Part shown: one piece after another, positions 1 through 64,000 of the stretch
Position numbering within the stretch: position 1 is the first letter of the stretch
How the letters are laid out: the number at the start of each line of letters is the position of its first letter
Origin: Saccharothrix ecbatanensis
Lineage (GTDB): Bacteria > Actinomycetota > Actinomycetes > Mycobacteriales > Pseudonocardiaceae
Direction of reading: 5' to 3'
Length of the DNA stretch: 64,000 bases
Assembly (NCBI RefSeq): GCF_014205015.1
Contig: NZ_JACHMO010000001.1
Coordinates: 7,130,001 to 7,194,000 of the forward strand
Notes under the pieces: model-generated
Told to the model about the DNA's origin: nothing
What the model saw: only the letters and a program-made list of their open reading frames with translations
The model's database searches: none
Position numbers and translations under genes: made by a program

Positions 1-419
1 CCGTGGCGTGCGGCGTTGTCGCGGATGGCGGCGGCGGTGTCGATCAGGGTGCGCCACTCGTCGTCGGTGAGCGCCGGGCGTTCGTCGTAGCCGTCGAGGC
101 CGGTGGCGGCGGCCAGCACCAGCACTTCCGCTCCGGCCGCGGCGAGGAGTGCGGCGACGCGGTCGGCTTCGTCCACTGTGGACTGCGCGCCGGTGTGCAG
201 CGGGACGGCCAGGAATCCGCCGACCAACGACAGGCCGTGCTCGTCCAACACGGCCTTCAACGCCTGCGGTTCGGCCGGCAGGTAGTCGGGCGGACCGAGT
301 TCGGTAGCCCGCAACCCGAGTGACGCCATTTCCGCCAGCACGGTCGCGGGTTCGAGCACGCGACCCCAGCCGGGCACTTCGCAGACACCCCACGAGATGG
401 GCGCTCCGGCGATCTTCAC
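1..419 (-). CDS. Sugar phosphate isomerase/epimerase, IolE-like (3' part cut by window edge)
   Basis: The frame opens at a GTG and reads MKIAGAPISWGVCEVPGWG, the N-terminus typical of xylose-isomerase-like TIM-barrel proteins such as IolE (inosose dehydratase). About 139 residues are visible, including a strand ending LVGGFLAVPLH, and the gene runs off the left edge. Its GTG overlaps the TGA of the upstream Gfo/Idh oxidoreductase by 4 bases (GTGA), so the two are translationally coupled. The pairing of an IolE-like protein with an inositol-dehydrogenase-like enzyme suggests catabolism of inositol or a related cyclic or acidic sugar, under the divergent LacI regulator. The exact substrate cannot be read from the sequence. 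Confidence 0.8.
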   Translation of the reverse strand, partial: MKIAGAPISWGVCEVPGWGRVLEPATVLAEMASLGLRATELGPPDYLPAEPQALKAVLDEHGLSLVGGFLAVPLHTGAQSTVDEADRVAALLAAAGAEVLVLAAATGLDGYDERPALTDDEWRTLIDTAAAIRDNAARH

Positions 420-1420
420 GCGACGACCTCCGTGGTCACTCGAACCGGGGCGCCGGAACGCCGGGACTGCTCGCACGCCTCGGCGAGCCGGAGGCTGATC
501 AAACTCTCCCGCGCGGGCGACGGGTTCGCCACCCTGCCCGCCACCACCTGCGTGAACACGGCCATCTCGTTCAGGTAGGCGCGGTGGAAGCGTTCCGGGA
601 AGCCGGGGTACGCGTCGGCCGCGACCTTCGGCCCGTCGGGCTCCAACGACGTCAACGGCGTGCGCGGGTCGAGGCCGACGGTCAGCGAATCACGGCTGCC
701 CATCACCTCGATGCGGTGGTCGTAGCCGAGGGGGTCGTGCCGACCGCCGGCCAACACGGCGTGCGCGCCGCCCGCGAACTTCAGCAGCACCACGGCGTTG
801 TCGACGTCGTCGGCCTCGGCGAACGCCTGGTCCACCAGCACCGATCCCGACGCGTACACCTCCACCACCGGTTCCCCGACCAGCCACGGCACCGCGTCCA
901 GGTCGTGGATCAGCAGGTCGCGGAAGATGCCGCCGGAGTGCGGCAGGTAGGAGAAGTCGGGCGGCTGGGCGTCGTTGCCGAGCGCCCGCACCAGGTAGAC
1001 GTCACCGACGTCGCCGGCCCGGATGCGCCGGTGGAGTTCGGACACCGCGGGGTCGAACCGGCGCTGGAAGCCGACCAGGACCTCCACACCGGACGCCTCC
1101 ACGTCGTCCACCAACGCCCGCATCTCGCCCTCATGACTGGCGATGGGCTTCTCGCACAGCGTCGGCACGCCCGCTGCGATGGCTTCGCGCAGCAACGCGG
1201 GGTGCGTGGTGGTGGGCGTGGCCAGCAGGATTCCGTCACTGGCGGTGAGCAGCGCGTCGAGGTCGTCCACGCTCCTGGTGCCGGGCAGCGCGGCGGACGC
1301 CTGTGCCGCGCGGCCGGGCACGGGGTCGAACAGCAGCACTTCGTCGACCTCGTCGAGGGTGGCCAGGTTGGTGGCGTGCATGGTGCCGATCCGACCGACT
1401 CCGGCAACTCCGATGCGCAT
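416..1420 (-). CDS. Gfo/Idh/MocA family oxidoreductase, inositol 2-dehydrogenase-like
   Basis: A 334-residue NAD(P)-dependent dehydrogenase. The N-terminal Rossmann motif is GVAGVGRIGTMHA (residues 4-16). The family EKP motif occurs in LCEKPIA (about residue 93), and a conserved H in FRDLLIHDLDAVPW lies near residue 172, as in myo-inositol dehydrogenases. Length fits the family. The ATG start at 1420 faces the LacI regulator across 149 bp holding the palindromic operators, and the stop overlaps the IolE-like GTG by 4 bases. It probably oxidises a polyol or sugar in the same pathway as the downstream isomerase. The substrate is inferred only from family and context. Confidence 0.85.
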   Translation of the reverse strand: MRIGVAGVGRIGTMHATNLATLDEVDEVLLFDPVPGRAAQASAALPGTRSVDDLDALLTASDGILLATPTTTHPALLREAIAAGVPTLCEKPIASHEGEMRALVDDVEASGVEVLVGFQRRFDPAVSELHRRIRAGDVGDVYLVRALGNDAQPPDFSYLPHSGGIFRDLLIHDLDAVPWLVGEPVVEVYASGSVLVDQAFAEADDVDNAVVLLKFAGGAHAVLAGGRHDPLGYDHRIEVMGSRDSLTVGLDPRTPLTSLEPDGPKVAADAYPGFPERFHRAYLNEMAVFTQVVAGRVANPSPARESLISLRLAEACEQSRRSGAPVRVTTEVVA

Positions 1421-1456
1421 CCCGCTGGTCTCCGTCCTGGTAGAGGCGGTCTCACG

Positions 1457-1487
1457 TTAGAGCGCTCTATTTGTTGGAGCGCTCTAA
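1457..1487. promoter_or_regulatory. Double palindromic LacI-type operator
   Basis: Two copies of the 8-bp palindrome GAGCGCTC lie at 1460-1467 and 1477-1484. The outer arms TTAGAGCGCTC (1457-1467) and GAGCGCTCTAA (1477-1487) are perfect inverted copies, so the 31 bp form a palindrome of palindromes with centres 17 bp apart. The GAGCGCTC core is typical of actinobacterial LacI/CebR-type operators. It sits between the divergent lacI-type gene and the dehydrogenase, so autoregulation and control of the catabolic genes is the natural reading. Confidence 0.8.
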
Positions 1488-1569
1488 GGCTGTAGCGTCC
1501 GTCACACGGGTGTCAAGGGTGCGTTTCCCGCTCGTGACGTCCGGCGGCGGTCGCAGGAGGGGAGGGACG

Positions 1570-2565
1570 GTGGTCAGACCGACGATGGAGGACGTCGCGG
1601 CGCGCGCCGGGGTGTCCCGCGCGTTGGTGTCGCTGGTGATGCGAGGATCACCGAAAGTGAGCGATCAGCGACGGGCAGCGGTGCTGAAGGCGGCCGAGGA
1701 GCTGGGGTACTCGCCGCACGCCATGGCGCGGTCGTTGGCCAGCCGCACGTCGCACGTGCTCGGCGTGATGGTGTCCGACCTGCACAACGCGTTCTTCGCG
1801 GAGGTCGTGGACGGGCTCGACGCGGTGGCGAACGAGCAGGGCTTCGAGCTGATCATCAACACCGGCGGGCGCAGTCCGACGCGGGAACGGCGGGCGTTGC
1901 GGAGCCTGCTGTCGTTCCGGCCGGCGGGGTTGGTCCTGCTGTCACCGGTGGTGCCGGCGGCGGACATCGGGCAGGCGGCGGACCAGACGCCGGTGGTGCT
2001 GGTGGCGCGGTCGTCCCGGTTGTCCACTGTGGACACCGTCAACGACGACGGCGAGCGCGGCATCGGACTGGCGGTGGACCACCTGGTGTCGTTGGGGCAC
2101 AAGCGGATCGCGCACCTCGATGGTGGCGAGGGCACGCAGGCCGCACCACGCCGACGCGGCTACCTCACCGCGATGGCGTCCCACGGCCTCCCGCCGCGCG
2201 TGGTGGGCAGCGAGTACACCGACGCGGCGGGGGCGCGTGCGGTGCAGGGACTGCTGGGCGACATGCCCACCGCGATCATCTCGTGCAACGACTTCAACGC
2301 GATCGGCGCGATCTCCGCCTTGGAGGAGGCCGGTTTCCGCGTTCCGCAGGACGTCTCGGTGGTGGGCTACGACAACACCTCGCTGGCCGCGTTGCGGCAC
2401 GTCTCCCTGACCACGATCGACCAGCCGCGCAACGAGTTCGGCCGCCTCGCCGCCGAAGCCCTGCTGCAACGCGTGCGGGGTGAGCGCGACGAGCCCGTGC
2501 GCCACCTGCTCCACCCGTCCCTGGTCGTCCGCGCCACCACCGCCCCGCCGGTCAGGCCAGCTTGA
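1570..2565 (+). CDS. LacI family transcriptional regulator
   Basis: A 331-residue repressor. The helix-turn-helix MEDVAARAGVSRALVSLVM is at residues 6-24, followed by a hinge and a periplasmic-binding-protein-like sugar domain that includes GVMVSDLHNAFFAEVVDG and VVGYDN. The GTG at 1570 is chosen because it follows AGGAGGGGAGGG closely and puts the HTH at the N-terminus. An in-frame TTG further upstream lies inside the operator and is not credible. It is divergent from the Gfo/Idh and IolE-like genes, which it probably represses. Its 3' end overlaps the convergent SMR gene by 14 bp. Confidence 0.92.
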   Translation: MVRPTMEDVAARAGVSRALVSLVMRGSPKVSDQRRAAVLKAAEELGYSPHAMARSLASRTSHVLGVMVSDLHNAFFAEVVDGLDAVANEQGFELIINTGGRSPTRERRALRSLLSFRPAGLVLLSPVVPAADIGQAADQTPVVLVARSSRLSTVDTVNDDGERGIGLAVDHLVSLGHKRIAHLDGGEGTQAAPRRRGYLTAMASHGLPPRVVGSEYTDAAGARAVQGLLGDMPTAIISCNDFNAIGAISALEEAGFRVPQDVSVVGYDNTSLAALRHVSLTTIDQPRNEFGRLAAEALLQRVRGERDEPVRHLLHPSLVVRATTAPPVRPA

Positions 2566-2860
2566 GCCCGACCACCCCGAGGACGATCAACGCCAGGCAC
2601 GCCAGCCGCAGCGGTGACGCGCTCTCACCTGCGGAGATGCCCACCAGGACCACGCCGACGGCGCCGAGCCCGACCCACACCGCGTAGGCCGTGCCGACGG
2701 GCAGGTCGCGCATGGCGATCGCGAGCATCACAAAACTCGTCACCGCCGCCGCGATCCCCACCGCCGTCGGCCAAGGACGCGTGAACCCGTCCGACCGGCC
2801 GAGCGCCGTGGCCCACACGACCTCCAGCAACGCCGCGCCGAGCAGCAGCAACCAGGCCAT
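2552..2860 (-). CDS. Small multidrug resistance family transporter, Gdx/SugE-like guanidinium exporter
   Basis: A 102-residue, four-helix membrane protein. The motifs LLEVVWATALGRSDGFT (residues 11-27, with the essential membrane Glu13), LPVGTAYAVWVGLGAVG and the ending LALIVLGVVGLKLA closely resemble E. coli SugE/Gdx, which exports guanidinium. The ATG lies only 2 bp beyond the stop of the upstream SDR gene, so the two form an operon. A divergent TetR gene with a shared operator suggests inducible expression. A second SMR protein occurs at 50959. Export of a different small cation remains possible. Confidence 0.88.
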   Translation of the reverse strand: MAWLLLLGAALLEVVWATALGRSDGFTRPWPTAVGIAAAVTSFVMLAIAMRDLPVGTAYAVWVGLGAVGVVLVGISAGESASPLRLACLALIVLGVVGLKLA

Positions 2861-2862
2861 GG

Positions 2863-3603
2863 CTACGCCACCGCGCCCGCGTCCACGACGAGCGCCGCAC
2901 CGGTGACGTTGCGCCCGCCGTCACCGACCAGGTACGCCACCGCCGCGGCCACGTCCTCCGGGTCGCAGTACCGGCCGAGCGCGGTGTGGCGGCGCTCCCC
3001 GTCGGCGTCCGGGCCGTCGGCCGGGTTCATCTCCGTGTCGGTCGAGCCGGGGTGGACCAGGTTGACCGTGATGCCGCGCGGGCCGAGGTCGCGGGCCAGG
3101 CCCTTGGTCAGCCCGATCAGCGCCGACTTGCTCATCGCGTAGAGGGCCCAGCCCGGGTCCGGCACCCGTTCGACCAGGCTGCTGCCGATGCCGACGATCC
3201 GACCGCCCGCCGTCATGTGCGGCACGACCGCCTGGACCAGCACGAACGCCGCGCGGGCGTGGATCGCCAGGATCCGGTCGACGTCCTCGACGGTGACGTC
3301 CTCGAACGGCCCGTAAGGGGCGATGCCCGCGTTGTTGACCAGGATGTCCACCCCGCCGAACGCGGTCGCGGCACGGTCGACGGCGGCGCGGAGGGCGGCG
3401 ACATCGGTCGCTTCGGCTTCCACCGCGAGCGCCCGCACGCCCAGGGCCGTCATCTCCTCGACCACCGCACGGGCACGGTCGCCGGACCTCGCGTACGTGA
3501 TCGCCACGTTCGCGCCCTCACGCGCCAACCGCTTGGCGATCGCCGCCCCGATTCCCCGGCTGCCGCCCGTGACCAGCGCGGACTTTCCTGCCAGCTGTCC
3601 CAT
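2863..3603 (-). CDS. SDR family NAD(P)-dependent oxidoreductase
   Basis: A 246-residue classical short-chain dehydrogenase. It has the cofactor motif TGGSRGIG (residues 12-19), the NNAG motif (about 88-91), and the catalytic Ser with YAMSK (Tyr and Lys of the YxxxK motif near residue 155). The C-terminal VTGAALVVDAG is usual for 3-oxoacyl-reductase-like members. It is first in a two-gene operon with the SMR exporter and is divergent from a TetR regulator, with a shared dyad upstream. The substrate is unknown. Confidence 0.88.
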   Translation of the reverse strand: MGQLAGKSALVTGGSRGIGAAIAKRLAREGANVAITYARSGDRARAVVEEMTALGVRALAVEAEATDVAALRAAVDRAATAFGGVDILVNNAGIAPYGPFEDVTVEDVDRILAIHARAAFVLVQAVVPHMTAGGRIVGIGSSLVERVPDPGWALYAMSKSALIGLTKGLARDLGPRGITVNLVHPGSTDTEMNPADGPDADGERRHTALGRYCDPEDVAAAVAYLVGDGGRNVTGAALVVDAGAVA

Positions 3604-3618
3604 CGCATCCCCCGTTAA

Positions 3619-3660
3619 CCGGAACTGGTTCCGCTTCAGCTTAAGCGGAACCCATTCCGG
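3619..3660. promoter_or_regulatory. TetR-type operator between divergent SDR and tetR genes
   Basis: An 18-bp arm at 3619-3636 is repeated in inverted orientation at 3643-3660 with two mismatches around a 6-bp centre. Each arm contains a smaller GGAAC/GTTCC-type dyad (GGAACTGGTTCC at 3621-3632). This nested symmetry just upstream of both start codons fits a TetR operator controlling both genes. Confidence 0.7.
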
Positions 3661-3685
3661 TTGTCGAGGTCGTTAAGCTGCCGGC

Positions 3686-4246
3686 GTGACGCGCGAGCGG
3701 GCCGACGCCGCCAAGAACCGGGCGAAGATCCTGGCCGCCGCCGCCGACATCGTGGCCGAACGCGGCATCGAAGGCCTCGCCATGGCCGAGGTCGCCGCCG
3801 CGTCCGGGGTGGGCGTCGGCACCCTCTACCGCCGCTTCGGCGACCGTTCCGGCCTGGCCCACGCGTTGATCGACGCCTCGGAACGCGAGTTCCAGGCCGC
3901 GTTCCTGACCGGTCCGCCGCCCGTCGGCCCCGGCGCGCCTCCCGCCGAGCGGATCAGGGCGTTCCTGCACGCGTTGGTGGACCGCACGCTCGCCCAGCTC
4001 GACCTGCTCCTGATGGCCGAGACCGCCGGACCGTTCGCCCGCTTCGGCGGCGCGTACGACGCGCACCACCACCACCTGGCCTTGCTGATCGCGCGGGCCC
4101 GACCGGACGTGGACGCCGCGTTCACCGCGGATGCCCTGCTGGCCCCGCTGGCAGCGAACCTGGTCGCCCACCGCGACATCGGGTCCGCGGCGATCAAAAC
4201 CGGCCTGGACACCCTGCTCGACGGACTGCTCGCCCCGACGGACTAG
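3686..4246 (+). CDS. TetR/AcrR family transcriptional regulator
   Basis: A 186-residue regulator. The N-terminal HTH is GLAMAEVAAASGVGVGTLYRRF (residues 30-51), with GTLYRRF marking the recognition helix. The C-terminal ligand-binding domain includes an unusual DAHHHHLALL stretch near residue 125. The start is a GTG at 3686. It is divergent from the SDR-SMR operon and probably represses it, with an unknown cationic or hydrophobic ligand. A strong hairpin follows the stop codon immediately. Confidence 0.87.
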   Translation: MTRERADAAKNRAKILAAAADIVAERGIEGLAMAEVAAASGVGVGTLYRRFGDRSGLAHALIDASEREFQAAFLTGPPPVGPGAPPAERIRAFLHALVDRTLAQLDLLLMAETAGPFARFGGAYDAHHHHLALLIARARPDVDAAFTADALLAPLAANLVAHRDIGSAAIKTGLDTLLDGLLAPTD

Positions 4247-4247
4247 G

Positions 4248-4273
4248 CGGTGTTTCGGAAGTCCGAAACACCG
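4248..4273. terminator. Bidirectional hairpin terminator between tetR and tctA
   Basis: A perfect 11-bp stem (4248-4258 with 4263-4273) with loop AAGT lies between the convergent tetR (stop at 4246) and tctA (stop at 4275). There is no U-tract, which is common in actinomycetes. It can serve both strands. Confidence 0.75.
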
Positions 4274-4274
4274 A

Positions 4275-5810
4275 CTAAGCGTCCACCTTCGGCCGTTCCA
4301 CCTGCACGGGCGGTTCGGTGGGCGGTGCGGGCTTGCGGAACAGGCGGCTGATCAGCGGCCAGGCGAGCAGGACCACCACGATCGCGTAGACGACCAGCGA
4401 GAACGGGGTGTTGACCAGACCGGTCAGCGAGCCGTCCGACAGCTGCAACGCCCGGCGCATCTGCTGCTCGGCGGCCGGCCCGAGGATGACGGCGATGATC
4501 GCGGGCAGCACGGGCAGGCCGTACCGGCGCATCACGAAGCCCAGCACCCCGATCACGAACATCACCAGCAGGTCGAACACGTCCGCCTTCACCGCGTACG
4601 CGCCGACACTGGCGAAGAACAGGATCCCCGCGTACAGGTACGGCCGCGGGATGCGCAGCAGCTTCGCCCACACCGGCGCCAACGGCAGGTTCAGCACCAG
4701 CAGCAGGCACAGGCCGATGAACAGGGACGCGATCAGGCCCCAGACCAGCGCGGACTCCCGTTCGAACAGCAGTGGTCCGGGCTGGATGCCGTACTGCTGG
4801 AACGCCGCCAGCATCACCGCGGCCACCGCCGTCGTCGGCAGGCCGAGCGTCAGCATCGACACCAGCGTGCCCGCCGCGGACGCGCTGGCCGTCGCCTCCG
4901 GACCGGCGACGCCCTCGATCGCGCCCTTGCCGAACTCGTCCCGGTGGTTCTTGGACAGCCGCTTCTCCGCCACGTACGACAGGAACGTCGGGATCTCCGC
5001 GCCGCCGGCCGGCACCGCGCCGAACGGGAACCCGATCAGCGGACCGCGCAGCCACGGCTTCCACGCCCGCTTGAGGTCCGCCCGACCCAGGAACGCGCGG
5101 CCGACCGGGATCGCCGAGCCGGGCTTGCGCCGCAGGTGGGCGGCCACCCACAGGGACTCGCCGACGGCGAACAGCGCCACCGCGACCACCACCACGTCGA
5201 TGCCGTCGGCCAAGTGCAGCGAGCCGAACGTGAGCCGCTGCTGGCCGGTCATCTCGTCCAGCCCGACCAGGCCGATGGTGAGGCCGATCAGCAGCGACGC
5301 GAACCCGCGCACCCTGGACGCGCCGAGCACGGACGTGACCGCGATGAACGCCAACACCATGATCGCGAAGAAGTCCGGCGCGCCGATGTCCACGGCGAGC
5401 TTCGCCACCGTCGGCGCGAGCAGCACGAGCAGCGTCGTGCCGATGATCCCGCCGATGAAGTGCCCGATGGCCGCCGCCGCGAGCGCTTGCGCACCGCGAC
5501 CCTGGCGTGCCATCGGATTGCCGTCGATCGCCGCGACCACCGCCGCGCTCTCACCCGGCGTGTTGAGCAGGATCGACGTGGTCGAGCCGCCGAACATGCC
5601 GCCGTAGTAGATGCCGGCGAACATGATGAACGCCCCGGTCGGCTCCAGGCCGTAGGTGACGGGCAGCAGCAACGCCACCGCCATGGCCGGACCGATGCCC
5701 GGCAGCACGCCGATCGCCGTGCCCAGCAGCACGCCCAACGCGGCCAGCGCGAGGTGCGTCGGCGTCAGGGCGGTCGCGAATCCTTCGAGGAGGTTGTTGA
5801 ACGAGTCCAC
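4275..5810 (-). CDS. tctA: Tripartite tricarboxylate transporter, large permease TctA
   Basis: A 511-residue polytopic membrane protein with about twelve hydrophobic segments. Glycine-rich [17 protein letters not shown] (residues 34-50) and [20 protein letters not shown] (68-87) are signature segments of TctA permeases. It forms the transport pore for a carboxylate delivered by TctC and works with the small subunit TctB. The GTG start lies 1 bp after the tctB stop. The gene is last of tctC-tctB-tctA and ends at the shared hairpin. Confidence 0.93.
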
Positions 5811-5811
5811 G

Positions 5812-6363
5812 TCAGAACATCCCCACCAGAGGCCCGCCGGGCAGCGGCACGCCCAGGAGGTTGTTGAACAGGACGAACGTGAGCACCGACAGCCCCGCGG
5901 CGATCAACGGGTCGCGGACGAAGTTCCGGCTGCCCAGCGCGTACGCCGCGCCCCAGAACAGGATCGCCCCGGAGATCGGGAAGCCGACCACGCCGATCAG
6001 CGCCGCGTTGGCCAGGAACGCGCCGCACAGCAGCAGCACGGTCCGCCAGTCCGCGGGCGCGGTGAGGTCGACGTCCTCGCCGCCCTCCGCCTCACCGCGT
6101 CCACCGCGCAGCACGTCACGTGCGAGCAGCGCGGCGACCACGATCAACCCGACGCCGACCACCATCGGCACCGCCTTCGGGCCGACCGGCCCGCGCTGCG
6201 CGAAGTCGGTGTGGATCCGGATCGCGTCGACCAGGACCAGCACGCCCAACCCGACCAGCACCGCCGACACGCCCAGCTCCGACCGCTCCCGGAGCCATGC
6301 CCGGCTCAGGGTTCTGCTCGGCGGCTCGTTCACGACCTTGTGCACGTCCAACCCTCCACTCAT
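5812..6363 (-). CDS. tctB: Tripartite tricarboxylate transporter, small permease TctB
   Basis: A 183-residue membrane protein with four predicted helices: [19 protein letters not shown], a [16 protein letters not shown] segment, [20 protein letters not shown] and the C-terminal [14 protein letters not shown]. The C-terminal [12 protein letters not shown] ending is common in TctB proteins. The ATG at 6363 overlaps the tctC stop by 4 bases (ATGA), which fixes the start although the frame stays open upstream. It completes the secondary carboxylate transporter in the membrane. Confidence 0.9.
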
Positions 6364-7340
6364 GCCAGCCCCAGGTCCTTGAGCACGGTCGCCACCCGGT
6401 CGTTCTCCGCACGCAGGAACGCGCCGAACTCGTCCCCCGGCGCGAACGCGTCCGTCCAGCCGTTGCGGGCCAACGCCTCCCGCCACTGCGAGGTGCCGTG
6501 CAGATCGGTGAACAGGTCGACCAGCCGGGCCCGGTCGGTGTCGCTGATCCCCGGCGGCGCGACCACGCCGCGCCAGTTGTTGAACTCGACGTCCACGCCC
6601 GACTCGCGCAGCGTCGGCGCGTCCACACCGGACAGCCGTGAACCGCTGGTCACCGCCAGCACCCGGATCTGCCCGGCCTCGATCTGGTCCCGGTACTCGC
6701 CGACGCCGGACACGCCGAACGCGACCTTCCCGCCCAGCACCGACGCCAGCAGCTCGCCACCGCCGTCGAACGGGATGTAGTTGACCGTCCGAGGGTCCAG
6801 GCCGACCGCCTTCGCCATCAGCATCGGCGCCAGGTGATCCGGCCCGCCCGGCGACGAACCGCCGCCGACCTGCACCGCGCCCGGGTTCGCCTTCCACGCG
6901 TCGACCAGCTCGGCCAACGTCCGGTACGGCGAGTCCTTGCCGACCACGACGATGTCCGGCTCCTCGATGAGCTTCGCGATCGGCGTGGTGTCGAGCAGCG
7001 ACGACGGTGCCTTGTTCGTGTAGACGCTGCCGACCACGCCCAGGCCCATCGACATCACCAGCTTGCCGTTGCCGCGCTCGCTGACGATCCGGCCGAGCCC
7101 GACCGTGCCGCCCGCGCCGGGCAGGTTGAACACCTCCGTGTTGCGGATCAGGTCGGCGTCCTCCATCACCTTCGCCGCCGTGCGCGCCGTGACGTCGTAG
7201 CCGCCGCCCGGCGAGTTCGGCACCAGCACGCGCAGGCTCCGCAACGACGCCGTGTCGCCCGTGCCGGACGTCAGCAGCGGCGGCACGAGGACGACGACCG
7301 CCAACGCGCCGACGACCGCGAGCCAGTTCGTGATCCGCAC
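6360..7340 (-). CDS. tctC: Tripartite tricarboxylate transporter substrate-binding protein TctC
   Basis: A 326-residue extracytoplasmic binding protein of the Bug/TctC family. An N-terminal hydrophobic segment (about residues 6-24) acts as signal or anchor, and no lipobox Cys is seen. LVPNSPGGGYDVTAR and VPFDGGGELLASVLGGKVAFGVSG-type family segments (given here in part) are present, and the length is usual. The GTG at 7340 is preferred because the purine-rich GAGAGGCAGGGA precedes it and it begins the signal segment. An upstream in-frame extension lacks such features. It is divergent from the sensor kinase, whose system probably controls it. Confidence 0.9.
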   Translation of the reverse strand: MRITNWLAVVGALAVVVLVPPLLTSGTGDTASLRSLRVLVPNSPGGGYDVTARTAAKVMEDADLIRNTEVFNLPGAGGTVGLGRIVSERGNGKLVMSMGLGVVGSVYTNKAPSSLLDTTPIAKLIEEPDIVVVGKDSPYRTLAELVDAWKANPGAVQVGGGSSPGGPDHLAPMLMAKAVGLDPRTVNYIPFDGGGELLASVLGGKVAFGVSGVGEYRDQIEAGQIRVLAVTSGSRLSGVDAPTLRESGVDVEFNNWRGVVAPPGISDTDRARLVDLFTDLHGTSQWREALARNGWTDAFAPGDEFGAFLRAENDRVATVLKDLGLA

Positions 7341-7419
7341 TGTGATCCCTGCCTCTCTTCCGCGTGGTTCGACATGTTGCTCTCGTGTAAACAGAGAAGT
7401 CCCGCTTGCGCGCCTAAGG

Positions 7420-7435
7420 GTTCTTTTGTTCTTTG
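7420..7435. promoter_or_regulatory. Tandem 8-bp repeat in the tctC/sensor-kinase intergenic region
   Basis: GTTCTTTT and GTTCTTTG lie head to tail in an otherwise GC-rich 134-bp region between the divergent tctCBA operon and the two-component genes. T-rich direct repeats of this kind are plausible binding sites for CitB/DpiA-type response regulators. This is inference from position and pattern only. Confidence 0.35.
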
Positions 7436-7474
7436 TGGTCACGGACGGCGCCGATCCGCCAGGAGGTCTTCGTC

Positions 7475-9022
7475 ATGGGGCGTCGCGGATCCCTGGCCCG
7501 TCAGCTGCTCGTGTGGCAACTGGTAGTGGTCGTGGCGCTGTTGTGCGCGGTGGGTGTGCTGTCCGTCGTCCAGGCGGGGAACAACTTCCGCACTACCGAG
7601 GGACGCCGGATGCTGTCCGTGGCCGAGGACGTGGGCGCGACGGCGGGCGTGCGGGTGTCGTTGGCCGACCCGCTGCGGCACTACGCGCTGGCGCCGTTCG
7701 CGGAGAGCGCGCGCAGCCTGTCCGGCGCCAGTTACGTGATCATCACCGATCCCGGCCGCAAGGTGCTGACCTCGCCCGATCCGAGCCAGGTCGGCGGCAC
7801 GCTGGACGTCGGCGACAGCACCGCGTTGCAGGGCCGGTCGTGGGTCGGGGAGCTGGACGGCGCGACCGTGGCGCACGTGCCGGTGATCGGTGACGACGGC
7901 ACGGTGATCGGGCTGGTCGCGGCCGGGCAGCAGGCGCCGGGGTTCTGGGAGGGTGTGCTGGACTCGCCGGACAACGCGCTGCGGCTGCTCGGCGTGGCGC
8001 TGGTCATCGGCGTCGCCGGGTCGCTGCTGCTCGCGCGGCGGGTGAAGAACCAGACCCTCGGCCTGGAACCGCACGAGATCACCGCGCTGGTCGAGTACCG
8101 GGAAGCGCTGCTGCACGGCATCAAGGAGGGCGTCGTGGCACTGGATCCGCAGCACCGGATCACGCTGGTCAACGACCACGCGCGCGACCTGCTGGCGTTG
8201 CCGCCGGACGCCGTGGGGCGGTCGCTGTCGGAGCTGGACCTGGACGAACGGCTGCGTGACGTGCTCACCGGGCGGGCGACCGGCGTGGACCAGCTCGCGC
8301 TGACCGGCGGCCGGGTGCTGACCCTGAACTACATGCCGCTCGACGTGCACGGCGCGGTGGTCACCCTGCGGGACCGGACCGAGTTGACGACGTTGCGGGA
8401 CGAGCTGGACGCGAACCGGCACGCCACCGACACCCTGCGGGCGCAGGCGCACGAGTTCAGCAACCGCCTGCACACCATCGCCGGACTGGTGGAGCTGGGC
8501 GAGTACGACGAGGTGCGCGGGTTCATCAGCCGCATCAACACGGCGCAGGGCGCGTGGCGGGCCGAGGTCGGCTCGAAGGTCGCCGACCCGGCGGTGGCGG
8601 CGCTGCTGATCGCGAAGTCCAGCCTGGCCGCCGAACGCGGCATCGGGCTGCGGATGGCGCCGGACAGCTCGTTGGGCGCGGTGGACGAGGAGTTGTCCAC
8701 GGACCTCGTCACGGTGCTCGGGAACCTGGTGGACAACGCGTTGGACGCGCTGTCGGAAGGCGGCTGGATCGAGGTGTCGGTGCGGTCCTCGCCGGACGAG
8801 GTCGTGGTCGTGGTGCGGGATTCCGGGCCTGGTGTCGCGGCCGGACTGGCCGAGGAGGTGTTCCGGCACGGGTTCACCACCAAGGCCGCCGAACAGGGTC
8901 AGCGCGGGCTCGGTCTGGCGCTGATCCGGCAGACCTGCCTGCGGCGCGGCGGAAGCGTGCGGGTGCGCAACGAGAACGGCGCGGTGTTCACCGCCAGGCT
9001 GCCCGTGGAGGTGCCGGTGTGA
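7475..9022 (+). CDS. CitA/DctB-like sensor histidine kinase
   Basis: A 515-residue membrane kinase. A first helix (about 13-32), an extracytoplasmic PDC/Cache-type sensor (33-165) and a second helix (170-187) are followed by a PAS domain (210-305). The phospho-acceptor His326 is in QAHEFSNRLHTIAGL, typical of citrate-family kinases. The HATPase has an N box NLVDNALDAL (417-426), DSGPG (449-453) and GLGLALI (478-484). The ATG at 7475 follows AGGAGG closely. The stop overlaps the response regulator start. Divergence from tctCBA suggests that it senses the carboxylate imported by that transporter. Confidence 0.9.
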   Translation: MGRRGSLARQLLVWQLVVVVALLCAVGVLSVVQAGNNFRTTEGRRMLSVAEDVGATAGVRVSLADPLRHYALAPFAESARSLSGASYVIITDPGRKVLTSPDPSQVGGTLDVGDSTALQGRSWVGELDGATVAHVPVIGDDGTVIGLVAAGQQAPGFWEGVLDSPDNALRLLGVALVIGVAGSLLLARRVKNQTLGLEPHEITALVEYREALLHGIKEGVVALDPQHRITLVNDHARDLLALPPDAVGRSLSELDLDERLRDVLTGRATGVDQLALTGGRVLTLNYMPLDVHGAVVTLRDRTELTTLRDELDANRHATDTLRAQAHEFSNRLHTIAGLVELGEYDEVRGFISRINTAQGAWRAEVGSKVADPAVAALLIAKSSLAAERGIGLRMAPDSSLGAVDEELSTDLVTVLGNLVDNALDALSEGGWIEVSVRSSPDEVVVVVRDSGPGVAAGLAEEVFRHGFTTKAAEQGQRGLGLALIRQTCLRRGGSVRVRNENGAVFTARLPVEVPV

Positions 9023-9681
9023 TCAGGGTTCTGGTGGTAGACGACGACTTCATGGTGGCGAAGGTCCACAGTGGATACGTGGCGCGGACGCCCGGGTTCG
9101 AGGTGGTCGGCGTGGCGCACAACGGCGCGGAAGCGGTGCGGCTGGTGCGGGAGCTGCGGCCGGATCTGGTGCTGCTCGACGTCTACCTGCCGGACATGGA
9201 CGGGTTGACCGTGCTGCGGGAGTTGCGCGGGTTGCGTGACGACGTGGATGTCATCGTGATCACGGCGGCGACGGACGTGGAGACGGTGCGCAGCGCCATG
9301 CGCGGCGGGGTGCTGCACTACCTGATCAAGCCGTTCGAGTACGCGGCGCTGCGGGACCAGTTGGCGCACTTCGCGGCGTTGCGCCGGCGGCTGGACCAGC
9401 TGGCGTCGGCCGGTCAGGCGGACGTGGACCAGGTGTTCGGGGCACGTCCGCGCAGTACGCCCGTGCTGCCGAAGGGGTTGACCGCGCAGACGGCCGCGCT
9501 GGTGGAGCGCGTGCTGCGGGAACGTCCCGTAACGGCGAGCGAGTGCGCGGACGCCACCGAGCTGGCCAGGGTGTCCGCGCGGCGGTACCTGGAGCACTTC
9601 GTGAGCACCGGCAAGGCGGAGGTGCGGCTGAAGTACGGCGGGACCGGGCGGCCCGAACGGCTCTACGTCTGGCTGGGCTGA
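9019..9681 (+). CDS. CitB/DpiA-like response regulator
   Basis: A 220-residue regulator. The receiver domain has acidic residues 8-10, phospho-acceptor Asp54 in LLDVYLPDMDG, and Lys104 in YLIKPFE. The C-terminal region carries a helix-turn-helix of the TASECADATELARVSARRYL kind, as in CitB/DcuR regulators. The GTG start overlaps the kinase stop by 4 bases (GTGA). It is expected to activate the divergent tctCBA genes when phosphorylated. Confidence 0.9.
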   Translation: MIRVLVVDDDFMVAKVHSGYVARTPGFEVVGVAHNGAEAVRLVRELRPDLVLLDVYLPDMDGLTVLRELRGLRDDVDVIVITAATDVETVRSAMRGGVLHYLIKPFEYAALRDQLAHFAALRRRLDQLASAGQADVDQVFGARPRSTPVLPKGLTAQTAALVERVLRERPVTASECADATELARVSARRYLEHFVSTGKAEVRLKYGGTGRPERLYVWLG

Positions 9682-9690
9682 CCCGGTTCG

Positions 9691-9761
9691 CGCACGATCA
9701 GCCGGGTTTGCGGACGATCAGCCGGGTTTGCGGACGATCAGCCGGGTTTGCGCACGATCAG
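9691..9761. repeat. 20-bp tandem repeat covering the stop codon of the methyltransferase gene
   Basis: Three exact or near-exact 20-bp units (9691-9710, 9711-9730, 9731-9750) and a partial fourth share the core GATCAGCCGGGTTTGCG. On the minus strand each unit encodes IVRKPG followed by TGA. The last functional codons and the stop of the methyltransferase gene have therefore been duplicated downstream, most simply by replication slippage. Confidence 0.95.
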
Positions 9762-10373
9762 GTAACCCTGCGGCGTCTTCTCCGGCCCGGTCGGCTGACG
9801 CTCCAGCCGCGTGTGCGGTTCGAACCCGGCCTCGGTGAGCTGGGCGAGCACCCGGTCCGGGTTCAGGCGGTAGGCGTCCAGCGAGATGTCGTGCCCGTAG
9901 CCCTGCTCCAGCCGGCGGACGTCGTCGCCGACCTGGAACGCCATCAGCAGCAGGCCGCCGGGCGCGAGGACGCGGTGGAACTCGGCGAACACCGCCGGGT
10001 GCAGGTCCCACGGGACGTGGATCACCGAGTACCAGGCCAGCGCGCCGCCGAGTGAGGCGTCCGGCAGGTCGAGGTCGAGCATCGAACCGACCTCGAACCG
10101 CAGGTCGGGGTGATCGCGGCGGGAGACGGCGACCATCTCGGGCGAGAGGTCGAGACCGGACACGTCCACGCCGAGCCGCTTGAGGTGACCGGAGATCCGC
10201 CCCGGGCCGCAGCCGATGTCCACCACCGGGCCGCGCACCAGTTCCGCGAACAACCCGAGCACCGCGCGGTCCGCCGGGCTCTCGGCGAGGTTGTCCCGCA
10301 GCACGTCGGCGTAGCTGTGGGCGACGGTGTCGTAGGCGGTGCGCGTCGTGGTGAGGAACTCAGGCTCGGTCAC
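9738..10373 (-). CDS. Class I SAM-dependent methyltransferase
   Basis: A 211-residue protein with the SAM-binding motif VDIGCGPG (51-58), an acidic residue at the end of strand 2 in VSGLDLSPEM, and a post-motif FHRVLAPGGLLLMAFQ typical of UbiE/COQ5-like methyltransferases. The substrate is unknown. It ends in IVRKPG inside a 20-bp tandem repeat, so the first of several equivalent stop codons is used. The next gene upstream, arfB, starts at 10813 on the same strand and ends 11 bp from this start, so co-transcription is likely. Confidence 0.85.
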   Translation of the reverse strand: MTEPEFLTTTRTAYDTVAHSYADVLRDNLAESPADRAVLGLFAELVRGPVVDIGCGPGRISGHLKRLGVDVSGLDLSPEMVAVSRRDHPDLRFEVGSMLDLDLPDASLGGALAWYSVIHVPWDLHPAVFAEFHRVLAPGGLLLMAFQVGDDVRRLEQGYGHDISLDAYRLNPDRVLAQLTEAGFEPHTRLERQPTGPEKTPQGYLIVRKPG

Positions 10374-10384
10374 GCCCTGGGACC

Positions 10385-10813
10385 TTAATCCCAGCCGCCG
10401 CCGCGACGACCGTGCTTCGTCTGGGCGCGGCGCTTCTTCTCCGCGATGCGGCGTTCCTGCGAGCCCTTGGTGGGCTTGGTCTTGCGCCGGACCGGCGGTG
10501 GAGCGGCAGCCGCGTCACGCAGGGTGTTGGTCATCCGCTCACGGGCCGCTTGACGGTTCTGGAGCTGGGCCCGGTGCTCGCTCGCGGTGATCGTGAGCAC
10601 GCCGTCCACCAGGCGCTTCTCCAGCCTGGACAACATCCGGACGCGCAGCCACTCGGGCACGGACGGCGAGGCAGCCAGGTCGAAGCTCAGCTCGACCCGG
10701 CTGTCCGCCGTGTTCACGCCCTGGCCGCCGGGGCCGGAGGACCTGGAGAACCGTTCGCTCAACTCGGCCGCCGGTATCACCAGCGTCCGCGTCACGGTCA
10801 AGTCCTCAGCCAC
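10385..10813 (-). CDS. arfB: Alternative ribosome-rescue peptidyl-tRNA hydrolase ArfB
   Basis: A 142-residue protein with the release-factor GGQ motif at residues 29-31 (SSGPGGQGVN) and a basic C-terminal tail (RRKTKPTKGSQERR and following), the hallmark of ArfB/YaeJ/ICT1. It rescues stalled ribosomes by hydrolysing peptidyl-tRNA, with the tail entering the empty mRNA channel. Length matches the family. It starts with GTG at 10813. Confidence 0.93.
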   Translation of the reverse strand: MAEDLTVTRTLVIPAAELSERFSRSSGPGGQGVNTADSRVELSFDLAASPSVPEWLRVRMLSRLEKRLVDGVLTITASEHRAQLQNRQAARERMTNTLRDAAAAPPPVRRKTKPTKGSQERRIAEKKRRAQTKHGRRGGGWD

Positions 10814-10822
10814 CCGTACAGG

Positions 10823-11617
10823 TTAGAAGACCAGACCCGGAACGGTCGCCAGCTTTACCACCTCGGGCACCGTCAGCGGCTGCGGCCCACCGCCCGGCAT
10901 GGGCGTGGTGTCGTAGGGGCCGTTGCTGCGGTCCTCGATCCCTTGAGCCTGGACGTCGAGCATCTTCCCGTCCGGGAGCTTCACGGTGACCCGGATCATG
11001 TTCCCGGGAGTGTCCGGGGAGAGTTCTACCTTGTAGTCGCGGCCGTCGTGCGTGGTCCGCTCTTCGCACGACTTGGGCGGCGTCCGGTACTCGGACTTGT
11101 CGCAGCCCTTGTAGGGCCGCGGGACCAGCTGCAACGACACGATGGCGCTACCTCGCTCGTCGAACACCTCCGCGTGGCTGTTGTAGAACTCCCCCCACGC
11201 CTCGAACTCCCAGGGGACGGAGCCTTCCGGGCTGTGCGTCTCCATGGCGGGAAGCGCGCCCGAGGTGCGCAGGATCCTGGTCAGCTCGGCCGCACGCTCT
11301 TCCGACATGCCCGGACCGAGAGGGGTGGCGGTCCCGAGAGGGGCGGCGGTTCCGAGTGGGTCCGTGGTCCGCTGGACCAGGGTCTGGGACTCGGTCATGC
11401 TCGCCTGTCCCACGTCCGGACCGCCGCCGCCTCCACTGCCGAGGTTCACCATCGCCGGCACGGACACGACGACCGCCGTGACGAGCACCGCCGAGCCGAT
11501 GGACGCGTAACGGGTGGTCACCTTGCGCCTGCCCGCCCGGTGGATGGCGTACTTGTCGATGGTCAGCGGCGGTTCGTCGGTGAACGCCGTGGCCAGGGTT
11601 TCCTTGATGTCGGTCAT
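10823..11617 (-). CDS. Membrane anti-sigma-like partner of ECF sigma factor (non-zinc type)
   Basis: A 264-residue protein with a cytoplasmic N-terminus containing TAFTDEPPLTIDKYAI, a single transmembrane segment (about 39-58, SAVLVTAVVVSVPAMVNL), a low-complexity linker with two TAAPLG/TATPLG-like repeats, and an extracytoplasmic domain of unknown fold. Its ATG overlaps the stop of the sigma factor gene (ATGA). Two other sigma partners here (48985, 51379) share the N-terminal pattern, so this stretch may be the sigma-binding part. No HxxxCxxC zinc motif is seen. An anti-sigma role is inferred from coupling and topology. Confidence 0.7.
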   Translation of the reverse strand: MTDIKETLATAFTDEPPLTIDKYAIHRAGRRKVTTRYASIGSAVLVTAVVVSVPAMVNLGSGGGGGPDVGQASMTESQTLVQRTTDPLGTAAPLGTATPLGPGMSEERAAELTRILRTSGALPAMETHSPEGSVPWEFEAWGEFYNSHAEVFDERGSAIVSLQLVPRPYKGCDKSEYRTPPKSCEERTTHDGRDYKVELSPDTPGNMIRVTVKLPDGKMLDVQAQGIEDRSNGPYDTTPMPGGGPQPLTVPEVVKLATVPGLVF

Positions 11618-12105
11618 CGCTGCTCCTCCAGAACGTCGTGACCGAGAAGTTCGCGCAGTGCGGCCAACCCCTTGGCCGCCTGGCTCTTCACGGTGCCTTC
11701 GGTGCGACCGATGAGGCGTGCGGTTTCCGTGACGCTCAGGTCCTCCCAGTAGCGGAGCACCACCACCGTGCGCTGCCCTACCGGCAACGACGCCAGGGCG
11801 CCGCGCACGTCGAGATCGGACCCGGCGCCGGCGACCGCCGTGTCCGGGACCGCGTCGACCACCGTCTCCCGACGCCGGAACGCGCGCCGTGAGTCGTCGA
11901 TGGACGCACGGACCAGCACTTTCCGGGCGTAGGCGTCCACCGATCCGTCCCGCCTGACCCTGGGCCAGGCGACGTACAGCTTGGTCAGCGCCGTCTGCAC
12001 CAGGTCTTCGGCGCGGTGCCAGTCGCCGCACAGCAGGTACGCGGTTCTCCGCATCACCAGCGCGCGGGCGTCGACGTACTCGTCGAACTCACGATCGCGA
12101 TCCAC
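11614..12105 (-). CDS. ECF RNA polymerase sigma factor, SigE family
   Basis: A 163-residue sigma-70 family protein with region 2 (RTAYLLCGDWHRAEDLVQ) and region 4 (LPVGQRTVVVLRYWEDLS with the HTH TARLIGRTEGTVKSQ). The CGDWHRAEDLVQ motif is typical of the actinobacterial SigE-type group. The GTG at 12105 is selected for its strong upstream GAGGAGGGG. The gene is translationally coupled to its membrane partner. It is one of three such pairs in the window. Confidence 0.9.
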   Translation of the reverse strand: MDRDREFDEYVDARALVMRRTAYLLCGDWHRAEDLVQTALTKLYVAWPRVRRDGSVDAYARKVLVRASIDDSRRAFRRRETVVDAVPDTAVAGAGSDLDVRGALASLPVGQRTVVVLRYWEDLSVTETARLIGRTEGTVKSQAAKGLAALRELLGHDVLEEQR

Positions 12106-12127
12106 TCGGCCCCTCCTCGGTCGCCGC

Positions 12128-13582
12128 TTAGTACGGATCAGCGACCGCCGGAGGTTGCCGCGACGTCCCAACCGCAGAACGCAGTGCTTCCCGCAGGAGC
12201 GCGACGGCGGCGGGGATCTCGATGTCGCTGATGTTGCCGTACCCGAGGACGAGCGCGCGTTCCGCCGACCGCTCCACGCGGTAGTCGTCGAGGTCGGACA
12301 GGCGCAGACCGGCGGTGCTCGCGGCCTTGACCGCCGCACGGGTGTCCACGTCGTCCGGCAGGTGCAGCAGGATGTGCAGCCCGGCGGCGGTGCCGGACAC
12401 CCGGCCCTCCGGCACCCGTTCGGCGAGGGTGCGGACCAGCAGGTCACGGCGGGAGCGGAACCGTCGTCGCGCCGCACGCAGATGGGCGTCGTACCACCCG
12501 CGGTCGATGAAGGTGGCGAGTGCGAGCTGGTCCAGCACGGGAGGCGCGGCGGCCACCGGGTTCGCGGCGCGGAGGGCCGTTGTCGTCACGGCGGGGGCGA
12601 CGAGCCAGCCCAGGCCTAGGGCCGGCGAGAGCGTCTTGCTGACCGAGCCGAGGAGGAATACCCGGCTCGGGTCCATCCCCTGCATGACGGCCACCGGGTG
12701 GTGGTCGTAGCGGAACTCGGCGTCGTAGTCGTCCTCGATGACGAAGCCGTCCACCTCACGCGCCCAGCGCACCAGCCGTGCCCGACGGTCCGGGGACAAC
12801 ACCGTGCCGGTGGGGAACTGGTGTGCCGCGCCGACGACGACGGCCCTGGCGGGCGTGCGCGCGAGGTCGTCCACGCGGAGGCCGTCCTGGTCGACGGGCA
12901 CGGGGTGCACGCGCAGGCCGGTGCTCGTCGCGGCGTCCCGCAGCCGCCCCCAGCCCGGGTGCTCAACGGCCAGGTCCGCGATCCCCCGGGCGACCAGCGC
13001 TCGACACGTGCGCACCAGACCGTCCGTGACGCCCGCGCACACCGACACCGACGCAGCGTCCGCGTCCGCACCGCGCGAGCGCCGCAGGTACTGCGCCACG
13101 GTCGTCCGCAGCACCGCGTGCCCGGCGGGATCGGGCAGGCCCAGGTCGTAGTGGACGGCCGAGCCGGTGACCGCCCGGACGGCGTCCGCCCAGCGGCGGC
13201 GGGGGAACGCCCGCAGGTCAGGCAGGCCGGGAGCGAGGTCGTACCGGATCGGTGCGGGCTCGGGTGCGCGCGGCGTCCGAGGAGGAGGCGGCGGCACGGT
13301 GTCCGGCGACCACGAGACCCGCGTGGCGGAACCCACCCGTGCGGCGAGATAGCCCTCCGCGATGAGCTGCCCGTACGCCTCCGTCACGACCCACCGCGAG
13401 CAGCCGAACTCCTCGGCGAGCGCCCGGCTCGGCGGCACGGCGGCGCCTTCCACCAGCCGACCCTCCCGGATCGCGGTGCGCAGCGCGTGGGCCAGGCGAT
13501 CGTGCAGGCGACGTCCGCCGCGCTCCGGTGGACCGACGTCCAGCAGCGTCGCCCACGCGAAATTGGTCTGGGGAACAGCCAT
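12128..13582 (-). CDS. MocR/PdxR-like GntR-aminotransferase transcriptional regulator
   Basis: A 484-residue fusion. An N-terminal winged helix (about 25-88, with SRALAEEFGCSRWVVTEAYG) is joined by a proline-rich linker (95-110) to a fold-type I aminotransferase domain. PLP-binding residues are visible: Asp in IEDDYDAEFRY (282-292) and Lys316 in GSVSKTLSP. The ATG at 13582 precedes the domain directly. It is divergent from an aldo/keto reductase across only 37 bp, so one site could control both. MocR proteins use PLP or an aminated derivative as effector. Confidence 0.9.
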   Translation of the reverse strand: MAVPQTNFAWATLLDVGPPERGGRRLHDRLAHALRTAIREGRLVEGAAVPPSRALAEEFGCSRWVVTEAYGQLIAEGYLAARVGSATRVSWSPDTVPPPPPRTPRAPEPAPIRYDLAPGLPDLRAFPRRRWADAVRAVTGSAVHYDLGLPDPAGHAVLRTTVAQYLRRSRGADADAASVSVCAGVTDGLVRTCRALVARGIADLAVEHPGWGRLRDAATSTGLRVHPVPVDQDGLRVDDLARTPARAVVVGAAHQFPTGTVLSPDRRARLVRWAREVDGFVIEDDYDAEFRYDHHPVAVMQGMDPSRVFLLGSVSKTLSPALGLGWLVAPAVTTTALRAANPVAAAPPVLDQLALATFIDRGWYDAHLRAARRRFRSRRDLLVRTLAERVPEGRVSGTAAGLHILLHLPDDVDTRAAVKAASTAGLRLSDLDDYRVERSAERALVLGYGNISDIEIPAAVALLREALRSAVGTSRQPPAVADPY

Positions 13583-13619
13583 GGGATTGGAGCGTAATGC
13601 CGATCCGAATCGACCTACC

Positions 13620-14570
13620 GTGACGGACATGATGGACAACCTGGCTCTGGGCGCCATGCTCTTCGGCACGGTTCAGGACGAGCGCCGATCGTTCGAGCTC
13701 CTGGACCGCTTCGTGGACGCCGGCGGCGTCTGGATCGACACCGCGAACTGCTACTCGTTCTGGGAGGACCCGACCGGCTTCGGCGGGCAGAGCGAGACCG
13801 TGCTCGGGCACTGGCTGGCCGCCCGCCCCGGCGTCCGCGACCACGTCAAGATCAGCACCAAGGTGGGCTGCGAGCCGACCGTGGCCGGGAAGTTCCCGGA
13901 AACGGCCGAAGGGCTCTCCGCCGTGGTGATCAAGAACGGCATCGAGGGCAGCCTGCGCCGACTCGGCACGGACCACGTCGACCTGTACTGGGCGCACAAG
14001 CCCGACCGCGTCACACCGCTGGAGGAGACGGTCGCCGCCTTCGCCGAGCTGGTGTCCGCGGGCACGGTCGGCCGCCTCGGCTGCTCCAACTACCCCGTGT
14101 GGCAGGTCGAACGGGCACGGCAGATCGCGCGGGCCAATGGCGGCGCCGGCTTCACCGTCGTGCAGCAGCACCACACGTACCTGCAACCGCGCCCCGGCAC
14201 CCGACCGAGCGTGGGGCACCGGTTCGGCGCGGTCACCGACGAGGTCCTCCACTACCTGGAGCACAACGCGGACATGGCGCTGTGGGCGTACACGCCCCTG
14301 CTGACCGGCCGGTACACCCGCGCCGACAAGCCGCTGCCGGCGGAGTACGACCACCCCGGCACCGCACGCAGGCTCGCCGTGCTGGACGAGGTCGCCGCCG
14401 AGACCGGCACGAACCGCAACCGGGTGGTGTTGGCGTGGCTGACCGGAGGGCACCCGGCCGTGACACCGATCGTCGGCGTCAGCACGGTCGCGCAGCTGGA
14501 CGAGGCGGTCGCGGCGATGTCGCTGGAGTTGACCGCCGACCAGCGCGACCGCCTCGACGCCGCGGCATGA
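13620..14570 (+). CDS. Aldo/keto reductase
   Basis: A 316-residue TIM-barrel oxidoreductase. The catalytic Tyr45 lies in IDTANCYSFW and Lys81 in KISTKVG. Further family segments are DHVDLYWAHKPDR and GRLGCSNYP. The GTG at 13620 has no clear ribosome binding site, so a leaderless message is possible. Divergence from the MocR-type regulator hints at a role linked to vitamin B6 or an amine, which is speculative. A perfect 17-bp hairpin follows the stop. Confidence 0.87.
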   Translation: MTDMMDNLALGAMLFGTVQDERRSFELLDRFVDAGGVWIDTANCYSFWEDPTGFGGQSETVLGHWLAARPGVRDHVKISTKVGCEPTVAGKFPETAEGLSAVVIKNGIEGSLRRLGTDHVDLYWAHKPDRVTPLEETVAAFAELVSAGTVGRLGCSNYPVWQVERARQIARANGGAGFTVVQQHHTYLQPRPGTRPSVGHRFGAVTDEVLHYLEHNADMALWAYTPLLTGRYTRADKPLPAEYDHPGTARRLAVLDEVAAETGTNRNRVVLAWLTGGHPAVTPIVGVSTVAQLDEAVAAMSLELTADQRDRLDAAA

Positions 14571-14575
14571 AATGG

Positions 14576-14613
14576 GACGGCCTCGGTGATCCGATTGGAT
14601 CACCGAGGCCGTC
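14576..14613. terminator. Strong bidirectional hairpin between aldo/keto reductase and purM
   Basis: A perfect 17-bp stem (14576-14592 with 14597-14613) and loop GATT lie between the convergent reductase and purM genes. A CT-rich GTCTCGTCTCGTCCC stretch follows on the plus strand. Confidence 0.85.
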
Positions 14614-14644
14614 TCGTCCCGTCTCGTCTCGTCCCGGAGCGGGA

Positions 14645-15706
<1,062 letters not shown>

Positions 15707-15801
15707 GTCTCTGTGCTCCACACTTTCAGGGCATCTGTGTTCTTACGGGCGCGGGTACGTGCGCGCACCCGGCTTACCGGCGCTCAGGGCCGTTGCCGCT
15801 C

Positions 15802-17373
15802 TCAGGGCCGTCGCAGAGCGTCTTCGGCACCGTACCCGTTCGTCAGAACAGGGGTGGCCGAGCCCGCGACGCCCCGGATTCCTTCGAGCAGGTGCTTGCC
15901 GATGAGCGCGTCGTCGGGCAGCGCGATCGGGTAGTCGCCGTCGAAGCACGCGCAGCAGAGCCGCGTCTTGGGCTGCTCACTGGCCGCGATCAGCTCCTCC
16001 AGCGACACGTAGCCCAACGAGTCCGCGCCCACCGAGCGGCGGATGCCGTCGGTGTCCAGGCCGTTCGCGATGAGCTCGGCCCGGGAGGCGAAGTCGATGC
16101 CGTAGAAGCACGGCCACTTGACCGGCGGCGACGCGATCCGCACGTGCACTTCGAGCGCGCCGGACTCGCGCAGCATCCGGACCAGCGCGCGCTGCGTGTT
16201 GCCGCGGACGATCGAGTCGTCCACCACCACCAGGCGCTTGCCGCGGATGACGTCGCGCAGCGGGTTCAGCTTCAGCCGGATGCCCAGCTGGCGGATGGTC
16301 TGCGACGGCTGGATGAACGTGCGGCCCACGTACGCGTTCTTGACCAGGCCCGAGCCGTACGGGATGCCGCTGGCCTGGGCGTACCCGATCGCGGCGGGCG
16401 TGCCGGACTCGGGCACCGGGATGACCAGGTCGGCCTCGACCGGGTGCTCCACCGCGAGGCGGCGGCCGATCTCCACGCGGGTGGCGTGCACCGAACGGCC
16501 GGCGATCGTGGTGTCCGGGCGGGCCAGGTAGACGTACTCGAAGATGCAGCCCTTGGGCTCGGGGGTGGCGAACCGGCTGGACCGGAGGCCGTTCTCGTCG
16601 ATCGCGATCAGCTCGCCCGGCTCGACCTCGCGGACGAACGACGCGCCGACGATGTCCAGCGCCGCCGTCTCGCTCGCGACGACCCAGCCGCGCTCAAGCC
16701 GGCCCAGCACCAGCGGGCGCACACCCTGCGGGTCACGGGCCGCGTAGAGGGTCGATTCGTCGGAGAACGTGAGGCAGAACGCGCCGCGCAGCGTCGGCAG
16801 CAGCTGCAAGGCCGCCTGCTCGATGCCGATGTCGGCGGCCTGCGCGGCGAGCAGCCCGCAGATCAGGTCGGAGTCGGTGGTCGCGCCGTGGCTGGTGTCG
16901 ACGCCCACCTCGCGGGCGCGGGCCATCAGCTCGGCGGTGTTCACCAGGTTGCCGTTGTGGCCGAGGGACAGGCCGGAACCGGTGGCCGTGGTGCGGAACG
17001 TCGGCTGCGCGTTCTCCCACGTGGTGGAACCGGTGGTCGAGTAGCGGCAGTGCCCGACCGCGACGTGACCGCGCAGCGACTGGAGCACCTGCTCGTCGAA
17101 CACCTGGCTGACCAGGCCGAGGTCCTTGAAGACCACCACCTGGCTGCCGTCGCCGACCGACATGCCGGCGGCTTCCTGGCCGCGGTGCTGGAGGGCGTAG
17201 AGGCCGAAGTAGGTGAGCTTGGAGACGTCTTCGCCGGGTGCCCAGACGCCGAACACACCGCATTCTTCGCGGGGTTCACGTTCTTCCTGGGTTTCGGGGT
17301 CAGTGCGGCCGGTTTCGGAATGGTCGGTGACCACCGGGGTGCTCCCTAGCGACGAGGGTCGGGGCTGCACCAT
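15802..17373 (-). CDS. purF: Amidophosphoribosyltransferase PurF
   Basis: A protein of about 523 residues that catalyses the first committed purine step, converting PRPP and glutamine to phosphoribosylamine. A propeptide of 37 residues precedes the nucleophile Cys38 in EECGVFG. The Ntn glutaminase domain (GLYALQHRGQEAAGM, LGHNGNL) is followed by the phosphoribosyltransferase domain with VVDDSIVRGNT, the PRPP motif. The ATG at 17373 follows a -10-like TACACT by 2 bp, so the exact start and leader are uncertain. Upstream symmetry suggests an operator. Confidence 0.95.
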   Translation of the reverse strand: MVQPRPSSLGSTPVVTDHSETGRTDPETQEEREPREECGVFGVWAPGEDVSKLTYFGLYALQHRGQEAAGMSVGDGSQVVVFKDLGLVSQVFDEQVLQSLRGHVAVGHCRYSTTGSTTWENAQPTFRTTATGSGLSLGHNGNLVNTAELMARAREVGVDTSHGATTDSDLICGLLAAQAADIGIEQAALQLLPTLRGAFCLTFSDESTLYAARDPQGVRPLVLGRLERGWVVASETAALDIVGASFVREVEPGELIAIDENGLRSSRFATPEPKGCIFEYVYLARPDTTIAGRSVHATRVEIGRRLAVEHPVEADLVIPVPESGTPAAIGYAQASGIPYGSGLVKNAYVGRTFIQPSQTIRQLGIRLKLNPLRDVIRGKRLVVVDDSIVRGNTQRALVRMLRESGALEVHVRIASPPVKWPCFYGIDFASRAELIANGLDTDGIRRSVGADSLGYVSLEELIAASEQPKTRLCCACFDGDYPIALPDDALIGKHLLEGIRGVAGSATPVLTNGYGAEDALRRP

Positions 17374-17375
17374 CG

Positions 17376-17410
17376 AGTGTACGGCTGATGGGGGTGGTAC
17401 TACCCCCATC
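17376..17410 (-). promoter_or_regulatory. purF promoter with overlapping palindrome
   Basis: On the minus strand TACACT (17381-17376) resembles a -10 box. About 17 bp upstream lies GATGGGGGT (17387-17395) facing ACCCCCATC (17402-17410), a 9-bp inverted repeat spanning the expected -35. A repressor or activator bound here would control purF. No regulator can be named from the sequence. Confidence 0.5.
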
Positions 17411-17452
17411 AGCACCCCCGCGACGTGACCAAACGCACCTTCAGCCGGGCCT

Positions 17453-18184
17453 TCAGTCCAGCTTGAGGGCATACCTGACCTGGTCGTCACCGGTGTGCTT
17501 GAGCGGCAGGCGACCCCACAGGCCGTAGTGGACGAGCTGGGCCTCGCCCGAGATCCGGAGGTCCGCCTCCTCGCCCGGCCACGACGACCGCACCTCCGGC
17601 ACCACGCCGGGCGCGAACGTCACCATCCACGCCTCGGGCACGTCGGTGAGCTGGATGAGGGCGGTGCCCTTCGCGGTCGGCGGCACGTCGGTCGAGTGCT
17701 TGGCGGCGAGCAGGGTGGTCAGCGACTCGTCGATGCCGTCCACCGCGAAGTCCGCGTCGCCCGACACCAGCTCGCGCAGGGCCGCCTGGGCGTCCCAGCG
17801 GCGCAGGTCGAGCTCGTGCGCGATGCGGCGGTGCCAGACCCACGCCAGGTCCGGCGCGGCGGGGGAGAACGTCCAGGCGGTGCGGTTGCCGGGGACGGCG
17901 GGCAGCAGTTCGGCGGCCTTCGCCAGCTGGGCGTCCAGGTACTCCAGCGGCGCCGCGTCGGCCGGTGGGCGGGGCAGGCGCAGCTGCACGGTGCTGCCGG
18001 TGCGGAGGTACTCGAGCGACGTCTCCAGGAACCTCCCGACGTGCAGGGTCAGCTCGGTGAACGTCCAGCCGGGGCAGCTCGGCACCTTGGCGGTGGGATC
18101 GGCCTTGCCGACCGCCGCCCGGAACATCGCGGCCTGCTCGGTGAAGACCCCGGTCCACCGCTGGGTGGTCCAACCTCCTGGCAC
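17453..18184 (-). CDS. Maleylpyruvate isomerase-fold (mycothiol-dependent type) protein
   Basis: A 243-residue protein with the DinB-like metal-binding domain at the N-terminus (SCPGWTFTELTLHVGRF) and a C-terminal SCP2-like domain (DLRISGEAQLVHYGLWGR). In characterised mycothiol-dependent maleylpyruvate isomerase the metal is held by His, Glu and His. Here His48 and Glu124 are present, but the third position in IAHELDLRRWD is Arg128. Either the catalytic metal site is altered or another ligand is used. The GTG at 18184 follows GGGAGG. It lies upstream of purF on the same strand. Confidence 0.8.
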   Translation of the reverse strand: MPGGWTTQRWTGVFTEQAAMFRAAVGKADPTAKVPSCPGWTFTELTLHVGRFLETSLEYLRTGSTVQLRLPRPPADAAPLEYLDAQLAKAAELLPAVPGNRTAWTFSPAAPDLAWVWHRRIAHELDLRRWDAQAALRELVSGDADFAVDGIDESLTTLLAAKHSTDVPPTAKGTALIQLTDVPEAWMVTFAPGVVPEVRSSWPGEEADLRISGEAQLVHYGLWGRLPLKHTGDDQVRYALKLD

Positions 18185-18210
18185 GTCCAGCCTCCCGCGT
18201 CGCGTCGATC

Positions 18211-18232
18211 GGTGCGGTCATCGTGCCGCACC
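18211..18232 (-). terminator. Hairpin downstream of the repeat-containing gene
   Basis: GGTGCGG (18211-18217) pairs with CCGCACC (18226-18232) around an 8-nt loop, 55 bp beyond the stop of the minus-strand gene ending at 18287. Confidence 0.4.
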
Positions 18233-18286
18233 GGCCGGCCCCGCGACGCACGAAGCCCGAGATTCGCCCGCTCGGCTCCCGCCCGG

Positions 18287-19036
18287 TCACCACGGACGTC
18301 GACCGGAGATGCCGCCGGGCGCCATGAGGCGCGCTTCGATGTCGTCGAACCACCGCGTGAGCTCACCCGGGGTGAACTCCCACGCTTCGGTGCCCCCGAC
18401 CGCCGCGTGCACGGCAGTGGGTTCGTCGCAGTCCGCGAGGGAGCCGGCGATCCGCATCGCGTTCCGGACCCCCGGCGACGGGACGAAGTCCTCGGGCGGC
18501 CATTCGACGGCCGTGTCGCCGACGGGCAGCGGGTGGTCGACCGAAGGGTCGGCGAAGGCGGTGCCCTGGGCCGTTCGGGGTGACGGGTGGTCGACCGAAG
18601 GTTCGGCGAAGGCGGTGCGCTGGGCCGTTCGGGGTGGCGGGTGGTCGACCGAAGGTTCGGCGAAGGCGGTGCGCTGGGCCGTTCGGGGTGGCGGGTGGTC
18701 GACCGAAGGTTCGGCGAAGGCGGTGCGCTGGGCCGTTCGGGGTGGCGGGTGGAAGGAGTTCCAGGTGTCGGTGCGCGGGACGTCGAACGCGGGTGTCGCG
18801 GGTTGGGCCGAGTAGGCCGGGTACCGGGTGCGCTCGGCTGGCGGTGGTCGGACCGGGAGGCCCACGACGGCGGATTTCCATTGCCGCAAGCGGACTTTCA
18901 GCGGCGACGGCGCGCGGTGGCGTGCCCGGCACGTCGTCGGGGTCAGCATGGCGATGAGGAAGTCGAGGACTCTGGCAGTGGCTCGGCGGAGGGCGTGGAG
19001 AGCCACGATTTCCGGCGTGGGGACCATCGTTGTCAT
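18287..19036 (-). CDS. Unknown protein with four 18-residue tandem repeats
   Basis: A 249-residue protein that I do not recognise. The N-terminal part (about 1-70) is basic with a hydrophobic stretch ARVLDFLIAML. The middle consists of four tandem copies of HPPPRTAQRTAFAEPSVD (18 residues), the last two copies slightly diverged. The C-terminal part (about 170-249) contains AWEFTPGELTRWFDDIE. The ATG at 19036 is the first of two close ATGs. It is flanked by T7SS-related and purine genes. Coding status is supported by the clean frame through the repeats, but the function is unknown. Confidence 0.55.
   Translation of the reverse strand: MTTMVPTPEIVALHALRRATARVLDFLIAMLTPTTCRARHRAPSPLKVRLRQWKSAVVGLPVRPPPAERTRYPAYSAQPATPAFDVPRTDTWNSFHPPPRTAQRTAFAEPSVDHPPPRTAQRTAFAEPSVDHPPPRTAQRTAFAEPSVDHPSPRTAQGTAFADPSVDHPLPVGDTAVEWPPEDFVPSPGVRNAMRIAGSLADCDEPTAVHAAVGGTEAWEFTPGELTRWFDDIEARLMAPGGISGRRPW
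18531..18752. repeat. 54-bp coding minisatellite, four copies
   Basis: Four head-to-tail 54-bp units start at 18531, 18585, 18639 and 18693, followed by 6 bp of a fifth. The unit length is a multiple of three, so the frame of the host gene is kept. Copies two to four are almost identical, indicating recent expansion. Confidence 0.95.
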
Positions 19037-19196
19037 GTGTCTATGGTCGAACTGGCGTTCGACGCCGGCAAGGTCACCTTCGAGTGATCTCCAACGGGGG
19101 AGTTTTTTGGGCCTTTTGGCCAGTGGGGCGTGGGAACCGAAGATGATGAACGCGCGTCGCACTCGAAGCGGCTAGCGGCACGGAGGGTGGGAAATC

Positions 19197-19511
19197 GTGT
19201 TCGGTGTGCAACCAGAGACGCTGCGCGCGGCGTCGAAGCAGTTCCACGACGGCGCGGACGCGGCCGGGGACGGTGCTGAGCTGATCTCGATGCTCAGGCT
19301 GGACGCCGACGCGCTGGGGCAGGTGCCGGCGGCGGCGGAGTTCGTCGACGCGCTGGCCAAGTGGTCCGGTGAGCAGTCGGACGACCTGCGCCGCGGCAGC
19401 GCCTGGTACCACGACGCCGGTGACGGCCTCACCGAGAACGCCGACACCTACCAGCGCGCGGACGACGACTCGACCAGCTCGTTCCGCGGCATCGAAGGGG
19501 GCACGGCGTGA
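19197..19511 (+). CDS. WXG100/EspC-like type VII secretion target
   Basis: A 104-residue, largely helical protein (residues 1-95 mostly helix-forming) beginning FGVQPETLRAASKQFHDGAD, the pattern of the EspC/T7SS excreted-protein family. There is no cysteine and no signal peptide. The GTG start follows GGAGGGTGGG. Its stop overlaps the start of the DUF1023 hydrolase gene (GTGA), so it is probably the secretion partner or chaperone of that protein. Export through an ESX-type system encoded elsewhere is inferred. Confidence 0.75.
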   Translation: MFGVQPETLRAASKQFHDGADAAGDGAELISMLRLDADALGQVPAAAEFVDALAKWSGEQSDDLRRGSAWYHDAGDGLTENADTYQRADDDSTSSFRGIEGGTA

Positions 19512-21490
19512 GCTACACCGACCCCGAGGTGCTGTACGGCCAACTGGCCGCTGGCGACGCCGGCCGTGTCGCCGCCGCCGCCGACCCCATCACCGGCGCG
19601 ATGAGCGCCGTCAGCCGCGCGGGCGAGTCCGTGGCCGGCGGCGGCGCCACCGCGACGTCCAGCTGGCAGGGCGACACGGCGACCGGTTTCGGCGCCCGTG
19701 CCGAGCTGTCCGTGAAGTCCGCGACCGTGGCCGGTGAACGGCTCGGCGCGGGTGCGGACATCGTCCAGGCCGCCTCCCGCGCGTACACGCAGATGCGCGG
19801 CAGCGCGGACCAGCTGATCGACTTCTGGCGCGGCCGGTCGCCCGCGTTGGACGAGGCGCAGACCCGTGACCTGGCCAACCGCGTCAACCAGCAGCTGAAC
19901 ACCGTCAAGTCGAGCTACGAGGGCGTGCTGCGGCAGTACGCGAGCGCGCTGACCACCGTCCGGCCGGGGTTCGAGGAGACTGCGGGCAAGGACACCGGCT
20001 GGAGCACCGCCGTAGCCGCCACCCGCACCAACGCCACCGTGCCCGCGCCGGGGACCGACCCGAAGCAGGTCGCCGCGTGGTGGAAGTCGTTGACGCCGGA
20101 GCAGCAGGCCGAGCTGCTCCGCACCAACTTCCAGGAACTCGGCCAACTCCGCGGCCTCCCGTCCGAGGTCCTGGACCAGGCCAACCGCTTGCGCATCGAC
20201 GATGACATCCAGCGGTTCGGCGAGCAGCGCGACCAGCTCGACGGGCAGATGGCCGAGCGGGCGCGGGAGTTGGGTCTCGACCCGAACAACTCCGACGACA
20301 TGACCGCGCTCATGAACGACTCGCAGTACGCGTCGCTCAGCGAGCAGCGGCAGGAAGCCGCCACCAAGGCCGAGAACGCCGAGAAGGCCCAGGGCAGCCT
20401 TGCGAACGCGCAGGACATCGCCGGGGAAAAGGGTTGGCAAGCGAGCGACGTCCGTGTGCTCGCCTACGACCCGTACGGCCCGCGCGGTGACGGCGGCATG
20501 GCGATCGCGTACGGCAACCCGGACACGGCGGACAACCTCGCGGTCTGCGTTCCCGGCACCGGTTCCGACCTGGGCAGCTTCGGCCTGAGCCAGGCGGCGA
20601 ACCTGCGCGAGCAGATGGGCGCCGACGGCAACGCCACGATCCAGTGGCTCGGCTACGACGCGCCCGGCTGGGCCGTCGGCGAGGTGGACAACCCGGCCCA
20701 GGCCCGTGAGGGCGGGGCGAACCTGGTCGCCGACGTCAACGGCTACCGCGCCGCCGCCGAGGCCGCGGGCAACGACCCGCACGTGACCGTGATCGGCCAC
20801 TCCTACGGCTCCACGACCGTGGGCTATGCGGGCATGAACGGCTTGGCGGCGGACGACATCGCGTTCGTCGGCTCGCCGGGTGTGGGTGCTTCGAACGTCG
20901 ACCAGCTCTCTGCCGGCCCCGGTCACGTCTACGTCGGCGCCACCGAGCACGACCCGGTCGTGCAGGGCACGAGTTCGGACTGGTTCACCGAGGACGGCTC
21001 CTCGACCGGCCCGTACGACGACCGGTTCGGCGCCACGACCTTCGGCACCACCGACGGGACTTCCCTGCTGGGCGCGCACTCGCAGTACTACGCGGAAGGT
21101 TCGGAGTCGGTGCAGAACCTCGCCAGGATCGCGACCGGCGACGGCGGGTCGGTGACCCGGCAGGAGTGGGACGAAAACCCGCTCGGCCCGTCGCTGCCCG
21201 GCTCGGACATCCCGGTCGTCGGCCCGGCGATCGACCTCGTCAGCGGCACGGCCGTGGGTGCGGCGGACCTGGTGGTCGACGCCGGAACCGGGCTCTACAA
21301 CGCCGGCGCGGACCTGGTGAACGGCCGCTGGTCCGACGCGGGCAACGGTCTGGTCGACACCGGCACCGAGATCCTCAACGACGCCGGTGACGTGGTCGTC
21401 GGCGCCGTCGGTGACGTGACCGAGTTCGGTCGGGACGCGTGGGAGGGCGCCGGCAACGCGTGGGACAGCACCGTCGGGTCCTGGTTCTAG
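19508..21490 (+). CDS. DUF1023 alpha/beta hydrolase with N-terminal WXG-like helical domain
   Basis: A 660-residue protein. The N-terminal 150 residues are helical and contain TSSWQGDTATGF, a WXG-type motif. A helical linker (200-310) follows, then the DUF1023 alpha/beta hydrolase domain with nucleophile elbow VIGHSYGS (about 429-436), a probable acid in ATEHDPVV and a probable His in LGAHSQYY. The C-terminal tail (550-660) is Gly/Asp-rich with repeated DAGT- and NAG-like segments. It is coupled to the small T7SS target upstream. It is likely an exported lipase/esterase-type effector, and the substrate is unknown. Confidence 0.82.
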   Translation: MSYTDPEVLYGQLAAGDAGRVAAAADPITGAMSAVSRAGESVAGGGATATSSWQGDTATGFGARAELSVKSATVAGERLGAGADIVQAASRAYTQMRGSADQLIDFWRGRSPALDEAQTRDLANRVNQQLNTVKSSYEGVLRQYASALTTVRPGFEETAGKDTGWSTAVAATRTNATVPAPGTDPKQVAAWWKSLTPEQQAELLRTNFQELGQLRGLPSEVLDQANRLRIDDDIQRFGEQRDQLDGQMAERARELGLDPNNSDDMTALMNDSQYASLSEQRQEAATKAENAEKAQGSLANAQDIAGEKGWQASDVRVLAYDPYGPRGDGGMAIAYGNPDTADNLAVCVPGTGSDLGSFGLSQAANLREQMGADGNATIQWLGYDAPGWAVGEVDNPAQAREGGANLVADVNGYRAAAEAAGNDPHVTVIGHSYGSTTVGYAGMNGLAADDIAFVGSPGVGASNVDQLSAGPGHVYVGATEHDPVVQGTSSDWFTEDGSSTGPYDDRFGATTFGTTDGTSLLGAHSQYYAEGSESVQNLARIATGDGGSVTRQEWDENPLGPSLPGSDIPVVGPAIDLVSGTAVGAADLVVDAGTGLYNAGADLVNGRWSDAGNGLVDTGTEILNDAGDVVVGAVGDVTEFGRDAWEGAGNAWDSTVGSWF

Positions 21491-21494
21491 CCGC

Positions 21495-21836
21495 TCACGG
21501 CTTCCGGCACGGCCCGACTTCGGACTCGGGCTCAAGGCCGTCGAGGTTGTTCTTCTCGTCCTGGCGAACCTCGCAGATCACCACGTCACCGACCTTGATC
21601 CCCGCCGGGAACTGGTCGATCTCCGCGGACGCCTTGTTCAGCGGCACGAGGGCGTCCGGATCGTCTTGGTCGAGAGCCATCACGACGCGCGGAGGGGAGG
21701 TGTGTCCGGGCGTCACCTGTCGCTCAGGAGTGATGCTGGTGACCTTGAACCGGACTTCCTCTTCCCACGAGTTGCTGCAACCGACGAGGAGAGCCCCGGC
21801 CGCGAGAACCGCGACACACGCCTTGAGCGCCTTCAC
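21495..21836 (-). CDS. Small lipoprotein of unknown function
   Basis: A 113-residue protein starting with GTG at 21836. The signal peptide is KALKACVAVLAAGALLVGC, with lipobox LVGC placing the lipidated Cys near residue 19. The mature part contains RFKVTSITPERQ and GIKVGDVVICEVRQ, an OB-like beta-rich pattern. It may be a surface-attached protein. It converges with the DUF1023 gene 4 bp away and sits 14 bp from the SCP gene on the same strand. Confidence 0.7.
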   Translation of the reverse strand: MKALKACVAVLAAGALLVGCSNSWEEEVRFKVTSITPERQVTPGHTSPPRVVMALDQDDPDALVPLNKASAEIDQFPAGIKVGDVVICEVRQDEKNNLDGLEPESEVGPCRKP

Positions 21837-21850
21837 ACGATCGAGCTTAG

Positions 21851-22228
21851 CTAGAAGCGGAGGACGGGGAGGAGGGTTGAGAGATCGGCCCTGCTGCCCG
21901 ACGCGGTGACCCTGGCGGTGTCCAGGGCTTCCGTCCACCCCAACCTGCCCACGGCCAGCTCCAGCCACGTGCGCGGGTCGGTTTCGATCACGTTGGGTGG
22001 TGTCCCACGGGTGTGGCGAGGGCCCGCCACGCACTGCACGGCGGCGAACGGCGGCACCCGCACCTCCACGCTGCGGCCCGGGGCGACCTGCTCCAACGTC
22101 CGCAACGTCAAGCGCACCGCCGCGGCCAGGACAGGGCGGGACGGCTGGTCCGACTCGCCGGCCAGCCAGGGCAGCACGGCCTCGACCGCGGCGCGCAGTT
22201 CGTGGGGGTCGACGGGTTTGGACGGCAT
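21851..22228 (-). CDS. Sterol carrier family protein
   Basis: A 125-residue protein with PHELRAAVEAVLPWLAG at the N-terminus and VEVRVPPFAAVQCV followed by VIETDPRTWLELAVGRLGW, the pattern of the small actinobacterial SCP-like proteins that normally precede purF (for example the gene beside purF in Mycobacterium tuberculosis). Here about 4.5 kb of other genes separate it from purF, although orientation is the same. It is the expected syntenic partner displaced by an insertion. Its biochemical role is unknown. Confidence 0.78.
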   Translation of the reverse strand: MPSKPVDPHELRAAVEAVLPWLAGESDQPSRPVLAAAVRLTLRTLEQVAPGRSVEVRVPPFAAVQCVAGPRHTRGTPPNVIETDPRTWLELAVGRLGWTEALDTARVTASGSRADLSTLLPVLRF

Positions 22229-22286
22229 CCGCTCAGGTTAACGCCAACGGGCTGTCCATAATGGACAGAACAGGATCAGAACAGGA

Positions 22287-23093
22287 TCAGATCTTCGCGG
22301 AACGCACGGCTTCGCCGAGCAGTTCTTCCAGCTGGTGCGCCAGCCGGCGGGAATCGGTCGGGGTGAACGTGCTCCACGGCTCCGACCCGCTCGTCGCACG
22401 CCGTTGCTGGAGGTAACGCCCTTCCTCCGTGTCGAAGAACGCGACCACGCGATCCGGTCGGCACCGTTTGCCGTACTTGTCCCGGGCCGCCGCGCCGAAG
22501 TTCCCCGTGTGCACGAGACCGGTGAACATCTTCACCAGCGTGACGGCGTCCTCCTGCCGCACCCCGAACTCCCGCAACGAGTTCTCCAGGCTCTTCGGCG
22601 AACCGTCGGACTTCTTGACCGCCGCTTCCAGATCGGCGCTGGGCATCGTCACCGAGTGCCCGGTCCCGGCCGGGTGCGCGGGCAGCGCGCCCAGCACGGC
22701 CGACGGCAGGCCACCGCCCGCCGCGCGCCTGAACGTCAACCGGTTGTCCGTCAACGTGGCCACCGCGCCGAAGTCGCCGTTCGCCACGGCCAGCACCCGC
22801 ACGCTCTTGCCGATCCACACGCGACCGTCGAGCTCGCGCTCGGGCCGGGAGAACAGGCGCAGCAGGTAGTCCAGCTCCGGGTGCAGGCCGGTCGGCCCGC
22901 CGAGCCCCCGCGCGCCGATGTTCGCCCACACGCGCCGTTCCAGCTCGGCGCGCTCCTGGTGGGTCTTGCCGGGCGAGGGCACCTTGATGACCAGCGGCAT
23001 CTGCCCGAGGTCCAGGCGCTCCCAGAGCACGTCGAACTCCTCGGCGGCGAGCTCGATCGGCTCCCGCTCGGCAGGCCCCCCGAAATACGTCAC
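22287..23093 (-). CDS. EspG family ESX secretion-associated protein
   Basis: A protein of about 268 residues. EspG proteins are cytosolic chaperones that bind PE/PPE-type substrates of type VII secretion. Family patterns visible are IELAAEEFDVLWERLDLG, PLVIKVPSPGKTHQER, and the C-terminal DTEEGRYLQQRRATS and WSTFTPTDSRRLAHQLEELL. The GTG at 23093 follows GGGGAT. An in-frame ATG at 23117 would add 8 residues. It is last in the order DUF3558, WXG, PPE-like, EspG on the minus strand. The paralog at 57052 shares the same ending. Confidence 0.85.
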   Translation of the reverse strand: MTYFGGPAEREPIELAAEEFDVLWERLDLGQMPLVIKVPSPGKTHQERAELERRVWANIGARGLGGPTGLHPELDYLLRLFSRPERELDGRVWIGKSVRVLAVANGDFGAVATLTDNRLTFRRAAGGGLPSAVLGALPAHPAGTGHSVTMPSADLEAAVKKSDGSPKSLENSLREFGVRQEDAVTLVKMFTGLVHTGNFGAAARDKYGKRCRPDRVVAFFDTEEGRYLQQRRATSGSEPWSTFTPTDSRRLAHQLEELLGEAVRSAKI

Positions 23094-23122
23094 CCGATAT
23101 CCCCGTCCCCTGAACACCGGAC

Positions 23123-23156
23123 GACGGGCCCGCGCCGGAATCGACGCGAGCCCGTC
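23123..23156 (-). terminator. Weak hairpin between PPE-like and EspG genes
   Basis: GACGGGC (23123-23129) can pair with GCCCGTC (23150-23156) across a 20-nt loop in the short gap between the two genes. It could attenuate EspG expression relative to its substrate. Confidence 0.25.
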
Positions 23157-23166
23157 CTCCGGACGA

Positions 23167-24501
23167 TCACTGCTGCGGCGCTTCGCCGATCACCGGCGGC
23201 GCGACGAGCCGGTCGTCGCCGAACACGTCGTTCGTCTCGACCAGGTAGTCGGCTGCCTTGTGCTCGATGTCGTCCTCGCCGTTGCCGCCCTGGGCGCCGG
23301 CCATGCCACCGGCCATGCCCGCGCCGCCCGCACCCGGACGACCGGCGGCGCCGGGGCCACCCGCGCCGGGACCGAACCCGCCGGGACCCGCCACACCACC
23401 GCGACCGGGCAGACCGGCCGGGTTACTGGCGCCGGGCATACCGCCGGGACCACCGGGCATTCCGGGCATACCACCCGGCATACCGGGACGCATGCCGTTG
23501 GGACCACCGGGGCCACCGGGCATGCCCGGCATACCGGGACGCGGACCGTTCGGCACACCCGGACGCGGACCCTGGACAGGCCCGGTCGGAACCCTCGGCG
23601 GGACCTGCGGGCCGGTGGTCGGGGGCTTCGGCGGGGTCCAGGCCGGTGGCGGGAACGCCATGGGCGGCTTGGCGGTCGGGACGGGCTGGTTCACCGGCGG
23701 CGTGAACGTCGGTGGAGGCGTCGGCGGCGTGCCGGTCGGCGGGGGCGCCCACGAGGTGTGGGTGGTGCCGCCCGGCGTGCCGGGGATCTGGTTGACCGGG
23801 GCGACGGGCGTGCCGGTCGGCGGGGGCGCCCACGACGTGTTCGTGGTGCCACCCTTGTCGCTCGGCGACGTCCACGTCGGCGTGTTGTTGTAGCTCGCGC
23901 TCGTGTTGTTGTACTCGCCCGCGCCCGCCGGCGGCGGAGTGTCGACCACGACCTTCGGCGGCGGGACGAACTTGCCCAGCGTGTCGGCGTTCCACTCGCT
24001 GCTGGACTGGTAGTTGTTCATCACCTCGACGGCCTTGGCCTCGGCGTTGTCCTGCGCCGCTTCCTGCCGCTCGTGGTCCTGCTGCTGCTGGATGACGTGC
24101 ATCATGCCGACCGGACCGGTCAGCCCGCCGACGATCGCGTCACCGATGGACGGCGCCTCGGTCGTCACCGGCAGCGGCTCGGGCATCTCCTTGCGGGCGT
24201 TCGCGATGTAGTCCGCCTGCAACTGGGCGGACGTCTCCATCGTGCTGGAACCCTGCTGGGCGTCCTCCGCCCACGCAGCGAGCGGCGACAGCGTGGCCGT
24301 CGTGGTGTCGGCGGCGTCGCCTTCCCAGCTCGCGCCGAGCTTGGCGAGCCCTTCCTTGATCGAGACGTCGATCTCGCCCAGGGCCTCGGACAACCCCTTC
24401 CAGGAGTCCTCCAGCGGCCGGGACGCGGCAACGCCCGGACCCTCGTTGATCATGCGGTGCAGATCGGGGTGGGCATACCCGCGCCAGCGGTGGTCACCCA
24501 T
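23167..24501 (-). CDS. PPE-like type VII secretion substrate, proline/glycine-rich
   Basis: A 444-residue protein. The first 150 residues form a PPE/WXG-like helical domain with GASWEGDAADTTTATLSP (W near residue 58). Residues 170-400 are Pro/Gly-rich, with a repeated SWAPPPTGTP and many PGMPG/GMPGG units. The C-terminal 35 residues end YLVETNDVFGDDRLVAPPV-I, a motif shared with the PPE-like protein at 57821. It is probably exported with the WXG protein upstream and chaperoned by EspG downstream. The role at the cell surface is unknown. Confidence 0.8.
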   Translation of the reverse strand: MGDHRWRGYAHPDLHRMINEGPGVAASRPLEDSWKGLSEALGEIDVSIKEGLAKLGASWEGDAADTTTATLSPLAAWAEDAQQGSSTMETSAQLQADYIANARKEMPEPLPVTTEAPSIGDAIVGGLTGPVGMMHVIQQQQDHERQEAAQDNAEAKAVEVMNNYQSSSEWNADTLGKFVPPPKVVVDTPPPAGAGEYNNTSASYNNTPTWTSPSDKGGTTNTSWAPPPTGTPVAPVNQIPGTPGGTTHTSWAPPPTGTPPTPPPTFTPPVNQPVPTAKPPMAFPPPAWTPPKPPTTGPQVPPRVPTGPVQGPRPGVPNGPRPGMPGMPGGPGGPNGMRPGMPGGMPGMPGGPGGMPGASNPAGLPGRGGVAGPGGFGPGAGGPGAAGRPGAGGAGMAGGMAGAQGGNGEDDIEHKAADYLVETNDVFGDDRLVAPPVIGEAPQQ

Positions 24502-24536
24502 AGTGCTCGCCCCCCTCGGGTGCGTAGGTCAGCAGG

Positions 24537-24929
24537 TCAGCCGTTGTGGACGCGTCCCCAGGACGCGGTGTTGTCGCCTTCGACGCGCCGGTAATCGGCT
24601 TCGATGGCGGTGAGCTGGTCGACCACGCCCTTGAGCTGCTCGCGGTACGCCTTGAGCGCCACCACGCCGGCCGTGTCACCGGACTGGAAAGTGTCCTGGT
24701 TGAACCGCTCGGCGGTCTCGTTGCTCACCGGGTCGCCTGCCCAGGGCCTGGCCTGGAGCTGCGTCATCGCATCGGAGAGCTTCGTGTCGAGCTGGTCCAA
24801 CGCCCTGACGAACACCTCACGCGCGGCCGGGATCGCCGACGGATCGATGCTGAGCTTCCGCTGCGCACCGGCGTAGTCGGGCAGCGTCGTCGGCGTCGAT
24901 CCTCCGCCACCACCATCCGCGATGAACAC
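24537..24929 (-). CDS. WXG100-like type VII secretion protein
   Basis: A 130-residue helical protein with a glycine-rich start (FIADGGGGG) and two long helices, the second being GVVALKAYREQLKGVVDQLT. A TQLQARPWAGDPVS turn holds the W-x-G-like motif (PWAGD). The GTG at 24929 is set by GAGGAGGGG just upstream. It lies 35 bp before the PPE-like gene and is a likely secretion partner. Confidence 0.72.
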   Translation of the reverse strand: MFIADGGGGGSTPTTLPDYAGAQRKLSIDPSAIPAAREVFVRALDQLDTKLSDAMTQLQARPWAGDPVSNETAERFNQDTFQSGDTAGVVALKAYREQLKGVVDQLTAIEADYRRVEGDNTASWGRVHNG

Positions 24930-25038
24930 GGCACACCCCTCCTCAGTGCTGCACATACCCCAGCGTGTGCATCTGGGATGACTTTAGCTCTGATGTACGA
25001 CACGAGTGAGCGGTTCCCTCTGCAAAGGGGAAAGTTTT

Positions 25039-25626
25039 CTACTTGCTCACATTGGCCACGACGGCCGCCGCGACCGGCTGGACGACCTGGCACAGCGTCG
25101 TCATGTCGGTCTCGCCCACGCTGCTCGCCCGCACGTCGACCACCTGGCCGTCGGAGACGTCCACCGCGACGGAGCAGGAGACGCCGAGCTCGGTGGTCGA
25201 CTCGGTCATCAGCGCGGGGAAGCCGCCGACCTCCAGCTTCGTCACCTTGCCCGCGGACTTGGCGTAGTCGTCGACGCCCGCGGTGGAGTCGGTGATGAGG
25301 CCGACGAAGTACTTCCGGTCGTCGCGGCTGATCGTGCAGCTCTCTTTGTCCGGCACGCCACCCGGCTGCGGCGGCCGGTCCAGGCCGAACTCCAAGCGCT
25401 GCGGCTCAGTCAGCAGCGTGCACGGGTCGACGGCCTCGATGTTGATCGTCTTCGGGCGCTTGACCGGCTCTTTCGAGGTCGAGGACGAGGACGGCCTGCC
25501 CGACTTGGACGTCTGGCCGGCGGTGGTCGTCGGCGTCGAACCACCGGCGTTGGCGTTCCCGTCCGTGGATTGCGAGCAGCCCCCGAGCAGGGCCAGAGCG
25601 GCGATGAGCGGCACGACACGGCGCAT
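25039..25626 (-). CDS. DUF3558 lipoprotein
   Basis: A 195-residue lipoprotein. The signal peptide MRRVVPLIAALALLGGC has lipobox LLGGC, then a Ser/Thr-rich linker (20-55). The DUF3558 domain follows, with DPCTLLTEPQRLEFG, ESCTISRDD and the conserved ETDMTTLCQVV ending. TACGTT lies 7 bp before the ATG on the minus strand, so the message may be leaderless. It heads the WXG, PPE-like, EspG set. A paralog heads or accompanies the second cluster at 59120. Confidence 0.85.
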   Translation of the reverse strand: MRRVVPLIAALALLGGCSQSTDGNANAGGSTPTTTAGQTSKSGRPSSSSTSKEPVKRPKTINIEAVDPCTLLTEPQRLEFGLDRPPQPGGVPDKESCTISRDDRKYFVGLITDSTAGVDDYAKSAGKVTKLEVGGFPALMTESTTELGVSCSVAVDVSDGQVVDVRASSVGETDMTTLCQVVQPVAAAVVANVSK

Positions 25627-25725
25627 GGGGCCTAACGTATCGGATCGACGTCACCCGTAAGACGACTTGCGGACAACGCGCTCGACAGCGCGCACGGTCA
25701 AACGCGGGTACGTAGCCTCGGCGAG

Positions 25726-27573
25726 GTGGGAGACACAGGACCTGGACGGATCGAGGATTACGCGCTGCTGTCGGATCTGCGGACGGCGGCACTGGTGGGG
25801 CTGGACGGGTCGATCGACTGGCTGTGCATGCCGCGGTTCGACTCGCCGTCCTGCTTCTCGCGGTTGCTGGGCACCGAGGACGACGGGCACTGGCGGATCG
25901 CGCCGACGGGCGAGGTGGTCTCGGTGCGACGGTCCTACCGGGACGGCAGCCTCGTGCTGGAGACGGAGTTCGAGACCGTCGACGGCGTGGTGCGCCTGAT
26001 CGACACGATGCCGCCCGAGCAGGAGCACTGGGACGCCGACACGCGCGTGGTGCGGGTGCTGGAGGGCGTGTCGGGGCAGGTCGAGATGTCGATGCGGTGG
26101 GTGCTGCGGTTCGCCTACGCCGACTCGGTGCCGTGGGTGCGGCGCGGTGAACGGGACGGTCAGGAGTGCATCGTCGCCCTCGCCGGACCGTCGGCGGTGG
26201 CGCTCTACGGCGACCGGCTGCCGTTCCGGGTGCAGGGCCAACGGGCGCACGAGGCGGTGTTCACCATCTCCGCCGGCCAACGACTGTCCTGGGTGATGGA
26301 GTTCGCCTACTCGCCCGACGAGCCGCCCGCGCCGGTGGACGCGGTGGCCGAGGTGGCGCGGTCGGAGGCGTTCTGGCTGGCCTGGTCCTCGAAGATCGGG
26401 TACGACGGGCCGCACGCGGACGTCGTGCACCGGTCGCTGATCACGTTGAAGGGCCTGACGTACGCGCCGACGGGCGGGATCGTGGCCGCGCCGACGACGT
26501 CGCTGCCGGAGACGTTCGGCGGCGAGCGCAACTGGGACTACCGGTACTGCTGGCTGCGCGACGCGACGTTCACCTTGCTGGCGTTGGACAACTTCGGCTG
26601 CACGGACGAGGCCGCGGCGTGGCGGAAGTGGCTGCTGCGTGCCGTGGCGGGTGACCCGGCGGACCTCCAGATCATGTACGGCATCGGCGGCGAGCGGCAC
26701 CTGGTCGAGTGGGAGGTCGACTGGCTGCCGGGGTACCGGGGCGCGAAGCCCGTGCGGGTCGGGAACGCGGCCTACCGGCAGTTGCAGCTGGACGTCTACG
26801 GCGAGGTGATGGACGCGCTGCACCTGGCACGGGAGCGCGGGCTGGGTGAGACGCCGGACTCGTGGGCGATGCAGCGCGGCATGATGCGGCACCTGGAGAA
26901 GGTGTGGGAGCAGCCCGACAAGGGGTTGTGGGAGGTGCGCGGGCCGGACCGGCACTTCACCCACTCCCGGGTGATGTTGTGGGTGGCGTTCGACCGGGCG
27001 GTGCGGGCGGTGGAGGAGTTCGACCTGCCGGGTCCGGTGGAGCGGTGGCGCGAGCTGCGCGACGTGGTGCACGCCGAGGTGCTGGCGAAGGGCTGGAACG
27101 CCTCGCTGGGCGCGTTCACCCAGTACTACGGCGGCACGGCGTTGGACGCGGCCACGTTGCTGATCCCGGCGGTGGGCTTCCTGCCGGGTGACGATCCGCG
27201 GGTCGTCGGCACGATGGACGCGATCGCCGGTGTGCTCAAGCGGGGCGATCTGGTCGACCGGTACGAGACGGAGGTCGGCGAGTCCGAAGTGGACGGGTTG
27301 GCCGGTGTCGAGGGAAGCTTCCTGGCGTGCTCGTTCTGGTACGTCGACGCGCTCGCGTTGGCCGGGCGGCGCGAGGAGGCGGTGGCGATGTACGACCGGC
27401 TCGTGGATCTGTGCAACGACGTGGGGTTGTTGGCCGAGGAGTACGACGCGGATACCGGGCGGATGTGCGGCAACTTCCCGCAGGCGTTCAGCCACCTGGC
27501 CCTGGTGAACAGCGCGGCCGTGCTGTTCGGCGGCCACACCCGTGACGAGCGGCACCGGGGCGGGGCGGCGTGA
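25726..27573 (+). CDS. Glycoside hydrolase family 15 protein, trehalase/glucoamylase-like
   Basis: A 615-residue protein. The N-terminal beta domain (about 1-220) has IEDYALLSDLRTAALVGLDG and SIDWLCMPRFDSPSCF. The alpha/alpha barrel (230-610) has GGERNWDYRYCWLRDATF (about 264) and a C-terminal LLAEEYDADTGRMCGNFPQ (about 565), both conserved in actinobacterial GH15 enzymes, some of which are trehalases. There is no signal peptide, so it is cytosolic. The stop overlaps the start of glucose dehydrogenase (GTGA), which suggests hydrolysis of trehalose or a glucan to glucose, then oxidation. Confidence 0.88.
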   Translation: MGDTGPGRIEDYALLSDLRTAALVGLDGSIDWLCMPRFDSPSCFSRLLGTEDDGHWRIAPTGEVVSVRRSYRDGSLVLETEFETVDGVVRLIDTMPPEQEHWDADTRVVRVLEGVSGQVEMSMRWVLRFAYADSVPWVRRGERDGQECIVALAGPSAVALYGDRLPFRVQGQRAHEAVFTISAGQRLSWVMEFAYSPDEPPAPVDAVAEVARSEAFWLAWSSKIGYDGPHADVVHRSLITLKGLTYAPTGGIVAAPTTSLPETFGGERNWDYRYCWLRDATFTLLALDNFGCTDEAAAWRKWLLRAVAGDPADLQIMYGIGGERHLVEWEVDWLPGYRGAKPVRVGNAAYRQLQLDVYGEVMDALHLARERGLGETPDSWAMQRGMMRHLEKVWEQPDKGLWEVRGPDRHFTHSRVMLWVAFDRAVRAVEEFDLPGPVERWRELRDVVHAEVLAKGWNASLGAFTQYYGGTALDAATLLIPAVGFLPGDDPRVVGTMDAIAGVLKRGDLVDRYETEVGESEVDGLAGVEGSFLACSFWYVDALALAGRREEAVAMYDRLVDLCNDVGLLAEEYDADTGRMCGNFPQAFSHLALVNSAAVLFGGHTRDERHRGGAA

Positions 27574-28592
27574 GGGCGGCGGAGGTCGTGCCGGGCAAGC
27601 CGGAGGCGTGCCGGGTGGTGGACCGCGAGGATCCCGACCGCCCGGACGAGCTGCTGGTCGAGGGCCTGCTGGTCGGCATGTGCGGCACCGACGTGGAGAT
27701 CATCCGGGACGGTTTCGGTTGGCTGCCGCCGGGCCGGGACGCCATCGTGCCGTTCCACGAGTCGCTGGGCCGGGTGATCAGCAGCCCGACGCCGGACTTC
27801 GCGCCCGGTGACCTGGTCGCCGGTGTGGTGCGCCGGCCGGACCCGGAGCCGTGCCCGGCGTGCGCCGTGGACGCGTGGGACTTCTGCCGCAACGGCAAGT
27901 ACACCGAGCGCGGCATCAAGGAGATCGACGGCTACGGCATGCAGCGCTGGACCGTGCCGCCCAAGTTCGCGATCAAGCTGGACCCGACGCTCGGCGACGC
28001 CGGTGTGCTGACGGAGCCCGCGTCCGTGGTGGCGAAGGCGTGGGCTCAGGCGTCGGCGGTCGCCGCGCGGTCCCACCTGCCGGTGCGCTCCGTGTTGATC
28101 ACCGGCGCCGGGCCGATCGGGCTGCTGGCGGCGTTGCTGGGCGTGCAGCGCGGTCTGGAGGTGCACGTGGTCGACCGGGTCACCGAAGGCCGCAAACCGG
28201 ACCTGGTCACCACGTTGGGCGCGACGTACTACTCCGACCTGGCCAAGGTCACGGCCGAGGTGGACGTGGCCATCGAGTGCACCGGGGTGGCCCAGCTGAT
28301 CTGGGAGTGCACGCGCCGGGCGTCCGTCACGGTGCTGGCGGGCATCTCCGGCGAGCACGACCCCGTGCCGCTGGACCCGAGCGTGTTCGACGGGATGGTG
28401 CTGGGCAACAAGACGATCGTCGGCACGGTCAACGCGGGCCTGCCCGACTACGTCGCGGCGGCCGAGGCGCTGTCCGACGCCAGCCGGCCGTGGCTGAACG
28501 GCCTGATCACGCGGCGGGTGACGTTGGACCGGTTCACCGACGCGCTGGTGCGGGAGAAGGACGACGTGAAGGTGGTCGTGGACCTGGCCTAG
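27570..28592 (+). CDS. Zinc-dependent glucose 1-dehydrogenase-like alcohol dehydrogenase
   Basis: A 340-residue medium-chain dehydrogenase. The catalytic-zinc region is LVGMCGTDVEII (Cys38) with FHESLGRV (His-Glu near 65-66). A cysteine cluster CPACAVDAWDFC follows near residue 94, and the Rossmann motif ITGAGPIGLLAALLG is near 177. The overall pattern matches archaeal and actinobacterial glucose dehydrogenases. The gene is translationally coupled to the GH15 enzyme, giving a polysaccharide or trehalose to glucose to gluconolactone route. Confidence 0.85.
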   Translation: MRAAEVVPGKPEACRVVDREDPDRPDELLVEGLLVGMCGTDVEIIRDGFGWLPPGRDAIVPFHESLGRVISSPTPDFAPGDLVAGVVRRPDPEPCPACAVDAWDFCRNGKYTERGIKEIDGYGMQRWTVPPKFAIKLDPTLGDAGVLTEPASVVAKAWAQASAVAARSHLPVRSVLITGAGPIGLLAALLGVQRGLEVHVVDRVTEGRKPDLVTTLGATYYSDLAKVTAEVDVAIECTGVAQLIWECTRRASVTVLAGISGEHDPVPLDPSVFDGMVLGNKTIVGTVNAGLPDYVAAAEALSDASRPWLNGLITRRVTLDRFTDALVREKDDVKVVVDLA

Positions 28593-28616
28593 CGGCCTGG
28601 CGGCCCGGCGTTCCGC

Positions 28617-30776
28617 TCAACGGCGCAGCAGTTCGTCGATCGACTCCGGCTTCATGGGCTTGGCGAAGAACCAGCCCTGGCCGGTGTCGCAGCCGAGCCG
28701 GTGCAGGCGCTTCGCCTGCGCCGGCGTCTCCACGCCCTCCGCGGTGACGCCGAGCTGCAACGCGTGGGCCAGCTGCACCAGCGTGGACACGATCTGGACG
28801 TCCACCGCGTCCTCTTCGTCCGCCGCACGCAGGCCTTCCATGAACGAGCCCGCGATCTTCAGCTCGTGCACCGGCAGGTGCTTCAGGTACGCCAGGTTCG
28901 AGTAGCCGGTGCCGAAGTCGTCGATCGCGATCCGCACGCCCATGTCCGACAACGCCCGCAAGGCCTCCAGCGGCTCGTCGGCGGTGCCCATGATCGCGCT
29001 CTCGGTCAGTTCGAGTTGCAGCTGGTGCGGCGGCAGGGCGCACTCGTCCAGGATCCGCTTCACGTCCCGCACCAGCTCCGGGTCGCGGGACTGGCGCACC
29101 GCCAGGTTGACGCTGACGAACGGCGCGGACTCGCCGAACTCCGCCCGCCACCGCTGCGCCTGCTCGCACGCGCGCCGCAGCACCCACCGTCCCAAGGGGA
29201 CGATCAGCCCGGTCTCCTCGGCCAGCTCGATGAACCGGTCCGGCGCGAGCCGCCCGAACTCCGGGTGCTGCCAGCGCACCAGGGCTTCCACGCCCACCAC
29301 TTTGCTGTCGTCGAGCCGCACCAACGGCTGGTAGTCCACGTAGAACTCGTCCCGCTCCAACGCCGCCGGCATGGTCGCGGACAGCGTGAACCGGGCGACC
29401 TCCTTGGCGTTGCGCTCGGGGTTGTACAGGGCCCAGCGCGACTTGCCGTCCGCCTTCGCCCAATACAGCGTGATGTCCGCGTCGCGCATCAGGTCGGCGG
29501 CCGTGGTGCCGGACAGCGCGCGCTCCACGATGCCGATCGACGCCGACACGGTCAGCTCGTGCCCGCCGATCCGGATCGGCGACTCCAGCTCCCGCAGCAC
29601 CCGGTCGGCGACGTTGACGATGTCCTGGGTGTCCTTCGAACCCTCCACCAGGATGACGAACTCGTCCCCGCCCATCCGCGCGACCAGCTTGCCCTCACCG
29701 GACACCGAGTGGTCCAGCCGCCGGCCGACCTCGACCAGCAGCTGGTCGCCGATGTCGTGGCCGAGGCTGTCGTTGATCACCTTGAACCCGTCCAGGTCCA
29801 GGTAGCAGAGGCCCGCGCGGTGGCGTGCCTTGTTGTTGAACACGCGGCCGAGGCGTTCCAGGAACAGCGCCCGGTTCGGCAGACCGGTCAGCGGGTCGTG
29901 CAACGCCTGGTAGCGCAGCCGGTTCTGCAACAGGTGGCGGTCGGTGACGTCCTCGATCATCGCCACCTGGTACTGCGGGTCGCCGTGGTCGTCGCGCACG
30001 AGCGACAGGGTCAGGTGCGTCCACACCTGCTCGCCGTCGGCCCGGCGGAACCGCTTCTCGGCCCGGTAGTGGTCGCACTCGCCCGCGGTGAGCTGGTCGT
30101 ACAGCCGCCAGACGCTGCCGCCGTCCTCCGGGTGCATCAGGTCGCGGATGTTGTACTGCCGCATCTCCTCGACGCTGAACCCGAGCATGTCCTGCAACGC
30201 CTGGTTCACGTCCAGGATGCGGCCCTCGATGTCGGCGATGCCGATGCCGATGGCCGCCTCGGTGAACATCGCCCGGAACCGCGCCTCGGACGCGCGCAGA
30301 GCGGCTTCGGCCTGGTCACGGGCGTCCAGCACGGCCGCGCGGATCGCCTCCTGCTCGGCCAGCGTCCGTTCACGCAGGGCACGCGCGTACCCGGCGGCCA
30401 ACGCGCCTTGCAGCGCCGCCAGGCGGGACCGCATCAGCTCGTCGGGCCGGATGCCCAGCTCGCCCAGCAGGTCGTCGCCGAGCAGCTGCACGGTGCGGCC
30501 CAGCGTGTCCGTGCCGGTGAAGTGCGCCTCGACCAGGCGTGCGCCGATCTCGTACCCGGGCGCGGTGCGGAACGGGGTGGCGTGCAGCGCGTGCACCAGC
30601 ACCTCGGTCAACGCCTGGAGGTGGTCGGCGACCTCGGCCCTGGTCATCGGCACGTAGCTGCTGCCGATCACCGCGGTGGCCCAGGTGCGGGCGAAGGCCT
30701 CCGCCCCGGCCAGTACGGCGGGGTCGAGGTTCGATCGGCCCGGTGCTGCCACCCGATGGTCAACCTGTTCCGTCAT
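28617..30776 (-). CDS. Cyclic di-GMP signalling protein, PAS-GGDEF-EAL
   Basis: A 719-residue cytosolic protein. An N-terminal helical domain (20-150) is followed by PAS (160-285), GGDEF (288-450) and EAL (460-715). The synthase motif GGDEF is intact at 369-373, and no RxxD inhibitory site is seen before it. The phosphodiesterase motif EAL (497-499), ELTES (589-593), DDFGTGYS (619-626) and Lys640 are present, but the usual KID sequence reads KIAGSF, with Ala642. Either or both activities may operate. It is similar to the RmdA/CdgB-type GGDEF-EAL proteins of actinomycetes. Confidence 0.92.
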   Translation of the reverse strand: MTEQVDHRVAAPGRSNLDPAVLAGAEAFARTWATAVIGSSYVPMTRAEVADHLQALTEVLVHALHATPFRTAPGYEIGARLVEAHFTGTDTLGRTVQLLGDDLLGELGIRPDELMRSRLAALQGALAAGYARALRERTLAEQEAIRAAVLDARDQAEAALRASEARFRAMFTEAAIGIGIADIEGRILDVNQALQDMLGFSVEEMRQYNIRDLMHPEDGGSVWRLYDQLTAGECDHYRAEKRFRRADGEQVWTHLTLSLVRDDHGDPQYQVAMIEDVTDRHLLQNRLRYQALHDPLTGLPNRALFLERLGRVFNNKARHRAGLCYLDLDGFKVINDSLGHDIGDQLLVEVGRRLDHSVSGEGKLVARMGGDEFVILVEGSKDTQDIVNVADRVLRELESPIRIGGHELTVSASIGIVERALSGTTAADLMRDADITLYWAKADGKSRWALYNPERNAKEVARFTLSATMPAALERDEFYVDYQPLVRLDDSKVVGVEALVRWQHPEFGRLAPDRFIELAEETGLIVPLGRWVLRRACEQAQRWRAEFGESAPFVSVNLAVRQSRDPELVRDVKRILDECALPPHQLQLELTESAIMGTADEPLEALRALSDMGVRIAIDDFGTGYSNLAYLKHLPVHELKIAGSFMEGLRAADEEDAVDVQIVSTLVQLAHALQLGVTAEGVETPAQAKRLHRLGCDTGQGWFFAKPMKPESIDELLRR

Positions 30777-30860
30777 GTCCGCCGGCCTACCGCCACAACC
30801 GAGAGGATACGGCCGGTCGCCGACCGGGGTCGACAGCGGCGTTCCCGTTCAGGCCCGTCA

Positions 30861-31682
30861 TCAGGGCTTCCGCCCGACTCCAGCGAAGCCGAGGAAGTGC
30901 GCGGCGCCCTCGTCCACGTCGTCCGGCGACTCGGGATGCCACAGCGGCAGCCGCGCCACACCCGGCTCCACCAGGTCGAATCCGCCGAACAGGTCCTCGA
31001 CCTCGCGCTTCTTGCGGTACCGCATCTCGCCGACGCCGCGGTTGTACGTCGTCTTGGCGTCGTCCCAGGCGGGATCCCACTCGCCTTCCTCGTACCCGGC
31101 GTGCGAAATGGCCAGGTAGCTGCCGGACGGGACGGCCTCGCGGTAGGCGGCCACCACGCCGTTGGGGTCCTCGGAGTCCTGGACGAAGTGCAGCAGCGCG
31201 ACCATCAGCACGCCGATCGGCCGGTCGAAGTCCAGCAAGCCCTGCACCTCGGGCGACTTCAGCACCCGCTGCGCGTCCCGCACGTCGGTCTGGAGCACGC
31301 CGACCAGCTCGTTCCCGGTCAGGATGGCCCGGCTGTGCGCGACCGCGACCGGGTCGATGTCCACGTACACCACGCGGGCGCCCGGGTCCGCGGCCTGCGC
31401 GATCTCGTGCACGTTGCCGACCGTGGGGATGCCGGAGCCCAGGTCCAGGAACTGCCGGATGCCCTGCGACAACATGTACCGCACCGCCCGGCGCAGGAAC
31501 GCGCGGTGGTTGAGGATGTTGGTCCTGAGCACCGGCACGTCCGCCAGCACCTTGTCGCCCACGGCCCGGTCGACGGCGAAGTTGTGCGCGCCGCCCAACC
31601 AGTAGTCGTAGACCCGCGCGATGCTCGGGCGGCTCAGGTCGATGTCGCCTGGCGCCCAGGTCGGCCGCTCCACGCTGTCCAC
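30861..31682 (-). CDS. SAM-dependent methyltransferase of the actinobacterial DUF574 type
   Basis: A protein of about 273 residues. The opening RPSIARVYDYWLGGAHNFAV and the motif QFLDLGSGIPTVGNVHEIAQ (partly quoted here, SAM-binding loop near 80-95) define the SAM-methyltransferase family PF04672, greatly expanded in actinomycetes. The GTG at 31682 follows GAGGAG at good spacing. An ATG at 31733 in frame is the alternative. The substrate is unknown. Confidence 0.88.
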   Translation of the reverse strand: MDSVERPTWAPGDIDLSRPSIARVYDYWLGGAHNFAVDRAVGDKVLADVPVLRTNILNHRAFLRRAVRYMLSQGIRQFLDLGSGIPTVGNVHEIAQAADPGARVVYVDIDPVAVAHSRAILTGNELVGVLQTDVRDAQRVLKSPEVQGLLDFDRPIGVLMVALLHFVQDSEDPNGVVAAYREAVPSGSYLAISHAGYEEGEWDPAWDDAKTTYNRGVGEMRYRKKREVEDLFGGFDLVEPGVARLPLWHPESPDDVDEGAAHFLGFAGVGRKP

Positions 31683-31827
31683 CCGACTCACTCCTCGGCC
31701 ACTCGTGTCCCACCGTTGCGGTGACACCCACATCATGGGCCAATCCGGTGAGTTATCACACCGTTCCGTCACCGCGAGTTCCGAATCAGCCCTCCCCGAC
31801 GTGATCACCGGTAAGAATGACCGCCTT

Positions 31828-32949
31828 GTGGGGTACCTGTGGATCGCGGGCGCGGTCGTCGTGGTGGTCGCGGTCGTGCTGCTGGTGGTGCAGCACCTCC
31901 GCAAGGGCAGCCTGCTGATGCCGACGCTGGCCGGGGCCATCGGGGCGTTCATGCTGGTCGCGGGCTGGTTGGTCCTGGTCGATCCCACCGCGCCGAAGAA
32001 CGAGGCGGTCAAGACCGGTGGGCTCGCGGGCGGTGCGCTGGTGGCGCTGTACGCGCTCTGGCTGAACGACCGGCGGCGGCGCACCGACGAGGAGCGGCAG
32101 CGGATCGAGGTCGCCCGGCAGCAGTTGGAGGACGCGCGGGCCGACCACGACCGGTCGAGGGTCGCCGACGAGAGGTTCGCCCGATCGGTTGAATTGCTCG
32201 GGCACGACGCCGAGCAGGTGCGGGTGGGCGCGATGCACGCGCTGGCCGGCCTGGCCCGGTCACGCGGCGAGTACACCCAGACCGTGCTCGACGTGCTGTG
32301 CGCGTACCTGCGGCGCCCGTTCGCCGAGAAGGACTCGATCAACCCGAAGTCCAAGGACGAGCGTGAGCTGGAGGTCCGGCTCACCGCCCAGCGGTTGATC
32401 GCCGACCTGCTGCCCCACGACGACGCGAAGGCCGCCGGGACCCCGCACTACGACCTCGACCTGACCAGGGCGTACCTGGAGTACTTCGACATCTCCCACC
32501 GCCAGGTCGGCAGCCTGACCCTGCGTGCGGCGCACCTCAAGCAGTCGAACTCGTTCCACCACACGGTCGTGCACGGCGGCGCGTGGTTCACCGACGCGAC
32601 GAGCGACGGGCGGCTGTACCTGCACCACATGGTCTTCCACGGCAAGGCGTGGTTCAGCCGGTTCACGTGTCACGACAACATCGACTACACCGCCACGAGG
32701 TTCCTCGGCCCCAACAAGTTCGCCGGGGTGGAGTTCACCGCGCCGGTGAGCTTCGAGGGCTGCGAGTTCGCCGAGCCGATCGACTTCGAGAACGCCCGGT
32801 TCAGCGGGGGCCTCAAGCTCGACCTGGCGAAACACGCGGTGGCGCGCACGCACGCCATGTACGTGTCGCTGGAGCACGAGAACGTCCTGCCCGATGGCTG
32901 GGTGGTGGAGCGCCGCGAGGGCGGCGTCGTCGGACTGGTCAGGAGCTGA
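31828..32949 (+). CDS. Membrane protein with pentapeptide-like repeats (copy 1)
   Basis: About 373 residues. There are two transmembrane helices (IAGAVVVVVAVVLLVVQHL and LAGAIGAFMLVAGWLVLV), then KTGGLAGGALVALYALWLND and a coiled RRRRTDEERQRIEVARQQ segment. A helical VADERFARSVELLGHDAEQV domain comes next, then a C-terminal half with F-spaced pentapeptide-like repeats (FHGKAWFSRFTC, FENARFSGG). The GTG at 31828 lies 9 bp after TAAGAAT, a plausible -10 for a leaderless message. An in-frame ATG lies upstream at 31735. A paralog follows immediately. Confidence 0.75.
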   Translation: MGYLWIAGAVVVVVAVVLLVVQHLRKGSLLMPTLAGAIGAFMLVAGWLVLVDPTAPKNEAVKTGGLAGGALVALYALWLNDRRRRTDEERQRIEVARQQLEDARADHDRSRVADERFARSVELLGHDAEQVRVGAMHALAGLARSRGEYTQTVLDVLCAYLRRPFAEKDSINPKSKDERELEVRLTAQRLIADLLPHDDAKAAGTPHYDLDLTRAYLEYFDISHRQVGSLTLRAAHLKQSNSFHHTVVHGGAWFTDATSDGRLYLHHMVFHGKAWFSRFTCHDNIDYTATRFLGPNKFAGVEFTAPVSFEGCEFAEPIDFENARFSGGLKLDLAKHAVARTHAMYVSLEHENVLPDGWVVERREGGVVGLVRS

Positions 32950-32950
32950 C

Positions 32951-33940
32951 GTGCGCGGACGCTGGTTGTTGGTCGCGAGCGTGCTCGCCGCGATCCTCGT
33001 GACGATCGTGACGACCGCCGTGCTGATCATGGTGGACCCGAAGCAGCCCAAGGCGGAGGCGATCAAGACCGGCGGGCTGGCCGGTGGCGCGATCGTCGCC
33101 CTGTACGCGCTGTGGCTCAACGACCGGCGGAGGCGCACCGAGGAGGCACGGCACGAGCTGGAGGGGCAACGGCTCGGGCTGGAGAGCGAGAAGGTCGCCG
33201 ACGAGCGGTTCGCCCGTGCGGTCGAGCTGCTGGGCCACGACGCCGACCAGGTCAGGGTTGGTGCGATGCATGTCTTGGCCGGGCTGGCCCGCACCACGCC
33301 CCGGTACAAGCAGACCGTGTTGAGCGTGCTGTGCGCGTACCTGCGGCGGCCGTTCACGCACCCGTCGTTCGACGAGAAGGCCGACGACCCGGACCAGGCC
33401 TATTTCGGCGAGAAGGAGCGCGGCGACGTCGAGCCGGAGGACGACCGGGAGATGACGGTCCGGATGACCGCGCAACGGCTCATCACGGACCTCCTGCCGT
33501 GGGGCAGCGATCCGGACGAGACCCAGTACCACCTGGACCTGACCGCGGCGAACCTCTCGTACTTCCGGCTGGAGGGCCGCCGGTTCGGCCGGCTCGTCGC
33601 CCGGCGGGCCCAGTTCTACGGGATCACCGCGTTCCGCGAGATCGTGCTCACCAAGCCCGCGCTGTTCTCCGGCGGCACGTTCCACGGCCGGGTGGACTTC
33701 CGGGACGGCCGGTTCGAGGGCGGCATCTCGTTCCAGGACACCACGTTCAAGTCGAAGGTGGACGTCACCGGCGCGAAGGTCGGCACGTTCCTGCACGTCG
33801 CGCCCCAGCCGCCCGACGTGCAGATCGGCGACCTGGAAGTGCTGGCGGGCACCGCGTTCCGCGTCGACCCGGCGGGCTGGCGGCTAACCGGCGACGGGCA
33901 GGCCCCGGCCGGCCTCGACGACCATGTCCAGCAGGACTGA
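32951..33940 (+). CDS. Membrane protein with pentapeptide-like repeats (copy 2)
   Basis: A 329-residue paralog of the preceding protein, with the same order: an N-terminal helix, KTGGLAGGAIVALYALWLND, a charged coil, VADERFARAVELLGHDADQV, VLCAYLRRPF, and C-terminal F-spaced repeats (FHGRVDFRDGRFEGGISF). It lacks the first of the two N-terminal helices of copy 1. The GTG lies 1 bp after the stop of copy 1, with AGGAG upstream. Its 3' end overlaps the convergent lysR-type gene by 57 bp. The function is unknown. Confidence 0.75.
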   Translation: MRGRWLLVASVLAAILVTIVTTAVLIMVDPKQPKAEAIKTGGLAGGAIVALYALWLNDRRRRTEEARHELEGQRLGLESEKVADERFARAVELLGHDADQVRVGAMHVLAGLARTTPRYKQTVLSVLCAYLRRPFTHPSFDEKADDPDQAYFGEKERGDVEPEDDREMTVRMTAQRLITDLLPWGSDPDETQYHLDLTAANLSYFRLEGRRFGRLVARRAQFYGITAFREIVLTKPALFSGGTFHGRVDFRDGRFEGGISFQDTTFKSKVDVTGAKVGTFLHVAPQPPDVQIGDLEVLAGTAFRVDPAGWRLTGDGQAPAGLDDHVQQD

Positions 33941-34768
33941 CGCGGCAGCGCTCACGGTGGACGCGGTGACGACCGCGGTCTCGGCCATCGGGGCGTCGAC
34001 CAGGTCCACGAACACCGCACGGGTCGGCTTCCCGGCGAACGACCGGGGCACCAGCGCGACGCCGAGGCCGAAGCCGACGAAGTCGAGCAACGAGTGCACG
34101 TCGTTGACCTCGACCGCGACCTTGCGGTCCACCCCGGCGGTGGCGAGCGCGCGGTCCACGTCGTCGCGGGTGCCCCAGTCCGGGTTGAAGTCCACGAACG
34201 GCTGACCGGCCAGCTCGGCGAGCCGCACCGACTCGCGTCCCGCCAACGGCAGCTCCGGCGCGCACGCCAGCACCAGCGGCTCACTCGACAGGGTGGACAC
34301 CTTCAGGTCGTCACCCACCCGCCCGGCCGTGACGAACGCGAGGTCCAGCCGTCCGGCTCGGACGAGGTCGACCAGCTCGCCCGACCCGGCCTGGCGGAGC
34401 CGGAGCTCCACGCCGGGGTGCAGTTCGTGGAACCTGGCGAGCACGGCGGGCAGGTGCACGGCGTGCAGGCACTGGATGCTGCCGACGGACAACGTGCCGC
34501 GGAGCAGCCCTTGCACCGCGGCGACCGCGTCACGGGCCGCGTCGATCGTGCCCAGCGCACGCCGTGCCTCGACCAGCAACGCACGGCCGGCCTGGGTCAG
34601 CTCCACCTGGCGCGTGCTGCGCACGAACAGCGGCGCGCCCAGCTCGACCTCCAGTGCCCGGATCGAGGCGGAGAGCCCCGATTGGGCGACGTGCATCCGC
34701 CGGGCCGCCCGGGTGAAGTGGCACTCCTCGGCCACGGCCACGAAGTACTCAAGCTGTCGAAGCTCCAC
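33884..34768 (-). CDS. LysR family transcriptional regulator
   Basis: A 294-residue regulator. The winged HTH MELRQLEYFVAVAEECHFTR continues with AARRMHVAQSGLSASIRALE, then a type 2 periplasmic-binding effector domain (90-290) with GTLSVGSIQCLHAVHLP. It is divergent from an aldo/keto reductase across 150 bp and probably controls it. Its 3' end overlaps the pentapeptide gene on the other strand by 57 bp. Confidence 0.9.
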   Translation of the reverse strand: MELRQLEYFVAVAEECHFTRAARRMHVAQSGLSASIRALEVELGAPLFVRSTRQVELTQAGRALLVEARRALGTIDAARDAVAAVQGLLRGTLSVGSIQCLHAVHLPAVLARFHELHPGVELRLRQAGSGELVDLVRAGRLDLAFVTAGRVGDDLKVSTLSSEPLVLACAPELPLAGRESVRLAELAGQPFVDFNPDWGTRDDVDRALATAGVDRKVAVEVNDVHSLLDFVGFGLGVALVPRSFAGKPTRAVFVDLVDAPMAETAVVTASTVSAAASVLLDMVVEAGRGLPVAG

Positions 34769-34918
34769 GATTCATCACCCATACTGCTGAATGGCATCAG
34801 GTCCTTCTGTTGGACAGCTTAATGCGTACCGCCCAAGCTGGTGGGGCACAAGTTGACCGCGAGGTCGCGGAGCAGCGGCAATCCAACACGGGCAATCCAC
34901 CACAGGAGGGACTTACAG

Positions 34919-35764
34919 ATGCTGACTCGTCGTATCGGAGGAGTCGAGGTCAGCGCCATCGGCCTGGGCGCGATGCCGATGTCGCTCGAAGGCCGCCCCG
35001 ACCGCGCCCAGTCGATCGAGACGATCCGCACCGCGGTCGACAAGGGCGTGACGCTGATCGACACGGCCGACGCGTACTCGGCCGACGACAGCGACTTCGG
35101 GCACAACGAAGAGCTGATCGCCGAAGCCCTGAAGGGCGTCGACGGCGTCATGGTCGCCACCAAGGGCGGCCACACCCGGACGTCCGGCGGCGGCTGGGAC
35201 GTGAACGGGCGCCCGGAGTACCTGAAGGCGGCGTGCGACGCGTCGTTGCGCCGGCTGGGCGTCGACGCGATCGACCTGTACCAGTTCCACCGGCCGGACC
35301 CGGCCGTGCCGGTCGCCGAGTCGGTCGGCGCGCTGGCCGAGCTGCTCGACGCGGGCAAGATCAAGCTCGCGGGCGTGTCGAACTTCGACCCGACGCAGAT
35401 CCGGCAGGCGAACGAGATCCTGGGCGGTCGGCTGGCGAGCGTGCAGAACCAGTTCTCGCCCGCGTTCCGGTCCAGCGAACCGGAGCTGGAGCTGTGCGCC
35501 GAGCTGGACATCGCGTTCCTGCCGTGGAGCCCGCTGGGCGGCATCAGCGCGGCCGGTGAGCTGGGCGCCCGGTTCACCGCGTTCGCCGAGGTCGGCCGGG
35601 CGCACGGCGTCAGCCCGCAGCAGGTGTGCCTGGCGTGGATGCTCGCCAAGGCGCCGCAGGTGGTGCCGATCCCCGGTTCCTCGCGGCCGGCGAGCATCTC
35701 CGACTCGGCCGACGCGGTGCACCTCGAGCTGTCCGAGGAGGAGTTGCGGCGCCTGGACGGGTGA
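34919..35764 (+). CDS. Aldo/keto reductase, LysR-linked
   Basis: A 281-residue NADPH-dependent oxidoreductase. It begins MLTRRIGGVEVSAIGLGAMP. The catalytic Asp and Tyr are in TLIDTADAYSAD (about residue 49-60), Lys is in VMVATKGGH, and a further segment is DAIDLYQFHRPD. VVPIPGSSRP near residue 248 contributes to cofactor binding. The ATG at 34919 is fixed by AGGAGGG 8 bp upstream. It is likely induced through the divergent LysR protein. The substrate is unknown. Confidence 0.9.
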   Translation: MLTRRIGGVEVSAIGLGAMPMSLEGRPDRAQSIETIRTAVDKGVTLIDTADAYSADDSDFGHNEELIAEALKGVDGVMVATKGGHTRTSGGGWDVNGRPEYLKAACDASLRRLGVDAIDLYQFHRPDPAVPVAESVGALAELLDAGKIKLAGVSNFDPTQIRQANEILGGRLASVQNQFSPAFRSSEPELELCAELDIAFLPWSPLGGISAAGELGARFTAFAEVGRAHGVSPQQVCLAWMLAKAPQVVPIPGSSRPASISDSADAVHLELSEEELRRLDG

Positions 35765-35894
35765 ACAGCGGATGCGGAACCGGACGAATGGCCTGACGAT
35801 CCAAGCCTGACGTATCAGTACCGCCGGCCGAATGGGGTGCGTTGATGGCGACGCAGGGTGGCACTGGGCCAGTCGGGGTTGCTCCGTTTTCGTG

Positions 35895-35924
35895 ACCAAT
35901 TCACATAAAGCTTGGCGAATTGGT
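35895..35924. promoter_or_regulatory. Inverted repeat upstream of GH25 lysozyme
   Basis: ACCAATTC (35895-35902) faces GAATTGGT (35917-35924) across 14 bp in the 219-bp leader region of the lysozyme gene. It is AT-rich relative to the surroundings and could be an operator or an upstream RNA hairpin. No known riboswitch was recognised in this leader. Confidence 0.4.
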
Positions 35925-35983
35925 TAGAGGTGCAGCACACTGCCCAACGAGTCAACACCCTGCACTGGCTCAAGGAGTAACCC

Positions 35984-36778
35984 ATGAAGAAGCTCGCACG
36001 CTCCGCCACCGTCCTCCTGGCCTGCGTCGGTCTGGCCCTGCCCGGTTTAGCCGGCACCGCGCAGGCCGCGCCCGTCGTCGAGGACCACGCCATGGGTTCG
36101 CAGATCGCCAAGCACGAAGGACGCGGCGACCAGCGGATCGTCATCAACACCGACCCGAGCGCCCAGGCCGTCGTGTACGGCATCGACGTCAGCGGGCACC
36201 AAGGCAACGTCAACTGGACCTACTGGTGGGGCCAGGGCAAGCGGTTCGCCTACGTCAAGGCCACCGAGAGCACCACCTACCGCAACCCGTACTTCGCCCA
36301 GCAGTACAACGGGTCCTACAACGTCGGCATGATCCGCGGCGCCTACCACTTCGCGCTGCCGGACCGGTCCGCCGGCTCGACCCAGGCCGACTTCTTCGTC
36401 AACAACGGCGGCGGCTGGTCGCGTGACGGGAAGACCCTGCCCGGCGCGCTGGACATGGAGTACAACCCTTACGGCTCAACCTGTTACGGGTTGTCGAAGG
36501 CCAGCATGACGACGTGGGTCCGGTCGTTCAGCGACCGCTACCACTACCGCACCGGGCGCTGGCCCGTCATCTACACGTCCACCAGCTGGTGGAACCAGTG
36601 CGTGAGCGGCGACTTCAGCTCCACGAACCCGCTGTGGATCGCGCGCTACTCGTCCACCGTCGGCACGCTGCCATACGCGTGGGGCTACTACACGTTCTGG
36701 CAGTACTCGTCGTCGCCGATCGACCAGAACCAGTTCAACGGCGCCTACGACCGTCTCCAGGCGCTGGCCAACGGCTGA
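35984..36778 (+). CDS. Secreted GH25 lysozyme (1,4-beta-N-acetylmuramidase)
   Basis: A 264-residue secreted muramidase. The signal peptide (residues 1-28) has a basic start MKKLAR and probable cleavage AQA|AP. The GH25 domain starts VVYGIDVSGHQGNVNW. The family catalytic acids lie in GIDVSGHQG and in GALDMEYNP. It ends QNQFNG with little beyond the catalytic domain, so no wall-binding repeat is present. The ATG follows AAGGAG at good spacing. It probably remodels its own wall or lyses competitors. Confidence 0.92.
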   Translation: MKKLARSATVLLACVGLALPGLAGTAQAAPVVEDHAMGSQIAKHEGRGDQRIVINTDPSAQAVVYGIDVSGHQGNVNWTYWWGQGKRFAYVKATESTTYRNPYFAQQYNGSYNVGMIRGAYHFALPDRSAGSTQADFFVNNGGGWSRDGKTLPGALDMEYNPYGSTCYGLSKASMTTWVRSFSDRYHYRTGRWPVIYTSTSWWNQCVSGDFSSTNPLWIARYSSTVGTLPYAWGYYTFWQYSSSPIDQNQFNGAYDRLQALANG

Positions 36779-36791
36779 CGCTCGCCGAGGT

Positions 36792-36827
36792 GTGGTTGAG
36801 GAGCACTTGGCCGTGCTCCTCAACCAC
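36792..36827. terminator. Bidirectional hairpin between lysozyme and purL
   Basis: A perfect 15-bp stem (36792-36806 with 36813-36827) and loop TTGGCC sit between the convergent GH25 and purL genes. Confidence 0.85.
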
Positions 36828-36838
36828 CTCCATCGGAC

Positions 36839-39103
36839 TCAGTCGAACAGCGCGGGGAGGGTGCCCTCCCAGGCCTCGCGCAGCTCGGCCAGCGGCAGCG
36901 AACCCAGCTCCTGGAACTCCAGCGCGTCGGACTCCGGGTCCACCACGCCCACCTTGTGCCACGGCAGACCGCGCGCCGTGCACATGTCGGTGAACCGCAG
37001 TTCCTCCGTGCGCGGCACGGCGACCAGCACGCGGGCCGTCGACTCGCTGAACAGCTCGGTGAACAGGTCGCCCTCCAGGAAGACCCGGGCGCCGACCTCG
37101 CCGATCAGGCACGTCTCCACCAGCGCCTGCGCCAGGCCGCCGTCGGACAGGTCGTGCGCGGCGGACAGCATGCCGTCACGCGACCCCGCCACCAGCACCT
37201 CACCCAGCAGCTTCTCCCGCTGGAGGTCCACCTTCGGCGGCAGACCGCCCAGGTGACCGTGCACCACGTGGGCCCACTCCGAGCCGCCGAACTCAGCGCG
37301 CGTCTCGCCGAGCAGCAGCAGCGTCTCGCCCGCTTCCGCGCCGATCCCGGTGGGGATGCGGCGGCGGACGTCGTCGATCACGCCGAGCACGCCCACGACC
37401 GGCGTCGGCAGGATCGCCGTGGCGCCGGTCTGGTTGTAGAAGCTGACGTTGCCGCCGGTGACCGGGATGCCCAGCTCGACGCACCCGTCCGCGAGGCCCT
37501 TCACGGCCTGCTCGAACTGCCACATCACCGCCGGGTCCTCGGGCGAGCCGAAGTTCAGGCAGTTGGTGACGGCGACCGGCGTGGCGCCCGTGGTCGACAC
37601 GTTCCGGTACGCCTCGGCCAGCGCCAGCTGCGCGCCCGCGTACGGGTCGAGCTTGGCGTAGCGGCCGTTGCAGTCCGTCGACAGCGCCACGCCCCGGTTG
37701 GTCGACTCGTCGATCCGGATCATGCCCGAGTCGGACGGCTGCGAGAGCACCGTGCCGCCGCGCACGTAGCGGTCGTACTGCTGGGTGACCCACCGCTTCG
37801 ACGCCAGGTTCGGCGACGCGGCCATCGTCTTGACCAGGTCGAGCAGCTCTTCCCGCGCGGGCTTCGCCAGCTTGTCCGGCGTGTCGGCCTGGAGCGCGTC
37901 CTGGTCGGCCGGGCGCTCGATCGGCCGGTTGTACACCGGGCCCTCGTGCGCGACGGTGCGCGGCGGCACGTCCAGCACGATCTCGTCGTGCCAGGTGATG
38001 ACCAGCCGGTCGCCCTCGGTGACCTCGCCGATCTCGGTGGCGATGACGTCCCACTTCGCGCAGACCGCCATGAAGGCGTCCAGGTCCTCCGGCCGCACGA
38101 CCGCGCACATGCGCTCCTGCGACTCGCTGGACAGGATCTCCGCCGGCGTCATGCCCGTGGCGCGCAACGGCACCCGGTCCAGGTAGACGTGCATGCCGCC
38201 GTCACCGGCGCTGGCCAGCTCCGACGTCGCGCACGCCAGGCCCGCGCCGCCCAGGTCCTGGATGCCGACCACGATGCGCTCGGCGAACAGCTCCAGGCAG
38301 CACTCGATCAGGACCTTCTCGGTGAACGGGTCGCCCACCTGCACGCTGGGCAGCTTCTTGCGCTTGCCCGCCGTGTCGTCGAACGTCTCGCTCGCCAGCA
38401 CCGACACGCCGCCGATGCCGTCGAGGCCCGTGCGCGCGCCGAACAGGATGACCTTGTTGCCGGTGCCCGAGGCGTGCGCCAGGTGCAGGTCCTCGACCCG
38501 CATTGCACCCACGCACAGGGCGTTGACCAGCGGGTTGCCCGCGTAGCTCGCGTCGAACACGACCTCGCCGCCGATGTTCGGCAGGCCAAGGCAGTTGCCG
38601 TAGCCGCCGACGCCGGCCACGATGCCCGGCAGCACGCGGCGGGTGTCCGGCGCGTCGGCCGGGCCGAACCGCAGCGGGTCCATCACGGCCAGCGGACGCG
38701 CGCCCATCGCCAGGATGTCCCGCACGATGCCGCCCACGCCCGTCGCCGCGCCCTGGTACGGCTCGACGTAGGACGGGTGGTTGTGGCTCTCGGCCTTGAA
38801 CGTGATCGCCCAGCCGTCGCCGATGTCGACCACGCCCGCGTTCTCGCCGATGCCCGCGAGCATCTTCTCGCGCATCTCGTCGGTCGTGGTGTCGGAGAAG
38901 TACTTGAGGTGCACCTTGGAGGACTTGTAGGAGCAGTGCTCGCTCCACATCACCGAGTACATGGCCAGCTCGGCGTCCGTGGGGCGGCGGCCCAGGATGT
39001 CCTTGATGCGGGCGTACTCGTCGTCCTTCAGGCCCAGCTCCTTGTAGGGCTGCTCCTGGTCGGGCGTGTTCTCCGCGTTCTTGACGGTGTCGACGGTCAT
39101 CAC
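36839..39103 (-). CDS. purL: Phosphoribosylformylglycinamidine synthase subunit PurL
   Basis: A 754-residue ATP-dependent FGAM synthase subunit of the small-PurL type that works with PurQ and PurS. Family segments include [16 protein letters not shown] (residues about 48-63), [18 protein letters not shown] and [20 protein letters not shown] (exactly 20). The start is either GTG at 39103 or ATG at 39100. The latter shares a TGATG with the purQ stop and is equally likely. Order purS-purQ-purL with overlaps indicates coupled translation. Confidence 0.96.
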
Positions 39104-39822
39104 GCCTTCACCACCGAGTCGACGAGGGACAGGAAGATGCCGAGCCCGTCGTCGGTCGGCCCGGTGAGCGCGTCGATCGCGTGCTCGGGGTGCGGCATCA
39201 GGCCGACGATCCGGCCGTTGGCGCTGGTGATGCCCGCGATGTCGTTGCGCGAGCCGTTCGGGTTCTCGCCGACGTAGCGGTTGCGATCCCCACCAGCCTC
39301 GCCCGGCTGGTGCTGGTCCACAACGTAGCGGAACACGACCCGGCCTTCGCCCTCAAGTTCGTCCAAAGTGGACTGATCGGCCTGGTAGCCGCCCTCGCCG
39401 GACTTGAGCGGGACGAGGATCTCCGCGCCGTTGTCGTAGCGGGACGTCCACGCGGTGGCGTTGTTCTCGACCTTCAGCCACTGGTCGCGGCACACGAAGT
39501 GCAGCTTGTGGTTGCGGATGAGCGCGCCGGGCAGCAGGTGGGCCTCGCACAGGATCTGGAAGCCGTTGCAGATGCCGAGGACCGGCATGCCCTTCTTCGC
39601 CGCGTCGATCACTTCCTGCATGACCGGGGCGAACCGGGCGATCGCGCCGCAGCGCAGGTAGTCGCCGTAGGAGAACCCACCGGGCACGATGACCGCGTCG
39701 ACGTTCTTCAGGTCGTGGTCGGCGTGCCAGAGCCTGACCGCCTCCCCACCCGCGTACTCGACCGCGCGGGCCGCGTCGACGTCGTCCAGCGTGCCGGGGA
39801 ACGTGATGACCCCGACCCTCAT
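39100..39822 (-). CDS. purQ: Phosphoribosylformylglycinamidine synthase glutaminase subunit PurQ
   Basis: A 240-residue class I glutaminase domain. The catalytic Cys is in [11 protein letters not shown] (about residue 87), and the His-Glu pair is in [26 protein letters not shown] is characteristic of PurQ. It supplies ammonia to PurL. A short polar insertion [15 protein letters not shown] lies near residue 170. Its start overlaps the purS stop (ATGA) and its stop overlaps purL. Confidence 0.96.
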
Positions 39823-40058
39823 GCCTCTACCCGCCTCACGACCCAGTCCTCGATCACCGGGTTGGCGAGGAAGGTCTCGGCGATCTTGGCGAGTGTGGCG
39901 TCGTCGACGTCGTCGGCGACCTCCAACTCGAAGTGCTTGCCCTGGCGGACACTGGTGATTCCGTCGAACCCGAGACGGGGCAGCGCGTTGGCCACCGCCT
40001 GTCCTTGCGGGTCGAGGATTTCGGGCTTCGGCATGACGTCGACGACGACTCGGGCCAC
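39819..40058 (-). CDS. purS: Phosphoribosylformylglycinamidine synthase subunit PurS
   Basis: A 79-residue protein, the usual PurS length, with [31 protein letters not shown] and the C-terminal LANPVIEDW. It bridges PurL and PurQ in the FGAM synthase complex. The GTG at 40058 is preferred over an upstream in-frame extension because GGAG lies 9 bp before it and the protein then matches family length. It heads the purSQL operon. Confidence 0.95.
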
Positions 40059-40208
40059 GACAGGCTGCTCCAAGCTAGGAGGGCTGGCGGTACTCGCGGA
40101 GCCTACCTGACCTGGGTGTTCATCATCTTCACAGGTGGCGGGCAGCACACGTTCACCTAGGATCACCCGATCGTGATGCGGCGTTTCGGAGCAGGTTCCT
40201 GCTAACCT

Positions 40209-40290
40209 GATCTCGCCAAGGCCCCGTAGGCCGAGGAAGTGAGCACGGCACCCGTCCGGACGGTCGGCGGCCGTGCTTCGCGCTTTCCTA
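40209..40290 (+). ncRNA. Candidate structured RNA, copy 1 (3' side of DUF3800 gene)
   Basis: The sequence can form two hairpins. Hairpin 1 is CC (40216-40217), AA, GGCC (40220-40223), loop CCGTA, GGCC (40229-40232), GA, GG (40235-40236). Hairpin 2 closes with AGCACGGC (40242-40249) and GCCGTGCT (40270-40277) and holds an inner CCGTCCGGACGG palindrome. The linker AAGTG and the tail CGCGCTTTCC are shared with copy 2. A -10-like TAACCT lies at 40203-40208. The plus strand is favoured because the internal loop of hairpin 1 then has purines (AA/GA here, GA/GA in copy 2). Candidate RNA motifs named for DUF3800 genes are known; a match to one of them is not established. Confidence 0.6.
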
Positions 40291-40827
40291 GGGCCAGTCG
40301 AGCCGGATCACCGAACCGATCACCGGGGTGACGCGACGCGTCCAGTCGCCACCTGCGCCGTAGCTCCATGCTGCGATATCGGCCAACCACACCAATGGAT
40401 CACTCGCACTGTCGAAGTGCTCGTACAGCAGGCCGCTCTCACGCGGGCGCTTACCCAACACGTCCCGAATGGTTCGGATGTCATGCTGGTCTCGGCCCGA
40501 CCTGCTGTCGAGCACAAGCCGCCGGGCATCGACGTCGAGCAGGTCGTCCACCAGCCGCGTCAGGCAGATTCGGCGGGCGATCTCCTCGCTTCGGCGACAA
40601 TCGGCCCGATAGATGTCAACGCGCACTTCGAGTTCCACCACGCGCGACAGGATCAGCTTCCGCCGCTGCGGTGTCTCTCGCTGAAAGTGCAGCTCGCGCT
40701 GGCCGGGAAAGAGCAGCCCTCGCAGCGCTTTGCGCAGTGGGGCCAGATCACCGAGGTCCACCAATGCCACAGCCAGGAGGTAGGTGTCGTTTCGACGGGA
40801 CTCGTCAACGAAAGCTTGCACACTCAC
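40288..40827 (-). CDS. DUF3800 domain protein, predicted RNase H-fold nuclease-like
   Basis: A 179-residue protein. AFVDESRRNDTYLLAVALVD at the N-terminus carries the DES acidic motif of DUF3800. ELHFQRE follows near residue 45, LVLDSRSGRDQHD is near 104, and PLVWLADIAAWSYG is near 150, with the conserved C-terminal Asp. The acidic residues in these places fit an RNase H-like active site. It starts with GTG at 40827 with only a weak ribosome binding site. Its stop codon abuts the end of RNA copy 1, and RNA copy 2 lies upstream on the opposite strand. The function of DUF3800 proteins is not known. Confidence 0.8.
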   Translation of the reverse strand: MSVQAFVDESRRNDTYLLAVALVDLGDLAPLRKALRGLLFPGQRELHFQRETPQRRKLILSRVVELEVRVDIYRADCRRSEEIARRICLTRLVDDLLDVDARRLVLDSRSGRDQHDIRTIRDVLGKRPRESGLLYEHFDSASDPLVWLADIAAWSYGAGGDWTRRVTPVIGSVIRLDWP

Positions 40828-40962
40828 GGCGGTCTATCGGCACCTCTGCTGCGCACCTGGAACAGTTCCGCCCGAACGTGTGTTCGGTCGCCCCAGTGGT
40901 CCCATATCAAGGCAGCTTCACCCGTCGGGAATTGGATTTCCGGCGCATTCCTTCGCTAAGGT

Positions 40963-41045
40963 CAACGCAGCCGAGGCCCGTAAGCCGAGGAAGTGAGCAC
41001 GGTCCCCCTCCCGGACGGTTGGGCGGCCGTGCTCGCGCTATTTCC
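40963..41045 (+). ncRNA. Candidate structured RNA, copy 2 (5' side of DUF3800 gene)
   Basis: A direct repeat of copy 1, about 755 bp away. Hairpin 1 is CC (40971-40972), GA, GGC (40975-40977), loop CCGTAA, GCC (40984-40986), GA, GG (40989-40990), a symmetric tandem GA internal loop. Hairpin 2 closes AGCACGG (40996-41002) with CCGTGCT (41027-41033). The interior differs from copy 1, but CCGGACGGT and the GGCGGCCGTGCT closing segment (part of it GG-GCGGCCGTGCT here) are kept. A -10-like TAAGGT lies at 40957-40962 at the same distance as in copy 1. A GTG directly after GAGGAA is too close to be a normal translation start. Confidence 0.6.
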
Positions 41046-41117
41046 GGACAGTGTTCGGGTGTTCGCTTTCGGCGGACGCGGTGGCGGGCGGGGCTGGGGC
41101 GACGCAGGGTGGGGATC

Positions 41118-42089
41118 ATGCGCATCCTGGTGCTCGGTGGCACGGTTTTCCTCAGCAAGGCGACTGCCGTCGAGGCGGTCCGGCGCGGGCACGAGGTGGT
41201 CTGCGCGGCGCGTGGGGAGTCGGGGCGGGTGCCAGACGGCGCGACGCACGTCGCCGTCGACCGGAACGTCGGGCTCGGCCCGCTGGTGGGCTCCCACTTC
41301 GACGCGGTCGTGGACGTGGCCAAGATGTCCGTCACCTGGGTCCGGGACGCGCTGAGATCGGTCACCGCCGACCACTGGACCTTCATCTCCAGCTGCTCCG
41401 CCTACGCCGACCACTCCACCCCCGGCAGCACGGCCACCTTCGCCCCGCTGGAAGACGACGCCGACGCTCCTTCGTCCCCCGACCGCTACGGCGCGATCAA
41501 GGTGGCAAGCGAGAACGCCGTCCATGACGCGCTCGACGGCCGCGCCTTCATCGTCCGCGCGGGCCTCATCACCGGCCCCGGCGACCCGAGCGACCGGTTC
41601 GGCTACTGGCCCAACCGGCTCGCGCGGGGCGGCCGGGTCGCGGTCCCCGACGCGCCCGACCAGGCCGCCCAGCACATCGACGTGCGCAACCTCGCAACCT
41701 GGATCGTGGACGCCGCCGAACACCGCGTCACCGGCACCTACGACGCCATCGGCCCGGCCAACCCGCTGTCCCTCGTCCTCGGCGAGATCGCGGGCGCGGT
41801 GGCGCCGCAGGGCACCGAATTGGTCCGCATCCCCGAGCCCGTCCTCCAGCGGCACGGCGTCGCGCCGTGGGTCGGGCCGCGTTCACTGCCGCTGTGGCTG
41901 CCGCCGACCCACCGCGCGATGATGTTCCGCGACGCGGGACCGGCACTGGCCGCCGGCCTCCGGGTCCGCCCCACGTCCGACACGGCGCTGGACACGCTGG
42001 AGCACGAACGCGCCCTCGGTCCCGACCGCACCCGCCGCGCGGGGCTGACGCCGGACGTCGAGGACGCGCTCCTGCTGGACGTCGGCTGA
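41118..42089 (+). CDS. NAD-dependent epimerase/dehydratase family protein
   Basis: A 323-residue extended-SDR protein. The Rossmann motif RILVLGGTVFLSKATA is at residues 2-17. An FISSCSAYADHS strand holds the catalytic Ser region, and YGAIKVASE gives the YxxxK (about 124-128). The C-terminal half resembles actinobacterial sugar-nucleotide epimerase-like reductases. The ATG at 41118 is preceded by GGTGGGG. Downstream of RNA copy 2 on the same strand, so the RNA could lie in its leader. The substrate is unknown. Confidence 0.83.
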   Translation: MRILVLGGTVFLSKATAVEAVRRGHEVVCAARGESGRVPDGATHVAVDRNVGLGPLVGSHFDAVVDVAKMSVTWVRDALRSVTADHWTFISSCSAYADHSTPGSTATFAPLEDDADAPSSPDRYGAIKVASENAVHDALDGRAFIVRAGLITGPGDPSDRFGYWPNRLARGGRVAVPDAPDQAAQHIDVRNLATWIVDAAEHRVTGTYDAIGPANPLSLVLGEIAGAVAPQGTELVRIPEPVLQRHGVAPWVGPRSLPLWLPPTHRAMMFRDAGPALAAGLRVRPTSDTALDTLEHERALGPDRTRRAGLTPDVEDALLLDVG

Positions 42090-42140
42090 GCGAGCACCCG
42101 CCAACCCGGGTAGAACGACACGCAGAGGAGGTCCACCCCC

Positions 42141-42752
42141 ATGCTGATCATCCACTTCGGACACTCGTGCCTGCTTGTCGACACCGGCGAGGCCCGGCTG
42201 CTGTTCGACCCCGGCACGTTCTCGACGGGGTTCGAGCTGGTCGAAGAGCTCGACGCGATCCTGATCACGCACGACCACCCCGACCACGTCGACACCGGGA
42301 AGCTGCCCAGCCTGCGCGCGGCCAACCCCGGCGCCCGGCTGATCGCGCCGTTCGACCTCGAAGGCGCGGAGATCGTCAAGCCCGGCGATTCCCTCGACAT
42401 CAAGAACACCGCGGTGAACGTCGTCAACGCGCCGCACGAGGTCATCCACCCGACCATCGAACGGCCGTTGAACGTCGGCTACCTGGTCGACCACGGCGCG
42501 TTCTACCACCCCGGCGACTCGCTGACCGTGCCCGACCAGCGCATCGACATCCTCGGCCTGCCCACCGCCGCACCGTGGATGAAGGTCTCCGACGCGGTGG
42601 ACTTCCTGGCAAAGGTCGGTCCGCGCAAGGCCGTGCCGATCCACGAGGCGATCCTGGCGAAGACGGAGCTGTTCTACCGCGTCCTCAAAGGCACCGCGCC
42701 GGAAGGTGTGGACGTCGTCGTGCTGCCCCGCGGTGAGGCGATCGAGTTGTAG
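42141..42752 (+). CDS. MBL-fold metallohydrolase (UlaG-like)
   Basis: A 203-residue metallo-beta-lactamase-fold protein. LIIHFGHSCLLVDTG opens the domain, the metal motif is THDHPDHVD (about 50-58), and a further metal ligand is in FYHPGDSL (about 122-129). The C-terminal VPIHEAILAKTELFYRVLK is typical of this UlaG-like group. GAGGAGG lies before the ATG. Its last 79 bp overlap the convergent DUF2334 gene. It is probably a cytosolic hydrolase of unknown substrate. Confidence 0.87.
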   Translation: MLIIHFGHSCLLVDTGEARLLFDPGTFSTGFELVEELDAILITHDHPDHVDTGKLPSLRAANPGARLIAPFDLEGAEIVKPGDSLDIKNTAVNVVNAPHEVIHPTIERPLNVGYLVDHGAFYHPGDSLTVPDQRIDILGLPTAAPWMKVSDAVDFLAKVGPRKAVPIHEAILAKTELFYRVLKGTAPEGVDVVVLPRGEAIEL

Positions 42753-43393
42753 GTGGTCGGGGACGCGCCGTGGTGCAGCGCCAGGTCGACGGCTTCCAGC
42801 AGCACCTCGCGCTGCCCGATGTGGTCGAGCGACGCGGCGTCCACCCCGATCCGCACGAGCCCGCCACGCCGCGCCGCCCGGCCGACGCCGAGCAGGTAGC
42901 TCCAGTGCTCGCTGACCATCCGCACCCGCCCCGGCTGGACCGAGCCGGTGCGCAGGTTCCGCACGCCCGCCATGTCCGCGCACACCACGAACCGGTGCCG
43001 GCGCAACGCGACCACCGTTCCCGGTGAGGCCAGCCAGCACGGCGGCGCGAACACGTCGGTGGCCAGCCCCAACCGTTCCAACCCGGTCCGCGCGGCGACC
43101 AGCCGCAGGCCGGCCTCGTGCGCGGGCAGCGCGGAGAACTCGGCACGGCGGCGCAGCGACACCGCCCGGTGCGTCGGGTCCGGCTGGTGGTCGAAACCGT
43201 GCAGGACCAGCGCATCGCCCGCCGCCACGCGGTGGCGGACCCAGGTCAAAGCGTCACCGGGCACGGCCTTGCGGGGCGCGAGGAGCAGCGACAACGGCAC
43301 CCGCCGCCGGTCCAGTTCGTCGGTCAGGTCGGCGCATCGGGCGAGCGTGCTCGGTCCGATGCCGGACAGCGAAACCACGAGGTCGGCGACCAT
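42674..43393 (-). CDS. DUF2334 polysaccharide-deacetylase-like protein
   Basis: A 239-residue protein with LVVSLSGIGPSTLARCADLT at the N-terminus, LHGFDHQPDPTHRA with a probable metal-binding HGFDH, and ALHHGASPTTYNSI near the C-terminus, where this family often ends. Here about 20 extra residues (SPRGSTTTSTPSG and beyond) extend into the MBL gene on the other strand, suggesting loss of an earlier stop. Deacetylase activity is not demonstrated for this group. Confidence 0.75.
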   Translation of the reverse strand: MVADLVVSLSGIGPSTLARCADLTDELDRRRVPLSLLLAPRKAVPGDALTWVRHRVAAGDALVLHGFDHQPDPTHRAVSLRRRAEFSALPAHEAGLRLVAARTGLERLGLATDVFAPPCWLASPGTVVALRRHRFVVCADMAGVRNLRTGSVQPGRVRMVSEHWSYLLGVGRAARRGGLVRIGVDAASLDHIGQREVLLEAVDLALHHGASPTTYNSIASPRGSTTTSTPSGAVPLRTR

Positions 43394-43495
43394 GCCACCC
43401 AGTGCGCCGCACCGGCGTGTCGGCCGCTCTACGACCAGGTGACCAGCCGATGCGGAACCGGCGAACTTATGCCGGACCGGGCCTCGTCCGGGGCC

Positions 43496-44386
<891 letters not shown>

Positions 44387-44449
44387 GGCCCGAAGAGTAC
44401 TTGTCCCATCACGCCGATGGCCCTTCCCTCCTGGTGCAAGATTCGTGCC

Positions 44450-45301
44450 ATGCGCGCACCCGGACTGATACTCGCCGTCACGGCCGCCCTCGCGGTCGCC
44501 TGTGCCCCCGCGGACCAGCCGGCGCCGCCCACCAACCAGGTGGACGGCGTGGACTGCACGAAGGACAAGCTCGCCACGCTGACCTCGGGCAAGATCACCT
44601 TCGGCACGGACCAGCCGGTGTACGAGCCGTGGTTCGTGGACGACGACCCGGCCAACGGCAAGGGCTTCGAGTCGGCCATCGCCTACGCGCTGGCGGACGA
44701 ACTGGGCTACGCGAAGACCGACGTGGTGTGGACGCGGGTGCCGTTCCTCGCCGCCATCCAGCCGGGCAAGAAGACCTACGACATGGACCTGAACGAGTTC
44801 TCCATCACCGAGGAGCGCAGGCAGGCGGTCGACTTCTCCGCGCCGTACTACGACGTGGACCAGGTCGTCATCACGCTGAAGTCGGCCAAGGCCGCCTCGG
44901 TGAAGACGCTGGCGGAGCTGAAGGCGGTCAAGATCGGCGCGCAGGTCGGCACCACCAGCTACGAGGCCGCGCTGCGCCTCCAGCCGGAGGAGGACGTCGC
45001 GGTCTACAACACGAACGAGGACGCCAAGGCCGCGCTGCGCGCCGGGCAGATCGACGCGCTCGTGGTGGACCTGCCGACCGCGTTCTACATCACGTCCGCC
45101 GAACTGGAGGACGGCGTGATCGTCGGCCAGATCCCGCGCGGCGACGGCAAGCCCGAGCAGTTCGGCATCGTGCTCGACAAGGGCAGCCCGCTCACGGCGT
45201 GCGTGTCGACGGCGGTGGAGAACCTGCGTGCGGACGGCACGCTGGCCAAGATCGAAGAGGAATGGCTGTCCGCCGCGGGCACCGCACCCGAGCTGAAGTG
45301 A
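44450..45301 (+). CDS. Amino-acid ABC transporter substrate-binding lipoprotein
   Basis: A 283-residue family 3 solute-binding protein. A lipoprotein signal ([17 protein letters not shown], lipobox AVAC) precedes the binding domain with [29 protein letters not shown] and the conserved [18 protein letters not shown] (about 120-137). It delivers a polar amino acid to the permease. The stop overlaps the permease start (GTGA). A leaderless or short-leader message is likely, as no clear ribosome binding site precedes the ATG. Confidence 0.92.
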
Positions 45302-46128
45302 CGAGCGAGCTGCAACGGGAACGCCTGGCCTACAAGCGTTCCCGTTCGCGGCGGTCCACGCTGGTCGCCCTGCTGTCGACCGCCGTGTTCGCCGTCGCCG
45401 CCACGGTCACCGTCACCGGTGCGCCGGGCTGGCCGCGGGTGCGGCAGTCGTTCTTCAACGCCGAGGTCGCGTGGCGCTCGCTGCCCGCGATCCTCGAAGG
45501 GCTCTGGCTGAACCTGCGCGTGCTGGTGGTGTGCGGCGCGGTGATCCTGGTGCTCGCGCTGGGCATCGCGGCGTTGCGCACCCTGCGCGGCCCGGTGTGG
45601 TTCCCGTTGCGCGTGTTGGCGACGGGGTACGTGGACCTGTTCCGCGGCCTGCCGTTGATCATCCTGCTGTACCTGGTCGGTTTCGGCCTGCCCGCGTTGC
45701 GGCTGACCGGCGTGCCCAACGACTTCGTCGTGCTCGGCGGGGTGGCGCTGGTGCTCACGTACACGGCGTACGTGGCGGAGGTGTTCCGCGCCGGGATCGA
45801 GTCGGTCCACCCCTCGCAGATCGCGGCGGCACGGTCGCTCGGCCTGAGCCCGCGCAAGACGCTGCGGCTGGTGGTGCTGCCGCAGGCCGTGCGGCGGGTG
45901 ATGCCGGCGCTGCTGAACGACTTCGTCGCGCTCCAGAAGGACTGCGGGCTGATCTCCGTGCTGGGTGCGGTGGACGCCGTGCGTGCCGCGCAGATCGAGC
46001 AGGCGCGGGCGTACAACTTCACCCCGTACGTGGTGGCGGGACTGCTGTTCGTGCTGCTCGCGGTGCCCACGGCCCGGTTCGCCGACGCCATGGGCAGGCG
46101 GGCGCAACGCCGTCAGGGGGGACGATGA
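45298..46128 (+). CDS. Amino-acid ABC transporter permease
   Basis: A 276-residue permease of the His/Glu/Gln/Arg/opine family. A basic N-terminus is followed by five or six membrane segments, and the EAA loop [20 protein letters not shown] is near residue 160. [20 protein letters not shown] follows. The start GTG overlaps the binding-protein stop and the stop overlaps the ATPase start (ATGA). It forms the channel, probably as a homodimer since no second permease gene is present. Confidence 0.92.
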
Positions 46129-46874
46129 CCGACCCGGTGCTGAGCGTGCGCGAGGTGGTCAAGCGCTACGGGACCAACACAGTGCTGGACGGGATCAGCC
46201 TGGACGTGCACGAGCACGAGGTCGTCACGGTGATCGGGTCGTCCGGGTCGGGCAAGTCGACCCTGCTGCGGTGCGTGAACCTGCTGGAGGAGTTGGACGA
46301 CGGCCAGGTGCTGCTCGACGGCGTGGACGTGTCCGACCCGCGGGCGGACGTCGACGTGGCCCGGCGCGGCATGGGCATCGTGTTCCAGGCGTTCAACCTG
46401 TTCCCGCACATGAGCGTGCTGGACAACATCACCCTCGCGCCGCGCGTGGTGCACGGCGTGCCGCGCGACCAGGCCGAGCAGAATGCCCGTGACCTGCTCG
46501 AACGGGTCGGGCTCGCGGGCCGGGCGGGCAGCTACCCCGAGCAGTTGTCCGGCGGGCAGCAGCAGCGGGTGGCGATCGCCAGGGCGTTGGCCTACTCGCC
46601 CCGGTTGCTGCTGCTGGACGAGATCACCAGCGCGTTGGACCCGGAACTGGTCGGCGAGGTGTTGGCGCTGGTCAGAGAGCTGGCGGAGGCGGGCCGGACG
46701 ATCCTGATGGCGACCCACGAGATGGGGTTCGCGCGGCAGGTGGCGGACCGGGTGGTGTTCCTCGACGGCGGTCGGCTGGTCGAGTCGGGGCCGCCCGAGC
46801 AGGTGCTCGGCGAACCGGTGCACCCGCGCACCCGGCAGTTCCTCCGGCGGATCATCGACGCGGGCCGTCTGTGA
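46125..46874 (+). CDS. Amino-acid ABC transporter ATP-binding protein
   Basis: A 249-residue ATPase. Walker A is GSSGSGKST (about 38-46), the Q loop VFQAFNLFPHMSV, the signature LSGGQQQRVAIARAL, Walker B LLLLDEITSALDPE with Glu, and the H loop MATHEMGFA. Asp is replaced by Ile-Thr in the usual DEPTSALD, giving DEITSALD, a variant seen in some members. It energises the uptake system encoded by the two preceding genes. The trio lies between purC and purB, so a nucleobase or precursor amino acid such as glutamine is conceivable. Confidence 0.94.
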   Translation: MTDPVLSVREVVKRYGTNTVLDGISLDVHEHEVVTVIGSSGSGKSTLLRCVNLLEELDDGQVLLDGVDVSDPRADVDVARRGMGIVFQAFNLFPHMSVLDNITLAPRVVHGVPRDQAEQNARDLLERVGLAGRAGSYPEQLSGGQQQRVAIARALAYSPRLLLLDEITSALDPELVGEVLALVRELAEAGRTILMATHEMGFARQVADRVVFLDGGRLVESGPPEQVLGEPVHPRTRQFLRRIIDAGRL

Positions 46875-46964
46875 GTCGGCGTGAGGCCCTTGGAGGGGGC
46901 AGGCCTTAGGCCACTCGGGAGACGCCACTTGGGGTATCGGACGAGTGGCCCTAGTCTGCTTGCC

Positions 46965-47411
46965 GTGGTCCATCGGAAGGCATTCGCAGCACCGGTCGCG
47001 GCGAGCGGCGGGCTGCTACTGCTGCTGCTCACCGGCGCGTGCGGCAAGCCGTCGGCGAACCCGGAGCCGGTCGTGATCCCGACGATCTCCAGTTCCGCGT
47101 CCGCCACCCCGACGTCGATCCCGGCGGTGGCCAACATCTCGGTGCGACCGATGACGACCACCACGCTGCCGCCGACCGTGGACGCGACAACGGAACCGCC
47201 GCCGCCCCCACCGCCGCCACCTCCGGTGCAGGTCGAGCCGGTGCCCGAGCCGACCATCGCGCCGCCGACCACGACCACGCCCCGGTACGACGAGGTGGCC
47301 CTGGAGGGCTTCCCGTGCGACGAGCAGGGCGCGAAGGCAGTCGACCCGGCGGGCCGCAAGCTGGTGTGCAAGCAGACCCGCCGGGGCTGGCTCGTCTGGG
47401 ATCGGGACTGA
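46965..47411 (+). CDS. Proline-rich probable lipoprotein of unknown function
   Basis: A 148-residue protein. A hydrophobic signal segment ends LLLLLLTGAC, an imperfect lipobox. The middle is Ser/Thr/Pro-rich and includes a run of ten prolines (near residue 83). The small C-terminal domain has GFPCDEQGAKAVDPAGRKLVC, given in part, with two cysteines and a tryptophan-rich end (RGWLVWDRD). The GTG at 46965 lies 7 bp after TAGTCT, which fits a leaderless promoter. It is likely surface-attached. No known family was recognised. Confidence 0.68.
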   Translation: MVHRKAFAAPVAASGGLLLLLLTGACGKPSANPEPVVIPTISSSASATPTSIPAVANISVRPMTTTTLPPTVDATTEPPPPPPPPPPVQVEPVPEPTIAPPTTTTPRYDEVALEGFPCDEQGAKAVDPAGRKLVCKQTRRGWLVWDRD

Positions 47412-47420
47412 GTCTGATCG

Positions 47421-47496
47421 CCGCTGCTCCGCAGACGGCAGGCTCAGTCGCCTACGCCGACCACCACGCGAGGTCGCGTCGTCTGCGGAGCAGCGG
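47421..47496. terminator. Long-loop inverted repeat between lipoprotein gene and purB
   Basis: A perfect 17-bp inverted repeat (47421-47437 with 47480-47496) encloses 42 nt between the convergent lipoprotein and purB genes. Position suggests a bidirectional terminator. The loop is unusually long and could itself fold or bind something. Confidence 0.6.
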
Positions 47497-47501
47497 CCAT
47501 G

Positions 47502-48935
47502 TCACAGGATCGGTTCTGGGGCGTAGCCCGCGGCGGCGGGGTGCTTCGCCACCACGTCCTCCACCTGCCGGACCACGTCCGCCACCTGCTGTTCCGCCAC
47601 ACCGGTGAACGACAGGCGGTCGGCCAGCAGCGCGTCCAGCGCGGCCCGGTCCAGCGGCAGGCGGTCGTCGGCGGCGAGCCGGTCCAGCAGGTCGTTCCGC
47701 GCCAGGCCCTGCTCGCGCATGGCCAAAGCCACCGCGACCGCGTGCTCCTTGATCGCCTCGTGCGCCGTCTCCCGCCCCACACCCGCCCGGATCGCGCCCA
47801 TCAGCACCTTCGTGGTGGCCAGGAACGGCAGGTAGCGGTCCAGCTCGCGGGCGACGACGGCCGGGTACGCGCCGAACTCGTCCAGCACCGTGAGGAACGT
47901 CTCCAGCAGCCCGTCGAACGCGAAGAACGCGTCCGGCAGCGCGACCCGGCGCACCACCGAGCACGAGACGTCGCCCTCGTTCCACTGGTCGCCCGACAGC
48001 TCGCCGACCATGGACAGGTAGCCGCGCAGGATCACCGCGAACCCGTTCACCCGCTCGCACGACCGGGTGTTCATCTTGTGCGGCATCGCGCTGGAGCCGA
48101 CCTGGCCCGGCTTGAAGCCCTCGGTGACCAGCTCGTGGCCCGCCATCAGGCGGATCGTCTTGGCCAGCGACGACGGCCCCGCGGCCAGCTGCACCAGCGT
48201 GGAGACCACGTCGAAGTCCAGCGACCGCGGGTAGACCTGGCCGACGCTGGTCAGCACCTTCTCGAAGCCGAGGTGGCCCGCGACGGTCCGCTCCAGCTCC
48301 ACCAGCTTGTCCCGGTCGCCGCCGAGCAGGTCGAGCATGTCCTGGGCGGTGCCGACCGGGCCCTTGATGCCGCGCAGCGGGTAGCGGGCGATCAGCTCGT
48401 CCAGCCGCTGGAACGCGACCAGCACCTCGTCCGCGGCGGACGCGAAGCGCTTGCCGAGCGTGGTGGCCTGGGCGGCGACGTTGTGCGAGCGGCCCGCCAT
48501 GACGAGGTCGGTGTGCTCGGCGGCACGGCGCGCGAGGCGGGCGAGGACGGCGGCCGTCTTGCCGCGCACGTGCTCCAGGGACCGCAGGACCTGGAGCTGC
48601 TCGACGTTCTCGGTGAGGTCGCGCGAGGTCATGCCCTTGTGCACGTGCTCGTGCCCGGCGAGCGCGTTGAACTCCTCGATGCGCGCCTTCACGTCGTGCC
48701 GGGTGACCCGCTCGCGCTCGGCGATGGACGCCAGGTCGACCTGCTCGACCACCCGCTCGTAGTCGGCGACGGCCGCGGCCGGCACGTCGATGCCGAGGTC
48801 GGCCTGCGCCCGCAGGACGGCGAGCCACAGCTGCCGCTCCAGCACGATCTTGTGCTCGGCGGACCACAGCGTGGCCAGCTCGGTGGAGGCGTAGCGACCG
48901 GCGAGGACATTGGCGATGCGGGGCTTGACCGTCAC
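47502..48935 (-). CDS. purB: Adenylosuccinate lyase PurB
   Basis: A 477-residue member of the fumarase/aspartase superfamily that cleaves SAICAR and adenylosuccinate. The signature GQVGSSAMPHKMNTRSCE (about 290-307) carries the catalytic loop, and TSRDLTENVEQLQV and MAGRSHNVAAQATT are further active-site segments. It starts GTG or ATG-equivalent at 48935 with MTVKPRIANVLAGRYAS. The length matches actinobacterial PurB. Confidence 0.96.
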   Translation of the reverse strand: MTVKPRIANVLAGRYASTELATLWSAEHKIVLERQLWLAVLRAQADLGIDVPAAAVADYERVVEQVDLASIAERERVTRHDVKARIEEFNALAGHEHVHKGMTSRDLTENVEQLQVLRSLEHVRGKTAAVLARLARRAAEHTDLVMAGRSHNVAAQATTLGKRFASAADEVLVAFQRLDELIARYPLRGIKGPVGTAQDMLDLLGGDRDKLVELERTVAGHLGFEKVLTSVGQVYPRSLDFDVVSTLVQLAAGPSSLAKTIRLMAGHELVTEGFKPGQVGSSAMPHKMNTRSCERVNGFAVILRGYLSMVGELSGDQWNEGDVSCSVVRRVALPDAFFAFDGLLETFLTVLDEFGAYPAVVARELDRYLPFLATTKVLMGAIRAGVGRETAHEAIKEHAVAVALAMREQGLARNDLLDRLAADDRLPLDRAALDALLADRLSFTGVAEQQVADVVRQVEDVVAKHPAAAGYAPEPIL

Positions 48936-48984
48936 GTGACCAGCATATTTGGCCCGGGTGGCGGGCCGTGCGCCGGGGAGCGCG

Positions 48985-49788
48985 TCACCAGAGGGACAGC
49001 TTCGGGTCCTTGGCCAGCTGCAGCAGCTGTTCCGTGCTCACGGCCACCTCGGGTCTCCAGTCGCCGCCCGTGGTCGGGTCGTGGTTGTAGCTGCTGACCC
49101 GCACCACCGACCCGTCGGCGCGGAGGTGCACCACGGTCCGGGTCGTCACGTTCGTCTCCGCTTCGGTGACCGTGGTGGACACCAGGTGGCTGCCGTCCGC
49201 CTGCGGCAGGAGCTTGCCGCACTCGGTCGTGCCGCAGAACTCCTCCGGGGTCAGCCGGAGCGGGGGTGTGCTGAGCTGCACGACGACCGCGCTGGTGGCG
49301 ACGCGGTCCTGGAAACGCACGATGCCGGTGAGGTACCCCGCCCGATCCTGCTCGTACGGCTCGGTGAAGTCGACCTTCACGACCTTCACCTCCGGCACGA
49401 CCTCGGGGAACCGCGCGGCCAGGTACGTCATGAGGTACGTCCCGGCATCCTGCGGCCTGGTGGTGATGGGCGGCGGCGCGAACAAGGTCGACGGCGCCAC
49501 CTGGGCCCGCGGCGTGGACGGGGCGGTGGACTGGTCGGCGGACGGCGACGCGGTGATCGTCAGCACCGGCCCGCGGGCCGCGTCGATCCCCGGCCCCCGG
49601 TCGAACACACCGGGCAAGGACAGCACCGTCCCGGTGAGGGCGAGCGTCGCCACCGCCACGGCCACCAGCGCACGACGGCGCCGACGCGCGTGCTCGGCCC
49701 GACGGATCAACTCGTCCGCGTCGAAGTGCAGCGGCGGCTCGTCACCGACCGCCGCCCGCAGGCCTTCCCTCAGGTCCCCTTCGCTCAT
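48985..49788 (-). CDS. Membrane anti-sigma-like partner of ECF sigma factor (second pair)
   Basis: A 267-residue protein. The cytoplasmic N-terminus contains RAAVGDEPPLHFDADELI, then basic HARRRRRAL, one transmembrane helix (about 41-58), a Ser/Thr/Pro linker, and an extracytoplasmic domain with CGTTECGKLLPQ near residue 190. The ATG overlaps the sigma stop (ATGA). The N-terminal pattern matches the partners at 10823 and 51379. A regulatory role is inferred. Confidence 0.7.
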   Translation of the reverse strand: MSEGDLREGLRAAVGDEPPLHFDADELIRRAEHARRRRRALVAVAVATLALTGTVLSLPGVFDRGPGIDAARGPVLTITASPSADQSTAPSTPRAQVAPSTLFAPPPITTRPQDAGTYLMTYLAARFPEVVPEVKVVKVDFTEPYEQDRAGYLTGIVRFQDRVATSAVVVQLSTPPLRLTPEEFCGTTECGKLLPQADGSHLVSTTVTEAETNVTTRTVVHLRADGSVVRVSSYNHDPTTGGDWRPEVAVSTEQLLQLAKDPKLSLW

Positions 49789-50315
49789 GACGCCACCACC
49801 ACCCCACGCTCCAGTTGCTCGACCGCCGCCCGCAGCGCCACCAGGCCCCGCGACGTCTGGCTCTTGACCGTGCCCTCGGTGCACCCCATCGCCACCGCGA
49901 CGTCGCTCACCGGCAGGTCCTCGAAGTACCGCAGCACGAGCACGGCCCGCTGCCTCGGCGGCACCCGCAACAACGCCGCGTGCACCAGGTCGCGCGCCCA
50001 CAGCCGCTCGCCCGACCGTTCCGGGTCGGCGGACGAGTCGGCCACGTCCGGCAGCTCGCCGTCGCGCTGCTCCACCCGCCGCCACGGTCTGCGCTTCTCG
50101 TCCAGCCACGTGCGCAGCAGCACCTTGCGGGCGTACCCCGAGGCGTTGTCCCGCCACTCGATCCGGTGCCACGCCTGGTAGAGCTTCAGCAGGCTCGCCT
50201 GCATCAGGTCCTCGGCCATGTGCCAGTCGCCGCAGAACAGGTACGCCGTGCGCCGCAACGAAGCGGCATGGCCCACCGCGAACTCACGGAAGCCCTGCTC
50301 CTCGGCCTTGCGCAT
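49785..50315 (-). CDS. ECF RNA polymerase sigma factor, SigE family (second pair)
   Basis: A 176-residue sigma factor with region 2 RTAYLFCGDWHMAEDLMQ and region 4 RVPPRQRAVLVLRYFEDLPV with HTH AMGCTEGTVKSQTSRGL. The ATG at 50315 is chosen because GGAAGGGGATCGC precedes it. It is coupled to its membrane partner downstream. It sits close to a third pair (51379-52667), separated by a TetR-SMR operon. Confidence 0.9.
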   Translation of the reverse strand: MRKAEEQGFREFAVGHAASLRRTAYLFCGDWHMAEDLMQASLLKLYQAWHRIEWRDNASGYARKVLLRTWLDEKRRPWRRVEQRDGELPDVADSSADPERSGERLWARDLVHAALLRVPPRQRAVLVLRYFEDLPVSDVAVAMGCTEGTVKSQTSRGLVALRAAVEQLERGVVVAS

Positions 50316-50360
50316 GCGATCCCCTTCCGCGCCCTCCACCCCTTCAAACGCGGTTGGGGG

Positions 50361-50945
50361 TCAGCGGGGTTGCATCGCTTTCCGGAGCATGCGCCGAGCG
50401 GCGGCCCTCGGGTCCGGGCTGATCTCGATGAGCGCGTTCACCACCGCGCCGTCGACCAGCGCGATCAGCTCCTCGACGCGTTCGCGGCTGACCCGCTGAC
50501 CGGCTCGGGCGAAGATGTCGAACAGCAGGGAGTGCAGCTCGCCGGACATCTTGCGCATCAACGGCCGCAGGTACGGCCGCCGACCGGTGGCGACCAGGCG
50601 TTCGTACCGCAGCAGCACGGCTTCCGCGTCACGGTCGCCCGCGGGCCCGAGCAGCAGGTCGAGCACGAGCTCGATGAACGCGTCGCCGCCGCACTCACGC
50701 GGGTCCAGCTCGTCCAGCCGGGCCTTGCCGTAGGCCAGCTCACCGTTGCCCTGGAACTCCAGCGCGGCGGTGACCAGCTCGTCCAGCGAGTCGAAGTAGT
50801 ACGTGGTGGAGGCCAGCGGCAGGCCCGCGCGCTCGGCGACGGCGCGGTGCCGGATCGCGTCGAAGCCGCCGTCGACCAGGAGGCCGGCGGCGGCTTCGAC
50901 CAGCGCCTGGCGCCGGCGTTCGCCCTTCGGCGTTGCGGCTGTCAT
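50361..50945 (-). CDS. TetR family regulator linked to SMR transporter
   Basis: A 194-residue regulator. HTH region: RRRQALVEAAAGLLVDGGFD followed by AVAERAGLPLASTTYYFDSL (residues about 31-50). The start is the ATG at 50945, just 13 bp after the SMR stop. It is second in an operon whose promoter region carries a strong GTACC/GGTAC dyad array, so autoregulation by this protein is likely. Confidence 0.87.
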   Translation of the reverse strand: MTAATPKGERRRQALVEAAAGLLVDGGFDAIRHRAVAERAGLPLASTTYYFDSLDELVTAALEFQGNGELAYGKARLDELDPRECGGDAFIELVLDLLLGPAGDRDAEAVLLRYERLVATGRRPYLRPLMRKMSGELHSLLFDIFARAGQRVSRERVEELIALVDGAVVNALIEISPDPRAAARRMLRKAMQPR

Positions 50946-50958
50946 TGCAGGAAAGGTA

Positions 50959-51282
50959 CTAGTGCGTGCCGCCGGCCAGGTTGAGGCCGACGACACCGCT
51001 GACGATGAGGGCGATCGAGACGAGCTTGAGCGTGCTGACGCCGTCGCCGAGCCAGAGCATGCCGATCACGGCGGTGAGCGCCGCGCCGATCCCGGTCCAC
51101 ACCGCGTACGCCGGTCCGGCGGGCAGCTGCTTCATCGCCCACGCCAAGCCGGCGAAGCTGACCAGCGCCAACACGGCGAACGACACGGACCACCACAACT
51201 TGGTGAAGCCGTCCGACAGCTTCAGTGAAACCGCCCACCCGGCCTCGAACACGCCGGACACGATGAGCACGATCCACGCCAC
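50959..51282 (-). CDS. Small multidrug resistance family transporter (second copy)
   Basis: A 107-residue, four-helix protein. AWIVLIVSGVFEAGWAVSLK (Glu13 in the first helix) is followed by LSDGFTKLWWS, LPAGPAYAVWTGIGAALTAV and LVSIALIVSGVVGLNLAGG. It resembles SugE/Gdx-like members. The GTG at 51282 follows GGGGAGG at good spacing. It is first gene of an operon with the TetR gene. It shares about the same layout as the SMR at 2552, but is under a different regulator. Confidence 0.87.
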   Translation of the reverse strand: MAWIVLIVSGVFEAGWAVSLKLSDGFTKLWWSVSFAVLALVSFAGLAWAMKQLPAGPAYAVWTGIGAALTAVIGMLWLGDGVSTLKLVSIALIVSGVVGLNLAGGTH

Positions 51283-51311
51283 GTGGACCACCTCCCCAAT
51301 CTGGCACGAGC

Positions 51312-51340
51312 GTACCAAGTTACTGGTACACCTGTACCAG
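51312..51340. promoter_or_regulatory. TetR-type operator array upstream of SMR-tetR operon
   Basis: CTGGTACA (51323-51330) and TGTACCAG (51333-51340) form a perfect dyad around CC. A further GTACCA (51312-51317) pairs with TGGTAC (51324-51329). Three alternating half-sites therefore overlap in 29 bp, 30 bp upstream of the SMR start. Confidence 0.78.
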
Positions 51341-51378
51341 AATGGGTGGTGATCCTGATCTCCGCCGGCCGGGGCGCT

Positions 51379-52134
51379 TCAGAGCCGCGCCGCGAGCCGT
51401 TCGGCCAACGCCTGGAGCCGGTTCGCGAACGGCTTGTCCGACGAACCCTCGGCCGCCTGGCTGACCACGTGCAACTCCTCGCCGTCGGACGTCTTCACGC
51501 CCGCGTAGCTGAAGGTGTCGTCCGGTGCCGGACCCATCGTGCCGAGCGGTGCGACCACGACGGAAACAGTGCCGTAGACCGCGCCGTCCCGCACCAGGAA
51601 GCTCGCTCCGCGCCCGCCGGTCGGGCACTCCGCGGTCGCCGGCGCCGCCTGCGAGGCGTTGGCGACCGAGAGCTCGTCGGCGAGGGCGACGGCGAGCTCC
51701 CGGTCCACCTCAACGCACCCGCGTTGGGCGCTGCCGACCCGTGGGTCGGCACTCCCCGATGGCTCGTCCCCCTGCGTAGACGGGTCTTCGGGGATGCTCT
51801 TGGGCGGAATTCCACCGCTCCGGTCAGGTGACGCGTCCTTCGGGATCATTTCCGGTTCGGCGGCGGTGAAAGGAGAGACGTTAGGGGACGAGGAGTCCTG
51901 GAAGGAACCCACCGCCGCGGTATCGCCGCCCGAATCCGACTGCACCAGGTTCGTCGTGGCGACGACGCCACCGAGCACCAGCACGAGGGCCATGGTGGAG
52001 CCGAGCGCGAACGCCGACCGCCGCTTCGCGGTCGCCCGTGCCGACGCCGACCGCACGCCGTCCACGTCGAAGGACGGGGGCGGCGCGTCACTGGCCGCGT
52101 CGCGGAACAGCTCCGTGAGCTTCTGCTCGTCCAC
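51379..52134 (-). CDS. Membrane anti-sigma-like partner of ECF sigma factor (third pair)
   Basis: A 251-residue protein. The N-terminus has LFRDAASDAPPPSFDVDGV, a basic stretch ATAKRRS, one membrane helix (about 43-62), a Ser/Pro-rich linker and an extracytoplasmic domain with two cysteines (RGCVEVDRE and TAECPTGG). The GTG at 52134 follows GGAGGAGG. It is 14 bp after the sigma gene. The N-terminal pattern is like that at 10823 and 48985, though more diverged. Confidence 0.68.
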   Translation of the reverse strand: MDEQKLTELFRDAASDAPPPSFDVDGVRSASARATAKRRSAFALGSTMALVLVLGGVVATTNLVQSDSGGDTAAVGSFQDSSSPNVSPFTAAEPEMIPKDASPDRSGGIPPKSIPEDPSTQGDEPSGSADPRVGSAQRGCVEVDRELAVALADELSVANASQAAPATAECPTGGRGASFLVRDGAVYGTVSVVVAPLGTMGPAPDDTFSYAGVKTSDGEELHVVSQAAEGSSDKPFANRLQALAERLAARL

Positions 52135-52148
52135 CTACCTCCTCCTGC

Positions 52149-52667
52149 TCACGACGCCGGCCGCAAGTCTTCGATCGAGTCGCCCAGCGCCTCGCGCAGG
52201 GCTTCCAGTCCCCGTGAGGTCTGGCTCTTCACCGTGCCCTCGGAGCACCCCAACGCCTCGGCCGCCGCCGCGACGTCCAGGCCCTCCAGGAACCTGAGCA
52301 CGAGCACCGCCCGCTGTCGTGGGGGCACCCGCCGCAAACCCGCGACCAGTGCCTCGCGCGTCGCCACCGAGTCCCCGATCTCGCCGTCACCCGAGGGCGT
52401 CTCCGGGACCTCGTCCACGAAGCGCTCCCGCCGCCACGGCCGCCGCGACTCGTCGATCACCGCGCGCACCACGGTCCGGCGGACGTAGGCGTCCAGGGCC
52501 TGCTTGTCCCGGACCTTGCGCCACCTGCGGTGCAACGCGACGAACGCGGTCTGCGCGAGGTCGTCCGCCCGGTGCCAGTCACCACAGAGCAGGAACGCCG
52601 TTCGGCGCACGGCCTCCCGGCGAGCCACGAAGTACTCCGCGAACTCCTGCTCGTCGCGCTGATCCAC
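52149..52667 (-). CDS. ECF RNA polymerase sigma factor, SigE family (third pair)
   Basis: A 172-residue sigma factor with region 2 RTAFLLCGDWHRADDLAQ and region 4 RVPPRQRAVLVLRFLEGLDV with HTH ALGCSEGTVKSQTSRGL. The GTG at 52667 is preceded by GGAGAGAG. A longer frame upstream lacks a better site. Its partner gene follows at once. Region 4 is close to that of the second pair, so the two may have arisen by duplication. Confidence 0.9.
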   Translation of the reverse strand: MDQRDEQEFAEYFVARREAVRRTAFLLCGDWHRADDLAQTAFVALHRRWRKVRDKQALDAYVRRTVVRAVIDESRRPWRRERFVDEVPETPSGDGEIGDSVATREALVAGLRRVPPRQRAVLVLRFLEGLDVAAAAEALGCSEGTVKSQTSRGLEALREALGDSIEDLRPAS

Positions 52668-52820
52668 GCGGACTCTCTCCGCTCGTCGTGCTTGCACTTA
52701 CCGGACGGAACCAATGGCGCTCACGGTTGCACGCCCGTTCCGGGAGACTTGGGTCACCCCCCATCGTGGTACCGCCGGCGCGACCGGGACAGGGCTTGCC
52801 CGGTGTGATGTGATCCATTC

Positions 52821-53840
52821 GTGACCCAGCTCGCACCGCTCGACTTCCGCTCCGACACCGTCACCCGGCCGGACGAGGCCATGAGACTCGCCATGTCGGC
52901 CGCCGAGGTCGCCGACGACGTGCTCGACCACGACCCCACCATGAAGCTGCTCGAAGAGCGCGTCGCGGACCTGTTGGGCGTGGAAGCGGCGTTGTGGGTG
53001 CCGTCCGGATCGATGGGCAACCTGATCGCGTTGACCGTGCACCTGCGTCCCGGCGACCGGTTCCTGGCGCCGCGCGGCGCGCACGTGCTCGACAACGAAC
53101 TCGGCACGGCCGCGTGGATCGCGGGCGGTATGCCGCATCCGCTGGAATGCGACGCGGGACCTGGCCGTGTGTCTCCCGATGCGGTGCGTGCGGCTGCGGG
53201 CACGTCCGGGCCGTACTACACGCTGCGCACCACGCTCTTGTGCCTGGAGAACACGCACAACGCGTCCGGTGGGTCGGTGACGCAGCCCGATGAGCACGCC
53301 CTGCTGGTGTCGGCGGCGCGGGAGACCGGCCTTCGGGTGCACCTGGACGGCGCGCGGTTGTGGAACGCGGCCGTGGCGCTGGGCCTGCCGCCGGCGGCGT
53401 TGACGGTCGGGGTGGACACGGTGCAGGTCTGCCTGTCCAAAGGGCTCGGTGCGCCGGTCGGATCGGTGGTGGCCGGGTCGTCGTCGTTCGTGGCGGAGGC
53501 GCGGCGGGTGCGGAAGATGCTCGGCGGCGGCGTCCGGCAGGGTGGCGTGCTGGCCGCCGCGGGCCTGATCGGGCTGGACCGGATCGACGACTTGGCGCAG
53601 GACCACGCGAACGCCCGCACGTTGACCCAGGGCCTGGTGGAGCTGGGCTGGCTGGTGGACCCGCCGGAGACGAACATCGTGCTGGCCGGCGTGCCGGACC
53701 TGGAGAGGACGTTGACCGGGTTGCGGCACTTGGGCGTGTACGCCGGGCCTATGGCGGGCAAGGTGCGGTTCGTGTTGCACCGCGACTTGCGCACGGAGGA
53801 CGTGACGGAGGCTTTGCGGCGGATCGGGTCGGCGAGCTGA
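52821..53840 (+). CDS. ltaE: Low-specificity L-threonine aldolase
   Basis: A 339-residue PLP enzyme that cleaves threonine or allo-threonine to glycine and acetaldehyde. The N-terminal FRSDTVTRPDEAMRLAM, the H-rich AHVLDNELG, and VHLDGARLWNAAVALG are family segments. The PLP lysine is in VQVCLSKGLGAPVGS (about residue 200). It starts with GTG at 52821 and has no clear ribosome binding site. The 3' flank is a 13-bp tandem repeat. Confidence 0.92.
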   Translation: MTQLAPLDFRSDTVTRPDEAMRLAMSAAEVADDVLDHDPTMKLLEERVADLLGVEAALWVPSGSMGNLIALTVHLRPGDRFLAPRGAHVLDNELGTAAWIAGGMPHPLECDAGPGRVSPDAVRAAAGTSGPYYTLRTTLLCLENTHNASGGSVTQPDEHALLVSAARETGLRVHLDGARLWNAAVALGLPPAALTVGVDTVQVCLSKGLGAPVGSVVAGSSSFVAEARRVRKMLGGGVRQGGVLAAAGLIGLDRIDDLAQDHANARTLTQGLVELGWLVDPPETNIVLAGVPDLERTLTGLRHLGVYAGPMAGKVRFVLHRDLRTEDVTEALRRIGSAS

Positions 53841-53857
53841 AGTTCTTCGGCCCTGGG

Positions 53858-53946
53858 TCTTCGCCTCAGGTCTTCGCCTCAGGTCTTCGCCTCAGGTCTT
53901 CGCCTCAGGTCTTCGCCTCAGGTCTTCGCCTCAGGTCTTCGTCGCC
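53858..53946. repeat. 13-bp tandem repeat covering the stop codon of the potassium channel gene
   Basis: Six exact copies of TCTTCGCCTCAGG run from 53858 to 53935, and a partial seventh follows. The channel gene (minus strand) ends ACG AAG ACC TGA inside the last copy, so its final codons and stop are the source of the array. The unit is not a multiple of three. Confidence 0.95.
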
Positions 53947-54707
53947 CGCAGTTCCTCGCGCAGTTCGGCCAGCTCCGCCCGGACCAGGCGTAGTTCGGCC
54001 AGCGTGGCCTGCTCGGCGTCGGCCACCGAGTCCTCCACGCCGCTCATCCGCTCGACCAGCCAGGACGCGATCGTGCCGGTGATGACACCCAGCAGGGCGA
54101 TGCCGCCGATCATGAGCAGCGCGGCGACCAGGCGACCCTCCCAGGTGAGGGGGTAGCGGTCGCCGTAACCGACGGTGGAGATCGTGGTCAGCGTCCACCA
54201 GGCGGCGTCGCCGAAGGTGGTGATGGTGGCGTCCGGGTGGTTGCGTTCCGCGTCCAGCACGGCCAGTGACGCGCACACGCCGACCAGGAGGGTGATGCCC
54301 GCGGCGTAGACGCCGACGCGTTGCCGGAAATTGCCCGCGATGCGGCGGTTGAGCACCTTGAGGACGCTGATCAGCCGCAGCACCCGCAACTGGCGGACCA
54401 TCGGCAGCAGCACCGCGAGCAGGTCGAACCAGTGGGTCAGGAGGAACTTCCGCTTGTCCACGGCGAGCTTCAGCCGAACGGCGTAGTCCACCGCGAACAC
54501 CAGCCAGACCAGCCAGAGGACGACCTCCAGCACCTGGTGCAGGCCGGACGTCGCGCGGTTGTCGAGGACCTGCCACCCGTAGACGAGCAGGAAGACGACG
54601 GCGAGGGCGGTCAGCGGCCACTCGGCCCGCTGCTCCCATCGGGCGAGGCGGCGGTCATCGGTCTCGAACACCGACCCATGGTGCGGCCCAGGTCGGCGAT
54701 TTACCAC
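53931..54707 (-). CDS. Potassium channel family protein (ion channel, TVGYGD filter)
   Basis: A protein of up to 258 residues with six predicted membrane segments. A voltage-sensor-like helix is RQLRVLRLISVLKVLNRR (about 105-122), the pore has WTLTTISTVGYGDRYPL (filter near 180), and a C-terminal coiled coil follows (AELRLVRAELAELREEL). The first GTG at 54707 or an in-frame GTG at 54671 may be the start. Neither has a clear ribosome binding site. It probably conducts K+. The stop lies in a 13-bp repeat array. Confidence 0.87.
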   Translation of the reverse strand: MVNRRPGPHHGSVFETDDRRLARWEQRAEWPLTALAVVFLLVYGWQVLDNRATSGLHQVLEVVLWLVWLVFAVDYAVRLKLAVDKRKFLLTHWFDLLAVLLPMVRQLRVLRLISVLKVLNRRIAGNFRQRVGVYAAGITLLVGVCASLAVLDAERNHPDATITTFGDAAWWTLTTISTVGYGDRYPLTWEGRLVAALLMIGGIALLGVITGTIASWLVERMSGVEDSVADAEQATLAELRLVRAELAELREELRATKT

Positions 54708-54741
54708 CTCGGGGCGGAAATCCCGGCCCGATCAGGCCTTG

Positions 54742-54915
54742 TCAGGGCCCTTTGATGCCCTTCGGGCGCTTGCCGCTCTTGATCGCGCCGTACGCGGCGG
54801 TGCCGAGGAACAGCACGCCACCGACGACGGCGAGCCAGAAGACGCCTTCGATGACGGCGCCGAGCACCGTGATCACGAGCCAGATCCCGAGCAGCCACAG
54901 GATTATGCGCACCAT
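54742..54915 (-). CDS. Small membrane protein
   Basis: A 57-residue protein, MVRIILWLLGIWLVITVLGA and a second hydrophobic segment (GVFWLAVVGGVLFLGTAAYG), ending with a basic tail (KSGKRPKGIKG). It has two helices with a short turn. The ATG at 54915 starts directly at the first helix. Small two-helix proteins of this kind are common in actinomycetes, and the function is unknown. Confidence 0.6.
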   Translation of the reverse strand: MVRIILWLLGIWLVITVLGAVIEGVFWLAVVGGVLFLGTAAYGAIKSGKRPKGIKGP

Positions 54916-54982
54916 GCCACCCGAACGTGTGGCACCCGTGATCAGTTCCCCCAAACCCGGCCGATCACGGGTACAACTGTCA

Positions 54983-56149
54983 TCATGATGACGACAACCA
55001 AGGCCCCAACCGCCGCAACGCCTCCTCGATGTCGTGGGCCGCGCCGGCGAAGGACAGCCGGATGTGCTCGTGCCCGCGCACCGGGTCGAAGTCGATGCCC
55101 GGCACGATCGCGACCCCGGTGTCGTCAAGCAGGCGGCGGCAGAAGTCCATCGAGTCGTCGGTGAGGTGCGAGATGTCGGCGTAGGCGTAGAAGGCGCCGT
55201 CGGCGGGGGCGACTTTGTCGATGCCGAGGTCGGCCAGGCCCTTGAGCAGCACGTCCCGGTTGAGGCGGTACCCCTCGACCAGGCGCTCGGTCTGCGCGTA
55301 CGACTCGGGCTCGAACGCCGCGACGGCCGCGTACTGGGCCAGCGCGGGCGGGCAGAGCGTGAAGTTGCCCGTCAACCGGTCCACCGCCCGGCGCAGGTCG
55401 GCCGGCAGCACCATCCACCCCAACCGCCAGCCGGTCATGGCGAAGGTCTTGGAGAAGGAGTTGACCACGATGGATTCCCGGGAGGTCTCCCAGGCGCACG
55501 CGAGCGGCGTGCCGTAGCTGATGCCGTGGTAGATCTCGTCGCTGACCAACCGGACGCCGTGCTCGGCGCACCAGCCGGCCAACCCGGCCAGCTCGTCGGG
55601 CGCCAGCACCGTGCCCGTCGGATTGGCGGGACTGGCCACCACCAGCCCGGCTAGCGGCCCGGTCTCGCGCACCACGTCGTCCAGCATCGCCACGGTGGGC
55701 TGGAAGCGGGTCTCCGGCCCGCAGGGCAGTTCGACCACGTCACACCCCAGCGCCCGCAGGATGTTGCGGTAGGCCGGGTAGCCGGGCCGGGCCAGCGCGA
55801 CCCGGTCACCGGCCTCGAAGGAAGCGAGGAACCCCAACAGGAACGCCCCGGACGACCCGGTCGTCACCACGACGTCGTCAGCCGAGATCTCCAGGCCGTA
55901 CTGCCGGAAGTAGTGGCCCGCCAGGGCTTCGCGCAGCTCCACGATCCCGAGCTGCTCGGTGTACCCGAGGGTCTGCTCCCGCAGGGCGCGCTGAGCGGCG
56001 GCCAACACGGGCGCGGGCGCGGGGCTGGACGGCTGACCGGCCGCGAGCGACACCACGTCCCCGACCGTCCGCTGCCGCCGGGCCGCGGCGGACAACACCT
56101 CCATGACGTGAAAAGGAGGCACATCCGCCCGCCCGGCAACACTCAGCAT
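54983..56149 (-). CDS. PLP-dependent aminotransferase, aspartate aminotransferase-like
   Basis: A 388-residue fold-type I enzyme. TTGSSGAFLLGFLASFEAGD binds the cofactor phosphate (about 95-114), the substrate region is PANPTGTVL, Asp in VSDEIYHG, and the PLP lysine in NSFSKTFAMTGWRLGW (about 228). Arg near the C-terminus is in HIRLSFAG. The ATG at 56149 begins MLSVAGRADVPPFHVMEVLS. It is likely a general amino-acid aminotransferase. A long CGTCC-rich low-complexity tract lies upstream. Confidence 0.9.
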   Translation of the reverse strand: MLSVAGRADVPPFHVMEVLSAAARRQRTVGDVVSLAAGQPSSPAPAPVLAAAQRALREQTLGYTEQLGIVELREALAGHYFRQYGLEISADDVVVTTGSSGAFLLGFLASFEAGDRVALARPGYPAYRNILRALGCDVVELPCGPETRFQPTVAMLDDVVRETGPLAGLVVASPANPTGTVLAPDELAGLAGWCAEHGVRLVSDEIYHGISYGTPLACAWETSRESIVVNSFSKTFAMTGWRLGWMVLPADLRRAVDRLTGNFTLCPPALAQYAAVAAFEPESYAQTERLVEGYRLNRDVLLKGLADLGIDKVAPADGAFYAYADISHLTDDSMDFCRRLLDDTGVAIVPGIDFDPVRGHEHIRLSFAGAAHDIEEALRRLGPWLSSS

Positions 56150-56214
56150 GCAGGTCAGGCTAATAGACGGGCTGACGGACACCGGCCCGGCCAACCGCCG
56201 CCCGCACCGGAACC

Positions 56215-56331
56215 CGTCCGTCCCGTCCCCGCCTCGTCCCCGTCCGTCCCGCCTCGTCCCCGTCCCGTCCCGTCCCGTCCCGTCCCGTCCGTCCCATCCG
56301 TCCCGTCCCCGTCCCCGTCCCGTCCGTCCCT
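56215..56331. repeat. CGTCC/CCGTC low-complexity tract
   Basis: About 115 bp of CGTCCC, CCGTCC and CCCGT units lie between the aminotransferase start and the EspG-like gene end. No coding capacity or fixed unit length is evident. The minus strand is purine-rich (GGGACG type). It occupies the expected promoter region of the aminotransferase. Confidence 0.8.
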
Positions 56332-56343
56332 TGCGGACCATCC

Positions 56344-56949
56344 CTAGAGGAGTTGATCAAGCAGCGCGGTGATCCTCGCCCGGAGCACGTCGGGATCGGC
56401 GGGGCCGTGGAAGTCGACCACGTCCGCCGCCCGTGTCCGCCGTCCACTCCGGTCGATCGCGGCGGCGCCGAACTGGCCGCGGAGGTCCGGCGCGCCGACC
56501 CGACCGTCCGGCAGGCGCGGCAGCAGCCCGACGAGCGCGGTGGCAAGGTCGACGTCCACCTCGCTCACGGTGAGGACGTCACCGGTGAGGACGGCCAGCA
56601 GCGACCCGGTGCTGCCCGTGGACGCGGTGGTGCTGGACGTGGTCGCGCTGGGCGCGTTCGCGCTGGACGTGGTCGCGCTGGGCGCGTTCGCGCTGGACGC
56701 TGCTAACGCCCTGACCGCCGATCTGCCGATGCCCAGCCGCAGGTCGGCCGAGCGCGGCGGGTACGCGATGAGCTTGAACGCCGCGCCCAGCCAGGGGTCC
56801 AGTTCACCGCCGCGGGCCAGTCCCGGTTCGGTCAGGTGGCTCCACGGCGCGGGCTCGTCCTGGACGTGCAGGACGATCGGCATGGCGCCGAGGTCCAGGT
56901 GTTCCCAGGCGGTGCGGAACGCGGTAGCGCTGAGGGTCGCTTTGGTCAC
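56344..56949 (-). CDS. Short EspG-like ESX-associated protein with internal repeat
   Basis: A 201-residue protein. The N-terminus ATAFRTAWEHLDLGAMPIVL matches the EspG start pattern, and a central LLAVLTGDVLTVSEVDVDLA and a C-terminal GQFGAAAIDRSG follow, but the protein is about 55 residues shorter than the EspG at 57052. Two identical 10-residue repeats (SSANAPSATT) occur near residue 85, from an exact 30-bp duplication (56636-56698). It is probably a diverged or decaying EspG paralog at the end of the second T7SS cluster. Starts with GTG at 56949. Confidence 0.62.
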   Translation of the reverse strand: MTKATLSATAFRTAWEHLDLGAMPIVLHVQDEPAPWSHLTEPGLARGGELDPWLGAAFKLIAYPPRSADLRLGIGRSAVRALAASSANAPSATTSSANAPSATTSSTTASTGSTGSLLAVLTGDVLTVSEVDVDLATALVGLLPRLPDGRVGAPDLRGQFGAAAIDRSGRRTRAADVVDFHGPADPDVLRARITALLDQLL

Positions 56950-57051
56950 CAGACGTCACTCCCGGATGACAGCGGGCATTGCTCCGGCCCCCCAGGCCCG
57001 CACGGAACAGACGTACTGGAGGACGTCCGGGTTCCGTATCTGCCGGGGAAC

Positions 57052-57819
57052 TCAAATTTCTTGCAGCAACTCCCACACGCAGCCGGCAAGCCGGGCGTTG
57101 TCGATCGGGGTGATGGTGCTCCAACTGCGACCGTCCGAACTGGGCCGGACCTGGTGCAGGTAGCGACCGGACGGGGTGTCGTGCCATGCGACCACCCGGC
57201 CGGCACGCACGGGCGGCCCACCGCGTTGGGCGCGTTCGACCCCGAGCTGGCCGCGGGTGCTCATCCCGTCGCACATGCCGGCCAGTTCCTGCGCCTCGTG
57301 CAACGGCAACCCGTGCCGCTCCAACGCGAGGACCAGTTTCTCCGCGTCCCGGCCGGCCTCGTCGGACGCCGTGCGCAGCAGGTCGTTCGGCAGGCTGATG
57401 GACCGTCCCTGGCCGGCGGGCATGTCACCGGCCACCGACACGGCCGCCTCGGCCAGCGCGCCGGCGCGTGACTCGATCAGCCACACCTCGTCGCCGTCCA
57501 CCACCGCGAGCATGCCCGCGTCACCGGCCGCCGCCGCAAGACCCTTGATCTTGCGGCGGTCGACCCAGATCCAGAGGTCGATCGACATCTGCGGGTTGGC
57601 CAGCAGGGAGAACGCGTCGGCCAACTCGGGCGTCAGCCGCCGGTTCTCCGCCAACCCGCGCGACGCGAGCGAGTGCCAGGCCTGGTCGACCAGCACCGCC
57701 CGCTCGGTGTGCGTGATGCCCGGGCTCGGCACGTCCAACGCGACGTTGCGCCGGGCAAGCCGCTCTCCCTCCCACGCGACGTCGAACTCCAGCGTGGAGA
57801 GGACAACCGTGCCGCTCAC
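57052..57819 (-). CDS. EspG family ESX secretion-associated protein (second cluster)
   Basis: A 255-residue protein. VVLSTLEFDVAWEGERL, LDVPSPGITHTERAVLV and the C-terminal DTPSGRYLHQVRPSSDGRSW followed by TITPIDNARLA parallel the EspG at 22287. The GTG at 57819 lies 1 bp after the PPE-like stop. It is expected to chaperone that PPE-like protein. A shorter EspG-like protein follows. Confidence 0.85.
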   Translation of the reverse strand: MSGTVVLSTLEFDVAWEGERLARRNVALDVPSPGITHTERAVLVDQAWHSLASRGLAENRRLTPELADAFSLLANPQMSIDLWIWVDRRKIKGLAAAAGDAGMLAVVDGDEVWLIESRAGALAEAAVSVAGDMPAGQGRSISLPNDLLRTASDEAGRDAEKLVLALERHGLPLHEAQELAGMCDGMSTRGQLGVERAQRGGPPVRAGRVVAWHDTPSGRYLHQVRPSSDGRSWSTITPIDNARLAGCVWELLQEI

Positions 57820-57820
57820 T

Positions 57821-59110
57821 TCACTTCTTCTCGGGCTCGTCGCCGATGACCGACTGCACAACCATCCGCTCGTCGCCGAACACGTCGTCGGAGTCCACGC
57901 CGTACTTGCGGACGTGCTCGCCGTCCTCCTCGCCAGGGCCGCCCTTGGCGGTCGCGGCGGGCTGCATCATCGAGCCGCCGACACCGGCCTTGCCCGCCGC
58001 GGCGCCCGCACCGCCACGACCGTGCAAGCGCTCGTCGGGGTCGATGGCGCCGATGGTCGCGGAGATGCCGGACTTGCCCGTCAACGGGATGGGAGCCCCC
58101 GGAGCGCCACCCTTGCCGCCGCCGGCGCCACCGGTACCGCCGCCAGTGCCCTTGCCACTGCCAGGACCGTCAGGCGCCTTGCCGCCACCGGGCACGGCCG
58201 TGGACGGGTTGCGCACCAACCGCGACCCACGCGCCTGAGTGGCCGCGAGGCCCAAGCCCAAGCCGGCGGTCAGACCGAGCCCCAGCCCCAACCCGAGGTT
58301 GGAGGGAACGGCCTTGCCCAGCGCGGTGGGCGGCACGACCGGCGGGACACCCGTCGTGCCGGGCGGCAGGAGACCGGTGGAGCCGCCAGGCAGCTGACCG
58401 GGCACCTGCGGCGGCAGCCCGACCGTGCCACCGGGCGTGTACCCCGTGCCACCCGGCACCCCGCCGCCGGGCAGGCCACCGGTGACCCCGGGCACCCCGC
58501 CGCCGGGCTGGACGACCGGCGCGACCGGCGTGCTGACGCTGGAAGCCGTCGTCACATCGAACTGCGGCGGCTTGTTCATGCCCTGGTACTGGTTGAGCGC
58601 GTCACGACTGGCATCGGTGTACTGATCGAGCCCGCGGATCGTCTGCTCACGCGCGGCCTGCGTCGCCTTGACTTCCTGGGCGTGATCGGTCTCGTACCCG
58701 AAGAAACCGCCGACGTCGTCCATGAAGTTCGTATCCGTGTCACCACGCAACTTCTGCGGCTCAGGCATACTATTGCGCGTTTGACTGTGGTTAGCGCCCT
58801 GCACCGCAGTCGCCTGCGAATTCTGCTGGGCCGCTTCGGTGCCGGTGGTCGCCACGTCAGCCGAAACGGTGACCGCCTGCCCCGCGTTCTCGCCCGCCGC
58901 ACCCTGCCAGTCGATGCCGAGCTTCTTCAGCTCGGTGCGCAAGGTCTCGTCGGTCTCGTCCAAGGTCGCGGCCAACTGGCGCAGCGCGTGCGAGGCGCTG
59001 CTGAACTTCTGCGCGGCGTCTCCGGACTTGAACTGCTCCACCAAGGCGGCGAGCCCCGGGTTGTCATACCCCTGGAAGCGGAAATCCTTGATCTCCCTGA
59101 AGCCGGTCAC
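57821..59110 (-). CDS. PPE-like type VII secretion substrate, glycine-rich (second cluster)
   Basis: A 429-residue protein. The helical N-terminal domain (1-150) has ELKKLGIDWQGAAGENAG, with the WxG turn near residue 72, then a Pro/Gly-rich region (200-380) including LGLGLGLGLTAGLGLGLA, a glycine-leucine repeat that could be a membrane segment. The C-terminal tail ends YGVDSDDVFGDERMVVQSVI, matching the 23167 protein. It is likely secreted through an ESX system. Confidence 0.78.
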   Translation of the reverse strand: MTGFREIKDFRFQGYDNPGLAALVEQFKSGDAAQKFSSASHALRQLAATLDETDETLRTELKKLGIDWQGAAGENAGQAVTVSADVATTGTEAAQQNSQATAVQGANHSQTRNSMPEPQKLRGDTDTNFMDDVGGFFGYETDHAQEVKATQAAREQTIRGLDQYTDASRDALNQYQGMNKPPQFDVTTASSVSTPVAPVVQPGGGVPGVTGGLPGGGVPGGTGYTPGGTVGLPPQVPGQLPGGSTGLLPPGTTGVPPVVPPTALGKAVPSNLGLGLGLGLTAGLGLGLAATQARGSRLVRNPSTAVPGGGKAPDGPGSGKGTGGGTGGAGGGKGGAPGAPIPLTGKSGISATIGAIDPDERLHGRGGAGAAAGKAGVGGSMMQPAATAKGGPGEEDGEHVRKYGVDSDDVFGDERMVVQSVIGDEPEKK

Positions 59111-59119
59111 AACTCCCCC

Positions 59120-59719
59120 TCACTTCAGCGTTTGCAAGGTCGCAAGCGCCAACTCAGCGCCCTTGGCGGCGTTCTGACACATCTGGTCCTGCGTGAAGCC
59201 ATCACCGATCGGAAAGAACTGAACTACGAGTTGCTGCTTGTCCGCCACGTCGACGGCGTAGGAGCAATAGGCCTCGGAAGTCCCGGCCAGCTTGTACTGG
59301 TAGGCCGCAAACCCGGCGACAGTCTTGGCAACGACATCGAGGTTGCTACCGCCTTCCCAGTGATCGATCCCCACTCCGGAGATCAGGGAGACGTTGTAGC
59401 TGGACATCGTGTCGCCATCGGCCCGGTTACGACAAGTCGGCACCGGCTTGTCGTTGGTCAGCACATCGAGCGGCTTGGTCGACGTCTCGTTGATCTTCAG
59501 TTCACTCCGCTGTGCGGCTGTGAACGTCGCGCAGGGATCGATTCCATCGACCTTGAGTTCCTTCGGCCGCGCCGGCTTGGACGTGGTCGGCTTGACCGAC
59601 TCGCTGGTCGTGGATCCGGTTGACGGAACAGGCTGGGCTTCACCAGGCTCACCGGTCGAGCACCCGGCGAGCACGGCGATCAGGACACCGGCCGACACCA
59701 CCGCACTACTTGGACGCAC
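59120..59719 (-). CDS. DUF3558 lipoprotein (second cluster)
   Basis: A 199-residue lipoprotein. The signal ends VLIAVLAGC (lipobox LAGC), then a Ser/Thr-rich linker. The DUF3558 domain has GIDPCATFTAAQRSELKI and CSYAVDVADKQQLVVQ, ending DQMCQNAAKGAELALATL. It overlaps the WXG-like gene by 14 bp. It is a paralog of the lipoprotein at 25039. Confidence 0.85.
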   Translation of the reverse strand: MRPSSAVVSAGVLIAVLAGCSTGEPGEAQPVPSTGSTTSESVKPTTSKPARPKELKVDGIDPCATFTAAQRSELKINETSTKPLDVLTNDKPVPTCRNRADGDTMSSYNVSLISGVGIDHWEGGSNLDVVAKTVAGFAAYQYKLAGTSEAYCSYAVDVADKQQLVVQFFPIGDGFTQDQMCQNAAKGAELALATLQTLK

Positions 59720-60158
59720 CAGCAGCCCCCAGAGCAGCGGTCACTTCTTCTTCGGTGAACTTGTACTGGATGGCCGCACCACGCAGCTGCTTTACCAGGC
59801 CGCCGAGGCTCAGCGTGTACTGCTCGATGCGCGCCGCGTACGAGTCGTCGCCGTCGACCAGGCGGGAGTTCCACGCGGCGGCGATGTCGGCGTTCACTTC
59901 GTCGGGGTTGTTCAGGTTCACGGTCAGATCTGTGACCGCGCCCTCGAGCGCTTCACGGAGCGCCACTCTCTGATCATTGATGATCCTTGCGGCCTGGAGG
60001 ACGGTTTCCTCGGTCACTTCGAACTTCTGGCCGGAGCCGGGACCGGCGGCCATCGTCGCGCCCAGTCGCTTCTCAGCCGCGAACATGTCGCCGACTGCCT
60101 TGCCGATGGTCCCTCCCACCGCGGCGACGGCTCCTAGTAGGCCGCTCTCCTGTTCCAC
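59706..60158 (-). CDS. WXG100-like protein (second cluster)
   Basis: A 150-residue helical protein with a glycine-rich start (LLGAVAAVGGTIGKAVG), EVTEETVLQAARIINDQRVA as a first helix, an AAAWNSRLVDGDDS turn with a Trp, and a second helix GLVKQLRGAAIQYKFTEEEV. It is longer than WXG100 proteins but has the same two-helix plan. It heads the minus-strand cluster (WXG, DUF3558, PPE-like, EspG, EspG-like). Confidence 0.7.
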   Translation of the reverse strand: MEQESGLLGAVAAVGGTIGKAVGDMFAAEKRLGATMAAGPGSGQKFEVTEETVLQAARIINDQRVALREALEGAVTDLTVNLNNPDEVNADIAAAWNSRLVDGDDSYAARIEQYTLSLGGLVKQLRGAAIQYKFTEEEVTAALGAAGASK

Positions 60159-60397
60159 GACGTCCTACCCCCGTACGGTCGGTGACGGATCGAACCCGGT
60201 CCGAGGCTACCAACGACCACGTGAGCCGAGCCTGAGGTTGGACGAAGAAACCCCCACGATGGTTCCCGCCGGGTCCGCGGCCGCCTGTTGATCATCCGTT
60301 GGCGAGAACCACTGGCCAAAGCGCTGCGCGAAACGCGGGCTGTTCGCCATGATCGCCGCACCTGCCGGGGGGCAGGCCGTGTCGCACAGGGGGTCGG

Positions 60398-61672
60398 ATG
60401 AACGCACCGCAGTACTACCAGCCGTTCAACTACGGACCGCCGCCACCGCCACCGAAGAAGAAGGCCGGGAAGATCGTCGCGGCACTCGTCGCAGTCGTGG
60501 TGCTGGCGGCTGGGATCACCGCCGTCATCGTGCTCCGGTCGTCCGACGACCCGAAAGCCACACCCACCACCACACCGGTGGAGGACGTGCGACCTCCGGA
60601 ACGGAACGTGCTCGTCCAGCGCATCGAAGAAGGACCCGTCACCTACGGCACCACGCCGGCGTTCGACGCGTGCGCCGTCCTCCCGCGCGCCGGGCTGGCC
60701 GATCTCGGCTTCCCGGAAGACACGACCGACTACCGCGAAGCGGCCTACCTGCCCACCTCGCTCACCCCGGACCGCGCCACGCTCAGCAAGGTCCACGACC
60801 TCGATCCGCTGACCGACTGCGGCTACTGGATCCGCACCGGGGACCGCGACGACGCCTACATCACTCTCGCCATCGCGCAGCTGCCCTTCAACAGCATGCC
60901 GAGCCGCCGGCCGGGGGAAACACCGCGCTCCTCCGGGCTGGACGTGGTCGCCGAACACGAGGACGACCAGTTCTTCGCCGAGATCGGCAACGTCGACTCA
61001 CGGTTCGCCGCGACCCTGATCATGGGCCGGATCACCGGTGACGTCGCGGGTGTCCCCGTCGCGACGGTGTTCGGCAAGCTGACCGACCTGGTCGCCGCCG
61101 CCCTGGCCAAGGGCCCGAGCAGCCACAGCTCCTACGCCTTCACCGGCGGCTACGAAGCCCTGCCGTTCGCCTGTGACGTGCTCACAGCGGAACTGTTCAC
61201 CGAACTGACCGGCAAGCCGGACTCGGGCCGGGTCGAGGTCGACGACACCTCGGCGCACGAGACCGCCCGCGACTACCACGGCATCGGCCGCCTCCCGGCG
61301 ATCGAGCAGCAGTGCACCCGCAGCTCCAGCGACCGCTTCTCCACCAGCCGGGACGCTTCGCGCATCCTCACCGTCACGTTCGAGACGTTCCGCACGGACG
61401 CACAGGCCAAGTCGGCCCACTCCTACCAGTGCGACCCCGACAACCCGGCCGGCGCGATCCTCGGGGAGCCGGTGCCGGTGGACCAGGAGATCGGTGACGC
61501 CAAGCCGTGCGTGCGGCCGATCGAATACCTGAACTACACGTTCCTGATCGGCCGCACGTCGGTGCGCCTGCGACCCAACGAAAGCTGGGCGGGCACGGAC
61601 CCCGACGACTTCGGCCGGGAGTTCGCACCTGTGGCGAAGAAGCTCGCCGAGGAAGTCCGCGAGCGGTTCTAG
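60398..61672 (+). CDS. Single-pass membrane protein of unknown function near T7SS cluster
   Basis: A 424-residue protein with a proline-rich cytosolic N-terminus ([16 protein letters not shown]), one transmembrane helix (about 25-46) and a large extracytoplasmic part. That part has repeated Cys-containing segments ([45 protein letters not shown]), which look like two copies of a DUF3558-like fold. It is divergent from the WXG-like gene, and its stop overlaps the purD stop by 4 bp. The GGGGG tract before the ATG may serve as ribosome binding site. Its role in T7SS is suggested by context only. Confidence 0.7.
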
Positions 61673-62934
61673 GGGACGTCGATGTCGCCGGTCGCCGCAC
61701 GCAACGCGATGTCGGTGCGGTGGTGCGAGCCGGTCAGGTGGACGCCTTCCAACCGGCGGTAGGCGTCTGTCCGTGCCTCGGTCAGCGTCGCGCCCGTGCC
61801 GACGACCGACAGGACCCGGCCACCGGTGGACACGACGGCGCCGTCCTCGCGGCGACGGGTGCCGGCGTGCAGCACGCCGTCCGCCTCCGCGCCGGTCACC
61901 ACGTCACCCGTGCGCGGACGGCCCGGGTAGCCCTCGGCCGCCACCACGACCGTCACCGCGTAGCCCTCTGCCCAGTCCAGCGCGGGCGCGGTGCCGAGAG
62001 TGCCGGTCGACGCGGCGTGGAAGAGACCTGCCAGCGGGGTCCGGAGCAGGGCCAGCACGGCCTGGGTCTCCGGGTCGCCGAACCGGCAGTTGAACTCGAT
62101 GACCTGCGGCCCGGTCGTGGTCAGGGCCAGGCCCGCGTACAGCAGGCCGGTGAACGGGGTGTCGCGGCGCGCCAGTTCGTCCACGACCGGCTGCACGCAG
62201 GTCGCCACGATGGAGTCCACCAGATCGGGTGAAGCCCAGGGCAACGGGCAGTACGCGCCCATGCCGCCGGTGTTCGGGCCCGAGTCGCCGTCGCCGACGC
62301 GCTTGAAGTCCTGCGCGGGCAGCAGCGGGACCACGGCGGCGCCGTCCACCAGGCAGAACAGCGACACCTCCGGCCCGTCCAGGAACGACTCCAGCAGCAC
62401 GGGGTGACCGTGGTCGAGCAGCGTCATGGCGTGCGCGCGGGCCACGGCGCGGTCGGTCGTGACCACCACGCCCTTGCCGGCCGCCAGACCGTCGTCCTTC
62501 ACCACCCACGTCGGGCCGAAGCGGTTCAGCGCCGAGTCGAGCCGCGCCGGGTTGTCCACCACCTCGGACGTCGCCGTCGGCACGCCCGCGGCGGTCATGA
62601 CGTCCTTCGCGAACGCCTTGGACCCCTCGATCCGGGCCGCCGAGGCCGACGGGCCGAAGCAGGGGATCCCGATCGCGCGCACGGCGTCCGCCGCACCCGC
62701 CACCAGGGGCTGCTCCGGCCCGACCACGACCAGGTCGGCGTTCCACTCCTTGGCCAGCGCCGCGACGGCCGCCGCATCGGTGACGTCGACCCCGTACGTC
62801 TCGGCGACCCCGGCGATACCGGCGTTGGCCGGCGCACAGGCCAACGCGACCACCGAAGGATCCCGCGACAAAGCGAGGACAAGGGCATGTTCACGGGCGC
62901 CAGACCCGATGACCAGGACACGCAGCGACAGCAC
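61669..62934 (-). CDS. purD: Phosphoribosylamine-glycine ligase PurD
   Basis: A 421-residue GAR synthetase. [19 protein letters not shown] opens the N domain, [15 protein letters not shown] is the ATP-grasp loop (about 145), and [16 protein letters not shown] (about 290) is the signature. It joins phosphoribosylamine and glycine. It starts with GTG at 62934. A -10-like TAGGCT (62948-62943) lies 8 bp upstream, fitting a leaderless promoter whose -35 area is now occupied by a TnpB element. It overlaps the convergent gene by 4 bp. Confidence 0.95.
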
Positions 62935-62948
62935 GGTGCGGAAGCCTA

Positions 62949-63051
62949 GTTGACTCCTCCTCTCCCTGACGGGAGGGGATTGCCCATCGGGCTCGCGCCC
63001 GGCAGTTCCTGCTTCTTCTCCCGAGGGAGGTTGTGACGGTTGCCTCGCCGA
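62949..63051 (-). ncRNA. Probable 3' guide (omega) RNA region of TnpB
   Basis: TnpB nucleases use an RNA that spans the 3' end of tnpB and the right end of the element, with the guide read from flanking DNA. Here that region is 62949-63051, with a stable GC hairpin near the end. The first ~20 nt of flank (62949-62930) would be the guide and include the purD start codon. Prediction rests on family knowledge. Confidence 0.5.
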
Positions 63052-64000
63052 CTAGCGTCGGGTCGGTCTGACACCGTCTCCACAGGCGGTGACCGCCAGC
63101 CCGGCGGCCAGGACGTTCTTCGCGGCGTTGACGTCGCGATCGTGCAGTGCCCCGCAGTCGCAGGCCCAGACCCGGACGTGCAGCGGCAGCGTGTCGAGCA
63201 GATGCCCACAGTCCGAGCACGTCTTCGAGCTGGGCAGCCAGCGGTCGACCACGACCAGGTCACGGCCGTACCAGTCGCACTTGTACTCCAGCATCGACCG
63301 CAACTCCGACCATGACACGTCGGAGATCGCACGGGCCAACGACCGGTTGCGCAGCATGTTGCGGACCGCCAGATCCTCGATCACGACCAGTTGGTTCTCC
63401 CGGACGAGTCGAGTGGTCAACTTGTGCAACAAATCCCGACGCCGGTCGGCGATACGGGCATGGACACGCGCCACCCGCAGCCGCGCCTTGGCCCGGTTCG
63501 CGGAGCCCTTCTCCTTGCGGGCCAGCGCCCGCTGCGCGCGGGCCAGGCGTTCCCGATCCCGCCGCTCGTGCCTCGGGTTGGTGATCTTCTCCCCGGTGGA
63601 GAGGGTGACCAGGGAGGTGATCCCCGCGTCGACGCCCACGACACGGTCGACGGGTGGGGCGTGGGCGACGGTGGTCTCGACCAGGATCGACACGTGCCAC
63701 CGCCAGGCCGGGTCACGCGACACCGTCACCGTGGACGGCTCGGCACCCTCCGGCAACGGCCTGGACCACACGATCTCCAGCGGCCCGTCCATCTTCGCCA
63801 ACGTCAACGGCCCGTCACGCCAACGGAACGCCGACCGCGTGTACTCCGCCGACGCCCTGCCCCGCTTACGGGACTTGAACCGCGGATAGCGGGACCGCTT
63901 CTCCCAGAACGCCGCGAACGCCGACTGCAAGTGCCGCAACGACTGCTGCAACGGCACCGACGACACCTCGTTAAGAAACGTCAGCCCTTCGGTCTTCTTC
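62950..64000 (-). mobile_element. IS200/IS605-family element encoding TnpB (right end and 3' part)
   Basis: The right end is visible, ending in TCAA (minus strand, 62953-62950), as in several IS605-type elements. A subterminal hairpin with arms CTCCC (62962-62966) and GGGAG (62971-62975) lies just inside it. The tnpB gene continues past the window edge. No tnpA is seen, so mobility may need a helper or a tnpA outside the window. The exact boundary is inferred. Confidence 0.75.
63052..64000 (-). CDS. tnpB: RNA-guided endonuclease/transposase TnpB (5' part outside window)
   Basis: About 316 residues are visible. The RuvC-like catalytic residues are in VVGVDAGITSL (Asp), VVIEDLAVRNM (Glu) and ALHDRDVNAAKN (Asp). 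A zinc-ribbon has CSDCG and CDCG. FLNEVSSVPLQQSLRHLQ near the window edge is typical of TnpB N-terminal regions, so the frame probably continues upstream. The protein looks intact, with no frameshift in the visible part. Confidence 0.92.
   Translation of the reverse strand, partial: KKTEGLTFLNEVSSVPLQQSLRHLQSAFAAFWEKRSRYPRFKSRKRGRASAEYTRSAFRWRDGPLTLAKMDGPLEIVWSRPLPEGAEPSTVTVSRDPAWRWHVSILVETTVAHAPPVDRVVGVDAGITSLVTLSTGEKITNPRHERRDRERLARAQRALARKEKGSANRAKARLRVARVHARIADRRRDLLHKLTTRLVRENQLVVIEDLAVRNMLRNRSLARAISDVSWSELRSMLEYKCDWYGRDLVVVDRWLPSSKTCSDCGHLLDTLPLHVRVWACDCGALHDRDVNAAKNVLAAGLAVTACGDGVRPTRR

What the first reader, a model, noticed from the sequence alone, without database searches (positions are those of the whole stretch)
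40203..41045. DUF3800 gene bracketed by two direct copies of a structured RNA with a GA-rich internal loop
Two ~83-bp repeats 755 bp apart share promoter-like -10 hexamers (TAACCT, TAAGGT) at equal distance, a first hairpin CC-RA-GGC-loop CCGTR-GCC-GA-GG, the linker AAGTG, a second hairpin closed by AGCACGG/CCGTGCT, and a CGCGCT-TTTCC tail. Outer stems are kept while the interior varies, which suggests selection on structure. Purines in the internal loop appear only on the plus strand, so the RNA is probably read against the nuclease-like DUF3800 gene: antisense-adjacent at its 3' end and divergent at its 5' end. RNA motifs near DUF3800 genes are known from comparative genomics, but no role is established. 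A paired RNA/nuclease-fold module with two RNA copies, a mobile unit, or an RNA-antitoxin type system are possibilities.
Basis: partly seen in the sequence, partly recalled or inferred. Interest (0 to 1): 0.9.

Follow-up and report, generated by a model that had tools for sequence, protein, structure and literature searches.

The report
Nuclease gene with partner small RNA
A small folded RNA that matched no family in the Rfam library travels with one type of nuclease gene across actinobacteria, plasmids and a phage, pointing to a two-part RNA-and-nuclease module of unknown biological role.

Summary
The two repeats are copies of a structured RNA (model span 86 nt), read from the plus strand with its own promoter-like box. 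It matched no Rfam family in the scans run. Covariance searches find it in 24/25 genomes of the genus, 138/297 of the family and 44/296 of the class, own genome included. All 80 DUF3800 loci kept from a protein-only scan carry it on the opposite strand, 75 within 60 nt of the protein match. Of 29 loci found by RNA, 26 have DUF3800, intact or broken. Plasmids and one mycobacteriophage carry the pair. Covariation is strong: 18 of 19 pairs have double changes, score 0.542 against at most 0.109 in slid controls. The protein models as an RNase HII-like nuclease with a conserved acidic site. At this locus its gene has a LexA-type SOS box. The core unit is one RNA convergent with one DUF3800 gene; the window's second copy is a recurrent extra. 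Most likely the RNA binds and restrains the nuclease, like an RNA antitoxin (inferred). It is a new class among DUF3800-associated RNAs, arranged differently from Rfam DUF3800-XI.

The parts
40203..40208 (+). -10 hexamer (TAACCT) of RNA copy 1
   Evidence: a TANNNT hexamer lies just upstream in 149 of 178 relatives
40209..40294 (+). RNA copy 1 (covariance model span); its 3' end overlaps the DUF3800 stop codon
   Evidence: 106.2 bits, E 9e-26 with R1 (it is one of the 12 sequences R1 was built from)
40216..40236 (+). hairpin P1 of copy 1: CC-AA-GGCC / GGCC-GA-GG
40237..40241 (+). conserved linker AAGTG of copy 1
   Evidence: AAG[TC]G in 169 of 178 RNAs
40242..40277 (+). hairpin P2 of copy 1, with apical CCGGACGG
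   Evidence: CCGGACG in 165 of 178 RNAs
40278..40284 (+). conserved tail TCGCGCT of copy 1
   Evidence: [CT]GCG[CT]T in 148 of 178 RNAs
40288..40827 (-). DUF3800 gene, RNase HII-like nuclease fold, 179 aa, convergent with RNA copy 1
40873..40886 (.). LexA-type SOS box CGAACGTGTGTTCG, 45 nt before the DUF3800 start codon
   Evidence: consensus in PMC2248561 passages
40957..40962 (+). -10 hexamer (TAAGGT) of RNA copy 2
40963..41050 (+). RNA copy 2 (extra copy, 5' side of DUF3800, no DUF3800 of its own)
   Evidence: 79.9 bits, E 9e-19 with R1 (also one of the 12 training sequences)
40971..40990 (+). hairpin P1 of copy 2: CC-GA-GGC / GCC-GA-GG
40996..41033 (+). hairpin P2 of copy 2

Best explanation
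The locus is a two-component module: an RNase HII-like nuclease (DUF3800) and a dedicated small RNA transcribed towards the gene's 3' end from its own promoter. Supported by computation: the conserved RNA structure, the fixed promoter position, the close linkage to one DUF3800 clade, tandem copying, presence on plasmids and a phage, frequent decay of the protein gene, a conserved acidic site, and a LexA-type box before this gene. Inferred: the RNA, made constitutively, folds into two hairpins and binds the nuclease directly, keeping it inactive. At the purS locus, DNA damage (LexA release) would raise the protein over the RNA and free nuclease activity on RNA or RNA-DNA. The module would behave like an RNA-antitoxin addiction or stress module. 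The existence of the dedicated module is about 0.95 likely; the confidence below is for the inhibitory mechanism.
Against: No transcript, binding or toxicity was measured. The SOS box is a trait of one locus: 19 of the 32 loci beside purS/purQ have it and 0 of the other 48, so it may belong to the place as much as to the module. 21 of 86 DUF3800 hits (fragments counted) in the class genomes have no RNA match within 900 nt, and 18 of 82 RNA hits have no DUF3800 match within 600 nt. No match in PADLOC. An RNA antitoxin need not have so conserved a sequence core. The RNA could equally be a cofactor, guide or substrate.
Confidence: 0.4

Rival explanations
1. The RNA is a positive cofactor: DUF3800 binds it to form an active ribonucleoprotein (scaffolded, or aimed by the conserved loops), used against foreign or damaged nucleic acid.
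For: Conserved loop and linker sequences beyond structure. RNase HII-like fold. DUF3800 occurs with a sub-branch of Cas12a2 (PMC10910872 passages) and in some VI-F and V-A2 loci (PMC12669027 passage). Plasmid and phage carriage.
Against: No variable guide segment is visible; P1 begins within a few nt of the expected start site. The RNA stays recognisable where DUF3800 is gone.
Confidence: 0.25
2. Type I-like antisense control: the RNA pairs with the 3' end of the DUF3800 mRNA, or its convergent transcription interferes with the gene.
For: Convergent overlap with the stop codon at a nearly fixed place, most often 7 or 11 nt inside the RNA model end. SOS box on the gene and a separate promoter on the RNA resemble the logic of SymE/SymR (PMC1891008 abstract and outline).
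Against: Cognate RNA-leader pairing is no better than non-cognate, -48.3 against -47.7 kcal/mol over 77 loci. Strong compensatory changes and conserved loops are not needed for antisense. Extra RNA copies lie beyond overlap range.
Confidence: 0.2
3. The repeat is a DNA element or a bidirectional terminator, not an RNA gene: a recombination end or a hairpin closing convergent genes.
For: Direct repeats and tandem units; P2 is a stable hairpin at a gene's 3' end.
Against: -10 box just upstream in 149 of 178; P1 and conserved linker; G-U over A-C 179 to 41 in an alignment fitted to the structure; RNA present without the gene.
Confidence: 0.07
4. The RNA serves an independent host function and DUF3800 is its processing or decay enzyme.
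For: Orphan RNAs; RNA bits similar with an intact or a lost gene, medians 83.0 and 78.4.
Against: Patchy distribution, 44 of 296 class genomes, and carriage on plasmids and a phage; two weakly scoring extra copies (L025, L043) have mismatches in P2 by eye.
Confidence: 0.08

Closest known systems
Rfam DUF3800-associated RNAs (numbered DUF3800-I to -XI; the full set is recalled, I, IX and XI were seen in calls)
   Same: Small structured RNA beside a DUF3800 gene, function unknown. DUF3800-XI (RF02975) was found here beside 2 of 20 scanned generic DUF3800 loci.
   Different: No Rfam hit for our RNA. In both DUF3800-XI loci the RNA lies upstream of DUF3800 on the same strand; ours is convergent at the 3' end. 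DUF3800-I was not found in 148 class genomes, nor in the tool's controls, so that search is uninformative. The other families were compared only through the Rfam scans.
SymE/SymR (SOS-induced toxin with antisense RNA)
   Same: LexA-type control of the protein and a separately transcribed RNA (PMC1891008 abstract).
   Different: RNase HII-like instead of AbrB fold; RNA overlaps the 3' end, and no pairing with the leader was detected.
Type III toxin-antitoxin (ToxIN-like, recalled)
   Same: RNA plus nuclease pair, tandem copies, plasmid and phage carriage.
   Different: RNA on the opposite strand with its own promoter, not a leader of the toxin mRNA; modelled fold is RNase HII-like.
RNase HII / RNase H2
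   Different: Sequence identity 11-18% in the 18 best rows; short single-domain protein with an RNA partner.

Membership tests
Rfam DUF3800 RNA families | match to an existing covariance model | tested here: not met
   0 hits at gathering on the window and on 20 diverse loci; at E<=10 on the locus and E<=5 on 7 loci, four weak hits to unrelated families, all below gathering
Rfam DUF3800 RNA families | structured RNA next to a DUF3800 gene | tested here: met
Rfam DUF3800-XI | position upstream of DUF3800 on the same strand (as seen in 2 loci here) | tested here: not met
DUF3800 (PF12686) | Pfam gathering score | tested here: not met
   16.9 bits against 21 for the window protein; six of the 120 listed relatives carry the precomputed PF12686 label
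DUF3800 (PF12686) | RNase H-like fold | tested here: met
   published for DUF3800 in PMC10910872 (passages)
RNase HII-type nuclease | conserved acidic active site | tested here: met
   D8 84/84 and E9 84/84 of rows without a gap (5 of 89 gapped), position 107 D 48 / E 41, D150 89/89; equivalence to RNase HII catalytic residues is recalled
LexA/SOS regulon | CGAACRNRYGTTYG-type box before the gene | tested here: met
   window 40873-40886; GAACN4GTTC in 19 of 32 purS-locus loci, 0 of 48 others
Type III toxin-antitoxin | RNA antitoxin encoded ahead of the toxin in one operon (recalled) | tested here: not met
   RNA is on the opposite strand with its own -10 box
Type III toxin-antitoxin | RNA neutralises a toxic endoribonuclease | not testable with these tools
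   needs expression and binding assays
SymE/SymR-type type I module | RNA pairs with the translation start of the toxin mRNA | tested here: not met
   cognate pairing equals non-cognate
RNA-guided nuclease systems | variable guide segment next to a constant scaffold | tested here: inconclusive
   none seen within the model span or the short 5' leader; 3' end of the RNA not known

The most novel reading that the evidence does not exclude
A new class of ribonucleoprotein: an RNase HII-fold nuclease whose activity is set by a cognate two-hairpin RNA, spread across actinobacterial chromosomes, plasmids and a phage as an addiction or anti-element module, and at one conserved locus released by the SOS response.
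Probability: 0.3. Interest if true: 0.85.

Novelty: new variant of a known kind. Interest (0 to 1): 0.66.

Why it matters
To my knowledge DUF3800-associated RNAs have no established role. This family gives a compact case with a strong RNA model, a confident nuclease fold, a regulatory clue (SOS box), natural tandem arrays, orphan RNAs and a natural phage copy whose recorded host is the laboratory strain Mycobacterium smegmatis mc2 155. It makes the question 'does the RNA bind and control the DUF3800 nuclease?' directly testable.

Tried and rejected
Antisense to the DUF3800 translation start: no cognate advantage. Defence annotation: no PADLOC hit for 4 proteins; PHROGs only chance. Viral contigs: 25 pattern matches, none confirmed. 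DUF3800-I as a comparator: nothing rang anywhere, uninformative. Solved structures by sequence: only chance matches. Peptide coding by the RNA was rejected by inspection: model spans run from 83 to 90 nt, not in steps of three. The triple copy in G084 is a near-identical inverted repeat covering the contig end, shared with a second contig, and was not used as evidence of transposition. G023 lacks the module between purS and the epimerase gene, but about 33 nt there could be a scar, so it is either an empty or a deleted site. Orphan RNAs: no DUF3800 remnant by tblastn in 6 loci. Weinberg et al. 2017 on DUF3800 motifs is not held and is recalled only. No earlier description of this RNA was found in searches for DUF3800 (11 papers, 10 listed) and for DUF3800 with RNA-motif terms (20 of 122 listed); most subscription papers are not in that library.

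Rows dropped or limits: one search confirmed 96 DUF3800 stretches and kept 80. One search gave loci for 29 foreign genomes, the best-scoring ones, of its 82 matches in 44 genomes. One search used 178 distinct RNAs with 70 nt upstream; the hit lists entered (75 + 98 + 30, duplicates included) left out one plus-strand hit in L152. One search dropped 9 of 178 without the linker and kept 98 distinct P1. One search used 77 of 80 loci (L141, L178, L185 left out). One search counts a frame covering 150 or more model positions as intact, so some frameshifted genes (for example L021) count as intact. One search found an intact domain in 88 of 91 loci. One search looked for genes at 19 of 24 SOS-type sites; only five proteins were sent for naming, of which four got a family, three of these as 300-aa fragments below the curated cut-off; Mfd at L270 was seen by eye only; at the remaining sites I saw no evident repair gene. 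RNA alignments A4 and A7 are fitted to the model's structure, and R1/R2 were built from members of the genus and family sets later searched.

Full report
What is there. Window 40209-40294 and 40963-41050 (plus strand) hold two copies of one RNA: hairpin P1, linker AAGTG, hairpin P2 with apical CCGGACGG, tail CGCGCT. Between them, on the minus strand, is a 179-aa ORF (40288-40827) that matches Pfam DUF3800 along most of its length but below the cut-off (16.9 against 21 bits). Its nearest relatives in the large protein search (best 120 of 147 listed) are annotated DUF3800 or hypothetical proteins, the named ones mainly Saccharothrix, Actinosynnema, Lentzea and Actinokineospora. The neighbours are purS/purQ on one side and an epimerase-like gene and a metallo-beta-lactamase-fold gene on the other.

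It is an RNA. Two Rfam scans of the window or its locus gave no family above gathering. A covariance model from 12 relatives found it in 24 of 25 genus genomes and 138 of 297 family genomes, own genome included in both. On 75 aligned copies the covariation score is 0.293 against at most 0.064 when partners are slid. On 110 mostly more distant copies it is 0.542 against at most 0.109, with changes on both sides in 18 of 19 pairs. Both alignments were fitted to the structure and lean towards it. P1 alternates between Watson-Crick pairs and a tandem G-A step; its arms pair with each other better than with arms from other RNAs, 6.66 against 5.49 of 8. Strand: paired columns hold 179 G-U and 41 A-C cells, and a TANNNT hexamer lies just upstream in 149 of 178 copies, 133 of all 161 such hexamers at two adjacent positions. 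So the RNA is read from the plus strand and probably starts at P1.

It belongs to one DUF3800 clade. A scan of 84,980 genomes by protein alone confirmed 96 stretches, of which 80 loci were kept. All 80 carry the RNA on the opposite strand, 75 within 60 nt of the end of the protein match; the two furthest are L178 and L185. Only 32 of the 80 lie beside purS/purQ, so the pair is linked at many places. Going the other way, 26 of 29 loci found by RNA alone have DUF3800, intact or broken, on the opposite strand downstream. In 296 class genomes both occur in 36, RNA only in 8, DUF3800 only in 5, neither in 247. Of 82 RNA hits there, 60 are tail to tail with DUF3800, 4 are extra copies on its 5' side like the window's second copy (one of the four), and 18 have no DUF3800 match within 600 nt; of 86 DUF3800 hits, fragments counted, 21 have no RNA match within 900 nt. 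As a specificity control, only 3 of 25 loci found with the generic Pfam profile have this RNA.

How it spreads. Within the genus, three loci are syntenic between the species compared. In G023 purS and the epimerase gene are neighbours without the module. G016 carries three tandem RNA-DUF3800 units at the purS locus with a period of about 731 nt. Protein relatives lie on 56 of 72,556 plasmid records, 34 of them typed mobilizable or conjugative and 22 non-mobilizable. Ten of the 56 were fetched: eight have the RNA by the model, seven of these at the 3' end of DUF3800; the other two have a P1-AAGTGG sequence followed by a different second part, seen by eye. Mycobacterium phage Gaia has the pair too (55 bits). 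Among 57 RNA-bearing loci the protein gene is intact in 42, broken in 12 and absent in 3, while the best RNA scores differ little (medians 83.0 and 78.4). Eleven copies at the purS locus or close to it show median dN/dS 0.34 over 55 pairs.

Regulation. Forty-five nt before the DUF3800 start lies CGAACGTGTGTTCG, which fits the Gram-positive SOS box (consensus in PMC2248561 passages). GAACN4GTTC occurs in the 250 nt before DUF3800 in 19 of 80 loci against 0.23 expected. All 19 are among the 32 loci beside purS/purQ and none among the other 48, so the box is a trait of this locus; it is missing from the G023 site, and each of the three G016 units has one. In the own genome the strict motif has 24 sites, with 1 match for the reversed control. 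Of 19 sites looked at, four precede DNA polymerase IV, UvrA, PriA and an Rv2578c-type gene by family search; most of the others have no evident repair gene.

Reading. A dedicated RNA and nuclease, plasmid and phage carriage, tandem copies, decay of the protein, and LexA-type control of the protein at this locus fit best with an RNA that restrains a nuclease. Whether it inhibits, activates or guides the enzyme is not shown; RNA-leader pairing gave no support for type I control.

Known relatives. Rfam's DUF3800-XI lies upstream of its gene on the same strand in the two loci seen here; the RNA described here is convergent at the 3' end and matched no Rfam model, also on 20 distant loci. SymE/SymR shares the LexA-plus-RNA logic (PMC1891008 abstract and outline) but not the fold or the site of overlap. 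I therefore file it as a new variant within DUF3800-associated RNAs.

Noticed in passing
L073 2913-3156; L074 2939-3028 (own genome): The own genome has two further modules: two RNAs in tandem plus DUF3800, and one RNA plus DUF3800, at loci syntenic in other species of the genus.
   Followed up: partly
L306 and L308, after the DUF3800 stop codon: Two Rhodococcus plasmids carry a sequence with the same kind of P1 and an AAGTGG linker but a different second part; it may be a sister RNA class.
   Followed up: no
L225 1307-2996: Four divergent RNA copies stand near one generic DUF3800 gene, E 1e-6 to 0.002.
   Followed up: no
L204 1411-1458; L222 2111-2159: Rfam DUF3800-XI RNAs upstream of DUF3800 genes on the same strand; an inverted repeat follows the L204 copy.
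   Followed up: partly
window 40162-40177 and 40917-40929: A TCACCCG-type element, an inverted repeat at copy 1, stands about 25-40 nt upstream of the -10 box of both copies and near the start of the tandem units in G016; perhaps an operator or unit end.
   Followed up: partly
L237 between purS and the epimerase gene: In G036 the interval between purS and the epimerase gene is about 740 nt and appears to hold a different extra ORF, so it may be an insertion hot spot.
   Followed up: no
L303 2480-3525: An Arthrobacter plasmid has a DUF3800-like ORF overlapping the next DUF3800 gene by 4 nt, by eye.
   Followed up: no
L305 3606-4685: In a Rhodococcus plasmid the RNA lies behind a second gene downstream of DUF3800 instead of directly behind DUF3800.
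   Followed up: no
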